This document shows, in pieces, positions 1 to 51,114 of a stretch of 51,114 nt of DNA. The notes under the pieces were generated by a model. That model was not told the origin of the DNA. It did no database searches and was given only the letters and a program-made list of their open reading frames with translations. A program made the position numbers and the translations under genes. The stretch's first letter is position 1. Each line of letters starts with the position of its first letter. The DNA is taken from NCBI GenBank assembly GCA_903859215.1, contig CAIOLW010000368.1, positions 1-51,114 of the forward strand, read 5' to 3'. This stretch comes from an uncultured bacterium. Its GTDB lineage: Bacteria > Krumholzibacteriota > Krumholzibacteriia > LZORAL124-64-63.

Positions 1-132
1 CTGGTCGTGCGCGGGGATGTCCGGTTCGGCGCGGGGGTCGTGGTGCGCGGGGACGTCCTGGTCGAGGCTTCCGCCGGGACGGTGCGCGAGGTGCCGGCCG
101 GCGCCGTCCTGGACGGCGACACGGCCCGCTGA
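1..132 (+). CDS. C-terminal end of a UTP-glucose-1-phosphate uridylyltransferase-like protein (partial)
   Basis: The gene is open at the left edge of the window. Frame 1 gives 43 residues before a TGA stop. The visible part is a short beta-helix-like repeat (VVRGDVRFGAGVVVRGDV) followed by a VPAGAVLDGD ending. This pattern matches the C-terminal left-handed beta-helix tail of eukaryote-type (UDPGP family) UTP-glucose-1-phosphate uridylyltransferases. Such an enzyme would make UDP-glucose, which would suit the galT, ugd and glycogen genes elsewhere in the window. The catalytic domain lies outside, so another hexapeptide-repeat protein remains possible. Confidence 0.5.
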   Translation: MVVRGDVRFGAGVVVRGDVLVEASAGTVREVPAGAVLDGDTAR

Positions 133-180
133 GTGGCGCCCCTAAGCCATTGAGAAGGCGCGTTCAGCTTTTTTCCCAAC

Positions 181-199
181 TGTTTACGATCAAGCCCGG
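181..199 (+). promoter_or_regulatory. Element upstream of the rpfC-like gene, shared with the rpfF-like gene
   Basis: The 9-mer TGTTTACGA is followed after 2 nt by AAGCCCGG. The same two blocks, in the same order but separated by 6 nt, occur on the minus strand at 2962-2940 upstream of the rpfF-like gene. The element sits 66 nt before the rpfC-like start, in a 132-nt intergenic stretch that is less GC-rich than the coding DNA. It could be a regulator binding site or part of the promoters. Its function is inferred only from the shared sequence and position. Confidence 0.35.
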
Positions 200-264
200 G
201 CTCTTTCGTGCCGAAAACGTACGGTAACGGTCAGCATTGCCTTTAGACGCCATCGCCCGGGGTC

Positions 265-1965
<1,701 letters not shown>

Positions 1966-1969
1966 GGGC

Positions 1970-2875
1970 TCAGGCCCGGCCTTCCATCTCGGCGGGCGGC
2001 TCCTCGTGGCGCTGCTGCAGCCGGCGGTTCTGCGCCGACACCAGGTGCTCGATCATCCGCAGGTCCCGCTCATTCAGGCGCAGCGCCGTGTCCACCCAGA
2101 TCTTCGTGATGGTGATCAGTTCCTCGTAGGTGACGGGGTTGATCACCTGGCGCACGCGGTTCATCGCGTTGTGCGCGTTGCCCTGCTTCTGGTGCCGGCG
2201 GATGAAGTGCTCGACGGCGTGCTGGCCGCGGCCGTCCTCGACGACCAGGTCGACCAGTCCCAGCTCCTGCATGCGGCGCGCGGTCATCAGTTCGCCGCTC
2301 ATGATGATGCGCTCGGCGACGTCCGGGCTCAGCCGGCGGATGAGGAAGCTGTAGGCGCCCATGCCCGGGATCAGGTTGAACAGCACCTCGGGCAGGCCGA
2401 ACTTCGCGCTCTCCTCGGCGATGACCACGTTGCTCGAGATGGCGGCCTCGAAGCCGCCGCCCAGCGCGTCGCCCTGCACCAGCGTGATGGTCGTCAGCGG
2501 CTGCTCGAAGCTGATGCAGTTGGGGTACAGGACGTCGATGCACGCCTTGGCATAGCGGAACAGGCCCTCGCGGTCGCGCTGGCGGATCATCCCGGCGAAC
2601 AGCTGCAGGTCGCCGCCCAGGTTGAACACGCCCGGCACATCGCTGGCCAGGATCATGTAGCGGATGGGCAGCGATTCGCCGTCGGTGCCGGGGCCGAGGT
2701 TGACCTGCTCCACGTGGTGCTGGAAACGCCGCAGCTCGTCCAGCAGGTCGAGGTTGAAGCACGGCCGCCCGCGCGGCCGCAGGTGGTACCACAGCGCGTG
2801 CAGCTGGGGGTCGAACCTGACCGCCAGTTGCTCGTAGGGGCCCCACAGCCTGGGAAGTCCAAAGGGTTGCTTCAC
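1970..2875 (-). CDS. rpfF: RpfF-like DSF synthase (crotonase-fold enoyl-ACP hydratase/thioesterase)
   Basis: This 301-residue crotonase-family protein would make a cis-2-unsaturated fatty-acid signal from acyl-ACP by dehydration and thioester cleavage. It has the RpfF signature along its length: FNLGGDLQLF, LVQGDALGGGFEAA, FGLPEVLFNLIPGMGAYSF, and the C-terminal ITKIWVDTALRL motif that ordinary enoyl-CoA hydratases lack. The two catalytic glutamates known in Xanthomonas RpfF (E141 and E161) correspond to E143 and E163 here, with the same spacing of 20. The start is GTG at 2875, preceded by GGGAG at a good distance; the frame stays open further upstream but without RpfF-like sequence. The gene converges on the RpfC-like kinase. 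Product chain length cannot be read from the sequence. Confidence 0.87.
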   Translation of the reverse strand: MKQPFGLPRLWGPYEQLAVRFDPQLHALWYHLRPRGRPCFNLDLLDELRRFQHHVEQVNLGPGTDGESLPIRYMILASDVPGVFNLGGDLQLFAGMIRQRDREGLFRYAKACIDVLYPNCISFEQPLTTITLVQGDALGGGFEAAISSNVVIAEESAKFGLPEVLFNLIPGMGAYSFLIRRLSPDVAERIIMSGELMTARRMQELGLVDLVVEDGRGQHAVEHFIRRHQKQGNAHNAMNRVRQVINPVTYEELITITKIWVDTALRLNERDLRMIEHLVSAQNRRLQQRHEEPPAEMEGRA

Positions 2876-2902
2876 GGTCCGGCTCCCGGTGTCGTTCCTG
2901 GA

Positions 2903-2921
2903 CCCCGCCGTCGAGGCGGGG
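2903..2921 (-). other. GC hairpin in the rpfF-like 5' leader
   Basis: CCCCGCC and GGCGGGG form a perfect 7-bp stem with a 5-nt loop (GTCGA), about 28 nt upstream of the rpfF-like GTG. It lies between the shared TGTTTACGA element and the ribosome site. No T-tract follows in either direction, so it is not a standard terminator. It may be a leader structure, or chance in GC-rich DNA. Confidence 0.25.
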
Positions 2922-2939
2922 CCGCCGCCGAGACTAGCA

Positions 2940-2962
2940 CCGGGCTTTGCGAGTCGTAAACA
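2940..2962 (-). promoter_or_regulatory. Element upstream of the rpfF-like gene, shared with the rpfC-like gene
   Basis: On the minus strand, TGTTTACGA (2962-2954) is followed after 6 nt by AAGCCCGG (2947-2940). This repeats the element at 181-199 before the rpfC-like gene. A weak promoter reading is also possible: TTTACG as the -35 box, 18 nt, then TAGTCT as the -10 box. A common regulator or a common promoter class for the two signalling genes is an inference. Confidence 0.35.
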
Positions 2963-2963
2963 A

Positions 2964-2991
2964 TTGCCAATGCTAATTTTATAGGTATTTT
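2964..2991 (+). promoter_or_regulatory. Candidate sigma-70 promoter for the small TPR gene
   Basis: TTGCCA (2964-2969) and TATTTT (2986-2991) are 16 nt apart in the most AT-rich stretch nearby, about 80 nt before the ATG at 3071. The stretch separates two divergent genes, so promoters are expected in it. The box matches are moderate. Confidence 0.4.
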
Positions 2992-3070
2992 CTTTAGAAT
3001 TCCCCTGAGGGTGTTTCCAGCCTTGTGGCTCAACCGGCGGGTTTCCCGGCCGAAAACCGGAGCGGAAAGG

Positions 3071-3652
3071 ATGGTGTGGCGCCGCCGGTCGCAAGGGCCC
3101 GGGGGACACCGCCCACACCCCAAAGCCATGACGCCAGTGTCCCGTTGGTCGCCCGATCAGGTCGAGGAGTCGCCCGACTGCCGCGATAAAGCCGACCGCG
3201 AGCAGGTCCGGGAGTGGAGCCTGCGGGCCGGCCGGCAATTGGAGGAGGGGAAGGTCCGCGAGGCCGAGCTCACCCTGCGCATGGCGCTGGCCAAGCTGCC
3301 GACCGATCCGCGCTGTCGCGCGCTCCTGGCGGTCTGCCTGGCCACCGGCCGCGGCAAGCTGCTCACGGCCGAGAAGCTGGCCCGCGGCGTCGTCGGCCAG
3401 GACCCGGGTGATGCGCTCGCGCAGTATGCCCTTGGTCGCGTGCTGATCGAGACGGGTGACCGTCGCCAGGCGTTCCGCTGCTTCGCCAGGGCGCGTTCGC
3501 TGGCCGGCGTCGACAAGTCCCTGAAGGCTTCGGTGGCGCGCCAGGACCCGCGGCGTTCGACGGTCTTCCCGGGCCTGCCGCGCAATCACGGACTCAATGT
3601 CTTCTTCGGCCGCCTTTTCCGGCGCCTGGGGCCCGGTCGCCGTTCCCGCTGA
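3071..3652 (+). CDS. Small TPR-containing protein of unknown function
   Basis: This 193-residue protein has no clear signal peptide or TM segment. Residues from about 55 to 155 read as two to three TPR-like helical pairs (REAELTLRMALAKLPTDPRC, ALAQYALGRVLIETGDRRQA, FRCFARARSLAG). The C-terminus is arginine-rich. The start is ATG at 3071 because GGAG lies 8 nt upstream; an internal ATG at 3128 has no visible ribosome site. It is divergent from the rpfF-like gene and convergent with ovoA, 9 nt apart. It may be a protein-interaction adaptor, but no partner can be named. Confidence 0.6.
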   Translation: MVWRRRSQGPGGHRPHPKAMTPVSRWSPDQVEESPDCRDKADREQVREWSLRAGRQLEEGKVREAELTLRMALAKLPTDPRCRALLAVCLATGRGKLLTAEKLARGVVGQDPGDALAQYALGRVLIETGDRRQAFRCFARARSLAGVDKSLKASVARQDPRRSTVFPGLPRNHGLNVFFGRLFRRLGPGRRSR

Positions 3653-3661
3653 GCCCCCGGG

Positions 3662-5779
3662 TCACCGGCGGCGCCACGCCGTCAGCTGGCTCACCGTGTG
3701 CTGGTGCTTGCGCCGCGTCTCGCGGATCACGAACGGCACGTCCACGGGCTCACCCTCCGGCTCGAAAGCACCCGCCAGGGCGGCTCGCAGCGCCGCCAGC
3801 GTGGTCACGTTCTCCCCGTCGACCTTTCGCCCGCCCAGCCACTTGTCTCGCGGCGTGAACTCAGCCAGCCAGGTGTAGGGAGACAGGAGCACCAGCAGGC
3901 CGCCGGCGCGCACGCGCCCGGCGATGTCGGCCAGGAAGCGCGCCGGGTCGTACAGGCGGTCGACCAGGTTGGCCGCCAGCACCAGGTCGTAGCCCGTGTA
4001 CTGGGGCTTCAGGTTGTGGGCGTCGCCCTGCCGGAACTCGATGCGGCCGGCCGGGGCGTCGAGGCCGAGCGCGGCCAGCGACTGCTCGCGGAACGACACC
4101 AGCTCGCCCTCGTCCGGGATCGCGTAGCGGATGTGGCCGTTCTCCTGCAGCTGGTGGCAGACGCGGATGAAGCGCGCCGAGAAGTCGATGCCTGTCACCT
4201 CGCCGCAGAACTTCGCCAGCTCGAACGAGGCCCGCCCGGTGGCGCAACCGAGGTCCAGCGCCTTCGCCGGTTCGCGGCCCCGGGTCAACTCGCGGCAGAT
4301 CTCAGCGCAGCGCACGGCGAAATTGGGCACGCCGAAGTGCGTGTCGCCGTAGTGGAACTCGCAGTACTGCGCGACCAGTTCGTCCGTCTCGTAGACGTCA
4401 TCGCGCACGACCACCGCCTGCTCGGAGTCGACATAGCGGAAGCCGGCGTGCTGGAAGAAATGCCGCCGGAATGCGTACCGGCTGTGGCGCGTGGTTTCGT
4501 TGCCGGTCGAGATCCACGAGCCGCCCTTGATCAGGTTGTGCTTGCCGTCGAAGGTCGGCGTCGAGAAGTCGTCGTACAGCGGGTGCACGGCGAAGCCCGG
4601 GAAGCCGTTGATCGGCGTCTCGGTCCACTGCCAGACGTTGCCCAGCACGTCGCCGAAGCCGGCGTGCACGTGCGCATCGACAGGGGTGGACGACGCCCAC
4701 CCGGCCAGGTCGATGTTGCCGGGCGCGGCCGTCCAGTCGGGGCGGTCGGGCAGCCCGGACTGGTCGAGCAGGCGGTACCATTCGGCCTCGGTCGGCAGGC
4801 GGATCGGCCGGCCCTCGCGCGCGGCCTTCCAACTGCAGAACGCCTTCGCCTCGAGCTGGTTGACTTCGACCGGCCAGTTGCCCGGCAGCGGGATCTCCTC
4901 GGCCAGGCAGCGCAGGTTCCAGCCGCCGTCCGGCTGAGGCACCCAGAACAGCGGGTGCGTCGCCTGCCGGAAGTTCCGCCAGGCCCAGCCCTCGGCGGTC
5001 CACCAGCGCTCGTCCGTGTAGCCGCCGTCAGCCATGAAGGTGCGGAACTCGTCGTGGCTGACCAGCAGCGTGCCCGCGCGGAACGCCGGGACAGCGACCT
5101 CCTCGCGCCCGTACTCGTTGTCCCAGCCGTAGAGATGGTGGTCGCGGGACTTGCCGAGCGTGACCAGGCCGCCGCGCACGTCCCGCCAGCCCGGCGCCGG
5201 CGCCGGCCCGCGGTCCGGGCATACCGGCCAGTCCGGCCGTTGCCGGACCAGTTCCAGCGGCAACTGGCGGATGAGCACCGAACTGGTCTCGAGATGGATG
5301 CGCTCGTGCTCGATCCCCATCAGCACCGTCCAGAACGGGTCGTCCCAGGTGATGGGCATCGTCAGCGGCGTCGTCGCGATGACCGCCTCGACCACCGCGC
5401 GCACCTGGCTGCGGTAGGCGAAGACCTCGGCGACCGGCGGCCAGTCGTAGTGTTGCTCGTCCAGGTCGTCCCAGCTCATCTCGTCGACGCCGATGGCGAA
5501 GATCGACTCGAAGCGCGGGTTCACGCGCTGGGCGACCAGGCCCGCGAGCGCGAGCTTGTTGACGAAGAAGCAGGCCGTGTGGCCGAGATAGAAGATGAGC
5601 GGGTGCCGCAGCCGGTCGGCGCGGCGGTAGTAGGCCTCGTCGGCGGCGATGACCGCGAACAGGCGTTCATACGATTCCCAGCTGTCGCGGAAGAAGGCGA
5701 GGATCTCCGCACGTTTGTCCCCGGCGTTCTGGCTCCCCACCGCTTCAAGGCGGACGGTCGGCTGGGCCTGTTTCAGCAT
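3662..5779 (-). CDS. ovoA: OvoA: 5-histidylcysteine sulfoxide synthase / 4-mercaptohistidine N1-methyltransferase
   Basis: This 705-residue bifunctional enzyme builds the thiol antioxidant ovothiol: it joins cysteine to the C5 of histidine with oxygen and iron, and later N-methylates the thiohistidine. Domains in order: a DinB-like helical domain (about 20-200) with the candidate iron ligands H67 (YLGHTACFF) and H158/H162 (EHERIHLETSS); an FGE-sulfatase/EgtB-like domain (about 200-455) ending IKGGSWISTGNE...FRYVD; and a SAM methyltransferase with the glycine motif LDLGCATGRASF near residue 507. The C-terminal methyltransferase separates OvoA from EgtB. The start is ATG at 5779, where homology begins. 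The gene is divergent from a ferredoxin-NADP reductase gene, a possible electron source for recycling. Confidence 0.9.
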   Translation of the reverse strand: MLKQAQPTVRLEAVGSQNAGDKRAEILAFFRDSWESYERLFAVIAADEAYYRRADRLRHPLIFYLGHTACFFVNKLALAGLVAQRVNPRFESIFAIGVDEMSWDDLDEQHYDWPPVAEVFAYRSQVRAVVEAVIATTPLTMPITWDDPFWTVLMGIEHERIHLETSSVLIRQLPLELVRQRPDWPVCPDRGPAPAPGWRDVRGGLVTLGKSRDHHLYGWDNEYGREEVAVPAFRAGTLLVSHDEFRTFMADGGYTDERWWTAEGWAWRNFRQATHPLFWVPQPDGGWNLRCLAEEIPLPGNWPVEVNQLEAKAFCSWKAAREGRPIRLPTEAEWYRLLDQSGLPDRPDWTAAPGNIDLAGWASSTPVDAHVHAGFGDVLGNVWQWTETPINGFPGFAVHPLYDDFSTPTFDGKHNLIKGGSWISTGNETTRHSRYAFRRHFFQHAGFRYVDSEQAVVVRDDVYETDELVAQYCEFHYGDTHFGVPNFAVRCAEICRELTRGREPAKALDLGCATGRASFELAKFCGEVTGIDFSARFIRVCHQLQENGHIRYAIPDEGELVSFREQSLAALGLDAPAGRIEFRQGDAHNLKPQYTGYDLVLAANLVDRLYDPARFLADIAGRVRAGGLLVLLSPYTWLAEFTPRDKWLGGRKVDGENVTTLAALRAALAGAFEPEGEPVDVPFVIRETRRKHQHTVSQLTAWRRR

Positions 5780-5809
5780 GCGGTACCCCCGGCGGGTGAC
5801 GTCCCGTTG

Positions 5810-5839
5810 TTGCCTGTTGTGCTTGTGTGCAATGATAAT
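5810..5839 (+). promoter_or_regulatory. Candidate sigma-70 promoter for the ferredoxin-NADP reductase gene
   Basis: TTGCCT (5810-5815) and GATAAT (5834-5839) are separated by 18 nt, about 105 nt upstream of the fpr start. They lie in the 166-nt divergent spacer shared with ovoA. The -10 box matches the consensus in five of six positions. Confidence 0.45.
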
Positions 5840-5945
5840 GCAGACAGGTCGGTGCGCCCATGCCGATTGCGCCCTTGCGATGACGACTGAACTCATCGAC
5901 CATGGGGGCGTTTGAAGCCGCTGAAACCAGGAGCAGAGGAGCCCC

Positions 5946-6773
5946 ATGTCCGTCCAGGCCCATCCCCAGCTCAATGCCGTCGTCATGCAGCGTATCGAGG
6001 TCGCGCCCGGCCTGATCATCCTGCGGGTGTGTCCCGACGGGTGGGAGCTGCCCGACTTCGAGGCCGGCCAGTTCGCCGTACTCGGCCTGCCGCAGGCGGC
6101 GGCGCGCGTGCCCCTGTCCGACCCCGATGATGAAACCGGGGACGCGCCCGACCGCCTGATCCGCCGCGCCTACTCGATCGCCTCGTCGTCGCTGGAAAAA
6201 AGTTACATCGAGTTCTATGTGACGCTCGTCCATTCCGGGCGCCTGACGCCGCGGTTGTTCGCGTTGAAGGTGGGCGATCGCGTGCACCTGGGGAAGAAGT
6301 TCAGCGGCACGTTCACGCTCGACCAGGTGCCCGAGGGCAGCGACCTGGTGCTCGTGGCCACGGGCACCGGCCTGGCGCCGTACATGAGCATGCTGCGCGG
6401 CGAGATCGTCTGCCATCCGGAAGCGCGCACGACCGTCGTGCTCGGCGCGCGCCACACCTGGGACCTCGGCTACCGCGGCGAGCTGGCGACCCTGCAGCGG
6501 TTCTGCGGTACGTTCCACTACATCCCGGTGATCAGCCGGCCGGACGAGGAACTGACGCGCTGGAACGGACACGCCGGCTACGTGCAGGACGTGTGGGAGC
6601 GCGGGCTCATCGGGCAGATCTGGGGCCGCCAACCGGATCCCGCGCGTTGCCACGTGCTGCTGTGCGGCGGGCCGCGCATGATCGAAAGCATGATGACGGC
6701 GCTGGCCGCCTCGGGCTTCCGCGAACACACGAAGGACACGCCGGGGCAGATCCACGTCGAGAAGTACTGGTAG
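5946..6773 (+). CDS. fpr: Ferredoxin/flavodoxin-NADP+ reductase (Fpr type)
   Basis: This 275-residue soluble FAD enzyme moves electrons between NADPH and ferredoxin or flavodoxin. The FAD motif RAYSIASSS and the NADP motif ATGTGLAPYMSMLR are present, and the protein ends in VEKYW, the aromatic C-terminus usual in bacterial Fpr. Length is normal for the family. A ribosome site (AGAGGAG) precedes the ATG. Its divergent neighbour is ovoA; next downstream is a nitroreductase gene, 86 nt away. It may support reduction of mercaptohistidine compounds or other redox work; the link is only contextual. Confidence 0.87.
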   Translation: MSVQAHPQLNAVVMQRIEVAPGLIILRVCPDGWELPDFEAGQFAVLGLPQAAARVPLSDPDDETGDAPDRLIRRAYSIASSSLEKSYIEFYVTLVHSGRLTPRLFALKVGDRVHLGKKFSGTFTLDQVPEGSDLVLVATGTGLAPYMSMLRGEIVCHPEARTTVVLGARHTWDLGYRGELATLQRFCGTFHYIPVISRPDEELTRWNGHAGYVQDVWERGLIGQIWGRQPDPARCHVLLCGGPRMIESMMTALAASGFREHTKDTPGQIHVEKYW

Positions 6774-6859
6774 GCGGCGCCTCCGGGTGGCCGCAGCAAC
6801 GACAGCGATGGTGTCGGGCCGATCCCGCGCGATCGCCATTCCCAACCGCGGAGGAAGAC

Positions 6860-7462
6860 ATGGATACATTCGCTGCCATCGCCGCGCGGCGGTCGGTCAA
6901 GCACTTCGACCCGAACCACGTCATGACCCAGGCCGAGATCGACCGCCTCCTGGGCGCGGCCATCCTGTCCCCGACGTCGTTCAACATCCAGAACTGGCGC
7001 TTCGTGGCGATCACCGACCCGGAGACCAAGGCGCAGATGCGCCAGGCGGGCTGGAACCAGGCGCAGTTCACCGACTGTTCGCTGCTGGTGGTCGTCTGCG
7101 GCGATCGTGACGCCTACCGCAAGGACCCCGCCCGCTACTGGGTCAACGCCGAGGCCGGCGCCCGGGACTATATCCTGCCGGCCATCCAGGGCGCCTACGG
7201 CGGCAACGAGCAGTTGCGCCGGGACGAGAACCTGCGCAGCGGCAGCATGGCCGCGCAGACGATCATGCTGGCGGCCCAGGCGATGGGGTACGAGACCTGC
7301 CCGATGATCGGGTTCGACTTCGCCGCCGTGGCGCGGACCATCCGGCTGCCGGCCGAGCACGACATCGTGATGGCCGTCGCGGTGGGCAAGCCGCTCGTGG
7401 CGGCGCGGGAGCGGGGCGGCCAGCTGCCGCTGGCCGAGGTCGTGGTCCGGGACCACTTCTAG
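6860..7462 (+). CDS. Nitroreductase-family FMN oxidoreductase
   Basis: This 200-residue protein has the classical nitroreductase N-terminus, ARRSVKHFDPNH, then LSPTSFNIQNWRFV, the FMN phosphate-binding region. A central SMAAQTIMLAAQAMGYETCPM helix and a C-terminal VAVGKPL strand follow. The family uses NAD(P)H and FMN to reduce nitro compounds, quinones or flavins. A strong ribosome site (GAGGAAG) is 3-4 nt from the ATG at 6860. It probably shares the transcript of the ferredoxin-NADP reductase. The true substrate cannot be told. Confidence 0.85.
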   Translation: MDTFAAIAARRSVKHFDPNHVMTQAEIDRLLGAAILSPTSFNIQNWRFVAITDPETKAQMRQAGWNQAQFTDCSLLVVVCGDRDAYRKDPARYWVNAEAGARDYILPAIQGAYGGNEQLRRDENLRSGSMAAQTIMLAAQAMGYETCPMIGFDFAAVARTIRLPAEHDIVMAVAVGKPLVAARERGGQLPLAEVVVRDHF

Positions 7463-7526
7463 GCAGGCCAGGAACGCTGCACCGGGCGGGCAGGCGCAGG
7501 GCCGGGACGGCCGGATCCGGAAGGGT

Positions 7527-9692
7527 TCAGTCGTCCAGGTCCGGCACCAGCCCGCCCGCGTTCATCGTCATGATGGCGCGCCCGATGTTCGTGCTGGCGC
7601 CGCTCATCTGGCGGAAGCAGTCCATCAGTTCGAGATGGATCTCGCTGGTGGCGACCGACTCGGCCACGGCGTCGTGCACGCGCTCGAAGTGCGCCTGCCG
7701 GTAGGCGTCCTCCAGGGCCAGGTAGTTCGCCTGCTTGCTCCGCATGTGCTGCGCCTTCTCGAGGCTGTTCTCGAGGAACGTGTCCAGCGCCCGGCTCATC
7801 TGCTTGCACATCTTGATGTGGTAGTTGGCCACTTCCTCGCGGCCGCTGGCCGAGAACTCGCTGCCCCGGTCGATCATCTTGTGCGCCAGGGGCGTGATCT
7901 GCTTGTCGACGACGTCGGCGATGTGCTCGAACTGCTTGACCACGTGCAGCATCAGGTAGACTTCCCGCAGCTGCTCGCCGCTCAGCTTCTGCCGGCCGAT
8001 TTCCACGAGGTAGGCCGTGATCTGCTCCTCGAGCGCGTCGACCTCCTCCTCGCGCCGGTGCAGGTCCTCCAGCAGGGCGGCATCGTGCTCGATGAAAGGC
8101 TTGAGGCAGTCCTGGGCCATCGAGCGCACGCGGTCGCCCACGCTCAGGATCTCGACCTTGGCCAGGTTCAGGGCCAGCGCGGGCACGCGTACCATGTCCT
8201 GGTCGAGGTGGCGCGCGCGCAGGGTCCATTCCTTCTCGGACTCGGGCTTGTCCGGCAACAGGCGCGTCACCAGGCGCGCGGCGATGCCCGTGAACGGCAG
8301 GCAGATCACGGCCAGCGCCACGTTGAAGATCGTGTGGGCATTGGCGATCTGGCGGGGCAGCAGGCGGGCCACCGTTTCCGCGTCGGTGCCCAGGTGGCCG
8401 TGGCCGGGGGAGATGTTCCGCACGAGCGTCGCGAACGTCGGGATCCAGCCCACCATCAGCAGCACGCCGAGGATCTTGAAGCCCGTATGGGCCGCAGCCA
8501 CGCGCCGCGCCGGCCGGGCGGTGCCCAGCGAGGCCATGACCGCCGTGATGCACGTGCCGACGTTGGCGCCCAGCAAGAGCGGGATGGCGGCCTCGAGCGT
8601 CAGCAGCCCCTGCTGCGCCAGCACCATCACGATGCCGATGAAGGCGGCGCTGCTGTGGATCGCCGCCGAGAACGCGGTGCCCACCAGGATGCTCAGGATC
8701 GGGTTCTCCAGCCGCAGCACCTGGTCCAGGAACGGCTGGTAGGTGCGCAGCGGGTGCATGGCGTCGCTCATGACCTGCATGCCGAAGAACAGGATGCCGG
8801 TGCCCAGCAGGATCTCGCCGAAGCTCACCAGCCTGCCGCCGCGCGGCAGGACGCGCAGGGTGAAGCCGATCGCCACCACCAGCAGCGCATAGTCGGTCAG
8901 GTTGAACGCGATCAATTGCACGGTGACGGTCGTGCCGATGTCGGCGCCGAGGATGACTCCGAGCGTCTGCGAGAAGGTGACCAGGCCGGCCTGCACGAAG
9001 CTGACCAGCATCACCGTGGTCGCGCTCGAGCTCTGGATGAGCATCGTGACGAACGCGCCGACCGCCAGGCCGATGAAGCGGTTGGCGGTCACGGCGCTGA
9101 GGATCGTGCGCAGCCGGCGGCCCGCGCTGCGCTGCAGCGCGTTGCTCATGATCGTCATGCCGTAGAGGAACAGCCCCATGCCGCCGAACAGGCCGAAGAG
9201 CAGGAACATCGCCCAGGCCGGGCGCCGCACCTGCAGGTGGAACACCGTCTCAGACTGGTTGCCGGCCTCACCGTGCAGGCGCGCCAGCACCGTGTAGGGC
9301 GCGGCGGTCGCCCCGGTGGCGAAGTTGAACGCGGCCCGTCCGTCGGTCCCGGTCGTCGCTTCGCCCAGGGCATGGTCCTGGGGCGCCACCAGGCGGAACT
9401 GCACGACGGCGCCGGCCAGCGGCTTGCCGTCCGCGCCCGTGGCCACGACGATCAGGGGGGCCGGCAGGGCGCGGCCCGTCAGCGCCGTCTGGTTGTCGCC
9501 ACCGGCGGCGCGGCCGCGGTCCTGGTCGCGGAAGACCTCGAGCGTGGGCGCGCCACCGCTCGTCGCCACGGCAGCGTCCGCGTGCAACGGTCCGTTCAGG
9601 ACCGGCGGATCGCCGGCAAGGGACGAGCCGGCGACGGTGACCAGGAAGGCAGCAGCCAGCCAACCGGCGCGAACGCGGATTCTTGTGTTCAC
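7527..9692 (-). CDS. Na/phosphate cotransporter (NptA/PNaS family) with an N-terminal Ig-like domain and a C-terminal PhoU domain
   Basis: This 721-residue inner-membrane protein would import phosphate with sodium. It starts with a signal peptide (hydrophobic AGWLAAAFLVTVAG, cleavage near SSLAG). An Ig/invasin-like beta domain (about 45-155, with GKPLAGAVVQFRL and GRAAFNF) follows, presumably in the periplasm. Next come two inverted Na/Pi repeats with the family motifs VTMLIQSSSATTVM and FSAAIHSSAAFIGI plus GADIGTT and GANVGTC, and a cytoplasmic PhoU-like helical domain (about 500-710). GTG at 9692 is chosen because its last bases overlap the upstream stop as GTGA, indicating translational coupling. 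The Ig-like domain is an unusual addition to this family. Confidence 0.85.
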   Translation of the reverse strand: MNTRIRVRAGWLAAAFLVTVAGSSLAGDPPVLNGPLHADAAVATSGGAPTLEVFRDQDRGRAAGGDNQTALTGRALPAPLIVVATGADGKPLAGAVVQFRLVAPQDHALGEATTGTDGRAAFNFATGATAAPYTVLARLHGEAGNQSETVFHLQVRRPAWAMFLLFGLFGGMGLFLYGMTIMSNALQRSAGRRLRTILSAVTANRFIGLAVGAFVTMLIQSSSATTVMLVSFVQAGLVTFSQTLGVILGADIGTTVTVQLIAFNLTDYALLVVAIGFTLRVLPRGGRLVSFGEILLGTGILFFGMQVMSDAMHPLRTYQPFLDQVLRLENPILSILVGTAFSAAIHSSAAFIGIVMVLAQQGLLTLEAAIPLLLGANVGTCITAVMASLGTARPARRVAAAHTGFKILGVLLMVGWIPTFATLVRNISPGHGHLGTDAETVARLLPRQIANAHTIFNVALAVICLPFTGIAARLVTRLLPDKPESEKEWTLRARHLDQDMVRVPALALNLAKVEILSVGDRVRSMAQDCLKPFIEHDAALLEDLHRREEEVDALEEQITAYLVEIGRQKLSGEQLREVYLMLHVVKQFEHIADVVDKQITPLAHKMIDRGSEFSASGREEVANYHIKMCKQMSRALDTFLENSLEKAQHMRSKQANYLALEDAYRQAHFERVHDAVAESVATSEIHLELMDCFRQMSGASTNIGRAIMTMNAGGLVPDLDD

Positions 9693-10396
9693 GAGACCGA
9701 CCTTGCGCAGGACAGTCCCGGTCCGTCGTCGGGCCGGTTCCACTGGTGCTGCGGATTGTTGAATTCGGAGAAATCGGTGCGACGGTCGCCGCGGTTGCGG
9801 CCGGCCCAATCGTCCTCTAGGTGACGCAACCGGCGGGCCAGCAGGGCCAGGGTGACGGCGAGGCACATCACCAGCACCGCGTCCATGGTCGCGTTCGCCG
9901 CCGCTCCCGGCCGCAGGGCGCGGGACAGGGCCTCGAGGCAACCGGCTCCGGCAACGATCGCCAGGGCCACGGAAAGGCGGCGCCCCACGGCGCCGATCGA
10001 CAGGATGGCGAAGGCCGATAGTGCCGCGAGGCGCGCGGCCGACATGGCGGCCGGATCGGCCACGGGCCGGGCCTTGCCGCAGATGGCGAGCAGGACGAGT
10101 CCCGACTGGAGCAGGTTCAGGGCGGCGGCAGCCAGCCCGGACCGGTGCAGGATCCCCACGGTGGCGGTCCAGGCCAGGCCCAGGCCGACCAGGAACAGGC
10201 CGACGATGTACGCCGACCAGCCTGCGGCCACGATCGTGACCGGCGAACCGGACCCCGCCCCGGGGCTCCTGGCGCCGGCCAGGGACAGCAGGGCCGCGCC
10301 GGCCAGGGCCACCGCTCCCGACAACAACAGTCGACTGCCGCGGAGGCCACCCTGTGCTTCCCGCCAATCGTCGAGTCTTCCGGTGTGTGCCGACAT
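9689..10396 (-). CDS. Multi-pass membrane protein of unknown function
   Basis: This 235-residue protein has about six hydrophobic helices between residues 20 and 185, and a soluble C-terminal tail rich in charged and polar residues (RRLRHLEDDWAGRNRG). I do not recognise a family. The start is ATG at 10396; translation ends in a GTGA overlap with the Na/Pi cotransporter gene, so the two are translated together. A role in anchoring or regulating the transporter is possible but is only contextual. Confidence 0.65.
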   Translation of the reverse strand: MSAHTGRLDDWREAQGGLRGSRLLLSGAVALAGAALLSLAGARSPGAGSGSPVTIVAAGWSAYIVGLFLVGLGLAWTATVGILHRSGLAAAALNLLQSGLVLLAICGKARPVADPAAMSAARLAALSAFAILSIGAVGRRLSVALAIVAGAGCLEALSRALRPGAAANATMDAVLVMCLAVTLALLARRLRHLEDDWAGRNRGDRRTDFSEFNNPQHQWNRPDDGPGLSCARSVS

Positions 10397-10546
10397 CGTC
10401 CCGCAGCGCCCCCCGGCCGGCCGCAGCGGCCGGTCCCGTTCACAAACGTATCCTTGATGATAACCCGTCAGGGGGGGCGCGGACAAGTGGTTAGCGTTCC
10501 AGGCCGATGGTGGACAGGAGGGCCTCCGGGAGATAATGTGGCGCCC

Positions 10547-11101
10547 ATGAAGATCGCATTCATCGGCACCCACGGCGTGGGCAAGACCACGCTCTGCTTC
10601 GAACTGGCGGCGGCGCTCAAGCGGCTGGACTTGAGCGTCGACCTCGTCAAGGAAGTGGCGCGCGCCTGCCCGCTGCCCATCAACCGCGACACCACCGACG
10701 CCGCGCAGAACTGGATCCTGCACTCGCAGGTCGCGCGCGAGATCGAACTGGCCGATGCCTACGACATGATCGTGTGCGACCGCGCCGTCGTGGACAACTA
10801 CGCCTACATGGTGCAGGCCGCCGGCCGCCGGCCCGAACTGGAACCGTTCATCCGCCACTGGCTGGGCACTTACGGGCTGCTGGTGAAGGTGCCGGTCGTC
10901 GCGCCGCCGACGTTCGACGGCACGCGCGACGTGTCGGTGGACTTCCAGATGGCGATCGACCGCACCCTGGATCAACTCCTGGCCGAGTTCGGCACGCCGG
11001 TCTTCAACCTGCCCCGCGAGGGCCGCGACAGCTGGGTCGGTCTTGTCCTGGCCGCCCTGGACCTGCCCCAGCAGCCGCCCCAACTTGGGCTTTTCGGTTG
11101 A
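10547..11101 (+). CDS. Small P-loop ATPase/kinase (AAA_28-like)
   Basis: This 184-residue cytoplasmic protein has a Walker A motif GTHGVGKTT at residues 7-15 and a Walker B-like strand YDMIVCDRAVVDNY near residue 80. The layout resembles AAA_28/NadR-kinase-like P-loop proteins, which often phosphorylate small molecules. The start is ATG at 10547; an in-frame GTG three codons earlier (10538) has GGGAG at a better distance and may be the real start. It is divergent from the membrane-protein gene. Its substrate is unknown. Confidence 0.72.
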   Translation: MKIAFIGTHGVGKTTLCFELAAALKRLDLSVDLVKEVARACPLPINRDTTDAAQNWILHSQVAREIELADAYDMIVCDRAVVDNYAYMVQAAGRRPELEPFIRHWLGTYGLLVKVPVVAPPTFDGTRDVSVDFQMAIDRTLDQLLAEFGTPVFNLPREGRDSWVGLVLAALDLPQQPPQLGLFG

Positions 11102-11302
11102 TCCGGGACCTTTTCAGCCTATCTTTGACGTTATCACCCCGACCGACCCCACCGCCGGAACCTTCCGAACGGAACGGGATTTGCGAGGAATCGTCGTCCG
11201 CCGCCCGGAACACTGTTCCCGGGTCGGCGTGATGGGTGCTGCCGCGGCTCTTGGCACGTGCCGACGACGGTCCCGGCCTGTAGTTACCTGGAGAGCAACA
11301 TC

Positions 11303-12190
11303 TTGTCAGACAACACCTTGCGGGTGATGACCTTCAATCTCCTGACCGCCACCAAGATGCGCCGCAGCCATCCCTGGCGCCTGCGCAAGCGGAACATCGC
11401 GCGCATCTTCGAGCGCATGCAGCCCGATGTGGTGGGGACCCAGGAGGCAAATTACAAGCAGTTGCGCGAGCTGGCGGCCCTGCTGCCCGACTACGCGTTC
11501 GTCGGCGAGGGCAATCTCGGGCCCGGCCACACCGACGACGAGGGCAACTGGTACTGCGCCATCTTCTACCGCCGCGACCGCGTGCGTCCGGTCACCGGCG
11601 AGCAGGCCGGGGACGTGCTGTGGCTGTCGCCGACGCCCGAAGTCCCGGCGTCGCAGTACCACCTCGGGACCCGGCCGCGCCTGGTGACCTGGCACACCTT
11701 CGAGCTCATCAGCACCGGCCGGCAGTTCGTCTTCGGCACCACGCACCTCGAGGCCGTGAACCACTGGCATCGCCGCCGCAGCGCGCGCCAGTTGCGCGAC
11801 TACATCAACCGCAAGGTGCAGGAGCTGGGACCCACCGTGCCGGTCTTCCTGACGGGCGACTTCAATGCCGGCGCCGGTTCGCGCGAGATCCGCGCGATGG
11901 TGGCCGAGCACGAGGACGATGCCTCGCTGTACGACGCCTGGGCCGAAGCCGAAGCCGAAGCCGGCGCCGGCGCTGCGCAGGCGCGGGGCGGCACGTTCCG
12001 CGGGCTGGGCCTGCGCGATCGCGTCGGCCACCGGTTGCTGGGGCCGCGCCGGATCGACTACGTGTTCTTCCGGCCGCGCCTGACGATCCGCACCATCGAC
12101 CGTGTCGACTTCGAGGACATGGAGCACCGCGAGGCGGCGCTGCCGTCGGACCATTACCCGGTGCTGGCCGAGTTCGCGCTGGCCGGCTGA
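11303..12190 (+). CDS. Endonuclease/exonuclease/phosphatase (EEP) family hydrolase
   Basis: This protein of about 295 residues has every EEP landmark: RVMTFNLLTATK, VVGTQEANYKQL (metal-binding Glu), FGTTHLEAVNHW, LTGDFNAGAGS, RRIDYVFF, and PSDHYPVLAEF (catalytic Asp-His). The family cleaves phosphodiester or phosphoester bonds in nucleic acids, lipids or nucleotides. No signal peptide is apparent. TTG at 11303 is preferred because GGAGAG lies 7 nt before it; a GTG at 11258 would add 15 non-conserved residues. A flavin reductase gene follows 14 nt later. The substrate cannot be assigned. Confidence 0.8.
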   Translation: MSDNTLRVMTFNLLTATKMRRSHPWRLRKRNIARIFERMQPDVVGTQEANYKQLRELAALLPDYAFVGEGNLGPGHTDDEGNWYCAIFYRRDRVRPVTGEQAGDVLWLSPTPEVPASQYHLGTRPRLVTWHTFELISTGRQFVFGTTHLEAVNHWHRRRSARQLRDYINRKVQELGPTVPVFLTGDFNAGAGSREIRAMVAEHEDDASLYDAWAEAEAEAGAGAAQARGGTFRGLGLRDRVGHRLLGPRRIDYVFFRPRLTIRTIDRVDFEDMEHREAALPSDHYPVLAEFALAG

Positions 12191-12204
12191 ACCTGCGAGG
12201 GCCC

Positions 12205-12681
12205 ATGGACGAGACCGCTGCCCGGCTCGACGACACCCTCCGGCTGTTTCCCGGCCCCGTCACCGTCGTCGGCGTTGCCGCCGGGGGCGTGCTCGGGGGG
12301 CTGACCGCCTCCTGGGTGACGCGCGTGTCCATGGAGCCGCCCCTGATGATGGTGGCGATCGGGCGCCAGCGCCGCACCTGGGAACTGCTGCAGGACGCGA
12401 CCCACTTCACGGTCTCGCTGCTGGGCGAAGGGCAGGTGGCCGAGGCGCGCCTGTTCGGACTGAAGTCCCGCCGCGACGTCGACAAGTGGGCGCAGGTCCC
12501 GCACGACCTGGTGGGGCCCGGGCAGCCCGTGTTGCGCGAATGCGCGGCGAGCTGCCTGTGCGCGATCGAGGGCCGCTTTCCCGCCGGGGACCACGATTGC
12601 CTGCTCGGCCGGGTGGTCGAGGTGACGCGGGGGCCGCTCGAGGCGCCGCTGCCCCTGCGGGGAGCCGACTACGCGCCGTGA
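12205..12681 (+). CDS. Flavin reductase-like FMN-binding domain protein
   Basis: This 158-residue single-domain split-barrel protein has the flavin_reductase features: FPGPVTVVGV, LTASWVTRVSMEPPLMMVAIG, the FTVSLLGEGQ strand, and a C-terminal HDCLLGRVVEV. Members bind FMN and reduce it with NAD(P)H, or act as small oxidoreductases. It follows the EEP gene closely and probably shares its transcript. A GAGG ribosome site lies before the ATG at 12205. Confidence 0.78.
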   Translation: MDETAARLDDTLRLFPGPVTVVGVAAGGVLGGLTASWVTRVSMEPPLMMVAIGRQRRTWELLQDATHFTVSLLGEGQVAEARLFGLKSRRDVDKWAQVPHDLVGPGQPVLRECAASCLCAIEGRFPAGDHDCLLGRVVEVTRGPLEAPLPLRGADYAP

Positions 12682-12717
12682 CGAACGTGCGTTGACGAAC
12701 GCGCCTTGCGGCCCTGC

Positions 12718-12745
12718 TTGCGGACGCGGGCGCCTGTGGTAAGAT
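12718..12745 (+). promoter_or_regulatory. Candidate sigma-70 promoter for the cupin gene
   Basis: TTGCGG (12718-12723) and TAAGAT (12740-12745) are 16 nt apart, about 70 nt upstream of the cupin ATG. They lie in the 134-nt gap after the flavin reductase gene. Confidence 0.45.
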
Positions 12746-12815
12746 GATCCGTACGGGTCGTTCGGACCGTCCGGTCCCGATGGCCAAGCCAGCCGAATCC
12801 CAAGGAGGCCCGAGC

Positions 12816-13175
12816 ATGGATACCGCCCGGACGCGGAACGCCGACGACTTCCTCCCCGAAGCCATCCGCTCCCTGCCCCTCGTCGAGCTGCCGGTTTCCG
12901 GCGCCCGGGGCTACTGCCTGCAGGATGACCAGAAGCAGGTGGTGTTCTTCGCGTTCGACGAGGGCGTCAGTTTTCCTGACCACTCGCACTGCGAACAGCG
13001 CGGCCTGGTCATCACGGGCGAGATGACGATCGAGGTCGGCGGCCAGACCAATCTCTACCAGGCGGGCGACCAGTACGTCGTTCCTGACGGCGTGACGCAT
13101 CGCGCCAGCTTCAGCAAGCCGACCGTGCTGATCGACATGTCCGACGCGCCGAACCGTTACACCGTCTACCGCTGA
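12816..13175 (+). CDS. Cupin-domain protein
   Basis: This 119-residue single-domain cupin has motif 1 as PDHSHCEQRGLVITGEMTIEVGG (quoted in parts: PDHSH, then EQ, then GLVITGEM) and motif 2 as GDQYVVPDGVTHRA. The two His of DHSH, the Glu and the late His form a normal metal site. Small cupins of this kind can be isomerases, dioxygenases or ligand sensors, so the function is open. A strong AAGGAGG ribosome site precedes the ATG. It has its own candidate promoter, and a strong terminator hairpin follows it. Confidence 0.8.
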   Translation: MDTARTRNADDFLPEAIRSLPLVELPVSGARGYCLQDDQKQVVFFAFDEGVSFPDHSHCEQRGLVITGEMTIEVGGQTNLYQAGDQYVVPDGVTHRASFSKPTVLIDMSDAPNRYTVYR

Positions 13176-13201
13176 CCGGACGGGCGACGGACCTGAACGT
13201 G

Positions 13202-13231
13202 AAGCGGCCCCGCCACGGTGCGGGGCCGCTT
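13202..13231. terminator. Bidirectional hairpin terminator between the cupin and M16 peptidase genes
   Basis: AAGCGGCCCCGC and GCGGGGCCGCTT form a perfect 12-bp stem with a 6-nt loop. The A/T ends of the stem give short A and T runs on both strands. It lies between two convergent genes, where a shared terminator is expected. Confidence 0.75.
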
Positions 13232-13277
13232 CGTTCGTCAGGCGGGCGCAACTCGCGCCAGACGGGCGCGCCTCGGG

Positions 13278-15977
13278 TCAGGCCGGTCCGACCGTGACCT
13301 CCGCGTAGCGGTCGCCATGCAGGTACCGCGCGGCCGCCGCGCGGATCTCGTCCGCCGTGCAGCTGTTGACCCGGTCCACAAGCCGCACCATGTCGTCGGC
13401 CTCGCGCCCGTACATGACGTCGCGCTGCGCACGCGTGGCGCGGGCCGAGTTCGACTGCCCCGCGATCAGCAGGCCCCCGGCCAGTTCAGTGCGCGCCCTT
13501 CCGAGTTCGACCTCGCCGACCCGTTCGCCGGCCAGGCCCACCAGTTCGTCCCGCAGCGCATCGCGCGCCTGCCCGGCCGTGGCCGGCGCCGTCAGCACGT
13601 AGCCCAGAAGAAGACCCTGCCCGAAGCCCGACGTGCCGACAAAGCCGGCGTTGTAGCACAGCGAACGCCGGTTGCGCAGGTTCTCGAACAGCCGCCCGCT
13701 CTGCCCGTTGAGCACCTGCCGCAGCAGCATCAGCGGCACGCGTTCCTCGTCGTCGCCGACCGGTCCGGGCCAACCCAGCAGGACCACGGCCTGGTTCTGC
13801 GCGCGGGTGATGCGCTCGCTCTCCACGCCGGCGATGACCCTGGCCGCCCCGGGGGTGGCCGGCAGCGCCACCGGCTGCGGCAGGCGTTGCGCCAGCCCCG
13901 TGACCACGAGCCGCAACTGCGCGGGGTCGATGTCGCCGGAAGCCACCACCTGCAGGCGGCCGCGGGTCCAGGCCCGCGCATGGCGCGCGACGACCTGCTC
14001 GCGGTCGATGGCCGCCAGGCTCTCGACGGTGCCCTGCAGGGGGCGGCCGTAGGGGTGGTCGCCGTAGATCATCGCCCGCAACCGCAGCATCGCCGATTGC
14101 AGCGGATTGTCGGCCACCGCCGCCAGCTGCTCGCGGGCCAGTCGCTTCTCCTGCTCCAGTTCCGCGGCCGCGAAGGTGGGCTCGGTGATCGCCTCGACCA
14201 GGCGCGCGAGCGCCGGTTCGAGGCGGTCGGCCAGCGCGGTCAGGTACAGGCCCCCGAAGTCGCGGTCGCAGATCGCCCCGAGCGAGGCGCCGTCGTCCTC
14301 GAGCAGCTGGTGGAAGCGCTCGGCCGGGCAGCCGGCGGCGCCGCGCAGCAGGGTCTCGTGCGCAAGGGCCGCGAGGCCGGCGTCGTCGGCGGTTTCGCCG
14401 GCGGCGCCGCCGCGCACGGCGACCGCGAGCGTCACCACCGGGACGGCGCGATCGACGCGGCAGTGCAGTTCGCTCCCGTCAGGCAGGACTTCGGATGCGA
14501 AGCGCGGGGGATGCGGCAACCGCGCGGGGCGCGACCGGGACGCCGGCGCCGTCCTGGCCAGCGGCGGGCGCGTGGCGGCGATATCGTCCCCGGGCAGCGC
14601 GCCGTCGAGCAGCGCGGTGAGCGCGGCCGCATCGGCCGGAACGCCGGCGGCGGCGGGGTCCGCCAGGCGCGGCAGGTAGAGGATGCAGGCCAGGTTGCCC
14701 AGGCGGAAAACGTCGCGCGCGTAGGCGGCGACATCGGCGATGGTGACGGCGGCGACACGCTCGGGGAAGGCAAAGGCGCCTTCGAGGTCGTCGAACAGCG
14801 CATGGTGACCCAGGGACGAGGCCTGCCCCTGCACCGTCTCGAGTCCGAAGAGATGGGCGCGGGTCGTGCGGCGCGCGGCGCGCTCGAGTTCGTCGGGCGC
14901 GCAGCCGTCGCGGCCGAGGTCGCCGAGGATGCGCGCGCATTCGCGCACGGCCGCGGGCAGGCGGTCGACCGACGTTTCGAGGTCGACCATGACGACACCC
15001 TCGCGCGGGCCGGTCTCGGTCATGACGGCGTAATCGTCGACCAGCTTCAGTTCCTCCTGCAGACGGCGGTACAGTCGGCAGCTGCGGCCGTCGCTCAGCG
15101 CGCGATTGACAACCGAGAGCACGGGCTCGAAGCCGGAGGATTCGCCCGGCGCCGGGAAGACGAGCTTCGCGTAGGCCTTCTGCAGGTCGCCGGATTCGAC
15201 GCGCAGCCGGGGTTCGTGGCGGCGTGGTTCGCAGGCCGGCGCGGCGACGATGGCATCGGCGCCGGCATCCGCGGTCGCCGGCGGCGGGTCGCCCGCGTCG
15301 CCGAACGCCGCCTCGAGCAGTGCGAAGACCTCGCCGGGATCCACGTCGCCGACCACGACCGCCACCATGTTGGCCGGATGGTAGGCCGAGCGCCAGAAGC
15401 GCAGGATGCGTTCGCGCGGGCACTGCAGCAGGTTCTCGTCGCGACCGCCGATCGGGTGCCGGTAAGGGCTCTCGTCGAACGCCAGCTCCAGGCCCCAGCG
15501 CCAGGTGACGCCGAACCCGAACGGGATGTCGTCGTACATGTGGTTCTCGTGGACCAGCACCTGGCGTTCGGCGTCCAGCGAGGCGGCCTCGAACGCGGAG
15601 TGCCTGAGCGCATCGCCCAGGATGTCGATCGCCACGGGCAGCGAGGCTGCCGGCGCCGTGATGTGGTAGTTGGTCGTCTCGTAGCCGGTGCCTGCATTCG
15701 TGGAGCCGCCGGCCGCGGCCACCTCGAGCGCGAAGTCGCTCTCGCCGCGCCGCGCCGTGCCCTTGAACAGCATGTGCTCGATGCCGTGGGACCAGCCGCG
15801 CAGCGCCTCCGGTTCGCGGTTCGACCCCACGCCGACCCAGACGTTGCAGACGGCGACCGGGCTGCGCGGGTCGCGGCGGATGACCACGCGCAGGCCGTTC
15901 GCCAGGCGTCCCGTGTGCAGGTCGTCGGCCAGGGGGTGGGCCCGCAGGCCGGTGGCGGGAAAATCGTTCTCGCTCAT
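13278..15977 (-). CDS. M16-family zinc metallopeptidase with two peptidase-like halves
   Basis: This 899-residue protein has four M16 domains arranged as two halves. The N-terminal half carries the inverted zinc motif HGIEH (H64, E67, H68) and the distal Glu ligand E144 in VHENHMYDD, so it should be catalytically active. The C-terminal half (from about residue 490, FASEVLPDGSELHCRVD) lacks HxxEH and is the usual inactive partner that closes the chamber. No clear signal peptide is present at the N-terminus, so it may be cytoplasmic or exported by an unseen route. The ATG at 15977 has AAAGGA upstream. It probably degrades peptides; the substrate is unknown. Confidence 0.88.
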   Translation of the reverse strand: MSENDFPATGLRAHPLADDLHTGRLANGLRVVIRRDPRSPVAVCNVWVGVGSNREPEALRGWSHGIEHMLFKGTARRGESDFALEVAAAGGSTNAGTGYETTNYHITAPAASLPVAIDILGDALRHSAFEAASLDAERQVLVHENHMYDDIPFGFGVTWRWGLELAFDESPYRHPIGGRDENLLQCPRERILRFWRSAYHPANMVAVVVGDVDPGEVFALLEAAFGDAGDPPPATADAGADAIVAAPACEPRRHEPRLRVESGDLQKAYAKLVFPAPGESSGFEPVLSVVNRALSDGRSCRLYRRLQEELKLVDDYAVMTETGPREGVVMVDLETSVDRLPAAVRECARILGDLGRDGCAPDELERAARRTTRAHLFGLETVQGQASSLGHHALFDDLEGAFAFPERVAAVTIADVAAYARDVFRLGNLACILYLPRLADPAAAGVPADAAALTALLDGALPGDDIAATRPPLARTAPASRSRPARLPHPPRFASEVLPDGSELHCRVDRAVPVVTLAVAVRGGAAGETADDAGLAALAHETLLRGAAGCPAERFHQLLEDDGASLGAICDRDFGGLYLTALADRLEPALARLVEAITEPTFAAAELEQEKRLAREQLAAVADNPLQSAMLRLRAMIYGDHPYGRPLQGTVESLAAIDREQVVARHARAWTRGRLQVVASGDIDPAQLRLVVTGLAQRLPQPVALPATPGAARVIAGVESERITRAQNQAVVLLGWPGPVGDDEERVPLMLLRQVLNGQSGRLFENLRNRRSLCYNAGFVGTSGFGQGLLLGYVLTAPATAGQARDALRDELVGLAGERVGEVELGRARTELAGGLLIAGQSNSARATRAQRDVMYGREADDMVRLVDRVNSCTADEIRAAAARYLHGDRYAEVTVGPA

Positions 15978-16107
15978 GCTGTCCTTTCAGGGGCTGTGCG
16001 CGCGGCAGGGCATATGGTTCCCCATTATCGGCGGCGGCGGGGGGAAGTCCACCGGTGATCCGCGGCCTGCGCCGCGGCTGTGGCGGGGCGGCCCGGATGT
16101 TGCGAGG

Positions 16108-16136
16108 TTGACGATTGCGCGCCCGGTCCCGACAAT
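16108..16136 (+). promoter_or_regulatory. Candidate sigma-70 promoter for the methyltransferase-deacetylase pair
   Basis: TTGACG (16108-16113) and GACAAT (16131-16136) are 17 nt apart, 64 nt before the methyltransferase ATG. The -35 box has five of six consensus bases. It lies in the divergent spacer shared with the M16 peptidase. Confidence 0.5.
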
Positions 16137-16199
16137 CGGCGACCGGCGGCGCGGGGCGCGCGGCGCGCGGCATGGGACAACGGAGCAGGGACGGGGGAC

Positions 16200-16859
16200 A
16201 TGGCAGACGGGGATCGCAGCGCCTACTTCGGCCATCCGCGACGCGAGATGGAGCCGTTCGTGCCCGCGACGGCGACGGTCGTGCTCGACATCGGTTGCGG
16301 CGCCGGGGCCTTCGCGGCCACCCTGCGCGCCGCGCGGGCCGGCCGCGCGCTCGAGATCTGGGGCGTGGAACTTGCGGCCGAGGCCGCTGCGCGGGCCGGC
16401 GGCGTCTGCGACCGGGTGCTCGTGGGCGACGCTGTGGAACGACTGCGGGAACTACCCGCGGGCCGCTTCGACTGCGTCGTCATGAACGATGTCCTCGAGC
16501 ACCTGGCCGACCCGGGGGCCCTGCTGCGCGAGGCGCATCGCGTCCTGGCGCCGGGTGGCGCACTCGTGGCGTCGCTCCCGAACGTGCGCTACTTCTTCAA
16601 CGTCGTGGACCTCGTGGTTCACGGGCGCTGGGACTACGTCGACGAGGGCATCCTCGATCGCACGCACCTGCGCTTCTTCACGCGCAGCAGCCTGGTCCGG
16701 TTGTTCGAGGATGAGGGTTTCGTCGTGCAGAGGATGCAGGGCATCAACCCGACGGGGTCGCTGAAATTCAGGCTGGTCCACCTGCTGACCTGCGGCCGGT
16801 GGGCGGACATGCGCTGGCTGCAGTTTGCCTGCGTGGCGCTGCCGCGGGAGGGCGCATGA
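16200..16859 (+). CDS. SAM-dependent class I methyltransferase
   Basis: This 219-residue protein has the SAM-binding motif VVLDIGCGAGAFA, an acidic end of strand 2 (GVELAAEAA), and a post-motif VMNDVLEHLADPGALLREAHRVL typical of Methyltransf_11/UbiG-like enzymes. The C-terminal half contains the sequence RTHLRFFTRSSLVRLFEDEGF, often seen in methyltransferases of polysaccharide clusters. The start is ATG at 16200 after GGGGG. Its stop overlaps the deacetylase start as ATGA, so the two are coupled. It probably methylates a sugar or glycolipid; this is contextual. Confidence 0.8.
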   Translation: MADGDRSAYFGHPRREMEPFVPATATVVLDIGCGAGAFAATLRAARAGRALEIWGVELAAEAAARAGGVCDRVLVGDAVERLRELPAGRFDCVVMNDVLEHLADPGALLREAHRVLAPGGALVASLPNVRYFFNVVDLVVHGRWDYVDEGILDRTHLRFFTRSSLVRLFEDEGFVVQRMQGINPTGSLKFRLVHLLTCGRWADMRWLQFACVALPREGA

Positions 16860-17770
16860 GCCGCGCGTCCACGCCGGGGGCCGCGCCGACGCCGACGATC
16901 ATCACGATCGACGTCGAGGAGTGGTTCCACGGGCACAACTACCTGGCGAGCGTGCCGTTGTCGATGTGGGACAGCCAGGTGCTGCGCGTGGAGAAGGGGA
17001 CACGGGCGTGCCTCGACCTCCTGGACCGCCACGGCGTGAAGGCGACGTTCTTCGTCCTGGGCTGGACCGCCGAGCGTTTCCCTGACCTTGTGCGCGAGAT
17101 CGCGCGGCGCGGGCACGAAGTGGGCTGCCACAGCCACGCGCATCCGGAGGTCTTCCACCTGACGCGCGACGAATTCAGGGCCGACGCGGAGCGCGCGCTG
17201 GCCGCCCTGTCCCGCGCCGGCATCGAGCGGCCGGAAGGCTATCGGGCGCCCAGTTTCAGCCTGACGCCGCCGGTGCACCACTACCTCTGCGAACTGCAGG
17301 ACCTGGGTTTCCGCTACGACTGCTCGCTGTTCCCGGTGCGTCACCCGCGCTATGGCCAGCCGCGTTCGCCGCGCACGCCGTTCCGCCTCGGCCCGGGCGC
17401 CGACGGCCTGGTCGTCATCCCGATGCCGACCTGGCGGTGCGCCGGCGTCAACCTGCCGTTCTCGGGCGGCGGCTACCTGCGCCTGCTGCCGTGGCCGGCC
17501 TTCGTCTTCCTGCGCGAACAGGCGCGTCGGCAGGGCGTGCCGGCCATCGTCTACCTGCACCCGTGGGAGATGGACGACTTCCGCCCGCACGCGAAGCTTT
17601 CGCCATGGCAGCGCCTGCGCAGCCAGGGTCAGCAGGACACGATGCCGGTCAAGCTCGAGCGCATCCTGGCTGAGGGCGGGTTCACGACGCTTGGCGAACA
17701 TGCGCGGCGCCTGGGAGCAGGGGCAAACCTTCCGGTGCGCAGGCCGGTGCCGGGGGTTGGTCTCGCCTGA
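16856..17770 (+). CDS. Polysaccharide deacetylase (DUF3473, exopolysaccharide-locus type)
   Basis: This 304-residue NodB-family deacetylase would remove N-acetyl groups from a surface or exopolysaccharide. The catalytic Asp lies in TIDVEEWFHGHNY (D19), and the metal His pair in CHSHAHPE (H92, H96). GYRAPSFSL, LGFRYDCSLFPV and the late YLHPWEMD are hallmarks of the DUF3473 subgroup found in EPS/PEP-CTERM type loci. No signal peptide is seen. It is translationally coupled to the preceding methyltransferase and is followed by a strong terminator. Confidence 0.85.
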   Translation: MSRASTPGAAPTPTIITIDVEEWFHGHNYLASVPLSMWDSQVLRVEKGTRACLDLLDRHGVKATFFVLGWTAERFPDLVREIARRGHEVGCHSHAHPEVFHLTRDEFRADAERALAALSRAGIERPEGYRAPSFSLTPPVHHYLCELQDLGFRYDCSLFPVRHPRYGQPRSPRTPFRLGPGADGLVVIPMPTWRCAGVNLPFSGGGYLRLLPWPAFVFLREQARRQGVPAIVYLHPWEMDDFRPHAKLSPWQRLRSQGQQDTMPVKLERILAEGGFTTLGEHARRLGAGANLPVRRPVPGVGLA

Positions 17771-17798
17771 CGATCGCCTGGGAGGGAACGCAAAAGAG

Positions 17799-17829
17799 CG
17801 AGGCGGGCCTGCGCCACAGGCCCGCCTCG
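17799..17829 (+). terminator. Hairpin terminator after the polysaccharide deacetylase gene
   Basis: GAGGCGGGCCTG and CAGGCCCGCCTC form a perfect 12-bp stem around CGCCA, extended by one C-G pair. A pyrimidine-rich GTCTCTTTC tail follows. It opens the only gene-free stretch longer than 300 bases (17771-18081), which also holds a short tandem repeat and the galT promoter. Confidence 0.75.
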
Positions 17830-17884
17830 TCTCTTTCTGCGTCACCAGGGGTCGCTCGCCAAGTGCCCCTGTTGCTCGCCCGCC

Positions 17885-17940
17885 CTGTCCGTTCGCCTGA
17901 CTCGTCCGTTCGCCCACTCGTCCGTTCGCCCACTCGTCCC
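17885..17940. repeat. 16-bp tandem repeat
   Basis: CTCGTCCGTTCGCCCA occurs twice in perfect tandem (17901-17916 and 17917-17932). A diverged copy (17885-17900, 13 of 16 bases) comes before, and a partial copy starts at 17933. It lies between the deacetylase terminator and the galT promoter. The arrays are contiguous without spacers, so this is not CRISPR. It may be replication slippage or a binding-site array. Confidence 0.6.
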
Positions 17941-17993
17941 GTGTCCGCTCGCCGTGTCCTCGGAGGAGGTGTCCGCTGATTGGGGGGTCGCGG

Positions 17994-18022
17994 TTGGTTC
18001 AATCTCCGATTCGTTGTAGGAT
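17994..18022 (+). promoter_or_regulatory. Candidate sigma-70 promoter for the galT-glgA-kinase-regulator-glgC operon
   Basis: TTGGTT (17994-17999) and TAGGAT (18017-18022) are 17 nt apart, 60 nt upstream of the galT GTG. It is the only good pair in the 311-nt gap and would drive the whole five-gene operon. Confidence 0.5.
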
Positions 18023-18081
18023 ACGTGCCGTTGGCACCCCGGGTTCCCGCGCCGGGGAGATTTTTTCGGAAGGATCCGCAC

Positions 18082-19143
18082 GTGTCGATGCTGCGCCAGG
18101 ACCCCCTGACCGGCCGCTGGGTGATCATCGCCACCGGCCGCGGGGGGCGTCCCAACGAGTTCCCGCTGCTGCAGCGCGGCGGCGCGGCCGAGGGGCGCTG
18201 CCCCTTCTGCCCGGGACACGAGGCCGATACCACCCCCGAAGTGCTGGCGCTCGGCCGTCCGCACGGGGCGATGCCGAACAGCCCCGGTTGGCGCCTGCGC
18301 GCGTTTCCCAACCTGTACCCGGCCGTGACGGCGGCGCCCCACGGCGCGGCAGGGGGTGAATCCGACGACCTGCTTTCTGCCTGGCCGGGACACGGCCGCC
18401 ACGAGGTTGTCGTCTACACCCCGGACCACCGCGCCAGCCTGGCCACCCTGTCAGAGGCCGACTTCGTGGCGCTCCTGGACGCCGTGCGGCAGCGCGCCGC
18501 ATCGTTCGCCGCCGGGCCGGACATCCGTTTCGTGGCCCCCTTCTGCAACCACGGCCCGGAAGCCGGGGCGACGCTCACGCATCCGCACCTGCAACTCATC
18601 GGCACGCCGCGCGTTCCGCTGCTGACGGTGGAGAAGTCGCTGCGCCTTGACGCGTGGCGGCGGGACCACGACGGTTGCCTGCTCTGCGACCTGGCGGCCC
18701 GGGAGCGGCGCGAGGGCGCCCGGCTCATCCGGGCCGATGCCCACTGGACGGCCCTGGCGCCCTGGGCCAGTCGATTCCCGTGGGAGGTGCTGCTGGTGCC
18801 GACCCGTCACGGGCCTTCGCCGCTGGATCTCGAGCCCGCGGCAGCTCTGTCGCTGGCCGGCATGCTCGGGACGATCCTGCGCGCGCTGCAACGCCACCAC
18901 GGCGATTTGTCGCTCAACCTGGTCTTCCACCTGGCGCCGCGCCGCGGCAGCGACGGGAGTTTCGCCGAGCCGGCGCTCGACGCGCTCGGCGACCGGGCCA
19001 TCGGACAGTGGCACGGGCACATCGAACTGTTGCCGCGCCTGAGCCGCCTGGCCGGTTTCGAGGCGGGCACGGGGTATGCGATCAATGCGGTCGAACCGGA
19101 GGCGGCGGCCGCTCAATTGCGCTCGGCGGAGGGCTGGACATGA
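18082..19143 (+). CDS. galT: Galactose-1-phosphate uridylyltransferase
   Basis: This 353-residue enzyme of the HIT superfamily exchanges UMP between UDP-glucose and galactose-1-phosphate (Leloir pathway). It shows the N-terminal DPLTGRWVIIA, a zinc CPFC pair, a second GCLLC pair, PFCNHGPEAGATLTHPH, and the active-site H167-P-H169-L-Q; the second His of HPH is the uridylylated nucleophile in the family. GTG at 18082 is chosen because GGAAGGA lies 7 nt before it; ATG at 18088 is an alternative. It is coupled by an ATGA overlap to glgA, so it may work here as a sugar-phosphate nucleotidyl transferase in glycogen metabolism. Confidence 0.87.
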   Translation: MSMLRQDPLTGRWVIIATGRGGRPNEFPLLQRGGAAEGRCPFCPGHEADTTPEVLALGRPHGAMPNSPGWRLRAFPNLYPAVTAAPHGAAGGESDDLLSAWPGHGRHEVVVYTPDHRASLATLSEADFVALLDAVRQRAASFAAGPDIRFVAPFCNHGPEAGATLTHPHLQLIGTPRVPLLTVEKSLRLDAWRRDHDGCLLCDLAARERREGARLIRADAHWTALAPWASRFPWEVLLVPTRHGPSPLDLEPAAALSLAGMLGTILRALQRHHGDLSLNLVFHLAPRRGSDGSFAEPALDALGDRAIGQWHGHIELLPRLSRLAGFEAGTGYAINAVEPEAAAAQLRSAEGWT

Positions 19144-20615
19144 ACATCCTGATGGTGGCGGCCGAATACGCGCCGCTGGCCAAGGTCGGCGGCCTGGCCG
19201 ACGCAGTGGCCGGGCTGGCCGAGGCGCTTGCGCGGCGAGGCCACGACGTGCGCGTCGTGCTGCCGTGCTACGACGCCCAGGCGGCAGCGGCCGCCGGCTT
19301 CCGCCACCGGCCCGGCCCGCCCCTGCCGATCCGGCTGGGGCAGCGGTTCCATGCCGTGAGGCTGTTGGAACGCGCGCGGCCCGGACGGGGCCCGCGCGTC
19401 TACCTGGTCGACGAGCCCTCGGTATTCGGCGGCGATGTCTACGCCTACGGCGGCGCGGCTTCCGCGTCGCCGCTCGAGCGCGCCGGCCTGCTGGCGCAGG
19501 CGGCGCTGCTGTTGCCCGGGTGCCTGGACTGGCCGGTGGACATCGTGCACGCCCACGACGCGCAGGCGGCCCTGGCACCGGTGTACCGTCGGCAGTGGTT
19601 CGCCGGCCCGGCGCTGCCCGGCCCGGCCGGCACGGTGCTGACCATCCACAACCTTGCGCACCAGGAGATCCACGCCCCCGGGGCGGTCGCCGAGCTCGGG
19701 TTGCCGGCGACGCTGGCCACCTACCCGGGCCTGCTCGAGTTCCACGGCAGCGTGAACCTGATGAAGGCCGGCATCCTCGCGGCCGATCGCGTCAACACCG
19801 TCAGCCCGACCTATGCGCGCGAGACGGTGACCGATCCGGCGTTCGGTTGCGGGCTCGAAGGCGTGCTCGCCGGCCGCGGCGAGGCCTACACCGGCATCCT
19901 CAACGGCGCCGACTACGAGGCCTGGAACCCGCGGACCGACCGCGCCCTGCCGGCGTCGTTCAGCGCCGCCGCGCCCGGCGGGCGCGAGGCCTGCCGCGCT
20001 GCCCTGCGCTCCGAACTGGGCCTGGACCTGCCCGCCGAACGGCTTCTCTGCGGGTTCGTGGGGCGCCTTGTCGCTCAGAAGGGGCTGGACCTGGCGCTGC
20101 CCCTGCTGGAGCGCCTGGCCGGCGACGGCTTCGGCTTCGCGTTCCTGGGTACGGGCGATGCAGCGTTGGAACAGCAGGCGACGGCCGTCGCCGCCGCGCT
20201 GCCGGGCCGCGTCGCGTTCGTGCGCGGGTTCGACGATGCCCTGGCCCGGCGCATCTACGCCGGCAGCGACCTGTTCCTGATGCCGAGCCTGTTCGAACCC
20301 TGTGGCCTGGGGCAGATGTATGCGCTGCGCTACGGCGCGCCGCCGGTGGTCAGGAGCACGGGCGGTCTGGCCGATACCGTGGTGGACGCCGACGAGGCCG
20401 ATGGCGACGGCTTCGTGTTCGCCGAACCGCGGCCCGATGCGCTGCTCGGCGCACTGCGGCGCGCCGGGCACCTGTGGACCGATCGCGCCGGATGGAAGGC
20501 GCTGCAGGCGCGCGGCATGCGGCGCGCGTTCGACTGGGACCTCGCCGCTGCCGGCTATGAGGAAACCTACGTGGCGGCGGTCGCCGCCGCCGGGGGGGAT
20601 GATGATGACGATTGA
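19140..20615 (+). CDS. glgA: Glycogen synthase (GT5, ADP-glucose type)
   Basis: This 491-residue enzyme extends alpha-1,4-glucan from ADP-glucose. It starts with NILMVAAEYAPLAKVGGLAD, where K15 of KVGGL binds the sugar nucleotide. Other GT5 marks are TIHNLAHQ, VNTVSPTYA, GILNGADYEAWNP, GFVGRLVAQKG, MPSLFEPCGLGQMYALRYG and STGGLADTV. Length is normal. The ATG overlaps the galT stop (ATGA). Its 3' end overlaps the sensor kinase start by 17 nt. glgC lies three genes down, so both synthesis enzymes are in one operon. Confidence 0.93.
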   Translation: MNILMVAAEYAPLAKVGGLADAVAGLAEALARRGHDVRVVLPCYDAQAAAAAGFRHRPGPPLPIRLGQRFHAVRLLERARPGRGPRVYLVDEPSVFGGDVYAYGGAASASPLERAGLLAQAALLLPGCLDWPVDIVHAHDAQAALAPVYRRQWFAGPALPGPAGTVLTIHNLAHQEIHAPGAVAELGLPATLATYPGLLEFHGSVNLMKAGILAADRVNTVSPTYARETVTDPAFGCGLEGVLAGRGEAYTGILNGADYEAWNPRTDRALPASFSAAAPGGREACRAALRSELGLDLPAERLLCGFVGRLVAQKGLDLALPLLERLAGDGFGFAFLGTGDAALEQQATAVAAALPGRVAFVRGFDDALARRIYAGSDLFLMPSLFEPCGLGQMYALRYGAPPVVRSTGGLADTVVDADEADGDGFVFAEPRPDALLGALRRAGHLWTDRAGWKALQARGMRRAFDWDLAAAGYEETYVAAVAAAGGDDDDD

Positions 20616-22419
20616 AGGCGAGGTTCCGGCGCGCGAGACGCTGATTGCCGCGGGTTTCCGCGGTTCGCGACAGCCGATGCTGCTGCTGGATGTGGACGGA
20701 CGCGTGGCGGCCGCGAGCGCCGGTGTCGCCGAACTGGTGGGCGTTCCGTGCGAGTCGATCGTGGGCTGCCCGTGCGCCGACTGGTTCCTGCCCGAGGGCG
20801 CGGTCGGGCAGTGCACGCTGCTGGGCGGGTGCCAGGGCGGGCTCCGGCGGCAGGCGCAGGTGCGGCACGCGCGCGGCGAGTTGATCCCGGTTGAAATCGT
20901 CTGTTCGAGTTTCCACGCCGACCCGCTGCCGGGAACCGGCGAGGGCGCGGCCGTCGATGACGACATCCGCCGCCACTGTTTCTTCCACATCGAGGACATC
21001 CGGCAGCGCGAGCACGACGATCAGGTCCGCGCCGCGCGCCAGGCCAAGCTCCCGCTGCTCAACCAGGTCAGCGAGGCGCTCTACGGCGCGCACCTGACGC
21101 TCGACCAGCTGCAGCAGGCGATCCTCATCTGCGTGACGGCGGGGCAGGGCCTGCGCTTCAACCGCGCCTTCCTGCTGCTGGTGGACGACGCGGGCGTCAT
21201 GCTGCGCGGTGAACTGGCCATCGGGCCGAGCAACCACGAAGAGGCGGCGCGCATCTGGCACGACCTGGCCGATCGTCCCGCCGACCTGTTCGAGATGATG
21301 ACCAGCTACGACCAGTCCATCAAGAACACCAACGCGGCGGTCAACGAGATCGTGCGGAAGATGGAGGTCTCGCTGGACCGCACGGACCACATCCTGGTGC
21401 GCGCGATGCACGAGCGGCGCGTCGCGCGTGTGACCGGCGACATGAAGCTGCCGGGCGCCGACGAACTGCGCGGGTGGCTGGGCGGCGGCCAGTTCGCCGT
21501 GGCGCCGCTGACCATCCGCAGCGGTCCGGTCGGCGTGATCGTGGCGGACAACGCCATCAGCGGGCAGGAGATCAGCGACCTGGACCTCGAGTTCCTGCAG
21601 ATGTTCGCCAACCAGAGCGCGGCCGCCGTCGAGAACAGCCGCCTCTACCGCGAACTGGAGAAGCGGCTGGTGGACCTGCGCCGGGCCCACCACCAGCAGA
21701 AGGAGGACCAGCAGACGCTGCTGCGCATGGAGCGCCTGAGCGTCATGGGCGAGACCTCCGCCATCGTGGCCCACGAGCTGCGCAACCCGCTGGTCGGGAT
21801 CGGGGGCTTTGCCCGGACCCTGATGCGGAACCTCGACGAAAACGACCCGAATCACCGCTTTGCCGCGATCATCTCCGAGGAGGTCGCGCGCATGGAGGAA
21901 ATCATCCACGACCTGCTGGATTTCATCCGGCCCCGCAAGTTGCTGCGGCAGGGGACGGTGATCGACGCCCTGGTCACCGAGACCGCCGAGCGGTTCCGCG
22001 GCGAATTCAACGGGGCCGGCGTGCAGTTGGCGATCGAGCCCGGATGCGGGGAATTGACGCTGGAATGCCATCCGGGCGAGATCCAGCAGGTCCTGCAGAA
22101 CTACCTGATGAACGCTCTGCAGGCGCAGGTCCTCGGCGGGCAGGTGGCCGTGCGGACCAGCGTTCTGGAGGGGGGCCTGAAGGTCGAGGTGCTCGATTCC
22201 GGTCCGGGTTTTGCAGAAGTGGACGGTAAGCGGCTGTTCTCGCCGTTCTTCTCGACCAAACCCACCGGTTCGGGCCTGGGGTTGACCATCTGCGCGCAGA
22301 TCATCAAGGCGCACGGGGGGGTCACCGGGGCGGCCAACCGGCCGGAGGGCGGGGCGGCATTCTGGTTCATCCTGCCCTTGCCGAAAAGCCCGGGTGGGGC
22401 GCCGGGAACAGTGATTTGA
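20599..22419 (+). CDS. Soluble sensor histidine kinase with PAS- and GAF-like domains
   Basis: This kinase of about 606 residues has no TM segments, so it senses a cytoplasmic signal. Domains in order: a PAS-like region (about 22-135, starting QPMLLLDVDGRVAAASAGVAEL); a GAF-like region (about 160-345) ending FANQSAAAVENSRLYRELEKRL; a coiled linker; HisKA with H392 in IVAHELRNPLVGIGGF; and HATPase with VLQNYLMNAL, SGPGFAEVDG and GSGLGLTICAQI. Three ATG codons in a row (20599, 20602, 20605) follow a GGGGGGG tract. It overlaps glgA and precedes a lone receiver protein and glgC, suggesting it tunes carbon-storage or stress output. Confidence 0.87.
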   Translation: MMMTIEGEVPARETLIAAGFRGSRQPMLLLDVDGRVAAASAGVAELVGVPCESIVGCPCADWFLPEGAVGQCTLLGGCQGGLRRQAQVRHARGELIPVEIVCSSFHADPLPGTGEGAAVDDDIRRHCFFHIEDIRQREHDDQVRAARQAKLPLLNQVSEALYGAHLTLDQLQQAILICVTAGQGLRFNRAFLLLVDDAGVMLRGELAIGPSNHEEAARIWHDLADRPADLFEMMTSYDQSIKNTNAAVNEIVRKMEVSLDRTDHILVRAMHERRVARVTGDMKLPGADELRGWLGGGQFAVAPLTIRSGPVGVIVADNAISGQEISDLDLEFLQMFANQSAAAVENSRLYRELEKRLVDLRRAHHQQKEDQQTLLRMERLSVMGETSAIVAHELRNPLVGIGGFARTLMRNLDENDPNHRFAAIISEEVARMEEIIHDLLDFIRPRKLLRQGTVIDALVTETAERFRGEFNGAGVQLAIEPGCGELTLECHPGEIQQVLQNYLMNALQAQVLGGQVAVRTSVLEGGLKVEVLDSGPGFAEVDGKRLFSPFFSTKPTGSGLGLTICAQIIKAHGGVTGAANRPEGGAAFWFILPLPKSPGGAPGTVI

Positions 22420-22499
22420 GTAGCTACTTTCAGTGGCCGGCGGTAGATTGCGATTGGAGCGCCAGCGGGGAGCTTCCAATTCGCAAAGGAGGGCGAATT

Positions 22500-22871
22500 A
22501 TGGCAAAGGTCCTGATCGTCGATGATGAGCCCCACCTGAGGCTCCTTTACGAGACCGAACTGCGACGCGCCGGCTTCGAGACGATGACCGCGAGCAACGC
22601 GGCCCAGGGACTCGAGTTCGTCGACACCATGCAGCCCGACCTGGTCGTCCTCGACATCCGCATGGCGGGGATGGACGGGATCGAGGCACTGCAGCGCATC
22701 CTTGAGCGCAACAACAGTATTCCCGTTGTGCTCAACACCGCGTTCTCCAGCTACCGCGACAACTACCTGACGTGGGCCGCCGACGCCTACGTGACGAAGT
22801 CGTCCGATGTGACCGAGTTGCTGGACACGGTGAAGCACCTCCTGGATGAACGCCTGGCCCACCGGAACTGA
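22500..22871 (+). CDS. Single-domain response regulator (receiver only)
   Basis: This 123-residue CheY-like protein has the acidic pocket DDE near residue 8, phosphoacceptor D52 in VVLDIRMAGMDG, a conserved Thr in LNTAFSS, and K in VTKSSDV. There is no output domain, so it must act by protein contact or as a phosphate relay. A near-perfect AAAGGAGG ribosome site precedes the ATG. It sits directly between its probable cognate kinase and glgC. Confidence 0.9.
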   Translation: MAKVLIVDDEPHLRLLYETELRRAGFETMTASNAAQGLEFVDTMQPDLVVLDIRMAGMDGIEALQRILERNNSIPVVLNTAFSSYRDNYLTWAADAYVTKSSDVTELLDTVKHLLDERLAHRN

Positions 22872-22916
22872 GCGTGATGGCGGCGGGCTGTCGCCCGTCG
22901 CCGGAAAGTAGTCGGG

Positions 22917-24194
22917 TTGAGCAACAGGGAATTGGTTCGCGGCACGCTGAGCCTTGTCCTGGCCGGCGGCCAGGGCGAACGTTTGTATCCGCTGACGCGC
23001 GACCGCTCGAAGCCCGCGGTGCCGTTCGGCGGGGCCTACCGGATCATCGATTTCACGCTTTCGAACTGCGTCAACAGCGGCCTGCGGCAGATCTACGTGC
23101 TGACGCAGTACAAGTCGTTCTCGCTGGACCAGCACCTGCAGCGCGGCTGGAACATCTTCAGCTACGAGGCCGACGAGTTCCTCTACCGCATCCCGCCGCA
23201 GCACCGCGTGGGGCAGAAGTGGTACCAGGGCACGGCCGACGCGGTGTACCAGAACATCTACCTGCTCGAGGAACGCCGCCCGCAGCGCGTGCTCATCCTT
23301 TCGGGCGACCATGTCTACCGGATGAACTACGCGAAGCTGCTCGAATTCCACGAGGAGAAGGACGCGCGCCTGAGCCTGTGCGCCGCCGTCGTGCCGAAGG
23401 AAGGCGCCGACCAGTTCGGCATCCTCGAGGTCGACGAGAACTGGAAGGTGGTCGGGTTCGAGGAGAAGCCGGCCGACCCGAAGACGATTCCCGGCGACCC
23501 GGACCACTGCCTGGTCAACATGGGCGTCTACGTCTTCGACACCGAGAGCCTCGTGCGCGAGCTGTGCCACGACGTCAAGCAGGTCGCATCGCGCCACGAC
23601 TTCGGGCGCAACATCATTCCCGAGATGGTTGCGCGCGGCGAGGTCTACGCGCTGCCGTTCCGCGATCCCGACACCGGGAAATCGTGGTACTGGCGCGACA
23701 TCGGCACGCTCGACAGCTACTACGAGGCGAACATGGAACTGACCCGGCGCAAGCCGCAGTTCGACCTCTACGATCCCGACTGGAATTTCCGCGCCTGGCA
23801 GCCGCCGCTGCCGCCGAGCAAGACCGTGCACGGCGTGGCGGCCGACGGCCGGCTACCCGGAATCGTCGAGGACAGCATCGTCGGCAGCGGGTCGATGATC
23901 TCGGGCGGGCGCGTCGAGCGCTCCATCGTCGGCCACAGTTGCCGCGTGGGTTCGTACAGTCGTGTCACCGAGAGCATCCTGATGGACGATGTGCGCATCG
24001 GGCGCCACGCCGAGGTGCGGCGCTGCATCGTCGACAAGGGTGTCATCGTGCCCGATGGGATGCGACTCGGCTGCGACCCGGCCTGGGATGCGTCGCGGTT
24101 CACGGTTTCGCCCTCGGGCGTCGTCGTGATCCCGCGGCATGCGGACCTGACGGGGCTGCAGCAGGACCAGGACACGTTCCGTCAGCCGCGGTAG
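22917..24194 (+). CDS. glgC: Glucose-1-phosphate adenylyltransferase
   Basis: This 425-residue enzyme makes ADP-glucose from ATP and glucose-1-phosphate, the committed step of bacterial glycogen synthesis. It has LVLAGGQGERLYPLTRDRSKPAVPFGG in shorter recognisable blocks (LAGGQG..L, LTRDRSKPAVPF), QGTADAVYQN, ILSGDHVYRM, GFEEKP, SWYWRDIGTLDSYYEAN, and a C-terminal left-handed beta-helix (GSGSMISGGRVERSIVG). The start is TTG at 22917 with GGAAAG upstream; the N-terminal residues fit the family. Its end overlaps the convergent nitrilase gene by 13 nt. Confidence 0.93.
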   Translation: MSNRELVRGTLSLVLAGGQGERLYPLTRDRSKPAVPFGGAYRIIDFTLSNCVNSGLRQIYVLTQYKSFSLDQHLQRGWNIFSYEADEFLYRIPPQHRVGQKWYQGTADAVYQNIYLLEERRPQRVLILSGDHVYRMNYAKLLEFHEEKDARLSLCAAVVPKEGADQFGILEVDENWKVVGFEEKPADPKTIPGDPDHCLVNMGVYVFDTESLVRELCHDVKQVASRHDFGRNIIPEMVARGEVYALPFRDPDTGKSWYWRDIGTLDSYYEANMELTRRKPQFDLYDPDWNFRAWQPPLPPSKTVHGVAADGRLPGIVEDSIVGSGSMISGGRVERSIVGHSCRVGSYSRVTESILMDDVRIGRHAEVRRCIVDKGVIVPDGMRLGCDPAWDASRFTVSPSGVVVIPRHADLTGLQQDQDTFRQPR

Positions 24195-24985
24195 AGCCCG
24201 GGGCGGCGGTCGCCCAGCACGTCGTTGCGCAGCGTCAGTTGGGTGTCGGGCGTGCCCGGTTCGATGCGCGCGACGGCGGCGCCGGTGCCGGTGGACGGCA
24301 GGCGCGCCAGGCGCTCGCCGCGCGGCGCCACCACCTGCGAACCCCCGCTGAAGACCAGTTCGCTGCCGGTGCGGTCCTCGCATCCCACGCGGTTCGCCGT
24401 CACGGCGTGCACCGCGTTCTCCAGGCAGCGCGTGACCATCGCCTCCTGGCACCAGGGCAGCACCAGGTTGCACGGGTGCGCGATCACCTTCGCGCCGCCG
24501 AGCGCCAGGCTGCGCGCCGCCTCGGGAAAGATCCAGTCGAAGCAGATCATCAGGCCCACCGTGGTGCCGCAGGCCCGGAAGACCGGGAACGGCCGGTCGC
24601 CCGGGTCGAACAGCAGCTTCTCGTCCAGGAACAGGTGGACCTTGCGGTAGGCGTCGTGCGTGCCGTCGGGGCGCAGCAGCACGGCGCTGTTGAACAGCCG
24701 CGGGCCGTCGCGCTCGACCAGGCCGGCCACGAGCGTCGTGCCGGTGGCCGCGGCGTGGGCGCCCAGCCGCGTGACGACGGGACCCGCGACGGTGCCGGGT
24801 CCGAGGTCCTCGGCGAAGGCGGCGACCTCGTCGCGCGAGCGGAACTGGTAGCCGGTCGCAAAGAGTTCCGGCAGCACGGCGAGGTCGCAGCCGCCTGGGA
24901 TCAGCGCCAGCGCCTGGTCGAGGTTGGCGTCCACGCACCCGAAGGCGGGCGACGTCTGGACGGCGGCGACCGTCAGGCTGCTCAT
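24182..24985 (-). CDS. Carbon-nitrogen hydrolase (nitrilase superfamily)
   Basis: This 267-residue cytoplasmic amidohydrolase has a complete catalytic triad: E40 in LPELFATGY, K115 in AYRKVHLFL and C148 in MICFDWIFPE. The family hydrolyses amides such as omega-amino-dicarboxylic amides, N-carbamoyl amines and nitriles; the motif LNxxxP seen in some biosynthetic members is not obvious here, so the substrate is uncertain. The ATG at 24985 overlaps the glycosyltransferase stop as ATGA. It is convergent with glgC. Confidence 0.86.
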   Translation of the reverse strand: MSSLTVAAVQTSPAFGCVDANLDQALALIPGGCDLAVLPELFATGYQFRSRDEVAAFAEDLGPGTVAGPVVTRLGAHAAATGTTLVAGLVERDGPRLFNSAVLLRPDGTHDAYRKVHLFLDEKLLFDPGDRPFPVFRACGTTVGLMICFDWIFPEAARSLALGGAKVIAHPCNLVLPWCQEAMVTRCLENAVHAVTANRVGCEDRTGSELVFSGGSQVVAPRGERLARLPSTGTGAAVARIEPGTPDTQLTLRNDVLGDRRPGLYRG

Positions 24986-26067
24986 GCGGAGGTTCCCCTG
25001 GGGCCGGCGCCGGTCAGCGCCAGCAACTGGTCCAGTGTGGCTTCGCGATCGAAGCGCGCGCCGACATGTGCCGTGGCCGCCGCGCCCATGCGCGCAGCGA
25101 GGTCGTGGTCGGACAGCACGCGCGCGAGCGCGGCGGCCAGCGCTGCCGGATCGTCGACCGGCACCAGCAGCCCGGTGTCCCCGTCGATGACGATTTCCGG
25201 CAGGCTGCTGGCGTTGGTTGCGATGACCGGCACGCCGCAGGCGCCCGCTTCGGCCGCGACCAGGCCGAAGCCTTCGGCCAGCGACGGCAACACGAGGGCG
25301 TCGATTCCATGGTAGAAGGGCACCGGGTCCTCGACGAAGCCCGGCAGCTCCACCGCGCCGGGGTTCGCCAGCCCCGCTCGCCACGCCTCGATCCGGGGGC
25401 GCAGCGGGCCTTCGCCGGCGATCAGCAGTCGGCGTGCAGGCTGTGCGGGCATGCGTTCCAGTTGCTCCCAGGCCGCCATCAGCGCCGGCAGGCCCTTGCG
25501 CTCGATGAGCTGCCCGGCAAAGCCGAGCGTGCCGGTGCGCGGCGCCTGTGCGCGCGGGTGGAACCGGGCGAGTTCGATGCCCTTGTAGAGCAGGTGCACC
25601 CGCTCGGGGGGCAGCCAGGGGGCGCTCGTGAGCACGGTGTGCCGTGTGGCCTCGGAGTTGACCAGCACGCCGGTCGCCACGTGGCCGAAGTACCAGCGGT
25701 AGACCAGCGACGACTTCAGGGGGAAGTCGCTCTCGCGCGTTGCCAGTCGGCAGGGCACCCCCGCCAGCCGACCGGCATCACCGGCGGCCTTGAGGTCCTT
25801 CGTGAGGTTGGCGATGAGCGCCTGCGGTCGCCAGCGCCGCAGTTGCGCCGCCAGGGCGGCGACGGTCCAGGGCGCCCCGTCCAGACGGATCGGGATGGCC
25901 GCGGTGGGCACACCGGCCTTCCGCGCGCGTTCCACGAGCTCGCTGTCGGGCTGGGCGATGATGCCGGTCGGCACGCCGCGTTCCGCGAGCGCCACGGCCG
26001 TGTCCAGCATCCACACTTCGGCGCCGCCCCAGGAGCGCATTGAATTGACGAAGCAGAGGTTGACCAT
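24982..26067 (-). CDS. Glycosyltransferase family 4
   Basis: This 361-residue GT-B enzyme probably transfers a sugar in cell-surface glycan synthesis. The N-terminal motif NSMRSWGGAEVWMLDTAVAL is the GT4 acceptor-side glycine loop. The C-terminal half has GTLGFAGQLIERKGL, and PSLAEGFGLVAAEAGACGVPVIA with the conserved EGFGLVAAEA Glu pair, then GDTGLLVPVDDP. The ATG at 26067 has only a weak ribosome site. It is translationally coupled to the nitrilase-like gene. Donor and acceptor are unknown. Confidence 0.87.
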   Translation of the reverse strand: MVNLCFVNSMRSWGGAEVWMLDTAVALAERGVPTGIIAQPDSELVERARKAGVPTAAIPIRLDGAPWTVAALAAQLRRWRPQALIANLTKDLKAAGDAGRLAGVPCRLATRESDFPLKSSLVYRWYFGHVATGVLVNSEATRHTVLTSAPWLPPERVHLLYKGIELARFHPRAQAPRTGTLGFAGQLIERKGLPALMAAWEQLERMPAQPARRLLIAGEGPLRPRIEAWRAGLANPGAVELPGFVEDPVPFYHGIDALVLPSLAEGFGLVAAEAGACGVPVIATNASSLPEIVIDGDTGLLVPVDDPAALAAALARVLSDHDLAARMGAAATAHVGARFDREATLDQLLALTGAGPRGTSA

Positions 26068-26262
26068 CGGTCGGGGCCCTTTCGACGTGGGTTCAGTGCA
26101 TCATAGGCGGTGGCGACGGCAGGGCCAATGCCTTTGCCGGGATTGCCGTCGCCGTTGCCGCCCCGCCCGCGGCGGGTTAGTTTGGCCCGTGTCCGCAGAC
26201 ATCCCGGCCGTTGCCGGCTCCAAGCCCCGGAATCCGTCCCGCTCCCGTTCCCGCGAGGCCCC

Positions 26263-27345
26263 ATGGACCACCCGCTGCCCCGCAAAGCGACCCGGCTCGA
26301 CCCGCGCCTGCCCTGGCTGGGCGGTGTGCGCCGCCTGCTGTCGCCCATGGCGGGGGTCACCGACCGTCCCTTCCGCGACATCTGCCGCCGCTTCGGCGCC
26401 GACATGGGCTTCTGCGAGTTCGCCTCGGCCAGCGGCCTGACCTACGGCGGCGAGAACACCTGGAAGCTGGTCGACACCGAGGGCGAACAGGGGCTGGTCG
26501 GCGTGCAGATCTTCGGCGCCGATCCCGGTCACATGGCGCAGGCCGCGCACCTGTTGTCGACCCGCCGCCTCGACGTGCTGGACATCAACTTCGGCTGCCC
26601 GGTCAAGAAGGTCGTGCAGAAGTGCGGCGGCAGCGCTCTGCTGGCCGACGTGCCGCTGCTGGACCGCATCATCTCGGCCGTGATCGCGAACAGCGCGGTG
26701 CCCGTCACCGCGAAGATCCGCACCGGCTGGGACGAGGACAAGGTCAACTACGACGAGGTCGGCCTGCTCCTGCAGGAGCGCGGCTGCGCCTGGGTGACGA
26801 TGCATGGGCGCACGCGCGCGCAGAAGTTCACCGGCCAGGCGAACTGGGATCGCATCGCCCACCTGGTCGAGTTGCTGGACATCCCGGTGATCGGCAACGG
26901 CGACGTCGTCGACGGCGCGAGCTACCGGCGGCTTGTGGAGCACACGCATTGCCACGGCGTGATGATCGGCCGCGGGGCGATGGGCAATCCCTGGATCTTC
27001 GCGGAGATGCGCGCGGTCGACGAGGGCTCCGCGGCGCCACTGGTCACGTTCGCCGAACTGTGCGACGTGACGGCCGACCACATCCGCGGTGAGGTCGCCG
27101 CGCGCGGCGAGGGCCACGGGTGCCTGGTGGTGCGCGGCCACATCAGCCGCTGCTTCCGCGGCTATGCAGGCGCCGCCGCGTTCCGCAAGCGGCTGTACGA
27201 CGCCGAGGGCAGCGCCGGCATGATCGCGCTGCTGGACGAGGCGCGCTCTCTGGGCGACCCGCGCTCTCTGGGCGACCCGCGCACTCTGGGCGACCCGCGC
27301 ATGGGGACGGGTGTCGTGGACGGGACGGGTCCCGATGTCTGCTGA
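26263..27345 (+). CDS. dus: tRNA-dihydrouridine synthase (DusB-like) with a repeat-bearing C-terminal tail
   Basis: This 360-residue FMN enzyme reduces uridines in tRNA. It has the Dus marks LLSPMAGVTDRPFRDICRRFG, QIFGADPGHM, INFGCPVKKVVQKCGG (the catalytic Cys lies in the KCGG motif), VTAKIRTGWD, VTMHGRTRAQKFTG, IPVIGNGDV and GVMIGRGAMGNPWIF. The last 30 residues carry a threefold repeat of SLGDPR encoded by 18-bp DNA repeats, then a short non-conserved end. The ATG at 26263 has GAGG upstream. Its 3' end overlaps the ABC ATPase start by 11 nt. Confidence 0.92.
   Translation: MDHPLPRKATRLDPRLPWLGGVRRLLSPMAGVTDRPFRDICRRFGADMGFCEFASASGLTYGGENTWKLVDTEGEQGLVGVQIFGADPGHMAQAAHLLSTRRLDVLDINFGCPVKKVVQKCGGSALLADVPLLDRIISAVIANSAVPVTAKIRTGWDEDKVNYDEVGLLLQERGCAWVTMHGRTRAQKFTGQANWDRIAHLVELLDIPVIGNGDVVDGASYRRLVEHTHCHGVMIGRGAMGNPWIFAEMRAVDEGSAAPLVTFAELCDVTADHIRGEVAARGEGHGCLVVRGHISRCFRGYAGAAAFRKRLYDAEGSAGMIALLDEARSLGDPRSLGDPRTLGDPRMGTGVVDGTGPDVC
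27243..27296 (+). repeat. Three 18-bp tandem repeats at the dus 3' end
   Basis: GCGCTCTCTGGGCGACCC occurs at 27243-27260 and 27261-27278, and once more with one change at 27279-27296. The unit length keeps the reading frame and adds six residues per copy (SLGDPR), so copy-number change would lengthen or shorten the tail of Dus without a frameshift. Confidence 0.8.
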
Positions 27346-28675
27346 CGGGGCGCCGCTGCTCGACCTGCGCGGCTGGACGCTGGTCCAGCGCCGGGATGAT
27401 CAGGCGTTGCCGCTTCTGTCGGGTCTGGATCTCGTCCTGCGCCCCGGTTCATGGGTCGCGGTCGCAGGTGCCAACGGTTCCGGGAAGTCCTCGCTGCTGG
27501 CCTACCTGGCTCAGGCCGGCTCGCCGCTGGTGTGCCGCAGTGCGTTCCTGCCGCAGGACCCGGACGACCAGTTCGTGGCCGCGACCGTGGCCGGGGAACT
27601 GGCGCTCGGACGCGCGGGCGCGCCCATCGCATCCCTGGCCGGCTTCGGGCTCGAGGGACGGCTCGACGCCGATCCGCGCCTTCTGTCGGCGGGACAGAAG
27701 CAGCGCCTGGCCCTTGCCGTGGCCCTGGGGCAGGAGCCGCGCGTGCTGCTGTGCGACGAGCCGACCGCCCTGCAGGACGACGAGCAGGCGGCCTGGGTTC
27801 TGGACCGGCTCGACGGCTGGCGTCGCGGGACCGGGGGGGCCTTGTTGACCGCCACCTGCGATGAACGCGAAGCGCGGCGCGCCGACGAACTGCTCGTTCT
27901 GGAAGCTGGGCGCGTCGCGGCGGCGGGCCCGCCGGCACGGGTGCTGGCCGAACCCGCCTGGGCGCGCCTGTTCGGCATTGGGCTCGACGGCGTCGGGTCC
28001 GGGCTCGGTGTCGCCGTCCGGACGCCGTCGCCGGCCGGCGGGCAGGCGGTGCTGTCGTTGCGCGAGGTCGGGTGCCGGTTCGGGAACGCGGACGGTTTCG
28101 CCGGGGTCGAACTCGACCTGTTCGCGGGGGACAGGCTGGGCTTGTGGGGTCCGAACGGGTGCGGCAAGAGCACGTTGCTCGCCGTGTGTGCCGGCGCCAG
28201 GCGGCCGGACAGCGGCCGGGTCAGCCTGGGCGGCCGTCAACTCTACCGGCGGGGTGCCCTGGATCTCGACCACGGACGTGCCCTGCTGGCCCCGCAATTT
28301 CCGGAGTACCTGTTCAGCCGCTCGTCGGTCCGGCAGGAAATGGCGGTCGACCCGGCGCTTCGCGGAACGGACGCCACGGCGTTCCTGGCCGCGATGGGCC
28401 TGTCGATCGACCTCCCGGAGAGACACCCTCGTGACCTCAGCAGTGGCCAGAAGCGGCGGCTGGCGCTGGGCCTGGTCCTGGGCTCCGGGCGGCCGCTCCT
28501 GCTGCTGGACGAGCCGACCGTGGCGCTGGACGGACCGGGGCGCCGGCTTGTGGCGTCCCAGTTGCGCGACCTGCCGGCCGGCGCCACTGCCGTCATCGCT
28601 TCCCACGACCGCCGCTTCCTCGACGCGATCGGTTGTGATGTCCGACTGCTCGGCCCGGCCGGGCTCCGCGCTTGA
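27335..28675 (+). CDS. Fused double ABC ATPase (ECF transporter EcfA1-EcfA2-like)
   Basis: This 446-residue protein contains two complete ATPase domains. First domain: Walker A GANGSGKSS, Q-loop LPQDPDDQFVAATV, signature LSAGQKQRL, Walker B VLLCDEPTAL. Second domain: GPNGCGKST, Q-loop APQFPEYLFSRS, signature LSSGQKRRL, Walker B LLLLDEPTVAL, switch His in ASHDRRF. The PEDQ/F-type Q-loops resemble ATPases of energy-coupling-factor vitamin and metal transporters. No EcfT or S-component lies nearby. ATG at 27335 is in the dus 3' end; GTG at 27311 is an alternative. The gene is followed by a convergent secreted-protein gene. Confidence 0.8.
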   Translation: MSADGAPLLDLRGWTLVQRRDDQALPLLSGLDLVLRPGSWVAVAGANGSGKSSLLAYLAQAGSPLVCRSAFLPQDPDDQFVAATVAGELALGRAGAPIASLAGFGLEGRLDADPRLLSAGQKQRLALAVALGQEPRVLLCDEPTALQDDEQAAWVLDRLDGWRRGTGGALLTATCDEREARRADELLVLEAGRVAAAGPPARVLAEPAWARLFGIGLDGVGSGLGVAVRTPSPAGGQAVLSLREVGCRFGNADGFAGVELDLFAGDRLGLWGPNGCGKSTLLAVCAGARRPDSGRVSLGGRQLYRRGALDLDHGRALLAPQFPEYLFSRSSVRQEMAVDPALRGTDATAFLAAMGLSIDLPERHPRDLSSGQKRRLALGLVLGSGRPLLLLDEPTVALDGPGRRLVASQLRDLPAGATAVIASHDRRFLDAIGCDVRLLGPAGLRA

Positions 28676-28715
28676 CGGGGCACCGCATTCAGGCCTGAAC
28701 GTCGGACTCAGGACA

Positions 28716-29093
28716 CTAGCGGAAGAGGGACTTGATCGCGCCCCAGGTCGAGCCGTCGGTCGGGGACATGTTGTCGCCCGGAAGCGTGCAATCGGTCAGG
28801 ATTTCCTGCACATTGGTGCGCCCGTCGCCGTCGGAATCGACGGGTTCGGCAGCCGCGAAATTGTGATTGTTGTCCAGGAGCAGCGTGCCGTACGAGTTGA
28901 GATTGTCGATACTGGCGTTGCTGCTGGCATGGCAGATCAGGCACTGGTCCGCTGCAGTACGCAGCGTCGCGCAGGCCGCGGCGTAGCGCGTCTTCCAGGA
29001 GTTCTTGACGCTGGGCGTGGCGTGCGCCGTGCCGGCGGCATAGGTCAAAAGGCAAAGTGACAGGCTGGCGACCAGCAGGTTCTTCCGCGTCAT
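28716..29093 (-). CDS. Small secreted protein with a CXXCH heme motif and an EF-hand-like calcium loop
   Basis: This 125-residue protein has a signal peptide (KNLLVASLSLCLLTYAAGTAHA). It contains CLICH, a possible heme-c site, around residue 50, with a second Cys in the preceding AACATLRT segment. Near residue 90 is the calcium-binding-like loop DSDGDGRTNVQEI, of the dockerin/thrombospondin type-3 kind. A third Cys follows in LTDCTLPGD. It could be a periplasmic mono-heme cytochrome. The ATG at 29093 has an excellent GGAGGAAG ribosome site. It is divergent from the pyr operon and lies between it and the ABC ATPase. I know no family with certainty. Confidence 0.72.
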   Translation of the reverse strand: MTRKNLLVASLSLCLLTYAAGTAHATPSVKNSWKTRYAAACATLRTAADQCLICHASSNASIDNLNSYGTLLLDNNHNFAAAEPVDSDGDGRTNVQEILTDCTLPGDNMSPTDGSTWGAIKSLFR

Positions 29094-29228
29094 GGTTGCT
29101 TCCTCCCTGGATTGGCGACTAATCCGATCGAAGAACGGTGGCATGCAAATACCTTGCCGGTCTCGATCTGGAAATCAATTGAAATCTCTTCTCAATACGG
29201 GCCGACGGCAGGCACGTGGAGAAAGCCC

Positions 29229-29258
29229 TTGCTGGGCCAACCGGGGCGCTGCTACATT
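29229..29258 (+). promoter_or_regulatory. Candidate promoter of the pyr operon
   Basis: TTGCTG (29229-29234) and TACATT (29253-29258) are 18 nt apart. If used, transcription would begin near 29265, within the upstream arm of the possible antiterminator at 29260-29269, so either the promoter or the antiterminator call may need revision. Confidence 0.35.
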
Positions 29259-29259
29259 C

Positions 29260-29357
29260 CGCGCGGTCCACGCCAGGAACGACTTGCGATGACACCAAAT
29301 CGACCCGCCGGGACCGCGTGCCCGGGATCGCGTGACCACCGGGGCGCGCTTTTTTTT
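29260..29357 (+). promoter_or_regulatory. Attenuator-like pyr leader with competing hairpins
   Basis: The arm CGCGCGGTCC (29260-29269) can pair with GGACCGCGTG (29311-29320) over 10 bp (one G-T pair). The second arm shares GCGTG with the 5' arm of the terminator at 29316-29349, so the two structures exclude each other. This is the expected layout of a transcription attenuator, and the first gene behind it is pyrR, whose product in Bacillus controls pyr attenuation. I do not see the classical PyrR-binding consensus. The scheme is an inference from base pairing. Confidence 0.45.
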
Positions 29358-29384
29358 GCCTGCAGGCCAGAGGGACGCACATGA
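29289..29384 (+). CDS. Possible 31-residue pyr leader peptide
   Basis: An ATG at 29289, with AGGAA about 9 nt before it, opens a 31-codon frame (starting [13 protein letters not shown]) that runs through the terminator hairpin and the eight Ts. Its TGA overlaps the pyrR start as ATGA. This would couple leader translation both to hairpin formation and to pyrR initiation. It has no recognisable homology, so it may be a chance frame in GC-rich DNA. Confidence 0.35.
29316..29357 (+). terminator. Intrinsic terminator in the pyr leader
   Basis: GCGTGCCCGG (29316-29325) pairs with CCGGGGCGCGC (29339-29349) with a single-base bulge, followed by eight consecutive Ts (29350-29357). It is the most canonical intrinsic terminator in the window. 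It ends only 23 nt before the pyrR ATG, so it must act on the pyr transcript itself. Confidence 0.7.
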
Positions 29385-29932
29385 ACTTCACCGAAAAAGC
29401 CGTGATCATGAACGCCAAGGAGATGAATCGGGCGCTCGAACGCATGGCGCACGAGATCATCGAAGCGAACAAGGGCGTCGACAACCTGGTGCTGCTCGGC
29501 GTGCAGCGGCGCGGCGTCTCGCTGGCCCGCATGCTCGCCGAGGCGCTGCGCCGGGTCGAGAACATCGACGTGCCGCAGGGAGCGCTCGACATCACGTTCT
29601 ACCGGGACGACCTGAGCCGGCTCGGGCCGTCGCCGAAGGTGTCGTCCACCGAGATGCCGTTCGACGTGAACGAGAAGATCATCATCCTGGTCGACGACGT
29701 GCTCTACACCGGCCGCACCGTGCGCGCCGCGCTCGACGTGATCATGGACTGGGGGCGGCCGCAGGCCATCCGCCTGGCCGTGCTGATCGACCGCGGGCAT
29801 CGCGAACTGCCGATCCGCCCCGACTTCGTGGGCAAGAACGTGCCGACGTCGCAGCGCGAGATCATCAAGGTCAAGGTCGAGGAATTCGACGGCAAGCTCG
29901 AGGTCATCGTCGGGGAGGTGGGCGAGGCATGA
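29381..29932 (+). CDS. pyrR: Bifunctional pyr operon regulator / uracil phosphoribosyltransferase PyrR
   Basis: This 183-residue phosphoribosyltransferase-fold protein binds pyr leader RNA in response to UMP and can convert uracil to UMP. It has [31 protein letters not shown] and the PRPP-binding motif [20 protein letters not shown], all typical of PyrR. Length is normal. The start at ATG 29381 gives the usual [16 protein letters not shown]-terminus. Its stop overlaps pyrB (ATGA). The leader terminator just upstream fits its regulatory role. Confidence 0.95.
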
Positions 29933-30882
29933 TCCTGCGCAGCAAGGATGTCCTTGGCCTGGAGGATCTGACGGCCGAGGAGATCCTCGGCGTGATCGAC
30001 ATCGCTTCGCGTTTCCGCGCCGTCTTCGACCGACCGGTGCGCAGTGTGCCCATCATGAGGGGCCGCACCGTCGTCAATTTCTTCCACGAGCCCAGCACCC
30101 GCACGCGCATCAGCTTCGAGCTGGCTGAAAAACGCCTGTCGGCCGACATCGTCAACTTCAGCACCGCCACCAGCAGCCTGTCCAAGGGCGAGACCCTGCG
30201 CGACACCGCCGAGAACCTGGCGGCGATGAAGATCGACATGCTGGTGATCCGGCACAGCTCGTCGGGGGCGGCGCAGTACCTGGCCAAGGTCCTGGAATGC
30301 TCGGTCATCAACGCCGGCGACGGCGCGCACGAGCACCCGACGCAGGGCCTGCTCGACATCATGACCATGCGCCAGCGGCTGGGCGACCTGCGCGGGCGCA
30401 AGGTGACGATCATCGGCGACATCACGCACAGCCGCGTCGCGCGCTCGAACATCTGGGGCCTGACGAAGCTGGGCGCCGAGGTGACCGTCTGCGGGCCGCC
30501 GACGATGGTGCCGACGGGCCTCGACAGGATGGGCGTGCGCGTCGAGTACGACCTGATGCGCGCGGTGGCGGACGCCGACGTGCTGAACGTACTGCGCATC
30601 CAGCTCGAGCGGCATGCGAGCCGCTCGTTCCCGAGCAACCGCGAGTACCACCGCATGTACGGCATCAGCGCCGACGTGGTGAAGAAGCTGAAGCCCGAGG
30701 CTTTCATCATGCACCCGGGCCCGATGAATCGCGACGTCGAGATCGCCAGCGAGGTGGCCGACGGGCCGCGCCAGGTGATCCTCGACCAGGTGGCCAACGG
30801 CGTCGCCGTGCGCATGGCCCTGATCTACCTGTTGTCCGGCGGCGATCCCGGGGCGCTGGCCCCGGCCGCGGCCCAGGCCTGA
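29929..30882 (+). CDS. pyrB: Aspartate carbamoyltransferase catalytic subunit
   Basis: This 317-residue enzyme joins carbamoyl phosphate and aspartate, the second step of UMP synthesis. It has the carbamoyl-phosphate motif [69 protein letters not shown] and the C-terminal [12 protein letters not shown]. It is coupled to pyrR and 44 nt from pyrC. No pyrI regulatory gene follows, so it probably forms the trimeric or dihydroorotase-associated type. Confidence 0.96.
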
Positions 30883-30926
30883 CCGGCGCGGCCGCGCGCG
30901 GGTGCGGCCGGCGAAAGAGGACCGAC

Positions 30927-32252
30927 ATGGAGTGGAGCTGGGAACGGATCCCCGCCGAGTTCGTGGTCACCAACGTGAGATTGTGCCGCGACGGTGTCCT
31001 GGCGAAAGGGCGCGGGTTCCTGCACGTGCGGAAGGGCCGCGTCGAGGCGCTCGGCGCCGGCTCGCCGTCCAGCGAGGGCATTCCGTGCCTGGACGCCGGC
31101 GGGCTGGTCTGCGCGCCCGGCCTGGTCGACCTGTCGGTGCACTTCCGCGAGCCCGGCAACGAGGAGAAGGAGACCGTCGCGACGGGCAGCCGCGCGGCGG
31201 CGGCCGGCGGCTTCACTGCCGTGGTGACGATGCCGGACACCGACCCGGCCGTCGACAACTCCGGCATGGTCCGCTACCTGATCGACCGCGGCCGCGAGGC
31301 CGGGTTGTGCCGCATCTATCCCACCGGGGCGATCAGCCCGGGGCGGCGTGGCGAGGCCATGACCGAGTTCGGCGACATGGTGGCCGCCGGCGCGGTCGGT
31401 TTCACCGACGACATGAACCCGGTGGCCAACGGCAACCTGCTCGGCAACGCGCTGAAGTACGCAGGGATGCTGGGCGTGCCGATCATCACGCACCCCGAGG
31501 ATCAGACCATCTCCGGGCGCGGCGTGATGCACGGCGGCTATTGGGCCACGCGGCTGGGTCTGGCGGGGATGTCGCGCGCCGCCGAGGATGCGGCGCTGTT
31601 CCGCGACATCGAACTGGCCCGCGCCGCGAAGGGGCACCTGCACGTGGCGCACGTTTCGACGAAGGGCGCCGTCGGCATCATCCGGCGCGCCAAGGCCGAG
31701 GGCGTCCACGTGACCGCGGCGGCGACGCCGCACCATTTCAGCCTGGACCACGCGCGCTGCCGCGACTGGTCGCCGCTGTTCAAGACGAACCCGCCGCTTC
31801 GCGAGGCGGACGACCTGGGCGCCATCGCCGAGGGGCTGGCCGACGGGACGATCGACGCGATCGCCACCGACCACGCGCCGCACACGGGCACCGAGAAGGA
31901 ATTCCAGTTCGACCAGGCGCCTTTCGGCGTTGTCGGGCTGGAGACCGCGCTCGCGGTCGGGATCACCTATCTTGTCAACACGGGCCTGCTCGACCTCGGC
32001 CAACTGATCGCCTGCCTGAGCGAACGGCCGGCGCGCGCCCTCCACCTGCCGGTGGGCAGGCTCGAGGAAGGCGCGGAGGCGGACTTCGTGCTGATCGACC
32101 CGGAGCGCCGGTGGACGGTCGCGGCGGGCGCCTTCCGGTCGCGCAGCGCGAACTCGCCGTACCTCGGCGAGACCCTGACCGGCCGTGCCGTCGCGACCTT
32201 CCTGCGCGGCCGCCTGACCTGGCGTGACGAGGCCGGTCCGGCGGCGGGCTAG
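30927..32252 (+). CDS. pyrC: Dihydroorotase (class I fold) with altered active-site motifs
   Basis: This 441-residue amidohydrolase closes carbamoyl-aspartate to dihydroorotate in normal family members. Family motifs are present (GLVCAPGLVDLSVHFREPG in part, FTDDMNPVAN, THPEDQ, HVAHVSTKGA, IATDHAPHT with D315). However, the metal motif D-x-H-x-H reads D68-L-S70-V-H72, so the first His is replaced by Ser. The substrate motif MPNT reads MPDT, with D104 in place of Asn. The remaining ligands look intact. It may be an active variant, or a PyrC'-like structural partner of PyrB. AGAGGA precedes the ATG. Confidence 0.85.
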   Translation: MEWSWERIPAEFVVTNVRLCRDGVLAKGRGFLHVRKGRVEALGAGSPSSEGIPCLDAGGLVCAPGLVDLSVHFREPGNEEKETVATGSRAAAAGGFTAVVTMPDTDPAVDNSGMVRYLIDRGREAGLCRIYPTGAISPGRRGEAMTEFGDMVAAGAVGFTDDMNPVANGNLLGNALKYAGMLGVPIITHPEDQTISGRGVMHGGYWATRLGLAGMSRAAEDAALFRDIELARAAKGHLHVAHVSTKGAVGIIRRAKAEGVHVTAAATPHHFSLDHARCRDWSPLFKTNPPLREADDLGAIAEGLADGTIDAIATDHAPHTGTEKEFQFDQAPFGVVGLETALAVGITYLVNTGLLDLGQLIACLSERPARALHLPVGRLEEGAEADFVLIDPERRWTVAAGAFRSRSANSPYLGETLTGRAVATFLRGRLTWRDEAGPAAG

Positions 32253-32365
32253 CCGACGGGTGCGGTATTTGCAATGATGACAGCCGGCGCCGGCGCCAGT
32301 GGGCGCTGCCGGGGACGCCGCTGTGCGGCTGCCCGGGGACAACGGCCTGCGGGCCGGGGGTTTAC

Positions 32366-34354
32366 GTGATCGAGTACGGGACATCGGGGGCGGACCGGGA
32401 ACACCGGGACCGGCAGGCTTCGGACGGGCGCCGTCACGATCCGGCGACGGCCTGTCCCCGCCGGGGGACCGGTCGCGGCGCGGGGCGCCGCCTGGCGGGC
32501 CCGGCGGCCGCCTGGCTGGCCTTGGCGTTCCTGCTGGCGGCGATCGGCGGCTGCGCCAAGTACAACACCTACTTCAACGCCAAGCGCGCCTTCGACAACG
32601 CCGAGCGCGTGCGCGACGAAGCCATCCGCAAGAACCAGGACCCCCCCAAGCCGGTCGGCCAGCAGAAGACCGACTACGAGACGGCGATCGCCAAGGCGCA
32701 GAAAGTCTTCGACGAGTACCCGGGCCACAATCTGACGGACGACGCGCTGTTCCTGCGCGCGAAGGCCTACCACCGCCTCGAATCCTATCGCATGTCGATC
32801 CAGCAGTTCGACCTGCTGTTCAGGAACTACCCGGCCAGCGAATACCTCGAGGAGTCGCTGTACCTGCAGGCCCTCAACTACCTGCTGCTGGGCGCGGTGG
32901 ACCGGAGCCAGGACTACCTCGGGCAGCTCGGGCGCGCATTCCCCAACAGTCGGTGGCAGGCGGAGGTCAATCGCGTGTCGGGCGACAATGCCCTCGCGAT
33001 GGAGGAGTGGGAGTCGGCTGCCGTCGCCTATCGCCAGTACCTGGACCTCGGCGACAAGGCGCGCGATCGCGACCGGGTGGGCCTCAAGCTGGCGGAGTGC
33101 CAGTGGGAGCTGAAACGCTACGGACAAGCGGACACCACCTTGTCCGAGATGCTGGCCAAGGCGGCGCCGGGTGAAGTGAAGTTCAAGGCCCAACTGCTGC
33201 GGGGGCGTGTGCTGACGCGCGCCGGGGAGTTCGAGAAGGCGGGCGACGTCCTGGGTGACTTGCACGAGTCGGCGGCGTTCTTCAAGGCCGAGGGTGAACT
33301 GGCCCTGGCCGAGGCGGAGCTTCTGGCTGCGCGCGGCAAGGACGAGGATGCCGCGGCCCTGCTGCAGGCGATGCCGACCGAGTGGCAGACGCCCCGGGTC
33401 AAGGCGCTGGCGGCCGACCTGCTTGGTTACCGGCTGCTCGAGCAGAAGGAATACAAGGAAGCCTACGAGCAGTTCAAGATCGCGTTGACGATGATCAAGG
33501 AGCTCGAGGAGCCCGACCGGACGCGCCTGATCAACGACCAGTTGCGTGACTACCTGGCGGCGGAACTCGCCCTGGCCGATGCCAAGGGAGAGCGCGTGCC
33601 GCGGCTGAAGCTGCTCGAGGCCAATGCGATGCTGTTCGGGTTCGATCGCCCGGCGGTGGCCGCGGCCCTCTACCGCGCGGCAGCTACGGATTCGACGGCC
33701 GACTCGCTGCTCGCCGCCAACGCGCTGTACGGGCTGTGGGTCACCTACCAGCAGCACCTCGATCGTCCCGATTCGGCGGCTCTGGTGGCCGCGGAGCTCA
33801 AGCAGCGCTATCCCCGTTCTCCACAGGCGCGGGAAGTGGCCGCGCCCGGCGGCGGCGACCTGCTCGATTTCCTGCTGGTCCAGCGCGAGGCCGAGCAGAA
33901 GCGCAACTACGCCAAACTCACGAACGAGGAGCGCGCCGCGCTCGAGAAGGTTCCTGAAATCGCCGTCGTCGGCGAGGGTGCGCGCCAGGAGGTCGGCATG
34001 TCGGTCCGGCGGCGCATGGTTTACCTGTCCCGGCGCGCCAATGTGCATTATCCGCCGCCGGAAATCGTGATCCCGCTGGGACCGCACGCGGCCCAGATGC
34101 CGACGGCGCCGGCTGCGGCTGAGGTCGCCCCCGCGGGAGTGCAGGCGACGCAGCCCCCGCAACCCGCCGTCGGGGCGACGTCGGAACCGACGCCTGCGAC
34201 TTCCGCGGTGCCCGCGGTGCCCGCGAACGTCGACTCGAAGGGCGAACCGACGGCGGAGCAACCGCCGGTGGTCGAGGAAAAGCCCAAGCCGAAGAAGAAC
34301 CGCGACGCCAACTGGGACCGCCTGCGCACGCCGGCGCCGGGATCGCGTCCGTGA
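32366..34354 (+). CDS. TPR-repeat outer-membrane-type lipoprotein of unknown function
   Basis: This 662-residue protein has a hydrophobic stretch (AAAWLALAFLLAAIGG) ending in a lipobox Cys, after an unusually long Arg-rich N-terminal region of about 50 residues. After the Cys comes AKYNTYFNAKRAFDNAE, then many TPR/BamD-like helical repeats (about 90-480), and a Pro/Ala/Val-rich C-terminal tail. No enzyme motif is seen. The start is GTG at 32366; I find no later start codon before the signal region. Its stop overlaps pyrK as GTGA, so it is coupled to pyrimidine genes although it looks like an envelope-assembly protein. Confidence 0.78.
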   Translation: MIEYGTSGADREHRDRQASDGRRHDPATACPRRGTGRGAGRRLAGPAAAWLALAFLLAAIGGCAKYNTYFNAKRAFDNAERVRDEAIRKNQDPPKPVGQQKTDYETAIAKAQKVFDEYPGHNLTDDALFLRAKAYHRLESYRMSIQQFDLLFRNYPASEYLEESLYLQALNYLLLGAVDRSQDYLGQLGRAFPNSRWQAEVNRVSGDNALAMEEWESAAVAYRQYLDLGDKARDRDRVGLKLAECQWELKRYGQADTTLSEMLAKAAPGEVKFKAQLLRGRVLTRAGEFEKAGDVLGDLHESAAFFKAEGELALAEAELLAARGKDEDAAALLQAMPTEWQTPRVKALAADLLGYRLLEQKEYKEAYEQFKIALTMIKELEEPDRTRLINDQLRDYLAAELALADAKGERVPRLKLLEANAMLFGFDRPAVAAALYRAAATDSTADSLLAANALYGLWVTYQQHLDRPDSAALVAAELKQRYPRSPQAREVAAPGGGDLLDFLLVQREAEQKRNYAKLTNEERAALEKVPEIAVVGEGARQEVGMSVRRRMVYLSRRANVHYPPPEIVIPLGPHAAQMPTAPAAAEVAPAGVQATQPPQPAVGATSEPTPATSAVPAVPANVDSKGEPTAEQPPVVEEKPKPKKNRDANWDRLRTPAPGSRP

Positions 34355-35193
34355 ACGGCCGTCCCGCTCCCTTGGCCTGTGTCGGCGAGGTGATCGCGAA
34401 CGGTCTCGTCTCTTCGGCGTTCCACCGCCTCGACATCGCGCTCGACCGCGTCTTCACGTTCCAGCCCGGTCAGTTCGTGATGATCAACGAACCCGGGCCG
34501 CTCGCCTGGACCTTCAGTCGGCCGTTCTCGGTGCTGGCCGCCGATGATCGCATCGTCTCGATCCTCTACCGGGTGGTCGGCCGTGGCACGCAGGCCATGG
34601 CCGGCCTGGCGCCGGGTCGCCCGGTCTCCGTGCTCGGTCCCCTTGGCGAACCGTTTCCCGCCCCGGTCGATGGCCAGACGACCGTGCTCCTGGGCGGGGG
34701 GGTCGGCTTGCCTCCGGTGTACGCCTGGTGGCAGCGCTGGGGCCTCGACGGGGACGTAGCCTGCTTCGGCGCGCGCGATGGCGGTGAGGTGCCGTGGGGC
34801 CTGCTGGGAGGCCCGTGGCGCATCTCGGTGGACAGCCCCGGGTGCGTGCCCGCCGGTCGCCAGGCGACGACCGGGGTCGTCACTTCGCTCGTCGACCGGG
34901 ACGACGCGCTGCGGGGCGGCGAACGCACCGTGTTGTTGGCCTGCGGGCCGCAGCCGCTGCTCCGGGCCGCAGCGGACCTGGCGCGGCGGCGCGGTTGGCG
35001 CTGCCTGGTCTCGCTCGAGGAGCACATGGGCTGCGGCTACGGCGTGTGCAAGGGATGTGTGGTACGCGTCGCCGACGGCGACACGGTGCGCAACGCCACC
35101 TGCTGCCACGACGGGCCCGTCTTCGACGCGGCGCGCCTGCCCGACCTGGCGGCCGAAGCCGGCGGGGCGGACGCGGGGGGGGCGAAGGCATGA
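34351..35193 (+). CDS. pyrK: Dihydroorotate dehydrogenase B, electron-transfer subunit
   Basis: This 280-residue FNR-fold subunit carries FAD and a [2Fe-2S] cluster and passes electrons from PyrD to NAD+. It has the FAD motif FSRPFSVL, a glycine-rich VLLGGGVGLPPVYA, and the cluster ligands in HMGCGYGVCKGCVV with the last Cys in NATCCHDG. GTG at 34351 overlaps the lipoprotein stop. Its own stop overlaps pyrD (ATGA). The PyrK-PyrD coupling is standard for class 1B. Confidence 0.94.
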   Translation: MNGRPAPLACVGEVIANGLVSSAFHRLDIALDRVFTFQPGQFVMINEPGPLAWTFSRPFSVLAADDRIVSILYRVVGRGTQAMAGLAPGRPVSVLGPLGEPFPAPVDGQTTVLLGGGVGLPPVYAWWQRWGLDGDVACFGARDGGEVPWGLLGGPWRISVDSPGCVPAGRQATTGVVTSLVDRDDALRGGERTVLLACGPQPLLRAAADLARRRGWRCLVSLEEHMGCGYGVCKGCVVRVADGDTVRNATCCHDGPVFDAARLPDLAAEAGGADAGGAKA

Positions 35194-36116
35194 ACCGGCC
35201 GGCCTGGTGGCGCCTGGAAGCGAACGAGCCGTTCCGGCTGGGCCCGCGCATGCTGCCGGGGCGCGTGTGGACCGCCTCGGGCTGCTTCGGCTACGGCCTG
35301 CAGGCCCACGAGTTCACGACCGCCAACGGTGCGTCGCCCTACGCGGGGCTGGGGGCGGTCGTCACCAAGACCGTGACGCCGCTGCCGCGCGAGGGCAATC
35401 CCATGCCGCGGCTGGTCGAGACCGCGTGCGGCGCGCTCAACAGCATCGGACTCGAGAACGTGGGTTTCGCGGCGTTCCTCGAGACGGTGCTGCCGGAGCT
35501 CGAGGCGCGCGGCGTGCCGACCATCGTCAGCCTGGCCGCGACGACACCCGAGGACTTCGGGCCGATGGCGCGCCGCCTGCACGAACGCGCGGCGGGATTT
35601 GCACACTGGCACGGCGTGGAACTGAACCTCAGCTGTCCGAACGTGGCCGAGGGCGGGCATGATTTCGGCAGCTCGCCGGCGACGGTCGCCCGCTGCGTGG
35701 CGGCAGCGCGGGCCGAACTGCCGGACCGCGCGCTGCTGGCCAAGCTGACGCCCAACACCGCCGACATCGCCCAGCTGGCCGCCTCGGCGCGCGAAGCCGG
35801 CGTCGATGCCGTGAGCGCCATCAACACCGTGGTGGGGCTGGACGTGGACCTGCGCACGGGGCAGCCGTACCTGCCGCGCCGGTTCGGCGGCTATTCGGGG
35901 GCGGCCATCCTGCCGATCGCGCTGGCCAAGGTGGACCAGATCGCGCGCGGGGCCGGCGTGCCGGTTGTCGGCGTCGGCGGCATCGCCACGGTCGAGGATG
36001 CGCTCAAGTTCTTCGCGCTCGGGGCGGTCGCGGTGCAGGTGGGCACCGCGCAGATGCGGGATCCGTTCGCCGCGGCCAGGATCGCTGCGGCGCTCGGTCA
36101 GTGGTCTTCCTCGTAG
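35190..36116 (+). CDS. pyrD: Dihydroorotate dehydrogenase B, catalytic subunit
   Basis: This 308-residue class 1B FMN enzyme oxidises dihydroorotate to orotate. It has TASGCFGYG, TKTVTPLPREGNPMPRLVET (family loop, shown here in full at 20 residues), the ELNLSCPN segment bearing the catalytic Cys, LLAKLTPN, AINTV and VGVGGIATVEDALKFFALGA. It is coupled to pyrK. Its 3' end overlaps the convergent HemC-like gene by 19 nt. Confidence 0.95.
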   Translation: MNRPAWWRLEANEPFRLGPRMLPGRVWTASGCFGYGLQAHEFTTANGASPYAGLGAVVTKTVTPLPREGNPMPRLVETACGALNSIGLENVGFAAFLETVLPELEARGVPTIVSLAATTPEDFGPMARRLHERAAGFAHWHGVELNLSCPNVAEGGHDFGSSPATVARCVAAARAELPDRALLAKLTPNTADIAQLAASAREAGVDAVSAINTVVGLDVDLRTGQPYLPRRFGGYSGAAILPIALAKVDQIARGAGVPVVGVGGIATVEDALKFFALGAVAVQVGTAQMRDPFAAARIAAALGQWSSS

Positions 36117-37246
36117 GCGTCGGGATCGTCGTCCTCGACGGCCGGGTCGTCGTCGCCCAGGCCGGCCAGGTCCTCGAACCGGCGCAGGTCCTCGAGATCC
36201 TCGAATTCGTCCAGATTGGCATCGGCGGCGCCCTCGCCGTCATCATCTTCGTCGGCCAGGCCTCCCAGCAGCGTCGCGTCCTCGTCCTTCTCTTCCGGCA
36301 GGCCGTCCGGGAAGTCGCCCTCGAGCAGGTCCGTGAACGTGTCGCTGTGGCAGAGGATCTGCTGCGCCAGCCCTTCGCCCACGAGCCCGGCTTCCTCGAG
36401 CGTGCCGGTCACCGAGATGCGGTGCTTGCCCGCGCCGGTGCTGCCCAGGATGGCGATCCCGTCGGCGCTGACGCGGGCCAGTGCGCCGACCGGCAGGTCC
36501 TGGTCCGGGAGCATGCGCCGGTGGAAGGCCGTCTCGGCGACCAGTTCCAGCGCCGAATCCTCGGAGTGCAGCGGGGCCAGGAGTTCACGGGCCTCGGCGT
36601 CGTCCGGCCGCGACAGCACGACCAGCGTGCCCTGGCCCGGCCCGGGCAGCACGAATTCCGGCGCGAAGATCTCGGCCACGATACCCTGGATGCCCAGGTG
36701 TTCGGTCACCGACGACGGCAGCACCAGTCCGTCGATCTCGCTGCGTCGCATGTGCGTTTCCATCGCGTTGTCCACGCCGCCGCGCAGGATCTCGAAGCGC
36801 AGGTCCGGCCACAGCGCCTGCAACTGGGCGCGCACGCGATGCGAGAGCACGCCCACGCGGCGGCCGGCCTCCATCTCGTCCATGATGAAGCCGCCGCGGT
36901 TGAGGAACGCATCGAATGGCGCGCCGCGGTCGGGAACGCACGCGATGACCGCGTCCGTCTCCGGCAACGACAGCAGGTCGGTGGCCTCGAGCACGATCAG
37001 GCGCGTGCGGCCTTCGCGCAGGGCGGCGAGCAGGAACTTGATCTCGGCCCGGCTGGCGGCGACGAAGGTCTCCTTGGCGCGCTGCGCCTCGGGCTGCGGC
37101 GACTCCAGGAGGTCCAGGCTGCAGGTCACGCGCGGTGAGCGCAGTTGCAGCCGATCGATGATCGCCTGGGCCTGGTTGCGCGCCAGCGGGGACGCCAGCG
37201 CCGCGAACGTCAGGGACGTGGACGGGGATGCCTGGGGTTCACGCAC
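36098..37246 (-). CDS. HemC-like (hydroxymethylbilane synthase-fold) protein lacking the cofactor cysteine, with an acidic tail
   Basis: This 382-residue protein has residues 12-260 aligning by eye with porphobilinogen deaminase: FDAFLNRGG, RRVGVLSHRVRAQLQALWPDL (GTSSLRRQAQ region), ILRGGVDNAMETHMRR (LRGNVDTRL region), LPGPGQGTLVV (LPAVGQGAL) and LPVGALARV (QVPIGAYA). The Cys that holds the dipyrromethane cofactor (GGCQVP) is replaced in LPDQDLPVG, near residue 247. The catalytic loop VHSxKDLP is changed to LEATDLLSLP, and the RR pair is altered. It should not make hydroxymethylbilane. A strongly acidic tail (about 320-382) follows. GTG at 37246 overlaps the upstream aminotransferase by 8 nt. 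Confidence 0.7.
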   Translation of the reverse strand: MREPQASPSTSLTFAALASPLARNQAQAIIDRLQLRSPRVTCSLDLLESPQPEAQRAKETFVAASRAEIKFLLAALREGRTRLIVLEATDLLSLPETDAVIACVPDRGAPFDAFLNRGGFIMDEMEAGRRVGVLSHRVRAQLQALWPDLRFEILRGGVDNAMETHMRRSEIDGLVLPSSVTEHLGIQGIVAEIFAPEFVLPGPGQGTLVVLSRPDDAEARELLAPLHSEDSALELVAETAFHRRMLPDQDLPVGALARVSADGIAILGSTGAGKHRISVTGTLEEAGLVGEGLAQQILCHSDTFTDLLEGDFPDGLPEEKDEDATLLGGLADEDDDGEGAADANLDEFEDLEDLRRFEDLAGLGDDDPAVEDDDPDAYEEDH

Positions 37247-38375
37247 CGGCGGCCTGCCCGGTCGACATGAAGTTGCGCACCACGGCGCCGACGCGGTGTG
37301 CGTCCGCGAACGGCAGCGCGGCGTGGATGGGCAGGGCGATGATCTCGCGGCCGGCGCGCTCGGCCTCGGGCAGGTCGCCTGCGGCGCGGCAGTAGACGGC
37401 CAGTTCATGCTTGTGCAGCGGCGGGTCGTAATAGACGCCGACATCGATGCCGGCGGCGTCGAGCGCTCGCCGCAGGCCGTCGCGGTCGGCGCTGCGCATC
37501 CAGTACTGGTGGTAGGTCATGCGCATCGCGCGGCCGCCGTCGTCCAGTTGCACGCGGCATTCGGCCGGGATGTAGCTGTCGTAGATGGCCGCGACCTGGT
37601 CGCGGTCGTTCTGCTCCTCGGTGAAGCGGGCCAGTCGCACGCGGATGACCATGGCCTGCACCTCGTCCAACCGGCTGTTCCAACCGGTGTAGAGGTGGCC
37701 GTTGGCGCGGACGACCTGGTGGGCGCGCAGGCGCCGGATGAGATCTGCGTCGGCCTTGTCGCGGCAGCACACCGCGCCGCCGTCGCCGATGCCCGGCAGG
37801 TTCTTGGTCGGGTAGAAGCTGAGCGTCGCCATGCGGCCGCAGGACGAGATCTGACGGCCGCGGTACACCGTGCCGAAGGCCTGCGCGTTGTCCATGACCA
37901 CCTCGAGCCCGCGGCGGTCGGCGATCTCGTTGATCGCGTCCATGTCGCACGGGGCGCCGAAGATGGGCACCGGCATGATCGCGCGCGTGCGCGGCGTGAT
38001 GGCCGCCTCGATCCGCGACGGGTCGATGTTCAGGTCGGTGGGCTTGATGTCCACGAACACCGGCACCGCGTCCAGGAGGATGATCGCCTCCATCGTGGCG
38101 TCGAACGTGTACGGCGTGGTGATGACCTCGTCGCCGGGCCGGACGCCGGCCATCGCCAGCGCCACGAACAGCGCCGACGAACCGGAGGCCACGCCGACGC
38201 AGTCGGCCACGCCGCAGGCCGCAGCGAGTTCCTCCTCGAGCAGGCGGACCTCGTCGGCCAGGATGTAGCGTCCCGACGTGAGCAGCTTCTCGAACTTGGC
38301 GACGATCTCGTCCTTGCACGGGAGCATGGGCGTGACCAGGTCGTAGCGTCCCACGCGGCGTTGCGGAGCGTTCAT
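37239..38375 (-). CDS. DegT/DnrJ/EryC1-family PLP-dependent sugar aminotransferase
   Basis: This 378-residue enzyme probably aminates a keto-sugar nucleotide. The PLP lysine is K191 in SFYPTKNLPGIGDGGAV. Other family marks are GVASGSSALFVALAMAGV, ITTPYTFDATMEAI, VFVDI, and GLEVVMDNAQAFG. AGGA precedes the ATG. It lies between ugd and the HemC-like gene in a minus-strand operon whose other genes make nucleotide sugars. The sugar cannot be identified. Confidence 0.9.
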   Translation of the reverse strand: MNAPQRRVGRYDLVTPMLPCKDEIVAKFEKLLTSGRYILADEVRLLEEELAAACGVADCVGVASGSSALFVALAMAGVRPGDEVITTPYTFDATMEAIILLDAVPVFVDIKPTDLNIDPSRIEAAITPRTRAIMPVPIFGAPCDMDAINEIADRRGLEVVMDNAQAFGTVYRGRQISSCGRMATLSFYPTKNLPGIGDGGAVCCRDKADADLIRRLRAHQVVRANGHLYTGWNSRLDEVQAMVIRVRLARFTEEQNDRDQVAAIYDSYIPAECRVQLDDGGRAMRMTYHQYWMRSADRDGLRRALDAAGIDVGVYYDPPLHKHELAVYCRAAGDLPEAERAGREIIALPIHAALPFADAHRVGAVVRNFMSTGQAAGA

Positions 38376-38431
38376 GGGGTCCTGTCTCGTCTGGCCCGGT
38401 GGCCGGGTCGGTTGGGTGGAACCGGGGCCCG

Positions 38432-39757
38432 TCAGGCGCCCGTCGAGCGGTGGTTGGCCCGCCCGAAGCAGTCGTACTTGAAGCCGTGCTTCTCCAGCGT
38501 CGGCAGATCATACACGTTGCGGCAGTCCAGGAATACGTTGCCCGTCATGATGGTCGCCAGCCGCTCGAAATCGAGCTGCCGGTACTCGTTCCACTCCGTG
38601 ACCAGGATGCAGACATCCGCGCCCTGGCAGGCCTCATAGGCCGACTGGCAGTAGTTGAGCTCGGGGTGGGCCAGCCGGAAGTTGTCCATGGCGGCGGGGT
38701 CGTGCGCCTGCAGGCGGCAGCCGCGGGCCTGCAGCAGCTTGACCAGTTCGAGGCTGGCCGCCGAGCGGATGTCGTCGGTGTTGGGCTTGAAGGCCAGGCC
38801 CAGCAGCGCGATGGTCCGGCCGGTCAGGTCGCCGGCCAGGGCTTCCGCCTTGGCGATGGCGCGGGCCGGGATGCTTGCGTTCACGGCGATCGCCGCGCGC
38901 ACGATGGTCATGTCGTCGCCGGCCTCGCCGGCGATGTGGACCAGGGCGTTGGTGTCCTTCGGCAGGCAACTGCCGCCGAAGCCGAGGCCCGGGTGCAGGA
39001 ACTTCGAGCCGATGCGCTTGTCCAGGCCCAGCCCCTTGGAGATGTCGAAGATGTCGGCGCCGACGCGCTCGGCCAGCCGCGCGACTTCGTTGATGTACGA
39101 GATCTTCACGGCCAGGAAGCTGTTGGCCGCGTACTTGATCAGCTCGGAGGTCTCGATGCCCGTCTTGACCACCGGCGTGTCGAGCAGGTACAGCGGGCGG
39201 TAGATGGCGCGCAGCAGTTCCTCGGCGCGCGGCGTGTCGACGCCGATCACGACGCGGTCCGGACGCATGAAGTCCTCGATGCTCGAGCCTTCGCGCAGGA
39301 ACTCGGGGTTGCTGGCCATGTCGAAGCTGGCGCCCGGCCTGATGCGCGCGGCGATGACCTTGCGCAGGGCACGGCTGGTGCCGACGGGCACGGTGCTCTT
39401 GGTGACGATGACCTTGTAGTCCTCGAGCAGGTCGCCGATCTGCTCGCCGACCTTCATCACGTACTGCAGGTCGGCCTCGCCGCTCTCGGACATCGGCGTC
39501 TGCACCGCGATGAAGACCACTTCGGCGTCGCGCAGGCCCTCCTCGAGGCTGGTCGAGAACAGCAGGCGGCCTTCCTTGACGTTCTTGAGCACCAGGCGGT
39601 CGAGTCCCGGCTCGTAGAACGGGATCTCGCCGCGCTCGAGCTTCTCGATGCGCTCGCGGTTGATGTCGACGCACGTCACCGTGTTGCCGAAGTCGGCCAT
39701 GCACGCGCCCGAGACCAGGCCGACGTAGCCGGTGCCAACCATGCAGATGCGGATCAT
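38432..39757 (-). CDS. ugd: UDP-glucose 6-dehydrogenase
   Basis: This 441-residue NAD enzyme oxidises UDP-glucose to UDP-glucuronate. It has the Rossmann start MIRICMVGTGYVGLVSG, VTKSTVPVGT, NPEFLREGS, SELIKYAANSFLAVKISYINE and the catalytic C264 in GFGGSCLPKD. Length is typical. The ATG overlaps the stop of the upstream reductase gene (ATGA). UDP-glucuronate feeds acidic surface polysaccharides, in keeping with the neighbouring aminotransferase. Confidence 0.95.
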   Translation of the reverse strand: MIRICMVGTGYVGLVSGACMADFGNTVTCVDINRERIEKLERGEIPFYEPGLDRLVLKNVKEGRLLFSTSLEEGLRDAEVVFIAVQTPMSESGEADLQYVMKVGEQIGDLLEDYKVIVTKSTVPVGTSRALRKVIAARIRPGASFDMASNPEFLREGSSIEDFMRPDRVVIGVDTPRAEELLRAIYRPLYLLDTPVVKTGIETSELIKYAANSFLAVKISYINEVARLAERVGADIFDISKGLGLDKRIGSKFLHPGLGFGGSCLPKDTNALVHIAGEAGDDMTIVRAAIAVNASIPARAIAKAEALAGDLTGRTIALLGLAFKPNTDDIRSAASLELVKLLQARGCRLQAHDPAAMDNFRLAHPELNYCQSAYEACQGADVCILVTEWNEYRQLDFERLATIMTGNVFLDCRNVYDLPTLEKHGFKYDCFGRANHRSTGA

Positions 39758-40800
39758 GAGAGTTCCTTTCGGGCCTCGGCAAGCAGGTCAAGCAGGGCGG
39801 AGGCCACGTTGCGCTCCGGGGCCCATCCGGTCCCTTCGCGCAGTTTGCGATTGTCGCCGACCAGCCGCGGCGTGTCCGCGGGGCGGTCCCGCGACGGGTC
39901 GCGCCGCACCGTGACCGGCACAGCGGCGGCGGACACCAATATCCGCAGTCCCTCGGCCATCGTCAACGCCGTTCCCGAGCAGATGTTATAGACCTCGCCG
40001 GGGGCGCCGCGGGCCGCCAGAAGCCGGTATGCGTTCACCACGTCCCTCACGTCGAGGAAGTCGCGCACCGGTGACAGGTCGCCGGTCAGGATCTCGGTCG
40101 GGCCCCGGTCCGCTTCCGCGGCCGCGATCTGGCGCGCGAACGAAGGAAAGGCGAAGCGCGGGTGCTGCCCCGGGCCGGTGTGGCTGAACGGGCGGGCGAT
40201 CACCACGGGCACGTCGTGCGCCCGGTGGTATTGTCGGCACAGCAGCGTCTGCGCGGCTTTGCTCACGGCGTAGGGGGAGACCGGGGCCAGGGAGGTTTCC
40301 TCGTCCAGGAAGGTGATGCCCGGCTGGGGCCCGTACTCCTCGGCCGAGCCGATCGCCAGGATGAACGGGCGCTCGGCCGCCGGCAGGGCCCGCACCGCTT
40401 CCAGGAGGTGCAGGGTCCCCAGCAGGTTGGCCGACAGGGTCTCGGCGGGGGCCGCGAACGACGCCGCCGCCGAACTCTGCGCGGCCAGGTGGTAGATGAC
40501 TGCCGGTCGCGCCGTGGCCAGGGCCTCCCGGACGGCGTCGGCATCGGTCACCGAGCCGGTCACGTAGGTGAAGGAGCCGTCGGCCCCGGCGTAGGTCACG
40601 GCGGCGCCGCTGTCGCCCCCGGTGCGGGTGAACCCGCCCACCACCGCCGGCGGCGCCGAGTCGTCCGGCTGTTTCCCGAACCCGGTCACCTCGCGCCCCG
40701 ACCGGAGCAGGGCCCGCACCAGGTGCAGGCCGGCGAATCCGAGGGCCCCGGTGACCAGGTCCCGCGTCCCGCTGCCGCCTGCCGGGCGCCCGGGGCTCAC
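39754..40800 (-). CDS. NAD(P)-dependent extended SDR, GDP-6-deoxy-mannose reductase (Rmd)-like
   Basis: This 348-residue protein has the cofactor loop VTGALGFAGLHLVRALL, YHLAAQSSAAASF, the SDR catalytic YAVSK, and RPFSHTGPGQHPRFAFPSFARQIA in part (RPFxHTGPGQ), the last being typical of GMD/Rmd enzymes. Rmd reduces GDP-4-keto-6-deoxy-mannose to GDP-rhamnose. No GMD gene is in the window, so the substrate is not proven. An insertion near residues 45-70 (GGFTRTGGDSG) is unusual. GTG at 40800 lies 4 nt after the CoA-binding gene. Confidence 0.82.
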   Translation of the reverse strand: MSPGRPAGGSGTRDLVTGALGFAGLHLVRALLRSGREVTGFGKQPDDSAPPAVVGGFTRTGGDSGAAVTYAGADGSFTYVTGSVTDADAVREALATARPAVIYHLAAQSSAAASFAAPAETLSANLLGTLHLLEAVRALPAAERPFILAIGSAEEYGPQPGITFLDEETSLAPVSPYAVSKAAQTLLCRQYHRAHDVPVVIARPFSHTGPGQHPRFAFPSFARQIAAAEADRGPTEILTGDLSPVRDFLDVRDVVNAYRLLAARGAPGEVYNICSGTALTMAEGLRILVSAAAVPVTVRRDPSRDRPADTPRLVGDNRKLREGTGWAPERNVASALLDLLAEARKELS

Positions 40801-40804
40801 GCGC

Positions 40805-41239
40805 CTACCCGTTGCATAGCCGCAGCCATTCCTTGTACAGGCAGCGGTCCTGGATGACGACCAGCCCGGCGGCGCGCGCTTTGGCGGCGGCCTCCTCGTG
40901 CTCGACGCCTTCCTGAAGCCAGATCGCGCCGGCGCCGATGGCGATGGCCTGGTCGACCAGTTCCGGCACCGCGTCGCTGCGCCGGAAGACGTCCACGACG
41001 TCCACCTTGCCGGTGACGTCGGTCAGTTCCCCGAAGATGACCAGCCCCAGCACATCCCCGGCGAGCGCGGGGTTGACGCCGACGACGTCCAGCCCGAGGC
41101 CGACCATGAAGCGGGTGACGCCGTAGCTGGCGCGGTCCGGCCGCGCCGACAGGCCGACCACCGCCACGCGGCGCATGTCCTTGAGGACCCGGCAGACGAC
41201 ATCGTCCGGGGGATTGGTGGGCTCGCGATGGGCGTCCAT
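40805..41239 (-). CDS. CoA-binding domain protein (YccU-like)
   Basis: This 144-residue single Rossmann-fold protein has VAVVGLSARPDRASYGVTRFM, VVGVNPALAG, DVVDVFRRSDAVPELV, and GAGAIWLQEGVEHEEAAAKA with the conserved VIQDRCLYKEW end. The family is named for similarity to the CoA-binding part of succinyl-CoA ligase, but its role is not established. It heads the nucleotide-sugar operon. The ATG at 41239 has GAGG upstream. Confidence 0.88.
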   Translation of the reverse strand: MDAHREPTNPPDDVVCRVLKDMRRVAVVGLSARPDRASYGVTRFMVGLGLDVVGVNPALAGDVLGLVIFGELTDVTGKVDVVDVFRRSDAVPELVDQAIAIGAGAIWLQEGVEHEEAAAKARAAGLVVIQDRCLYKEWLRLCNG

Positions 41240-41473
41240 GGCCGGCACCTCGTGAAGCGGGTCCTGGGGCGACGGGAAAGGCCGGTGGGGGTGGTCCCCG
41301 CGCCGGTCCCGTGACGGGGAGGTTAACCCCGCCGCCGGGCGTTGTAAACCGGTGACGGCGAGGCCATTCCCCGCTTTTGTCCGGCACGGTTGGGGGTTAT
41401 CATCGCCGGGCGAAGGATCGCCAACCGTGCCGCCGCGCCCGCCGGGCCGGCGCGCCGCCGCCGGGGGTTTGCC

Positions 41474-43483
41474 GTGAACGCCATCGCGATGTCCGTCCTG
41501 CTGTTCTGCTCGTTCTCCATGTTCACCGGCACGATGGCCGACCGCCTGTGGGTGCTGCGGGCCGGCGCGCCCGACAACCGGCGGGGCAACTTCGCGGCGC
41601 GCCTGCGCTCGCTGCTGGTGCTCGGCTTCGGGCAACAGCGCCTGCTGCTGGAGCGGGGCGCCGGCCTGATGCACGTCGCCATCTTCGTCGGCTTCATCGT
41701 CGTCTTCACGCGCACCTGCACGCTGGTCGGCCGCGGCTTCGACGCGAATTTCCACCTGCCGCTGCTCGGCGGCGGGCTCGGGCTGGCCTACGCGGCGGTC
41801 AAGGACACGTTCGAGGCCGTCGTGCTGCTCGCGCTCGGCTGGGGCATCTGGCGCCGCCTGGTCATTCGCCCGCGCCGCCTGCACCTGAACGCCGAGGGCG
41901 TGCTGATCCTGGTCTGGATCGCCTCGCTGATGGTCACCGACGTCCTGGCCGACGCCGCGCTGTTCACGCTGGACCCGGCCAATCCTGAGTCCGGCTACGC
42001 CTGGCTGTCGACGGCCTGCGCCGGCCTGTTCGCGGGGGGAACGGCGGCGTCCACCACCGCCTGGCTCCATTTCTGGTTCTGGTCGCACATCCTGCTCTTG
42101 ATGGCGTTCCTGAACTTCCTGCCGTTCGGCAAGCATTTCCACGTGCTCACCTCGCTGCCGGCCGTCTATCTGCGCCGGCTGACGCCGTCGGGTGCGCTGG
42201 AAAAGATCGAGTTCGAGGGCCGCGAGACGTTCGGCGTGGGCCGCCTCGAGGATTTCTCGTGGCGGCGCATCCTGGACATGTACACCTGCACCGAGTGCGG
42301 TCGCTGCAACGACATGTGCCCGGCCGACCTGACCGGCAAGCCGCTGCATCCGCGCGAGATCATCATCAACGAGCGCGACCACGCCCGCGCGATGGAAGCG
42401 CACCTGGTGAACGTGGGCAAGCTGAAGGCCCAGGGCCGGCAGGCAGAGGCCGCCGCCGCGATCGAGGCCTTCGGGCGCCCGGCGCTCATCGGCCAGGTCA
42501 ACGACGAGGAAGCCATCTGGGCCTGCACTACCTGCGGCTGGTGCGCCAGCAGCTGTCCGGTGCTGATCGACCACATCCCGAACATCGTCGACCAGCGCCG
42601 CCACCTGGTGATGATGGAGGCGAAGGTGCCGGCCGCGCTGCAGAACGCGCTGCGCGGGCTGGAGAACAACAGCAACCCGTGGAACGTCAGCAGCGCCGCG
42701 CGCGAGGACTGGATCGGCGACCTGCCGGTGCCGCGCATGCGCGACAAGGGCTCGGCTGCGTACCTGCTGTTCGTCGGCTGCGCGGGCAGCTTCGACAGCC
42801 GCAACCAGGACGTCATGCGCGCGCTGGTGAAGCTGCTGGACCGCGCGGGCGTCGACTATGCGGTGCTGGGCAACGAGGAAGGCTGCTGCGGCGACCCGGC
42901 GCGGCGCGTCGGCCACGAGTACCTCTTCCAGATGCAGGCGCCGATCAACATCGAGACGTTCAAGCGCTACAACGTGCGCAAGGTCGTCACGGCGTGCCCG
43001 CACTGCTTCAACTCGATCGCCAACGAGTACCCCGACTTCGGGCTCGAGGGCGTCGAGGTCATCCACCACAGCCAGCTGTTGACCGAACTGGTGAACGAAG
43101 GCCGGCTGAAACCGAAGGCGGGCGCCGACCTCAACGTCACCTACCACGACTCGTGCTACCTGGGTCGCCACAACGGCCAGTACGACGCGCCCCGCGCCGT
43201 GCTCGGCGCCGTGCCCGGCCTGTCGCTCACCGAGATGCCCCGCAACCGCCGCGAGGGTTTCTGCTGCGGCGCGGGCGGCGGGCGCATGTTCATGGAGGAG
43301 CACCTCGGCACGCGCATCAACCACAACCGCATCGAGGAAGCGGCCGCGACCGGCGCCGCCGAGGTGTGCAGCGCCTGCCCGTTCTGCCTGACGATGCTCG
43401 GCGACGCCATCAAGGAGACCGACCGCTCGGACAGCCTGCGCGCGCGCGACATCGCCGAGGTGCTGCTCGAGCGGATCGACTGA
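41474..43483 (+). CDS. Membrane (Fe-S)/CCG-domain oxidoreductase (HdrD/GlpC-like, Etf-linked type)
   Basis: This 669-residue protein has about five to six TM helices (residues 1-240, NarI-like region) that may bind heme b and contact quinone. Two [4Fe-4S] motifs follow, C272-TECGRC-NDMCP type and C351-TTCGWC-ASSCP type. Two CCG domains come next, with EEGCCGDPARR and GFCCGAGGGRMF. This resembles membrane ETF:quinone oxidoreductases and HdrDE-like proteins. etfBA and a GlcD-like gene lie 4-8 kb away. GTG at 41474 is chosen for GGGGG 7 nt upstream; an earlier TTG adds only Arg-rich sequence. Confidence 0.85.
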   Translation: MNAIAMSVLLFCSFSMFTGTMADRLWVLRAGAPDNRRGNFAARLRSLLVLGFGQQRLLLERGAGLMHVAIFVGFIVVFTRTCTLVGRGFDANFHLPLLGGGLGLAYAAVKDTFEAVVLLALGWGIWRRLVIRPRRLHLNAEGVLILVWIASLMVTDVLADAALFTLDPANPESGYAWLSTACAGLFAGGTAASTTAWLHFWFWSHILLLMAFLNFLPFGKHFHVLTSLPAVYLRRLTPSGALEKIEFEGRETFGVGRLEDFSWRRILDMYTCTECGRCNDMCPADLTGKPLHPREIIINERDHARAMEAHLVNVGKLKAQGRQAEAAAAIEAFGRPALIGQVNDEEAIWACTTCGWCASSCPVLIDHIPNIVDQRRHLVMMEAKVPAALQNALRGLENNSNPWNVSSAAREDWIGDLPVPRMRDKGSAAYLLFVGCAGSFDSRNQDVMRALVKLLDRAGVDYAVLGNEEGCCGDPARRVGHEYLFQMQAPINIETFKRYNVRKVVTACPHCFNSIANEYPDFGLEGVEVIHHSQLLTELVNEGRLKPKAGADLNVTYHDSCYLGRHNGQYDAPRAVLGAVPGLSLTEMPRNRREGFCCGAGGGRMFMEEHLGTRINHNRIEEAAATGAAEVCSACPFCLTMLGDAIKETDRSDSLRARDIAEVLLERID

Positions 43484-43521
43484 CGCGAAACGCCACCGCC
43501 GGCCTGACCGGGCTCCCGCCA

Positions 43522-43550
43522 TTGCGGGACCGCCCCGTTTCTGTTATACC
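43522..43550 (+). promoter_or_regulatory. Candidate sigma-70 promoter for the nitronate monooxygenase-like gene
   Basis: TTGCGG (43522-43527) and TATACC (43545-43550) are 17 nt apart, 44 nt upstream of the ATG. Confidence 0.5.
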
Positions 43551-43594
43551 GGACAGCGTTTGTCGATCGTTGCTCGCCCCTGGAAAGGAATCCC

Positions 43595-44638
43595 ATGACC
43601 CCGTCGACCCCCGTCCCGTCCACGCCCGCCCTCGACCGTATCTGGGGCCGTGGCAAGGAGTTCCTCGGCAGCGAACTGCCCATCCTGTGCGGCGCCATGA
43701 CCTGGATCTCGGACCCGCAGCTGGTGTCGCTGATGAGCAACCTGGGGGCATTCGGCGTGCTGGCGGCGGGCAACATGCCGCCGGAGCTGTTCGCGCAGTA
43801 TGTCGACCAGACGCGGGAGAAGACGTCGCGGCCGTTCGCCGGCAACGTCATCACGATCGCGCCCAACTACCAGTCGCACCTGGACATCCTCTGCGAGCGG
43901 AAGGTCGGTCACATCGTCTTCGCCGGTTCGATCCCGCGCGCCTCCGAGGTGAAGAAGGCCAAGGACAGCGGCGCGAAGGTGATGTGCTTCGCCTCGACCA
44001 GCAGCATCGCCGAGCGCATGCTCGACTACGGCACCGATGCGCTCATCCTCGAGGGCAGCGAGGCGGGCGGCCACATCGGCCACGTCTCGACGGTGGTGCT
44101 GCTGCAGGAGATCCTGTTCAACTTCCCGACGCTGCCGATCTTCGTGGCCGGCGGCATCGCCACCGGCAAGATGGTGGCGCACCTGATCCTGATGGGCGCC
44201 GCCGGCGCGCAGATGGGCACGCGCTTCGTGATGGCCGAGGAGTGCACCGCGCACGCCCGCTTCAAGGACGTGTTCATCAAGGCCCGGTCGCGCGAAGCCG
44301 TCTCGACGCCGCAATACAGCGCCAAGCTGCCGGTCGTGTCCGTGCGCGCCCTGAACAACCACGCGATGGCGCACTTCGGCGACCTGCAGCTGGAACTGCT
44401 CGAGCAGCTGCGCGTCGGCAGCGTCAACCGGCAGGATGCGCAGTACAAGGTCGAGGAGTACTGGGTGGGCTCGCTGCGCCGCGCGGCCGTCGACGGCGAC
44501 GTCGAGCACGGTTCCCTGATGGCGGGGCAGTCGGTGGGCCTGGTCAACCGCGTGCAGCCGTTGCGCGAGATCCTCCAGGAGATCGTGACGGATGCGGACA
44601 GCGCCGTGGCCGAGGTGCGGAAGCGTCTCGCCGACTGA
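43595..44638 (+). CDS. Nitronate monooxygenase / FabK-like FMN enzyme
   Basis: This 347-residue TIM-barrel flavoprotein has PILCGAMTWISDPQLV, SNLGAFGVLAAGNM, the signature ILEGSEAGGHIGH, IFVAGGIATGKMV, and GAAGAQMGTRFVMAEEC. The family oxidises alkyl nitronates or reduces enoyl-ACP (FabK); the two are hard to tell apart by eye. AAAGGAA precedes the ATG. The gene appears monocistronic. Confidence 0.85.
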   Translation: MTPSTPVPSTPALDRIWGRGKEFLGSELPILCGAMTWISDPQLVSLMSNLGAFGVLAAGNMPPELFAQYVDQTREKTSRPFAGNVITIAPNYQSHLDILCERKVGHIVFAGSIPRASEVKKAKDSGAKVMCFASTSSIAERMLDYGTDALILEGSEAGGHIGHVSTVVLLQEILFNFPTLPIFVAGGIATGKMVAHLILMGAAGAQMGTRFVMAEECTAHARFKDVFIKARSREAVSTPQYSAKLPVVSVRALNNHAMAHFGDLQLELLEQLRVGSVNRQDAQYKVEEYWVGSLRRAAVDGDVEHGSLMAGQSVGLVNRVQPLREILQEIVTDADSAVAEVRKRLAD

Positions 44639-44739
44639 GTCCGTTCAATACCGCTGGCACCATTCTTGATTAGGGTCGTCGTCCCGGCCGCCGCAAGTCG
44701 CGGCGGCCCGTCCGTTTGCCCGAATCAGAGGATGGCCAC

Positions 44740-45615
44740 ATGTCCAGAATTGCCGCCCTGTGCGCAGGCTGTGCCTGCCTGTTCCTTGCCGCCCTGCCGG
44801 CCGTTGCCGCCCCTGCGACCGTTTCGTCGCGCGCCGCAGGCGAGGCCCTCGTGGCGGCCGCACCGCGTGATGTGGAGGCCTGCCTGGCCTACGCCACGTG
44901 GCTGTCGACGGCGGGCGAGTTGCAAGAGGCTGCGTCCGTGCTCGAGGCGGGATGCCATCGCGTGGACGCTCCCGCCCAAGCGCTGCTCGCGCTGGCAGGC
45001 GTCTATCACCGGCTCGGCAAGCTCACGCGGGCCGAGGCGGCGGCGCGCGAAGCGCTCCTCCTGCTCCCGGACGCCCCCGAAGCCCAGGTGTGCATCGGCG
45101 ATATCTACCGCGACCTGGGCTGGCCGAAGTCGGCGGTCGACAGCTATGAGGCAGCGCTGCGACTGGCGCCCGGCCTGACGACCGCGCGCGTCGGCCTCGT
45201 GACCGTGCTGTCGTCATCCGGCCGCGCGCCCGAAGCAAAGCAGCGTTGCCTCGCCTTCATCGACGCCACGCCGGGCGACCCGGGGTTGTGGCTCGCCCTC
45301 GGACAGGTGTACGAGGACCAGGACAAGCCGCGCGAGGCGTTCACGACCTATGGGCAGGCATTGGGCCTGGACCCGGCTTCGGCCGAAGCCTGGGCCCGCC
45401 AGGGCCGGCTCTACTGCCGCTCCGGTCAGTTCGCGCCGGCGGCCGATGCCTGCAAGCGCGCGCTGGAACTGGACGGCGAGAACCTGCTGGCACACGCCTG
45501 GCTGGGCACCGCGGAGAGCTACCTGGGCGACCTGGAGCAGGCCCGCCGCCACGCCTCGATCGCCGAGGCGGGCGGCATGGACATGTCGTCGGTCTGGAAG
45601 AAGCTGAACCAGTAG
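44740..45615 (+). CDS. Secreted TPR-repeat protein
   Basis: This 291-residue protein has a signal peptide (SRIAALCAGCACLFLAALPAVAA). About seven TPR units follow, for example ALLALAGVYHRLGKLTRAEA, CIGDIYRDLGWPKSAVDSYE, WLALGQVYEDQDKPREAFTT and AWARQGRLYCRSGQFAPAAD. No enzyme motif is visible. It likely acts in the periplasm as a protein-binding scaffold. A GAGG ribosome site precedes the ATG at 44740; the longer frame from 44716 has none. It is convergent, 11 nt apart, with another TPR-bearing gene. Confidence 0.8.
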   Translation: MSRIAALCAGCACLFLAALPAVAAPATVSSRAAGEALVAAAPRDVEACLAYATWLSTAGELQEAASVLEAGCHRVDAPAQALLALAGVYHRLGKLTRAEAAAREALLLLPDAPEAQVCIGDIYRDLGWPKSAVDSYEAALRLAPGLTTARVGLVTVLSSSGRAPEAKQRCLAFIDATPGDPGLWLALGQVYEDQDKPREAFTTYGQALGLDPASAEAWARQGRLYCRSGQFAPAADACKRALELDGENLLAHAWLGTAESYLGDLEQARRHASIAEAGGMDMSSVWKKLNQ

Positions 45616-45626
45616 CGATGCCCGGT

Positions 45627-46892
45627 TCAGGCGTGGGCGCGCAGGCGCGCCAGCGCTGCGGCGGCGACGGGCTGCGCGGGGTCGCGGCTCGTCGCGCGTT
45701 CGTACTGCCGCGCCGCGAGGTCGGGATGACCGGCCGCCTCGTACATGCGCGCGAGGTTCAGGCACGGGCTCGCCAGGTGCGGCAGCAGCGCAGCTGCCTG
45801 TTCAAGCGCCGCGCGAGCGGGCTCGCCGCGCCCGCCCTGCAGGTGCCAGACGCCGAGCGTGTTGTGGATGTGGCCGTCGCCCGGGGCCAGGCTCAGCGCC
45901 GCGCTGAGCAGGGGCCCGGCCGCTTCGGCGCGGCCATCGAGCATCGCCACCTGCGCCCGCAGGTGGCAGGCCTGCCCAAGCTGGGCGTCGGTTGCCTCGG
46001 CGCAGCGGGACACGGCCAGCAGGTGGGCCTCGGCGCGCGCGGGCGCCCCGGCCTCCTTCAACAGCCACCCGGCGGTCAGCCGCGCATCGGCATCGTCGGG
46101 CCTCATTGCGAGCACGCGTTCGGTCGCCGCGAGGGCCAGTTCGTGGTCGCCGGCCACCGCGGCGCAGTCGGCCAGTTCGCGCCAGGCGCCCGCGTCGCGC
46201 GGCAGGTCGGCAACCTTGCGCCGCGCCAGTTCCAGGTAGCGGCCGGCCTTGGCCGGGTCCTCCTGCAGCAGGCCGAAATGGTGGACGACCACCGGCAGGT
46301 CGACCACCGGCACGCCCAGCTCGGCCAGGCTCGCCTCGACCGTCTCGTGCAGTCGTCCGCTGAAGCGGACGCGCGGGTGATTGGGGAACAGGCGCACCTT
46401 GGCGGTCGGGACGAAGCCCGCCGTCACACCGGCCGGATGCCCGGGCAGCGCGTGCGTGTCGCCGGCCGGGACCGGTTGCCAGCCGCGGCGGCTCCAGGCC
46501 TGTGCGAGGTAGTTCCGGGTGACGATGTTCCCGCCCATCGCGCCCTGGGCCTGCCAGGTCGCCGCCGTGAGGCGGATTGCGGCCCAGTCGGCCGGGGCCA
46601 GTTGCTCGTCCGCGTCCAGGCACAGGATCCAGCGGGCCCGACAGGCGGCCAGCGAGGCATTGCGGGCGGCGGCGAAGTCGTCGCACCACGGGAAGTCGAG
46701 CACGCGGGCGCCGTGGCTCCGGGCAACCGTGGGGCTGTCGTCGCGGCTGCCGGTGTCCACGACGACGATTTCGTCGACATGGCCACGGGCGGCCCCGAGC
46801 AGGGAGTCCAGAAACTGGCCACCATCGCGGACGATCATGGCCAGGGCCAGCAACGGCGAGGTGGCGGGGTCCCAGCGGGCGTCGGGGTTCAC
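45627..46892 (-). CDS. Family 2 glycosyltransferase fused to TPR repeats
   Basis: This 421-residue protein has an N-terminal GT2 domain with LALAMIVRDGGQFL, DEIVVVDTGSRDDSP, and the nucleotide-sugar DxD as LCLDADEQL, ending near residue 200 with VRLFPNHPRVRFSGRLHE. Four to five TPR units follow (AWRELADCAAVAGDHELALA, ARLTAGWLLKEAGAPARAEA and others). Such GT2-TPR fusions are common in glycan or glycoprotein loci. GTG at 46892 is used as start; ATG at MIVRDG is too late for the fold. Confidence 0.83.
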   Translation of the reverse strand: MNPDARWDPATSPLLALAMIVRDGGQFLDSLLGAARGHVDEIVVVDTGSRDDSPTVARSHGARVLDFPWCDDFAAARNASLAACRARWILCLDADEQLAPADWAAIRLTAATWQAQGAMGGNIVTRNYLAQAWSRRGWQPVPAGDTHALPGHPAGVTAGFVPTAKVRLFPNHPRVRFSGRLHETVEASLAELGVPVVDLPVVVHHFGLLQEDPAKAGRYLELARRKVADLPRDAGAWRELADCAAVAGDHELALAATERVLAMRPDDADARLTAGWLLKEAGAPARAEAHLLAVSRCAEATDAQLGQACHLRAQVAMLDGRAEAAGPLLSAALSLAPGDGHIHNTLGVWHLQGGRGEPARAALEQAAALLPHLASPCLNLARMYEAAGHPDLAARQYERATSRDPAQPVAAAALARLRAHA

Positions 46893-47131
46893 TTCATCCG
46901 TCTTTCCAGTGCGTTGGCGCACAATTGGTTGCCGGGCCGTCAGTCCGGCGGCGATTCCCGGCGGTGGTTCCTTCCGCCGCCCGTGGAACCTTTGCAGGTC
47001 GCGTGCCGTTCGGAGCCTGCCGCTTTCACTTGTCGCCCGGGCCCCGGGGCGATAGTCTGGGCGACCGGCGCCGGCCACCCGTGGACAGGCGCCGCGCTGA
47101 CCCCCGACACCCAGCGAAGGAGACCGGAAAC

Positions 47132-47734
47132 ATGCGTCAACGACTCGCGCTCGCCGTGCTGGCGACCGTCCTGCTTCTGGCGGTCCAGGCCGCGGCCATC
47201 GTCGAATCCAAGACCGGGACCGAATACCCCGACAAGGTCACGATCATGACCGACGCCGGCGACCAGGTCCTGAACGTCACCGGTACGGCCCTTCGCGAGA
47301 AGACCGTGCTGAAGGTCGACATCTACACGATCGCTTCCTACGTGGCCGCCGGCGCCGACCTGGGTGCCGACCGCGCCGCCGCGATCTGGAAGCTGGACGC
47401 GCCCAAGCACCTGTGCATGAACCTGCGGCGCAGCTTCTCGCGCGAAAAGCTCATCGGCGCCTTCCGCGAAGTCATCGAGAAGAACTACCCCGACACCGCG
47501 CCGTTCGCCGCCGACATGCAGACGTTCGAGGCGTATTTCGACCGTGACGCGAAGTCGGGCGACGTCATCAAGTTCACGTACGTGCCCGGCAAGGGCGTGA
47601 CGACGGAACTGAACGGCGAGGCGAAGGGGACGATCGCCAACCCCGCGTTCGCCCAGGCGCTGTGGTCGGTGTGGTTCGGCGCGCAGCCGGTGAGCACCGA
47701 TATCCGCACGAACCTCTCCACGCAGGCGAAATAG
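47132..47734 (+). CDS. Secreted chalcone isomerase-like protein
   Basis: This 200-residue protein has a signal peptide ([19 protein letters not shown]). The mature part has [66 protein letters not shown] and [19 protein letters not shown], the pattern of bacterial chalcone-isomerase-like (CHI-like) periplasmic proteins. These usually lack flavonoid chemistry and may bind fatty acids. AAGGAG precedes the ATG. A strong hairpin terminator follows. Confidence 0.87.
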
Positions 47735-47757
47735 CCCGCGACGCGGAGCCGGAACGA

Positions 47758-47790
47758 CGAAGGCCGCGCCTCTTGCAGGCGCGGCCTTCG
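47758..47790. terminator. Bidirectional terminator between the CHI-like gene and etfA
   Basis: CGAAGGCCGCGCC and GGCGCGGCCTTCG form a perfect 13-bp stem with a 7-nt loop (TCTTGCA), between two convergent genes. Confidence 0.78.
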
Positions 47791-47828
47791 CTTGTCTTCC
47801 TGCCGATGGCGGCGAGGCCCGGTTCCGC

Positions 47829-48803
47829 TCAGCCGCGGATCGCGCGCACGGCCTTCGTCAGTTCCGGCACCACCTCGAACAGGTCGCCGACGATGCCGAA
47901 GTCCGCCACCTTGAAGATGGGGGCGGCGGCGTCCTTGTTGATGGCGACGATGCACTTGCTGCTGCTCATGCCGGCCAGGTGCTGGATCGCGCCGCTGATG
48001 CCGCAGGCGATGTACAGGTTCGGGCCCACGGTCTTGCCCGTCTGGCCCACCTGGTGCGAGTAGTCGACCCAGCCCGCGTCGACGACGGCGCGGCTGGCGC
48101 CGGCCGCGGCGTTCAGCGCGCCCGCCAGCTCCTCGATCATCGCGTAGTTCTCCGGGCCCTTGATGCCGCGGCCGCCCGAGACGACGATGTCGGCCTCGGT
48201 CAGTTCCACGCGACCACCGGCCGAACCGACGACCTCGCGCACGACGGCCTTCGGCGTCACGCCCGCCTGGCCCGCGTCGAAGGACGCCACCGCCGCCGCC
48301 GCGCCGCCGCATTCCTGCGCCACGAACGCGTTGGGCCGGATCGCGACGATCGCCGGCGCCGTCTTCGGCACCACGTCGACGAAGCACTTGCCGGCGAACA
48401 CGGGACGCCGCACGTCCCAGGCGCCGCCCGCGAACGCCAGGCCGACCGCATCGCTGATGCACGCGCAACCCAGCTTGGCGGCCGCCGTCGGGCCCAGGTC
48501 GCGGCCCATGGACGTGGCGCCCACGAGCACCAGGTCGGGCTTCTGCGCGCGGCAGAAAGCGGCCAGCGCCGTGCCGTACCGCTCGCTGTCGTAGGTCGCG
48601 AACGCGCCCTCGCCCGCGAAGACCTTGTGCGCGCCGTGCGCGCCGGCCTTGGCCGCGGCCGCGGCGCTGTCGCCGCCCAGCAGGACGCCCCAGACCTCGC
48701 CGCCGTTCGCGTCGGCCAGCTTGCGGGCCTGGCTGATCATCTGCCAGGCCACCTTCTTGAACGCGCCGTCGCGCTGCTCGATGAAAACCGCAATGTTCGG
48801 CAT
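47829..48803 (-). CDS. etfA: Electron transfer flavoprotein alpha subunit
   Basis: This 324-residue FAD-binding subunit of the ETF heterodimer accepts electrons from acyl-CoA or related dehydrogenases. The C-terminal FAD domain shows [33 protein letters not shown] in its usual form, [19 protein letters not shown], and [23 protein letters not shown]. There is no N-terminal ferredoxin domain. The gene lies 45 nt after etfB; that spacer holds a 9-bp direct repeat that duplicates the etfB stop. Confidence 0.95.
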
Positions 48804-48848
48804 GTCGGAGTCCCCCGCTGTTGGATGGCCTGGACTACATGTCCTGGA

Positions 48849-49625
48849 CTAAATGACCTTGGCTTCTTCGTTCAGCACGCGCGCAAGCTCGCGCGCGGCC
48901 GCGGCCGCGTCGTCGCCGGTGACCAGGCGGCAGGTGCCGCGCGCCGGCGGGGGACTGTACTGGCGGATCTCGACCAGCGCGGCCGGCGGCGTCACGCCGA
49001 GGTCCGCGCAGGTGACGATCTGCATCGGCTTCATGCCGGCCTTCATGATGTTCGGCAGGCTCGGCAGGCGGGGCTCGTTCAGGCCCTTCTGGCAGGTGAG
49101 CACGGCCGGCAGCGGGCAGTCGACGATCTCCTTGCCGCCCTCGATCTCGCGGTGCGCCGTCAGCGTGCCTTCGCCCAGCTCGAGCTTGGTGATGGTCGAG
49201 ACGTGGGGCAGCCCCAGCTTCTCGGCGACGAGGATGCCGACCTGGCCGCTGTCGTCGTCGATGGCCTTGATGCCGAAGAGGATCAGGTCGTAGTTGTCCT
49301 TCTTCAGCGCCGCGCAGAGCACGTCGGCGATGGCCGCGTCGTCGGCGCCGGCCAGCAGCGGGTCGTTGATGATGATGGCCTTGTCGCAACCGACGGCCAG
49401 GCAATCCTTCTTCAGCGTCTCGCGCACCGTCTCGGGACCCACGGTGATGGCGGTGATCTCGCCGCCGCGCGCTTCCTTGATCCGGACGGCCTCTTCGACC
49501 GCGTAGGCGTCGTAGGGGTTCAGGACGCGCGTGAACCCGGTCTGGTCCAGCTTCGCGGCCGGGGCGGCCAGATTGATCCGGGTCTCGGAATCCGGCACCT
49601 GTTTCACACAGACGGCAATCTTCAT
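48849..49625 (-). CDS. etfB: Electron transfer flavoprotein beta subunit
   Basis: This 258-residue ETF beta subunit has KIAVCVKQVPDSETRI, NPYDAYAVEEAVRIKEARGGE, GPETVRETLKKDCLAVGCDKA, DLILFGIKAIDDDSGQVG and LPSLPNIMKA. AMP or, in bifurcating types, FAD binds here; the type cannot be settled by eye. The ATG has a strong GGGAGGAAA ribosome site and a consensus promoter. Confidence 0.95.
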   Translation of the reverse strand: MKIAVCVKQVPDSETRINLAAPAAKLDQTGFTRVLNPYDAYAVEEAVRIKEARGGEITAITVGPETVRETLKKDCLAVGCDKAIIINDPLLAGADDAAIADVLCAALKKDNYDLILFGIKAIDDDSGQVGILVAEKLGLPHVSTITKLELGEGTLTAHREIEGGKEIVDCPLPAVLTCQKGLNEPRLPSLPNIMKAGMKPMQIVTCADLGVTPPAALVEIRQYSPPPARGTCRLVTGDDAAAAARELARVLNEEAKVI

Positions 49626-49688
49626 GTTTCCTCCCGAAAGACAGCGTCCCGGGGGCGCGGTCCGCCCCGCGGCAGCAGCATTCGGGCC

Positions 49689-49717
49689 ATAATAGGCGGC
49701 GCCCGGGGGGGAGTCAA
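49689..49717 (-). promoter_or_regulatory. Consensus-like sigma-70 promoter of etfBA
   Basis: On the minus strand, TTGACT (49717-49712) and TATTAT (49694-49689) are separated by exactly 17 nt, 64 nt before the etfB start. It is the best promoter match in the window, with five of six bases at each box. Confidence 0.72.
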
Positions 49718-49840
49718 CGCAGCCACCGGGCGGCCCACTGGGCGCTGGTGCCGGCGGCAGTGCTGCGCGATCATGGCGTCCTGGGCTGCGCCACGGGGGC
49801 GTGGCCGCGCCGGCGGGCTGGTCCCGCGGAGGCCCGCCCG

Positions 49841-50896
49841 ATGGCTGATCACCGCGACACGCGCTCGGATCACGGCCTGGTCGTCCTGGGTGACGGCCCG
49901 GGCGCGACCGAGTGCCTGCGCGCTGCCGCGGGGCTCGGGGTCGCGGTCGTCCAGGTGGCTCTGCCCGGGTTCCGGCGAGCGGCGGGCGCGATCGCGGTCC
50001 TGGCGCCGCGCCCGCGGGCGCTGCTGCCCGCGTGGTGGGCCGCCTCGCCGCCGGGCGGGGAGCGCGAAAGCGGTGAGGGTGTCCAGATCATCATCGGCGG
50101 CGGCCACACCGGCGTCGAGGCGGCCGTGCGCTGGTCCGCGCGAGCCGCTCATGTGGTGTTGGTCGAGGCGGACGCCCGGCTGCTGCCGGGCTGGGACGAA
50201 GGGGTCGCCGCGCAGGTGACCGCCGGGCTCGCGGCGCTCGGCGTCGAGGTGCTGGTCGATTGCCGCGCCGTGGCACTGGCCGCCCGCGACGGCGGGGTCG
50301 CCGTCCGGCTGCGCCCGCGAGGCGGCGGCGTCGAACGCGTCATGCACGCCGGCCTGGCCGTGCCGGCGATGGGCCTGCGCCCCGACCTGGCTGGGTTCGA
50401 CCTTGCCGGCACGCGGGCGCTCGCCGACCGCCTCGGCTTCCTGCAGGTCGACAGCCGGCTGGAGACCGCCGAGCCCGGCCTGCACGCGCTGGGCGCGGCC
50501 GTTGCCGTCCCCCTGACGCCGGCAGTGGTGGCCAGGCAGGCGCAGGTGGTGGCATCATGCGCGGCGGGGCTGCCGATCGCGCCGGTGCGCTACCACCTGC
50601 TGCCGCGTGTCATCGCCGGGCCCTGCGCGGCGCTCACCGCGGGGTTGACCGCGGCCGCGGCGCGCGAACGCGGCTTCCGGGTCGCGACCGGCCGCAGCGG
50701 CGACAGCACGGCGTGGGTGGCCTGTGTCCGCGACATCGAGACCGGCGCCGCGCTGGGCGTCCACGCGGCGGGCGGGCAGGCGGATGTGCTGGCCGACGCG
50801 GCGACAGCGCTGCTCGAGGGTGCGCACGCAGTGCTGCCCGTGAGCCTGGCTGCGGCGTTCGCGGCGGCGACGAAGGAGAACCCGTCCGATGACTGA
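49841..50896 (+). CDS. Truncated dihydrolipoyl dehydrogenase (E3)-like flavoprotein without redox cysteines
   Basis: This 351-residue protein has a first Rossmann loop LVVLGDGPGATECLRAAAGL like the FAD site of E3. The following region, including the redox motif CxxxxC and most of the FAD domain (about 100 residues), is absent. The NAD-binding domain (IIIGGGHTGVEAAVRW, LVEADARLLPGWDE) and the dimerisation-like domain (WVACVRDIETGAALGVHAAG) are kept. The C-terminal HPTxSE catalytic motif is also missing. GGAGG precedes the ATG. It overlaps the GlcD-like gene by 8 nt and is divergent from etfBA. It cannot do normal lipoamide chemistry. Confidence 0.75.
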   Translation: MADHRDTRSDHGLVVLGDGPGATECLRAAAGLGVAVVQVALPGFRRAAGAIAVLAPRPRALLPAWWAASPPGGERESGEGVQIIIGGGHTGVEAAVRWSARAAHVVLVEADARLLPGWDEGVAAQVTAGLAALGVEVLVDCRAVALAARDGGVAVRLRPRGGGVERVMHAGLAVPAMGLRPDLAGFDLAGTRALADRLGFLQVDSRLETAEPGLHALGAAVAVPLTPAVVARQAQVVASCAAGLPIAPVRYHLLPRVIAGPCAALTAGLTAAAARERGFRVATGRSGDSTAWVACVRDIETGAALGVHAAGGQADVLADAATALLEGAHAVLPVSLAAAFAAATKENPSDD

Positions 50897-51114
50897 GTCC
50901 CGCGACCGCCTGCTCACCGAACTCCGCGCGCTGCTCGGGCCGGCCGGCCTGTTGGCCGGCGCGGCGGCGCTGTCGGTGTATGCGCGCGACGCCTCGCACC
51001 TGGAGTGGGGCCGGCCGCTGGCGGTCGCGCTGCCGGCGCGCGAGGAGGACCTCGGCCGCGTGGTCGCGCTTTGCGCGGCCGCGGGCGTGCCGGTCGTGAT
51101 GCGCGGCGCCGGCA
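50889..51114 (+). CDS. N-terminus of a FAD-binding (PCMH) oxidase, GlcD-like (partial)
   Basis: The gene runs off the right edge; 75 residues are visible. VYARDASHLEWGRPLAVALP followed by REEDLGRVVALCAAAGVPVVMRGAG is the start of the PCMH FAD-binding domain of glycolate or lactate dehydrogenase-type enzymes. ATG at 50889 overlaps the E3-like gene by 8 nt. With etfBA and the CCG membrane protein near, an Etf-linked hydroxy-acid oxidation route is plausible. A GlcD-CCG fusion form cannot be excluded. Confidence 0.75.
   Translation, partial: MTESRDRLLTELRALLGPAGLLAGAAALSVYARDASHLEWGRPLAVALPAREEDLGRVVALCAAAGVPVVMRGAG

Follow-up and report, generated by a model that had tools for sequence, protein, structure and literature searches.

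A degenerate dihydrolipoyl dehydrogenase-like gene retained beside a GlcD-GlcE oxidase gene in a genus of Krumholzibacteriota

A reading frame near the end of a contig from an uncultured member of the Krumholzibacteriota (genome G000, contig C368, GenBank CAIOLW010000368.1; the whole contig, 51,114 nucleotides, is the window analysed here) raises the question of why a gene of the dihydrolipoyl dehydrogenase (E3) family stays in place, with an open frame, after losing the parts that carry the family's chemistry. The gene, here called E3L, occupies positions 49841-50896 of the forward strand and encodes 351 amino acids between an ATG start and a TGA stop. It is a real and conserved oddity, with an ordinary origin as a redundant paralogue losing its chemistry.

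Make-up of E3L and its neighbourhood

Judged by its sequence, E3L is a descendant of dihydrolipoyl dehydrogenase. Two Pfam families score above their cut-offs, Pyr_redox_2 (residues 83-231; 60.8 bits, cut-off 26.1) and Pyr_redox (44.4 bits, cut-off 22), and the residues of the NAD-binding Rossmann motif are retained. Pyr_redox_dim gives no Pfam match up to an E-value of 1 in the G000 protein (P0001); elsewhere it matches weakly, below cut-off, in G002, G003 and G011 and above cut-off in G015. The best relatives in the PDB are E3 dehydrogenases, with significant matching only from about residue 80 on, and an AlphaFold2 model built from five sequences was too poor for use (pLDDT 47.6). Against the NCBIfam model for lipoamide dehydrogenase (TIGR01350, cut-off 408.8) E3L scores 79.7 bits and the degenerate protein of G015 183.2, whereas the full-length locus E3 of G019 reaches 509.

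Alignment with the full-length E3s of this locus shows where the losses lie. E3L no longer has the disulfide helix (GGTCLLRGCIPTK), and about 90 residues are gone from its FAD domain, most of the stretch from beta-2 to the ATG motif; overall the protein has become shorter by about a quarter. The N-terminal Rossmann unit of that domain persists as a fast-evolving relic (VVLGDGPGA..., residues 12-38; 49874-49954, +) that keeps the first FAD GxGxxG as GDGPGA at residues 17-22. The region of the former ATG motif reads VLAPRPRALLPAWW (residues 51-66; 49991-50038, +), has the CxxxxC-helix stretch missing ahead of it, and is followed by the NAD-type Rossmann domain (residues 81-165; 50081-50335, +) with its GGGHTG...E motif intact at residues 86-93 and E109. 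Next comes the stretch best conserved within the genus (residues 166-285; 50336-50695, +), in which the second FAD motif has changed from GD to GA at residue 219 (GV in G002), and finally the remainder of the interface domain (50576-50893, +), which has lost an 11-residue loop and HPHPTLSE. The HxxxxE dyad is absent from all six degenerate proteins that we found in the family, and the CxxxxC disulfide from those of G000, G001, G002, G003 and G015, this region of G011 lying off its contig. Lipoamide dehydrogenase chemistry requires the disulfide, the FAD contacts and the His dyad, and with the disulfide, the dyad and most of the FAD contacts missing, E3 chemistry is excluded for E3L. The alignment and the TIGR01350 score thus bear out a preliminary description of the gene as an E3-like flavoprotein without the redox disulfide, much of the FAD domain and the His motif, and the two GxGxxG motifs agree with its picture of a two-Rossmann remnant.

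The last codons of E3L overlap the ATG (50889) of a gene for a GlcD-GlcE fusion oxidase by 8 nt, an arrangement shared by the four genomes G000-G003 of the genus. Only the start of this gene lies in the window (50889-51114, +); it is truncated by the contig end and continues on G000:C93, where GlcF follows it. The fusion is whole in G001 (811 residues; L004 615-3050), and its relatives are the glycolate oxidase 9qgz, LDHD and LctD. Most family genomes with GlcDE have a frame of similar length, and the GlcDE gene of G014 (L034 1468-3851) is read in two frames, reflecting a frameshift or an assembly error. On the other side, an intergenic stretch (49626-49840) separates E3L from the divergent etfB (48849-49625, -), beyond which lies etfA (47829-48803, -). 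The intact frame, the overlap with the neighbour, the coupling to a GlcD-type gene and the divergence from etfBA had all been reported before and hold, with the refinement that the supposed glcD is a GlcD-GlcE fusion. Farther along, a chalcone isomerase-like gene (PF16036, 47243-47734) converges with etfA and is retained in the genus, and a fusion of a family 2 glycosyltransferase with TPR repeats (45627-47078) is likewise retained in the genus, next to etf.

The EtfB sequence bears on whether NAD would be expected to take part at this locus. In an alignment with canonical ETFs it has D in the AIDG/AIDD stretch where the bifurcating CarD has G, and a glycine is given as the mark of bifurcating ETFs in PMC12630350; we infer that the glycine column described there is the AIDG/AIDD column. 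Read in this way, EtfB is of the canonical type at the residue separating the two classes, so a NAD step would not be expected at EtfB, and the residue speaks for a probably ordinary ETF beside the operon.

The same place in related genomes

Searching 58 genomes (including G000 itself) with E3L gave matches in 54, chiefly ordinary E3s. The order etfAB, E3, GlcDE, GlcF recurs across the family, often with the E3 operon divergent from etfBA. In each of the four genomes that represent the genus (G000-G003; the G001 gene was read from two contigs), a degenerate gene without the disulfide and the His dyad lies at the same place, so that the homologs with the same loss beside glcD/etf that the preliminary description asked for exist in G001, G002 and G003. 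The G002 protein is an intermediate of 408 amino acids with more of the FAD domain left. An assembly artefact was rejected as an explanation because the features are common to four separately binned genomes and G000 is listed as 100% complete with 0.54% contamination. In other genera the place is held by an E3 of full length that has GGTCLLRGCIPTKAL and either HPHPTLSE or HPHPSLSE; a full-length lpd here in relatives was one half of what the preliminary description had named as speaking against its own reading.

GlcDE was searched for in 38 genomes of the family and is present in 27. The place before GlcDE holds an E3 of full-length type in nine of these (G005, G010, G014, G019, G020, G022, G023, G029 and G060, the N-terminus of G022 and G029 being off the contig with the disulfide out of view) and a degenerate E3 in six (G000-G003, G011 and G015, the N-terminus of G011 again off the contig). 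E3 is absent in another nine (G007, G009, G012, G021, G026, G027, G028, G058 and G059, where a second GlcDE piece, on C218, likewise stops at a contig edge), and contig ends make the place unreadable in three (G017, G030 and G032). A full-length-E3 profile that recovered three controls found no E3 remnants in the nine absences (best E-value 0.59). Directly before GlcDE, five of them (G027, G021, G026, G009 and G012) have a large frame that by eye resembles an RND pump gene, and the full-length E3 of G019 is itself directly preceded by an RND pump gene (PF00873); the adjacency of RND and GlcDE looks like a clean deletion of E3 alone. Since E3 is absent in nine of 27 GlcDE-bearing genomes with the neighbours intact, the oxidase is independent of E3L; the degenerate copy of G015 does not adjoin etf, and an obligate partnership of E3L with glcD/etf is therefore not found.

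Full-length E3s also occur in G033 and G034, where GlcDE is missing or sub-threshold at contig ends, and adjoining etf, with GlcDE not nearby, in G008, G016 and G031. A profile built from the degenerate forms was searched against 80 genomes of the class and retrieved only the six, the next matches being full-length locus E3s (281 versus 246 bits). Downstream of GlcF, both G019 and G015 carry an ArsR-methyltransferase fusion and an S-adenosylhomocysteine hydrolase (L037 9869-12295; L044 1474-3811), neighbours that hint at a one-carbon link.

By the GlcDE tree, the degenerate forms do not go back to one event. This tree mostly tracks genera and distributes them over three lineages, namely the E3L genus, g13 (G015) and g9 (G011), and genus g9 by itself contains a full E3 (G020), a degenerate one (G011) and none (G028). 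A single clade of degenerate forms is rejected on this tree (p-AU 4e-10; 3e-5 without G011), a test made on a quick tree and assuming that E3 and GlcDE travel jointly, and at least seven state changes are needed on it. The E3 tree unites the degenerate forms (100/99), which counts against parallel decay, though with a long-branch warning from the program; tested singly, G011 groups with its own genus (87/100) and G015 falls into the g8/g9 group, and the E3L genus has no settled position. We reject one origin for all degenerate forms and take the decay to have run in parallel in several lineages, since the GlcDE tree rejects a single one.

The ancestor would have been a second, operon-borne dihydrolipoyl dehydrogenase, as relatives have a full-length E3, the GlcD-GlcE fusion and then GlcF. 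An E2 with an E3-binding domain and an intact lpd encoding a complete E3 lie at G000:C110, and with this E2-linked E3 elsewhere in the genome the locus E3 would have become redundant; freed in this way, it may have shed the disulfide, the FAD half and the His dyad. That the full-length locus E3 was instead relocated within G000 was considered and rejected, the other E3-like proteins there being just 39% and 30% identical to it. In G001-G003, matches outside the locus that span the greater part of the query show 29-40% identity; further E3 pieces, two adjoining on one contig in G002 (42% and 53%) and one fragment in G001 (45%), leave some room for a diverged second full-length copy in these two genomes.

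Constraint on E3L within the genus

An open frame says little here, because neutral simulations at the GC content of E3L are often stop-free (3-35% of runs), and the intact frame counts as weak evidence of function. Substitution patterns are more telling. Under MGK+F3X4, on four genomes of which one (G001) was read from two contigs, omega for E3L is 0.20 and omega=1 is rejected (2dlnL 251); the same model gives nearby values of 0.15 for GlcDE and 0.13 for GlcF, with 0.058 for EtfA and 0.043 for EtfB. By NG86, pN/pS of E3L is 0.45-0.65 over eight comparisons (0.51 [0.42-0.60] for G000 versus G003), against a neutral expectation of 1.1-1.2 and 600 simulations in which no value fell below 0.76. 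At synonymous sites, G000 and G003 differ by 0.17 in etfA/etfB and by 0.57-0.92 in E3L, GlcDE and GlcF (window 47829-50896 with L027, L076 and L077), which implies either that codons are strongly constrained in etf or that the glc half has been exchanged.

The constraint is uneven along the protein. It is strongest in the middle and C-terminal parts, with pN/pS over residues 166-325 at 0.26-0.35 for G000 versus G003 (0.36-0.85 against G002), and weakest at the N-terminus, where the first 80 residues evolve fast and pN/pS over the first 45 is relaxed (0.81-1.00); the C-terminal end is variable. An omega of 0.054 for residues 1-80 conflicts with the relaxed pN/pS of the first 45 and is untrusted because of saturation and doubtful alignment. 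An alignment of 14 E3s of full-length type has 205 columns with conservation of 90% or more. Of these, 48 are unchanged in the genus, 25 have switched to a different residue on which its members agree, 73 vary and 59 are gone; the kept columns include the NAD motif (G86, G88, G91, E93 and E109 throughout the genus). This pattern, together with the constraint, indicates that E3L is neither an intact E3 nor drifting freely. The earlier judgement that the gene is not in simple decay is upheld by the same losses at the same place in four of four genomes and by the omega of 0.20, and E3L does not look like a pseudogene, having no stops and this same omega.

Possible roles and known systems

The common place and homology, the parallel loss of catalytic parts and the purifying selection in the genus are what the sequence data show. 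The account that we favour, by a modest degree, is that E3L is a pseudoenzyme, dead as an E3 and retained in an accessory, non-catalytic role in the GlcDE-GlcF oxidase. In the genus, the NAD-type Rossmann domain and the interface relic would have been retained as a subunit for docking or stabilisation, whose synthesis the overlapping reading frames would couple to that of GlcDE; since the NAD Rossmann residues are conserved, binding of NAD(H) is plausible, and E3L might sense it. Against such an accessory role, the operon persists without the gene in nine relatives, and the fast evolution of the first 80 residues and the variable C-terminal end also count against it.

A possible but less probable reading is that E3L is a relic on its way out, a redundant decaying E3 whose frame persists for translational coupling to GlcDE while the protein is idle. 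The occurrence of full, degenerate and absent states within g9, the 8-nt overlap in every genome of the genus and the ease with which stop-free frames arise by chance at this GC content all fit such a course, but translational coupling would leave residues 166-285 unconstrained, and neither the purifying selection at the amino-acid level nor the 25 new residues common to the genus would be expected of an idle product.

Also rather unlikely is that the former lipoamide dehydrogenase now serves GlcD-GlcE/GlcF as a subunit that binds NAD(H), either sensing NAD+/NADH and so gating the oxidase or providing the site of hydride transfer from a GlcDE flavin to NAD+; the hydride path to NAD+ would be a long shot. 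In its redox form, which we consider improbable, E3L-bound NAD+ would take hydride from a flavin of the GlcD-GlcE fusion to make a NAD+-reducing 2-hydroxyacid dehydrogenase. The conserved NAD motif and the tight coupling to GlcDE would suit it, but with the flavin-binding and disulfide parts gone E3L would have neither flavin nor disulfide of its own and no visible electron path, nine relatives have GlcDE-GlcF without it, EtfB is of canonical type, and NAD+-dependent lactate oxidation is called highly endergonic in PMC9232219. Of the NAD-linked subunit of an Etf system first proposed for this gene, the conservation stands, but the gene is dispensable to the operon, the G015 copy lies away from etf, and the degenerate forms of G011 and G015 arose separately. 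Least credible is an enzyme still active on a new substrate, independent of flavin or thiol, to which the selected residues within 166-325 could be assigned but for which no new conserved Cys/His/Glu cluster is evident among the switched columns.

Searches of open-licence PMC papers found neither a report of an E3 pseudoenzyme nor a description of an E3-GlcDE-GlcF-Etf operon. The family offers a natural series at one conserved place, from full-length E3 through remnant to nothing, with the remnant selected in one genus, and thus offers a way to study why a redox enzyme is retained after its chemistry is lost; it also raises the question of whether a non-catalytic subunit with an NAD fold can be part of 2-hydroxyacid oxidases of the GlcDEF type.

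Glycolate oxidase GlcDEF and the Etf-linked D-lactate dehydrogenase LctBCD resemble the present system in the kinship of GlcDE (9qgz, LDHD, LctD), and etfAB adjoins here; unlike in those systems, GlcD and GlcE are fused and EtfB is of canonical type. To our knowledge, neither has an E3-like subunit. The full-length locus E3 of sister genera (E3/Lpd, TIGR01350) matches E3L in place, gene order, NAD Rossmann domain, FAD-domain GxGxxG and part of the interface domain, but E3L is without CxxxxC, GD, HxxxxE, about 90 FAD-domain residues and the 11-residue interface loop. Pseudoenzymes in general have lost catalytic residues and keep part of their fold under selection, and E3L shares these features with them.
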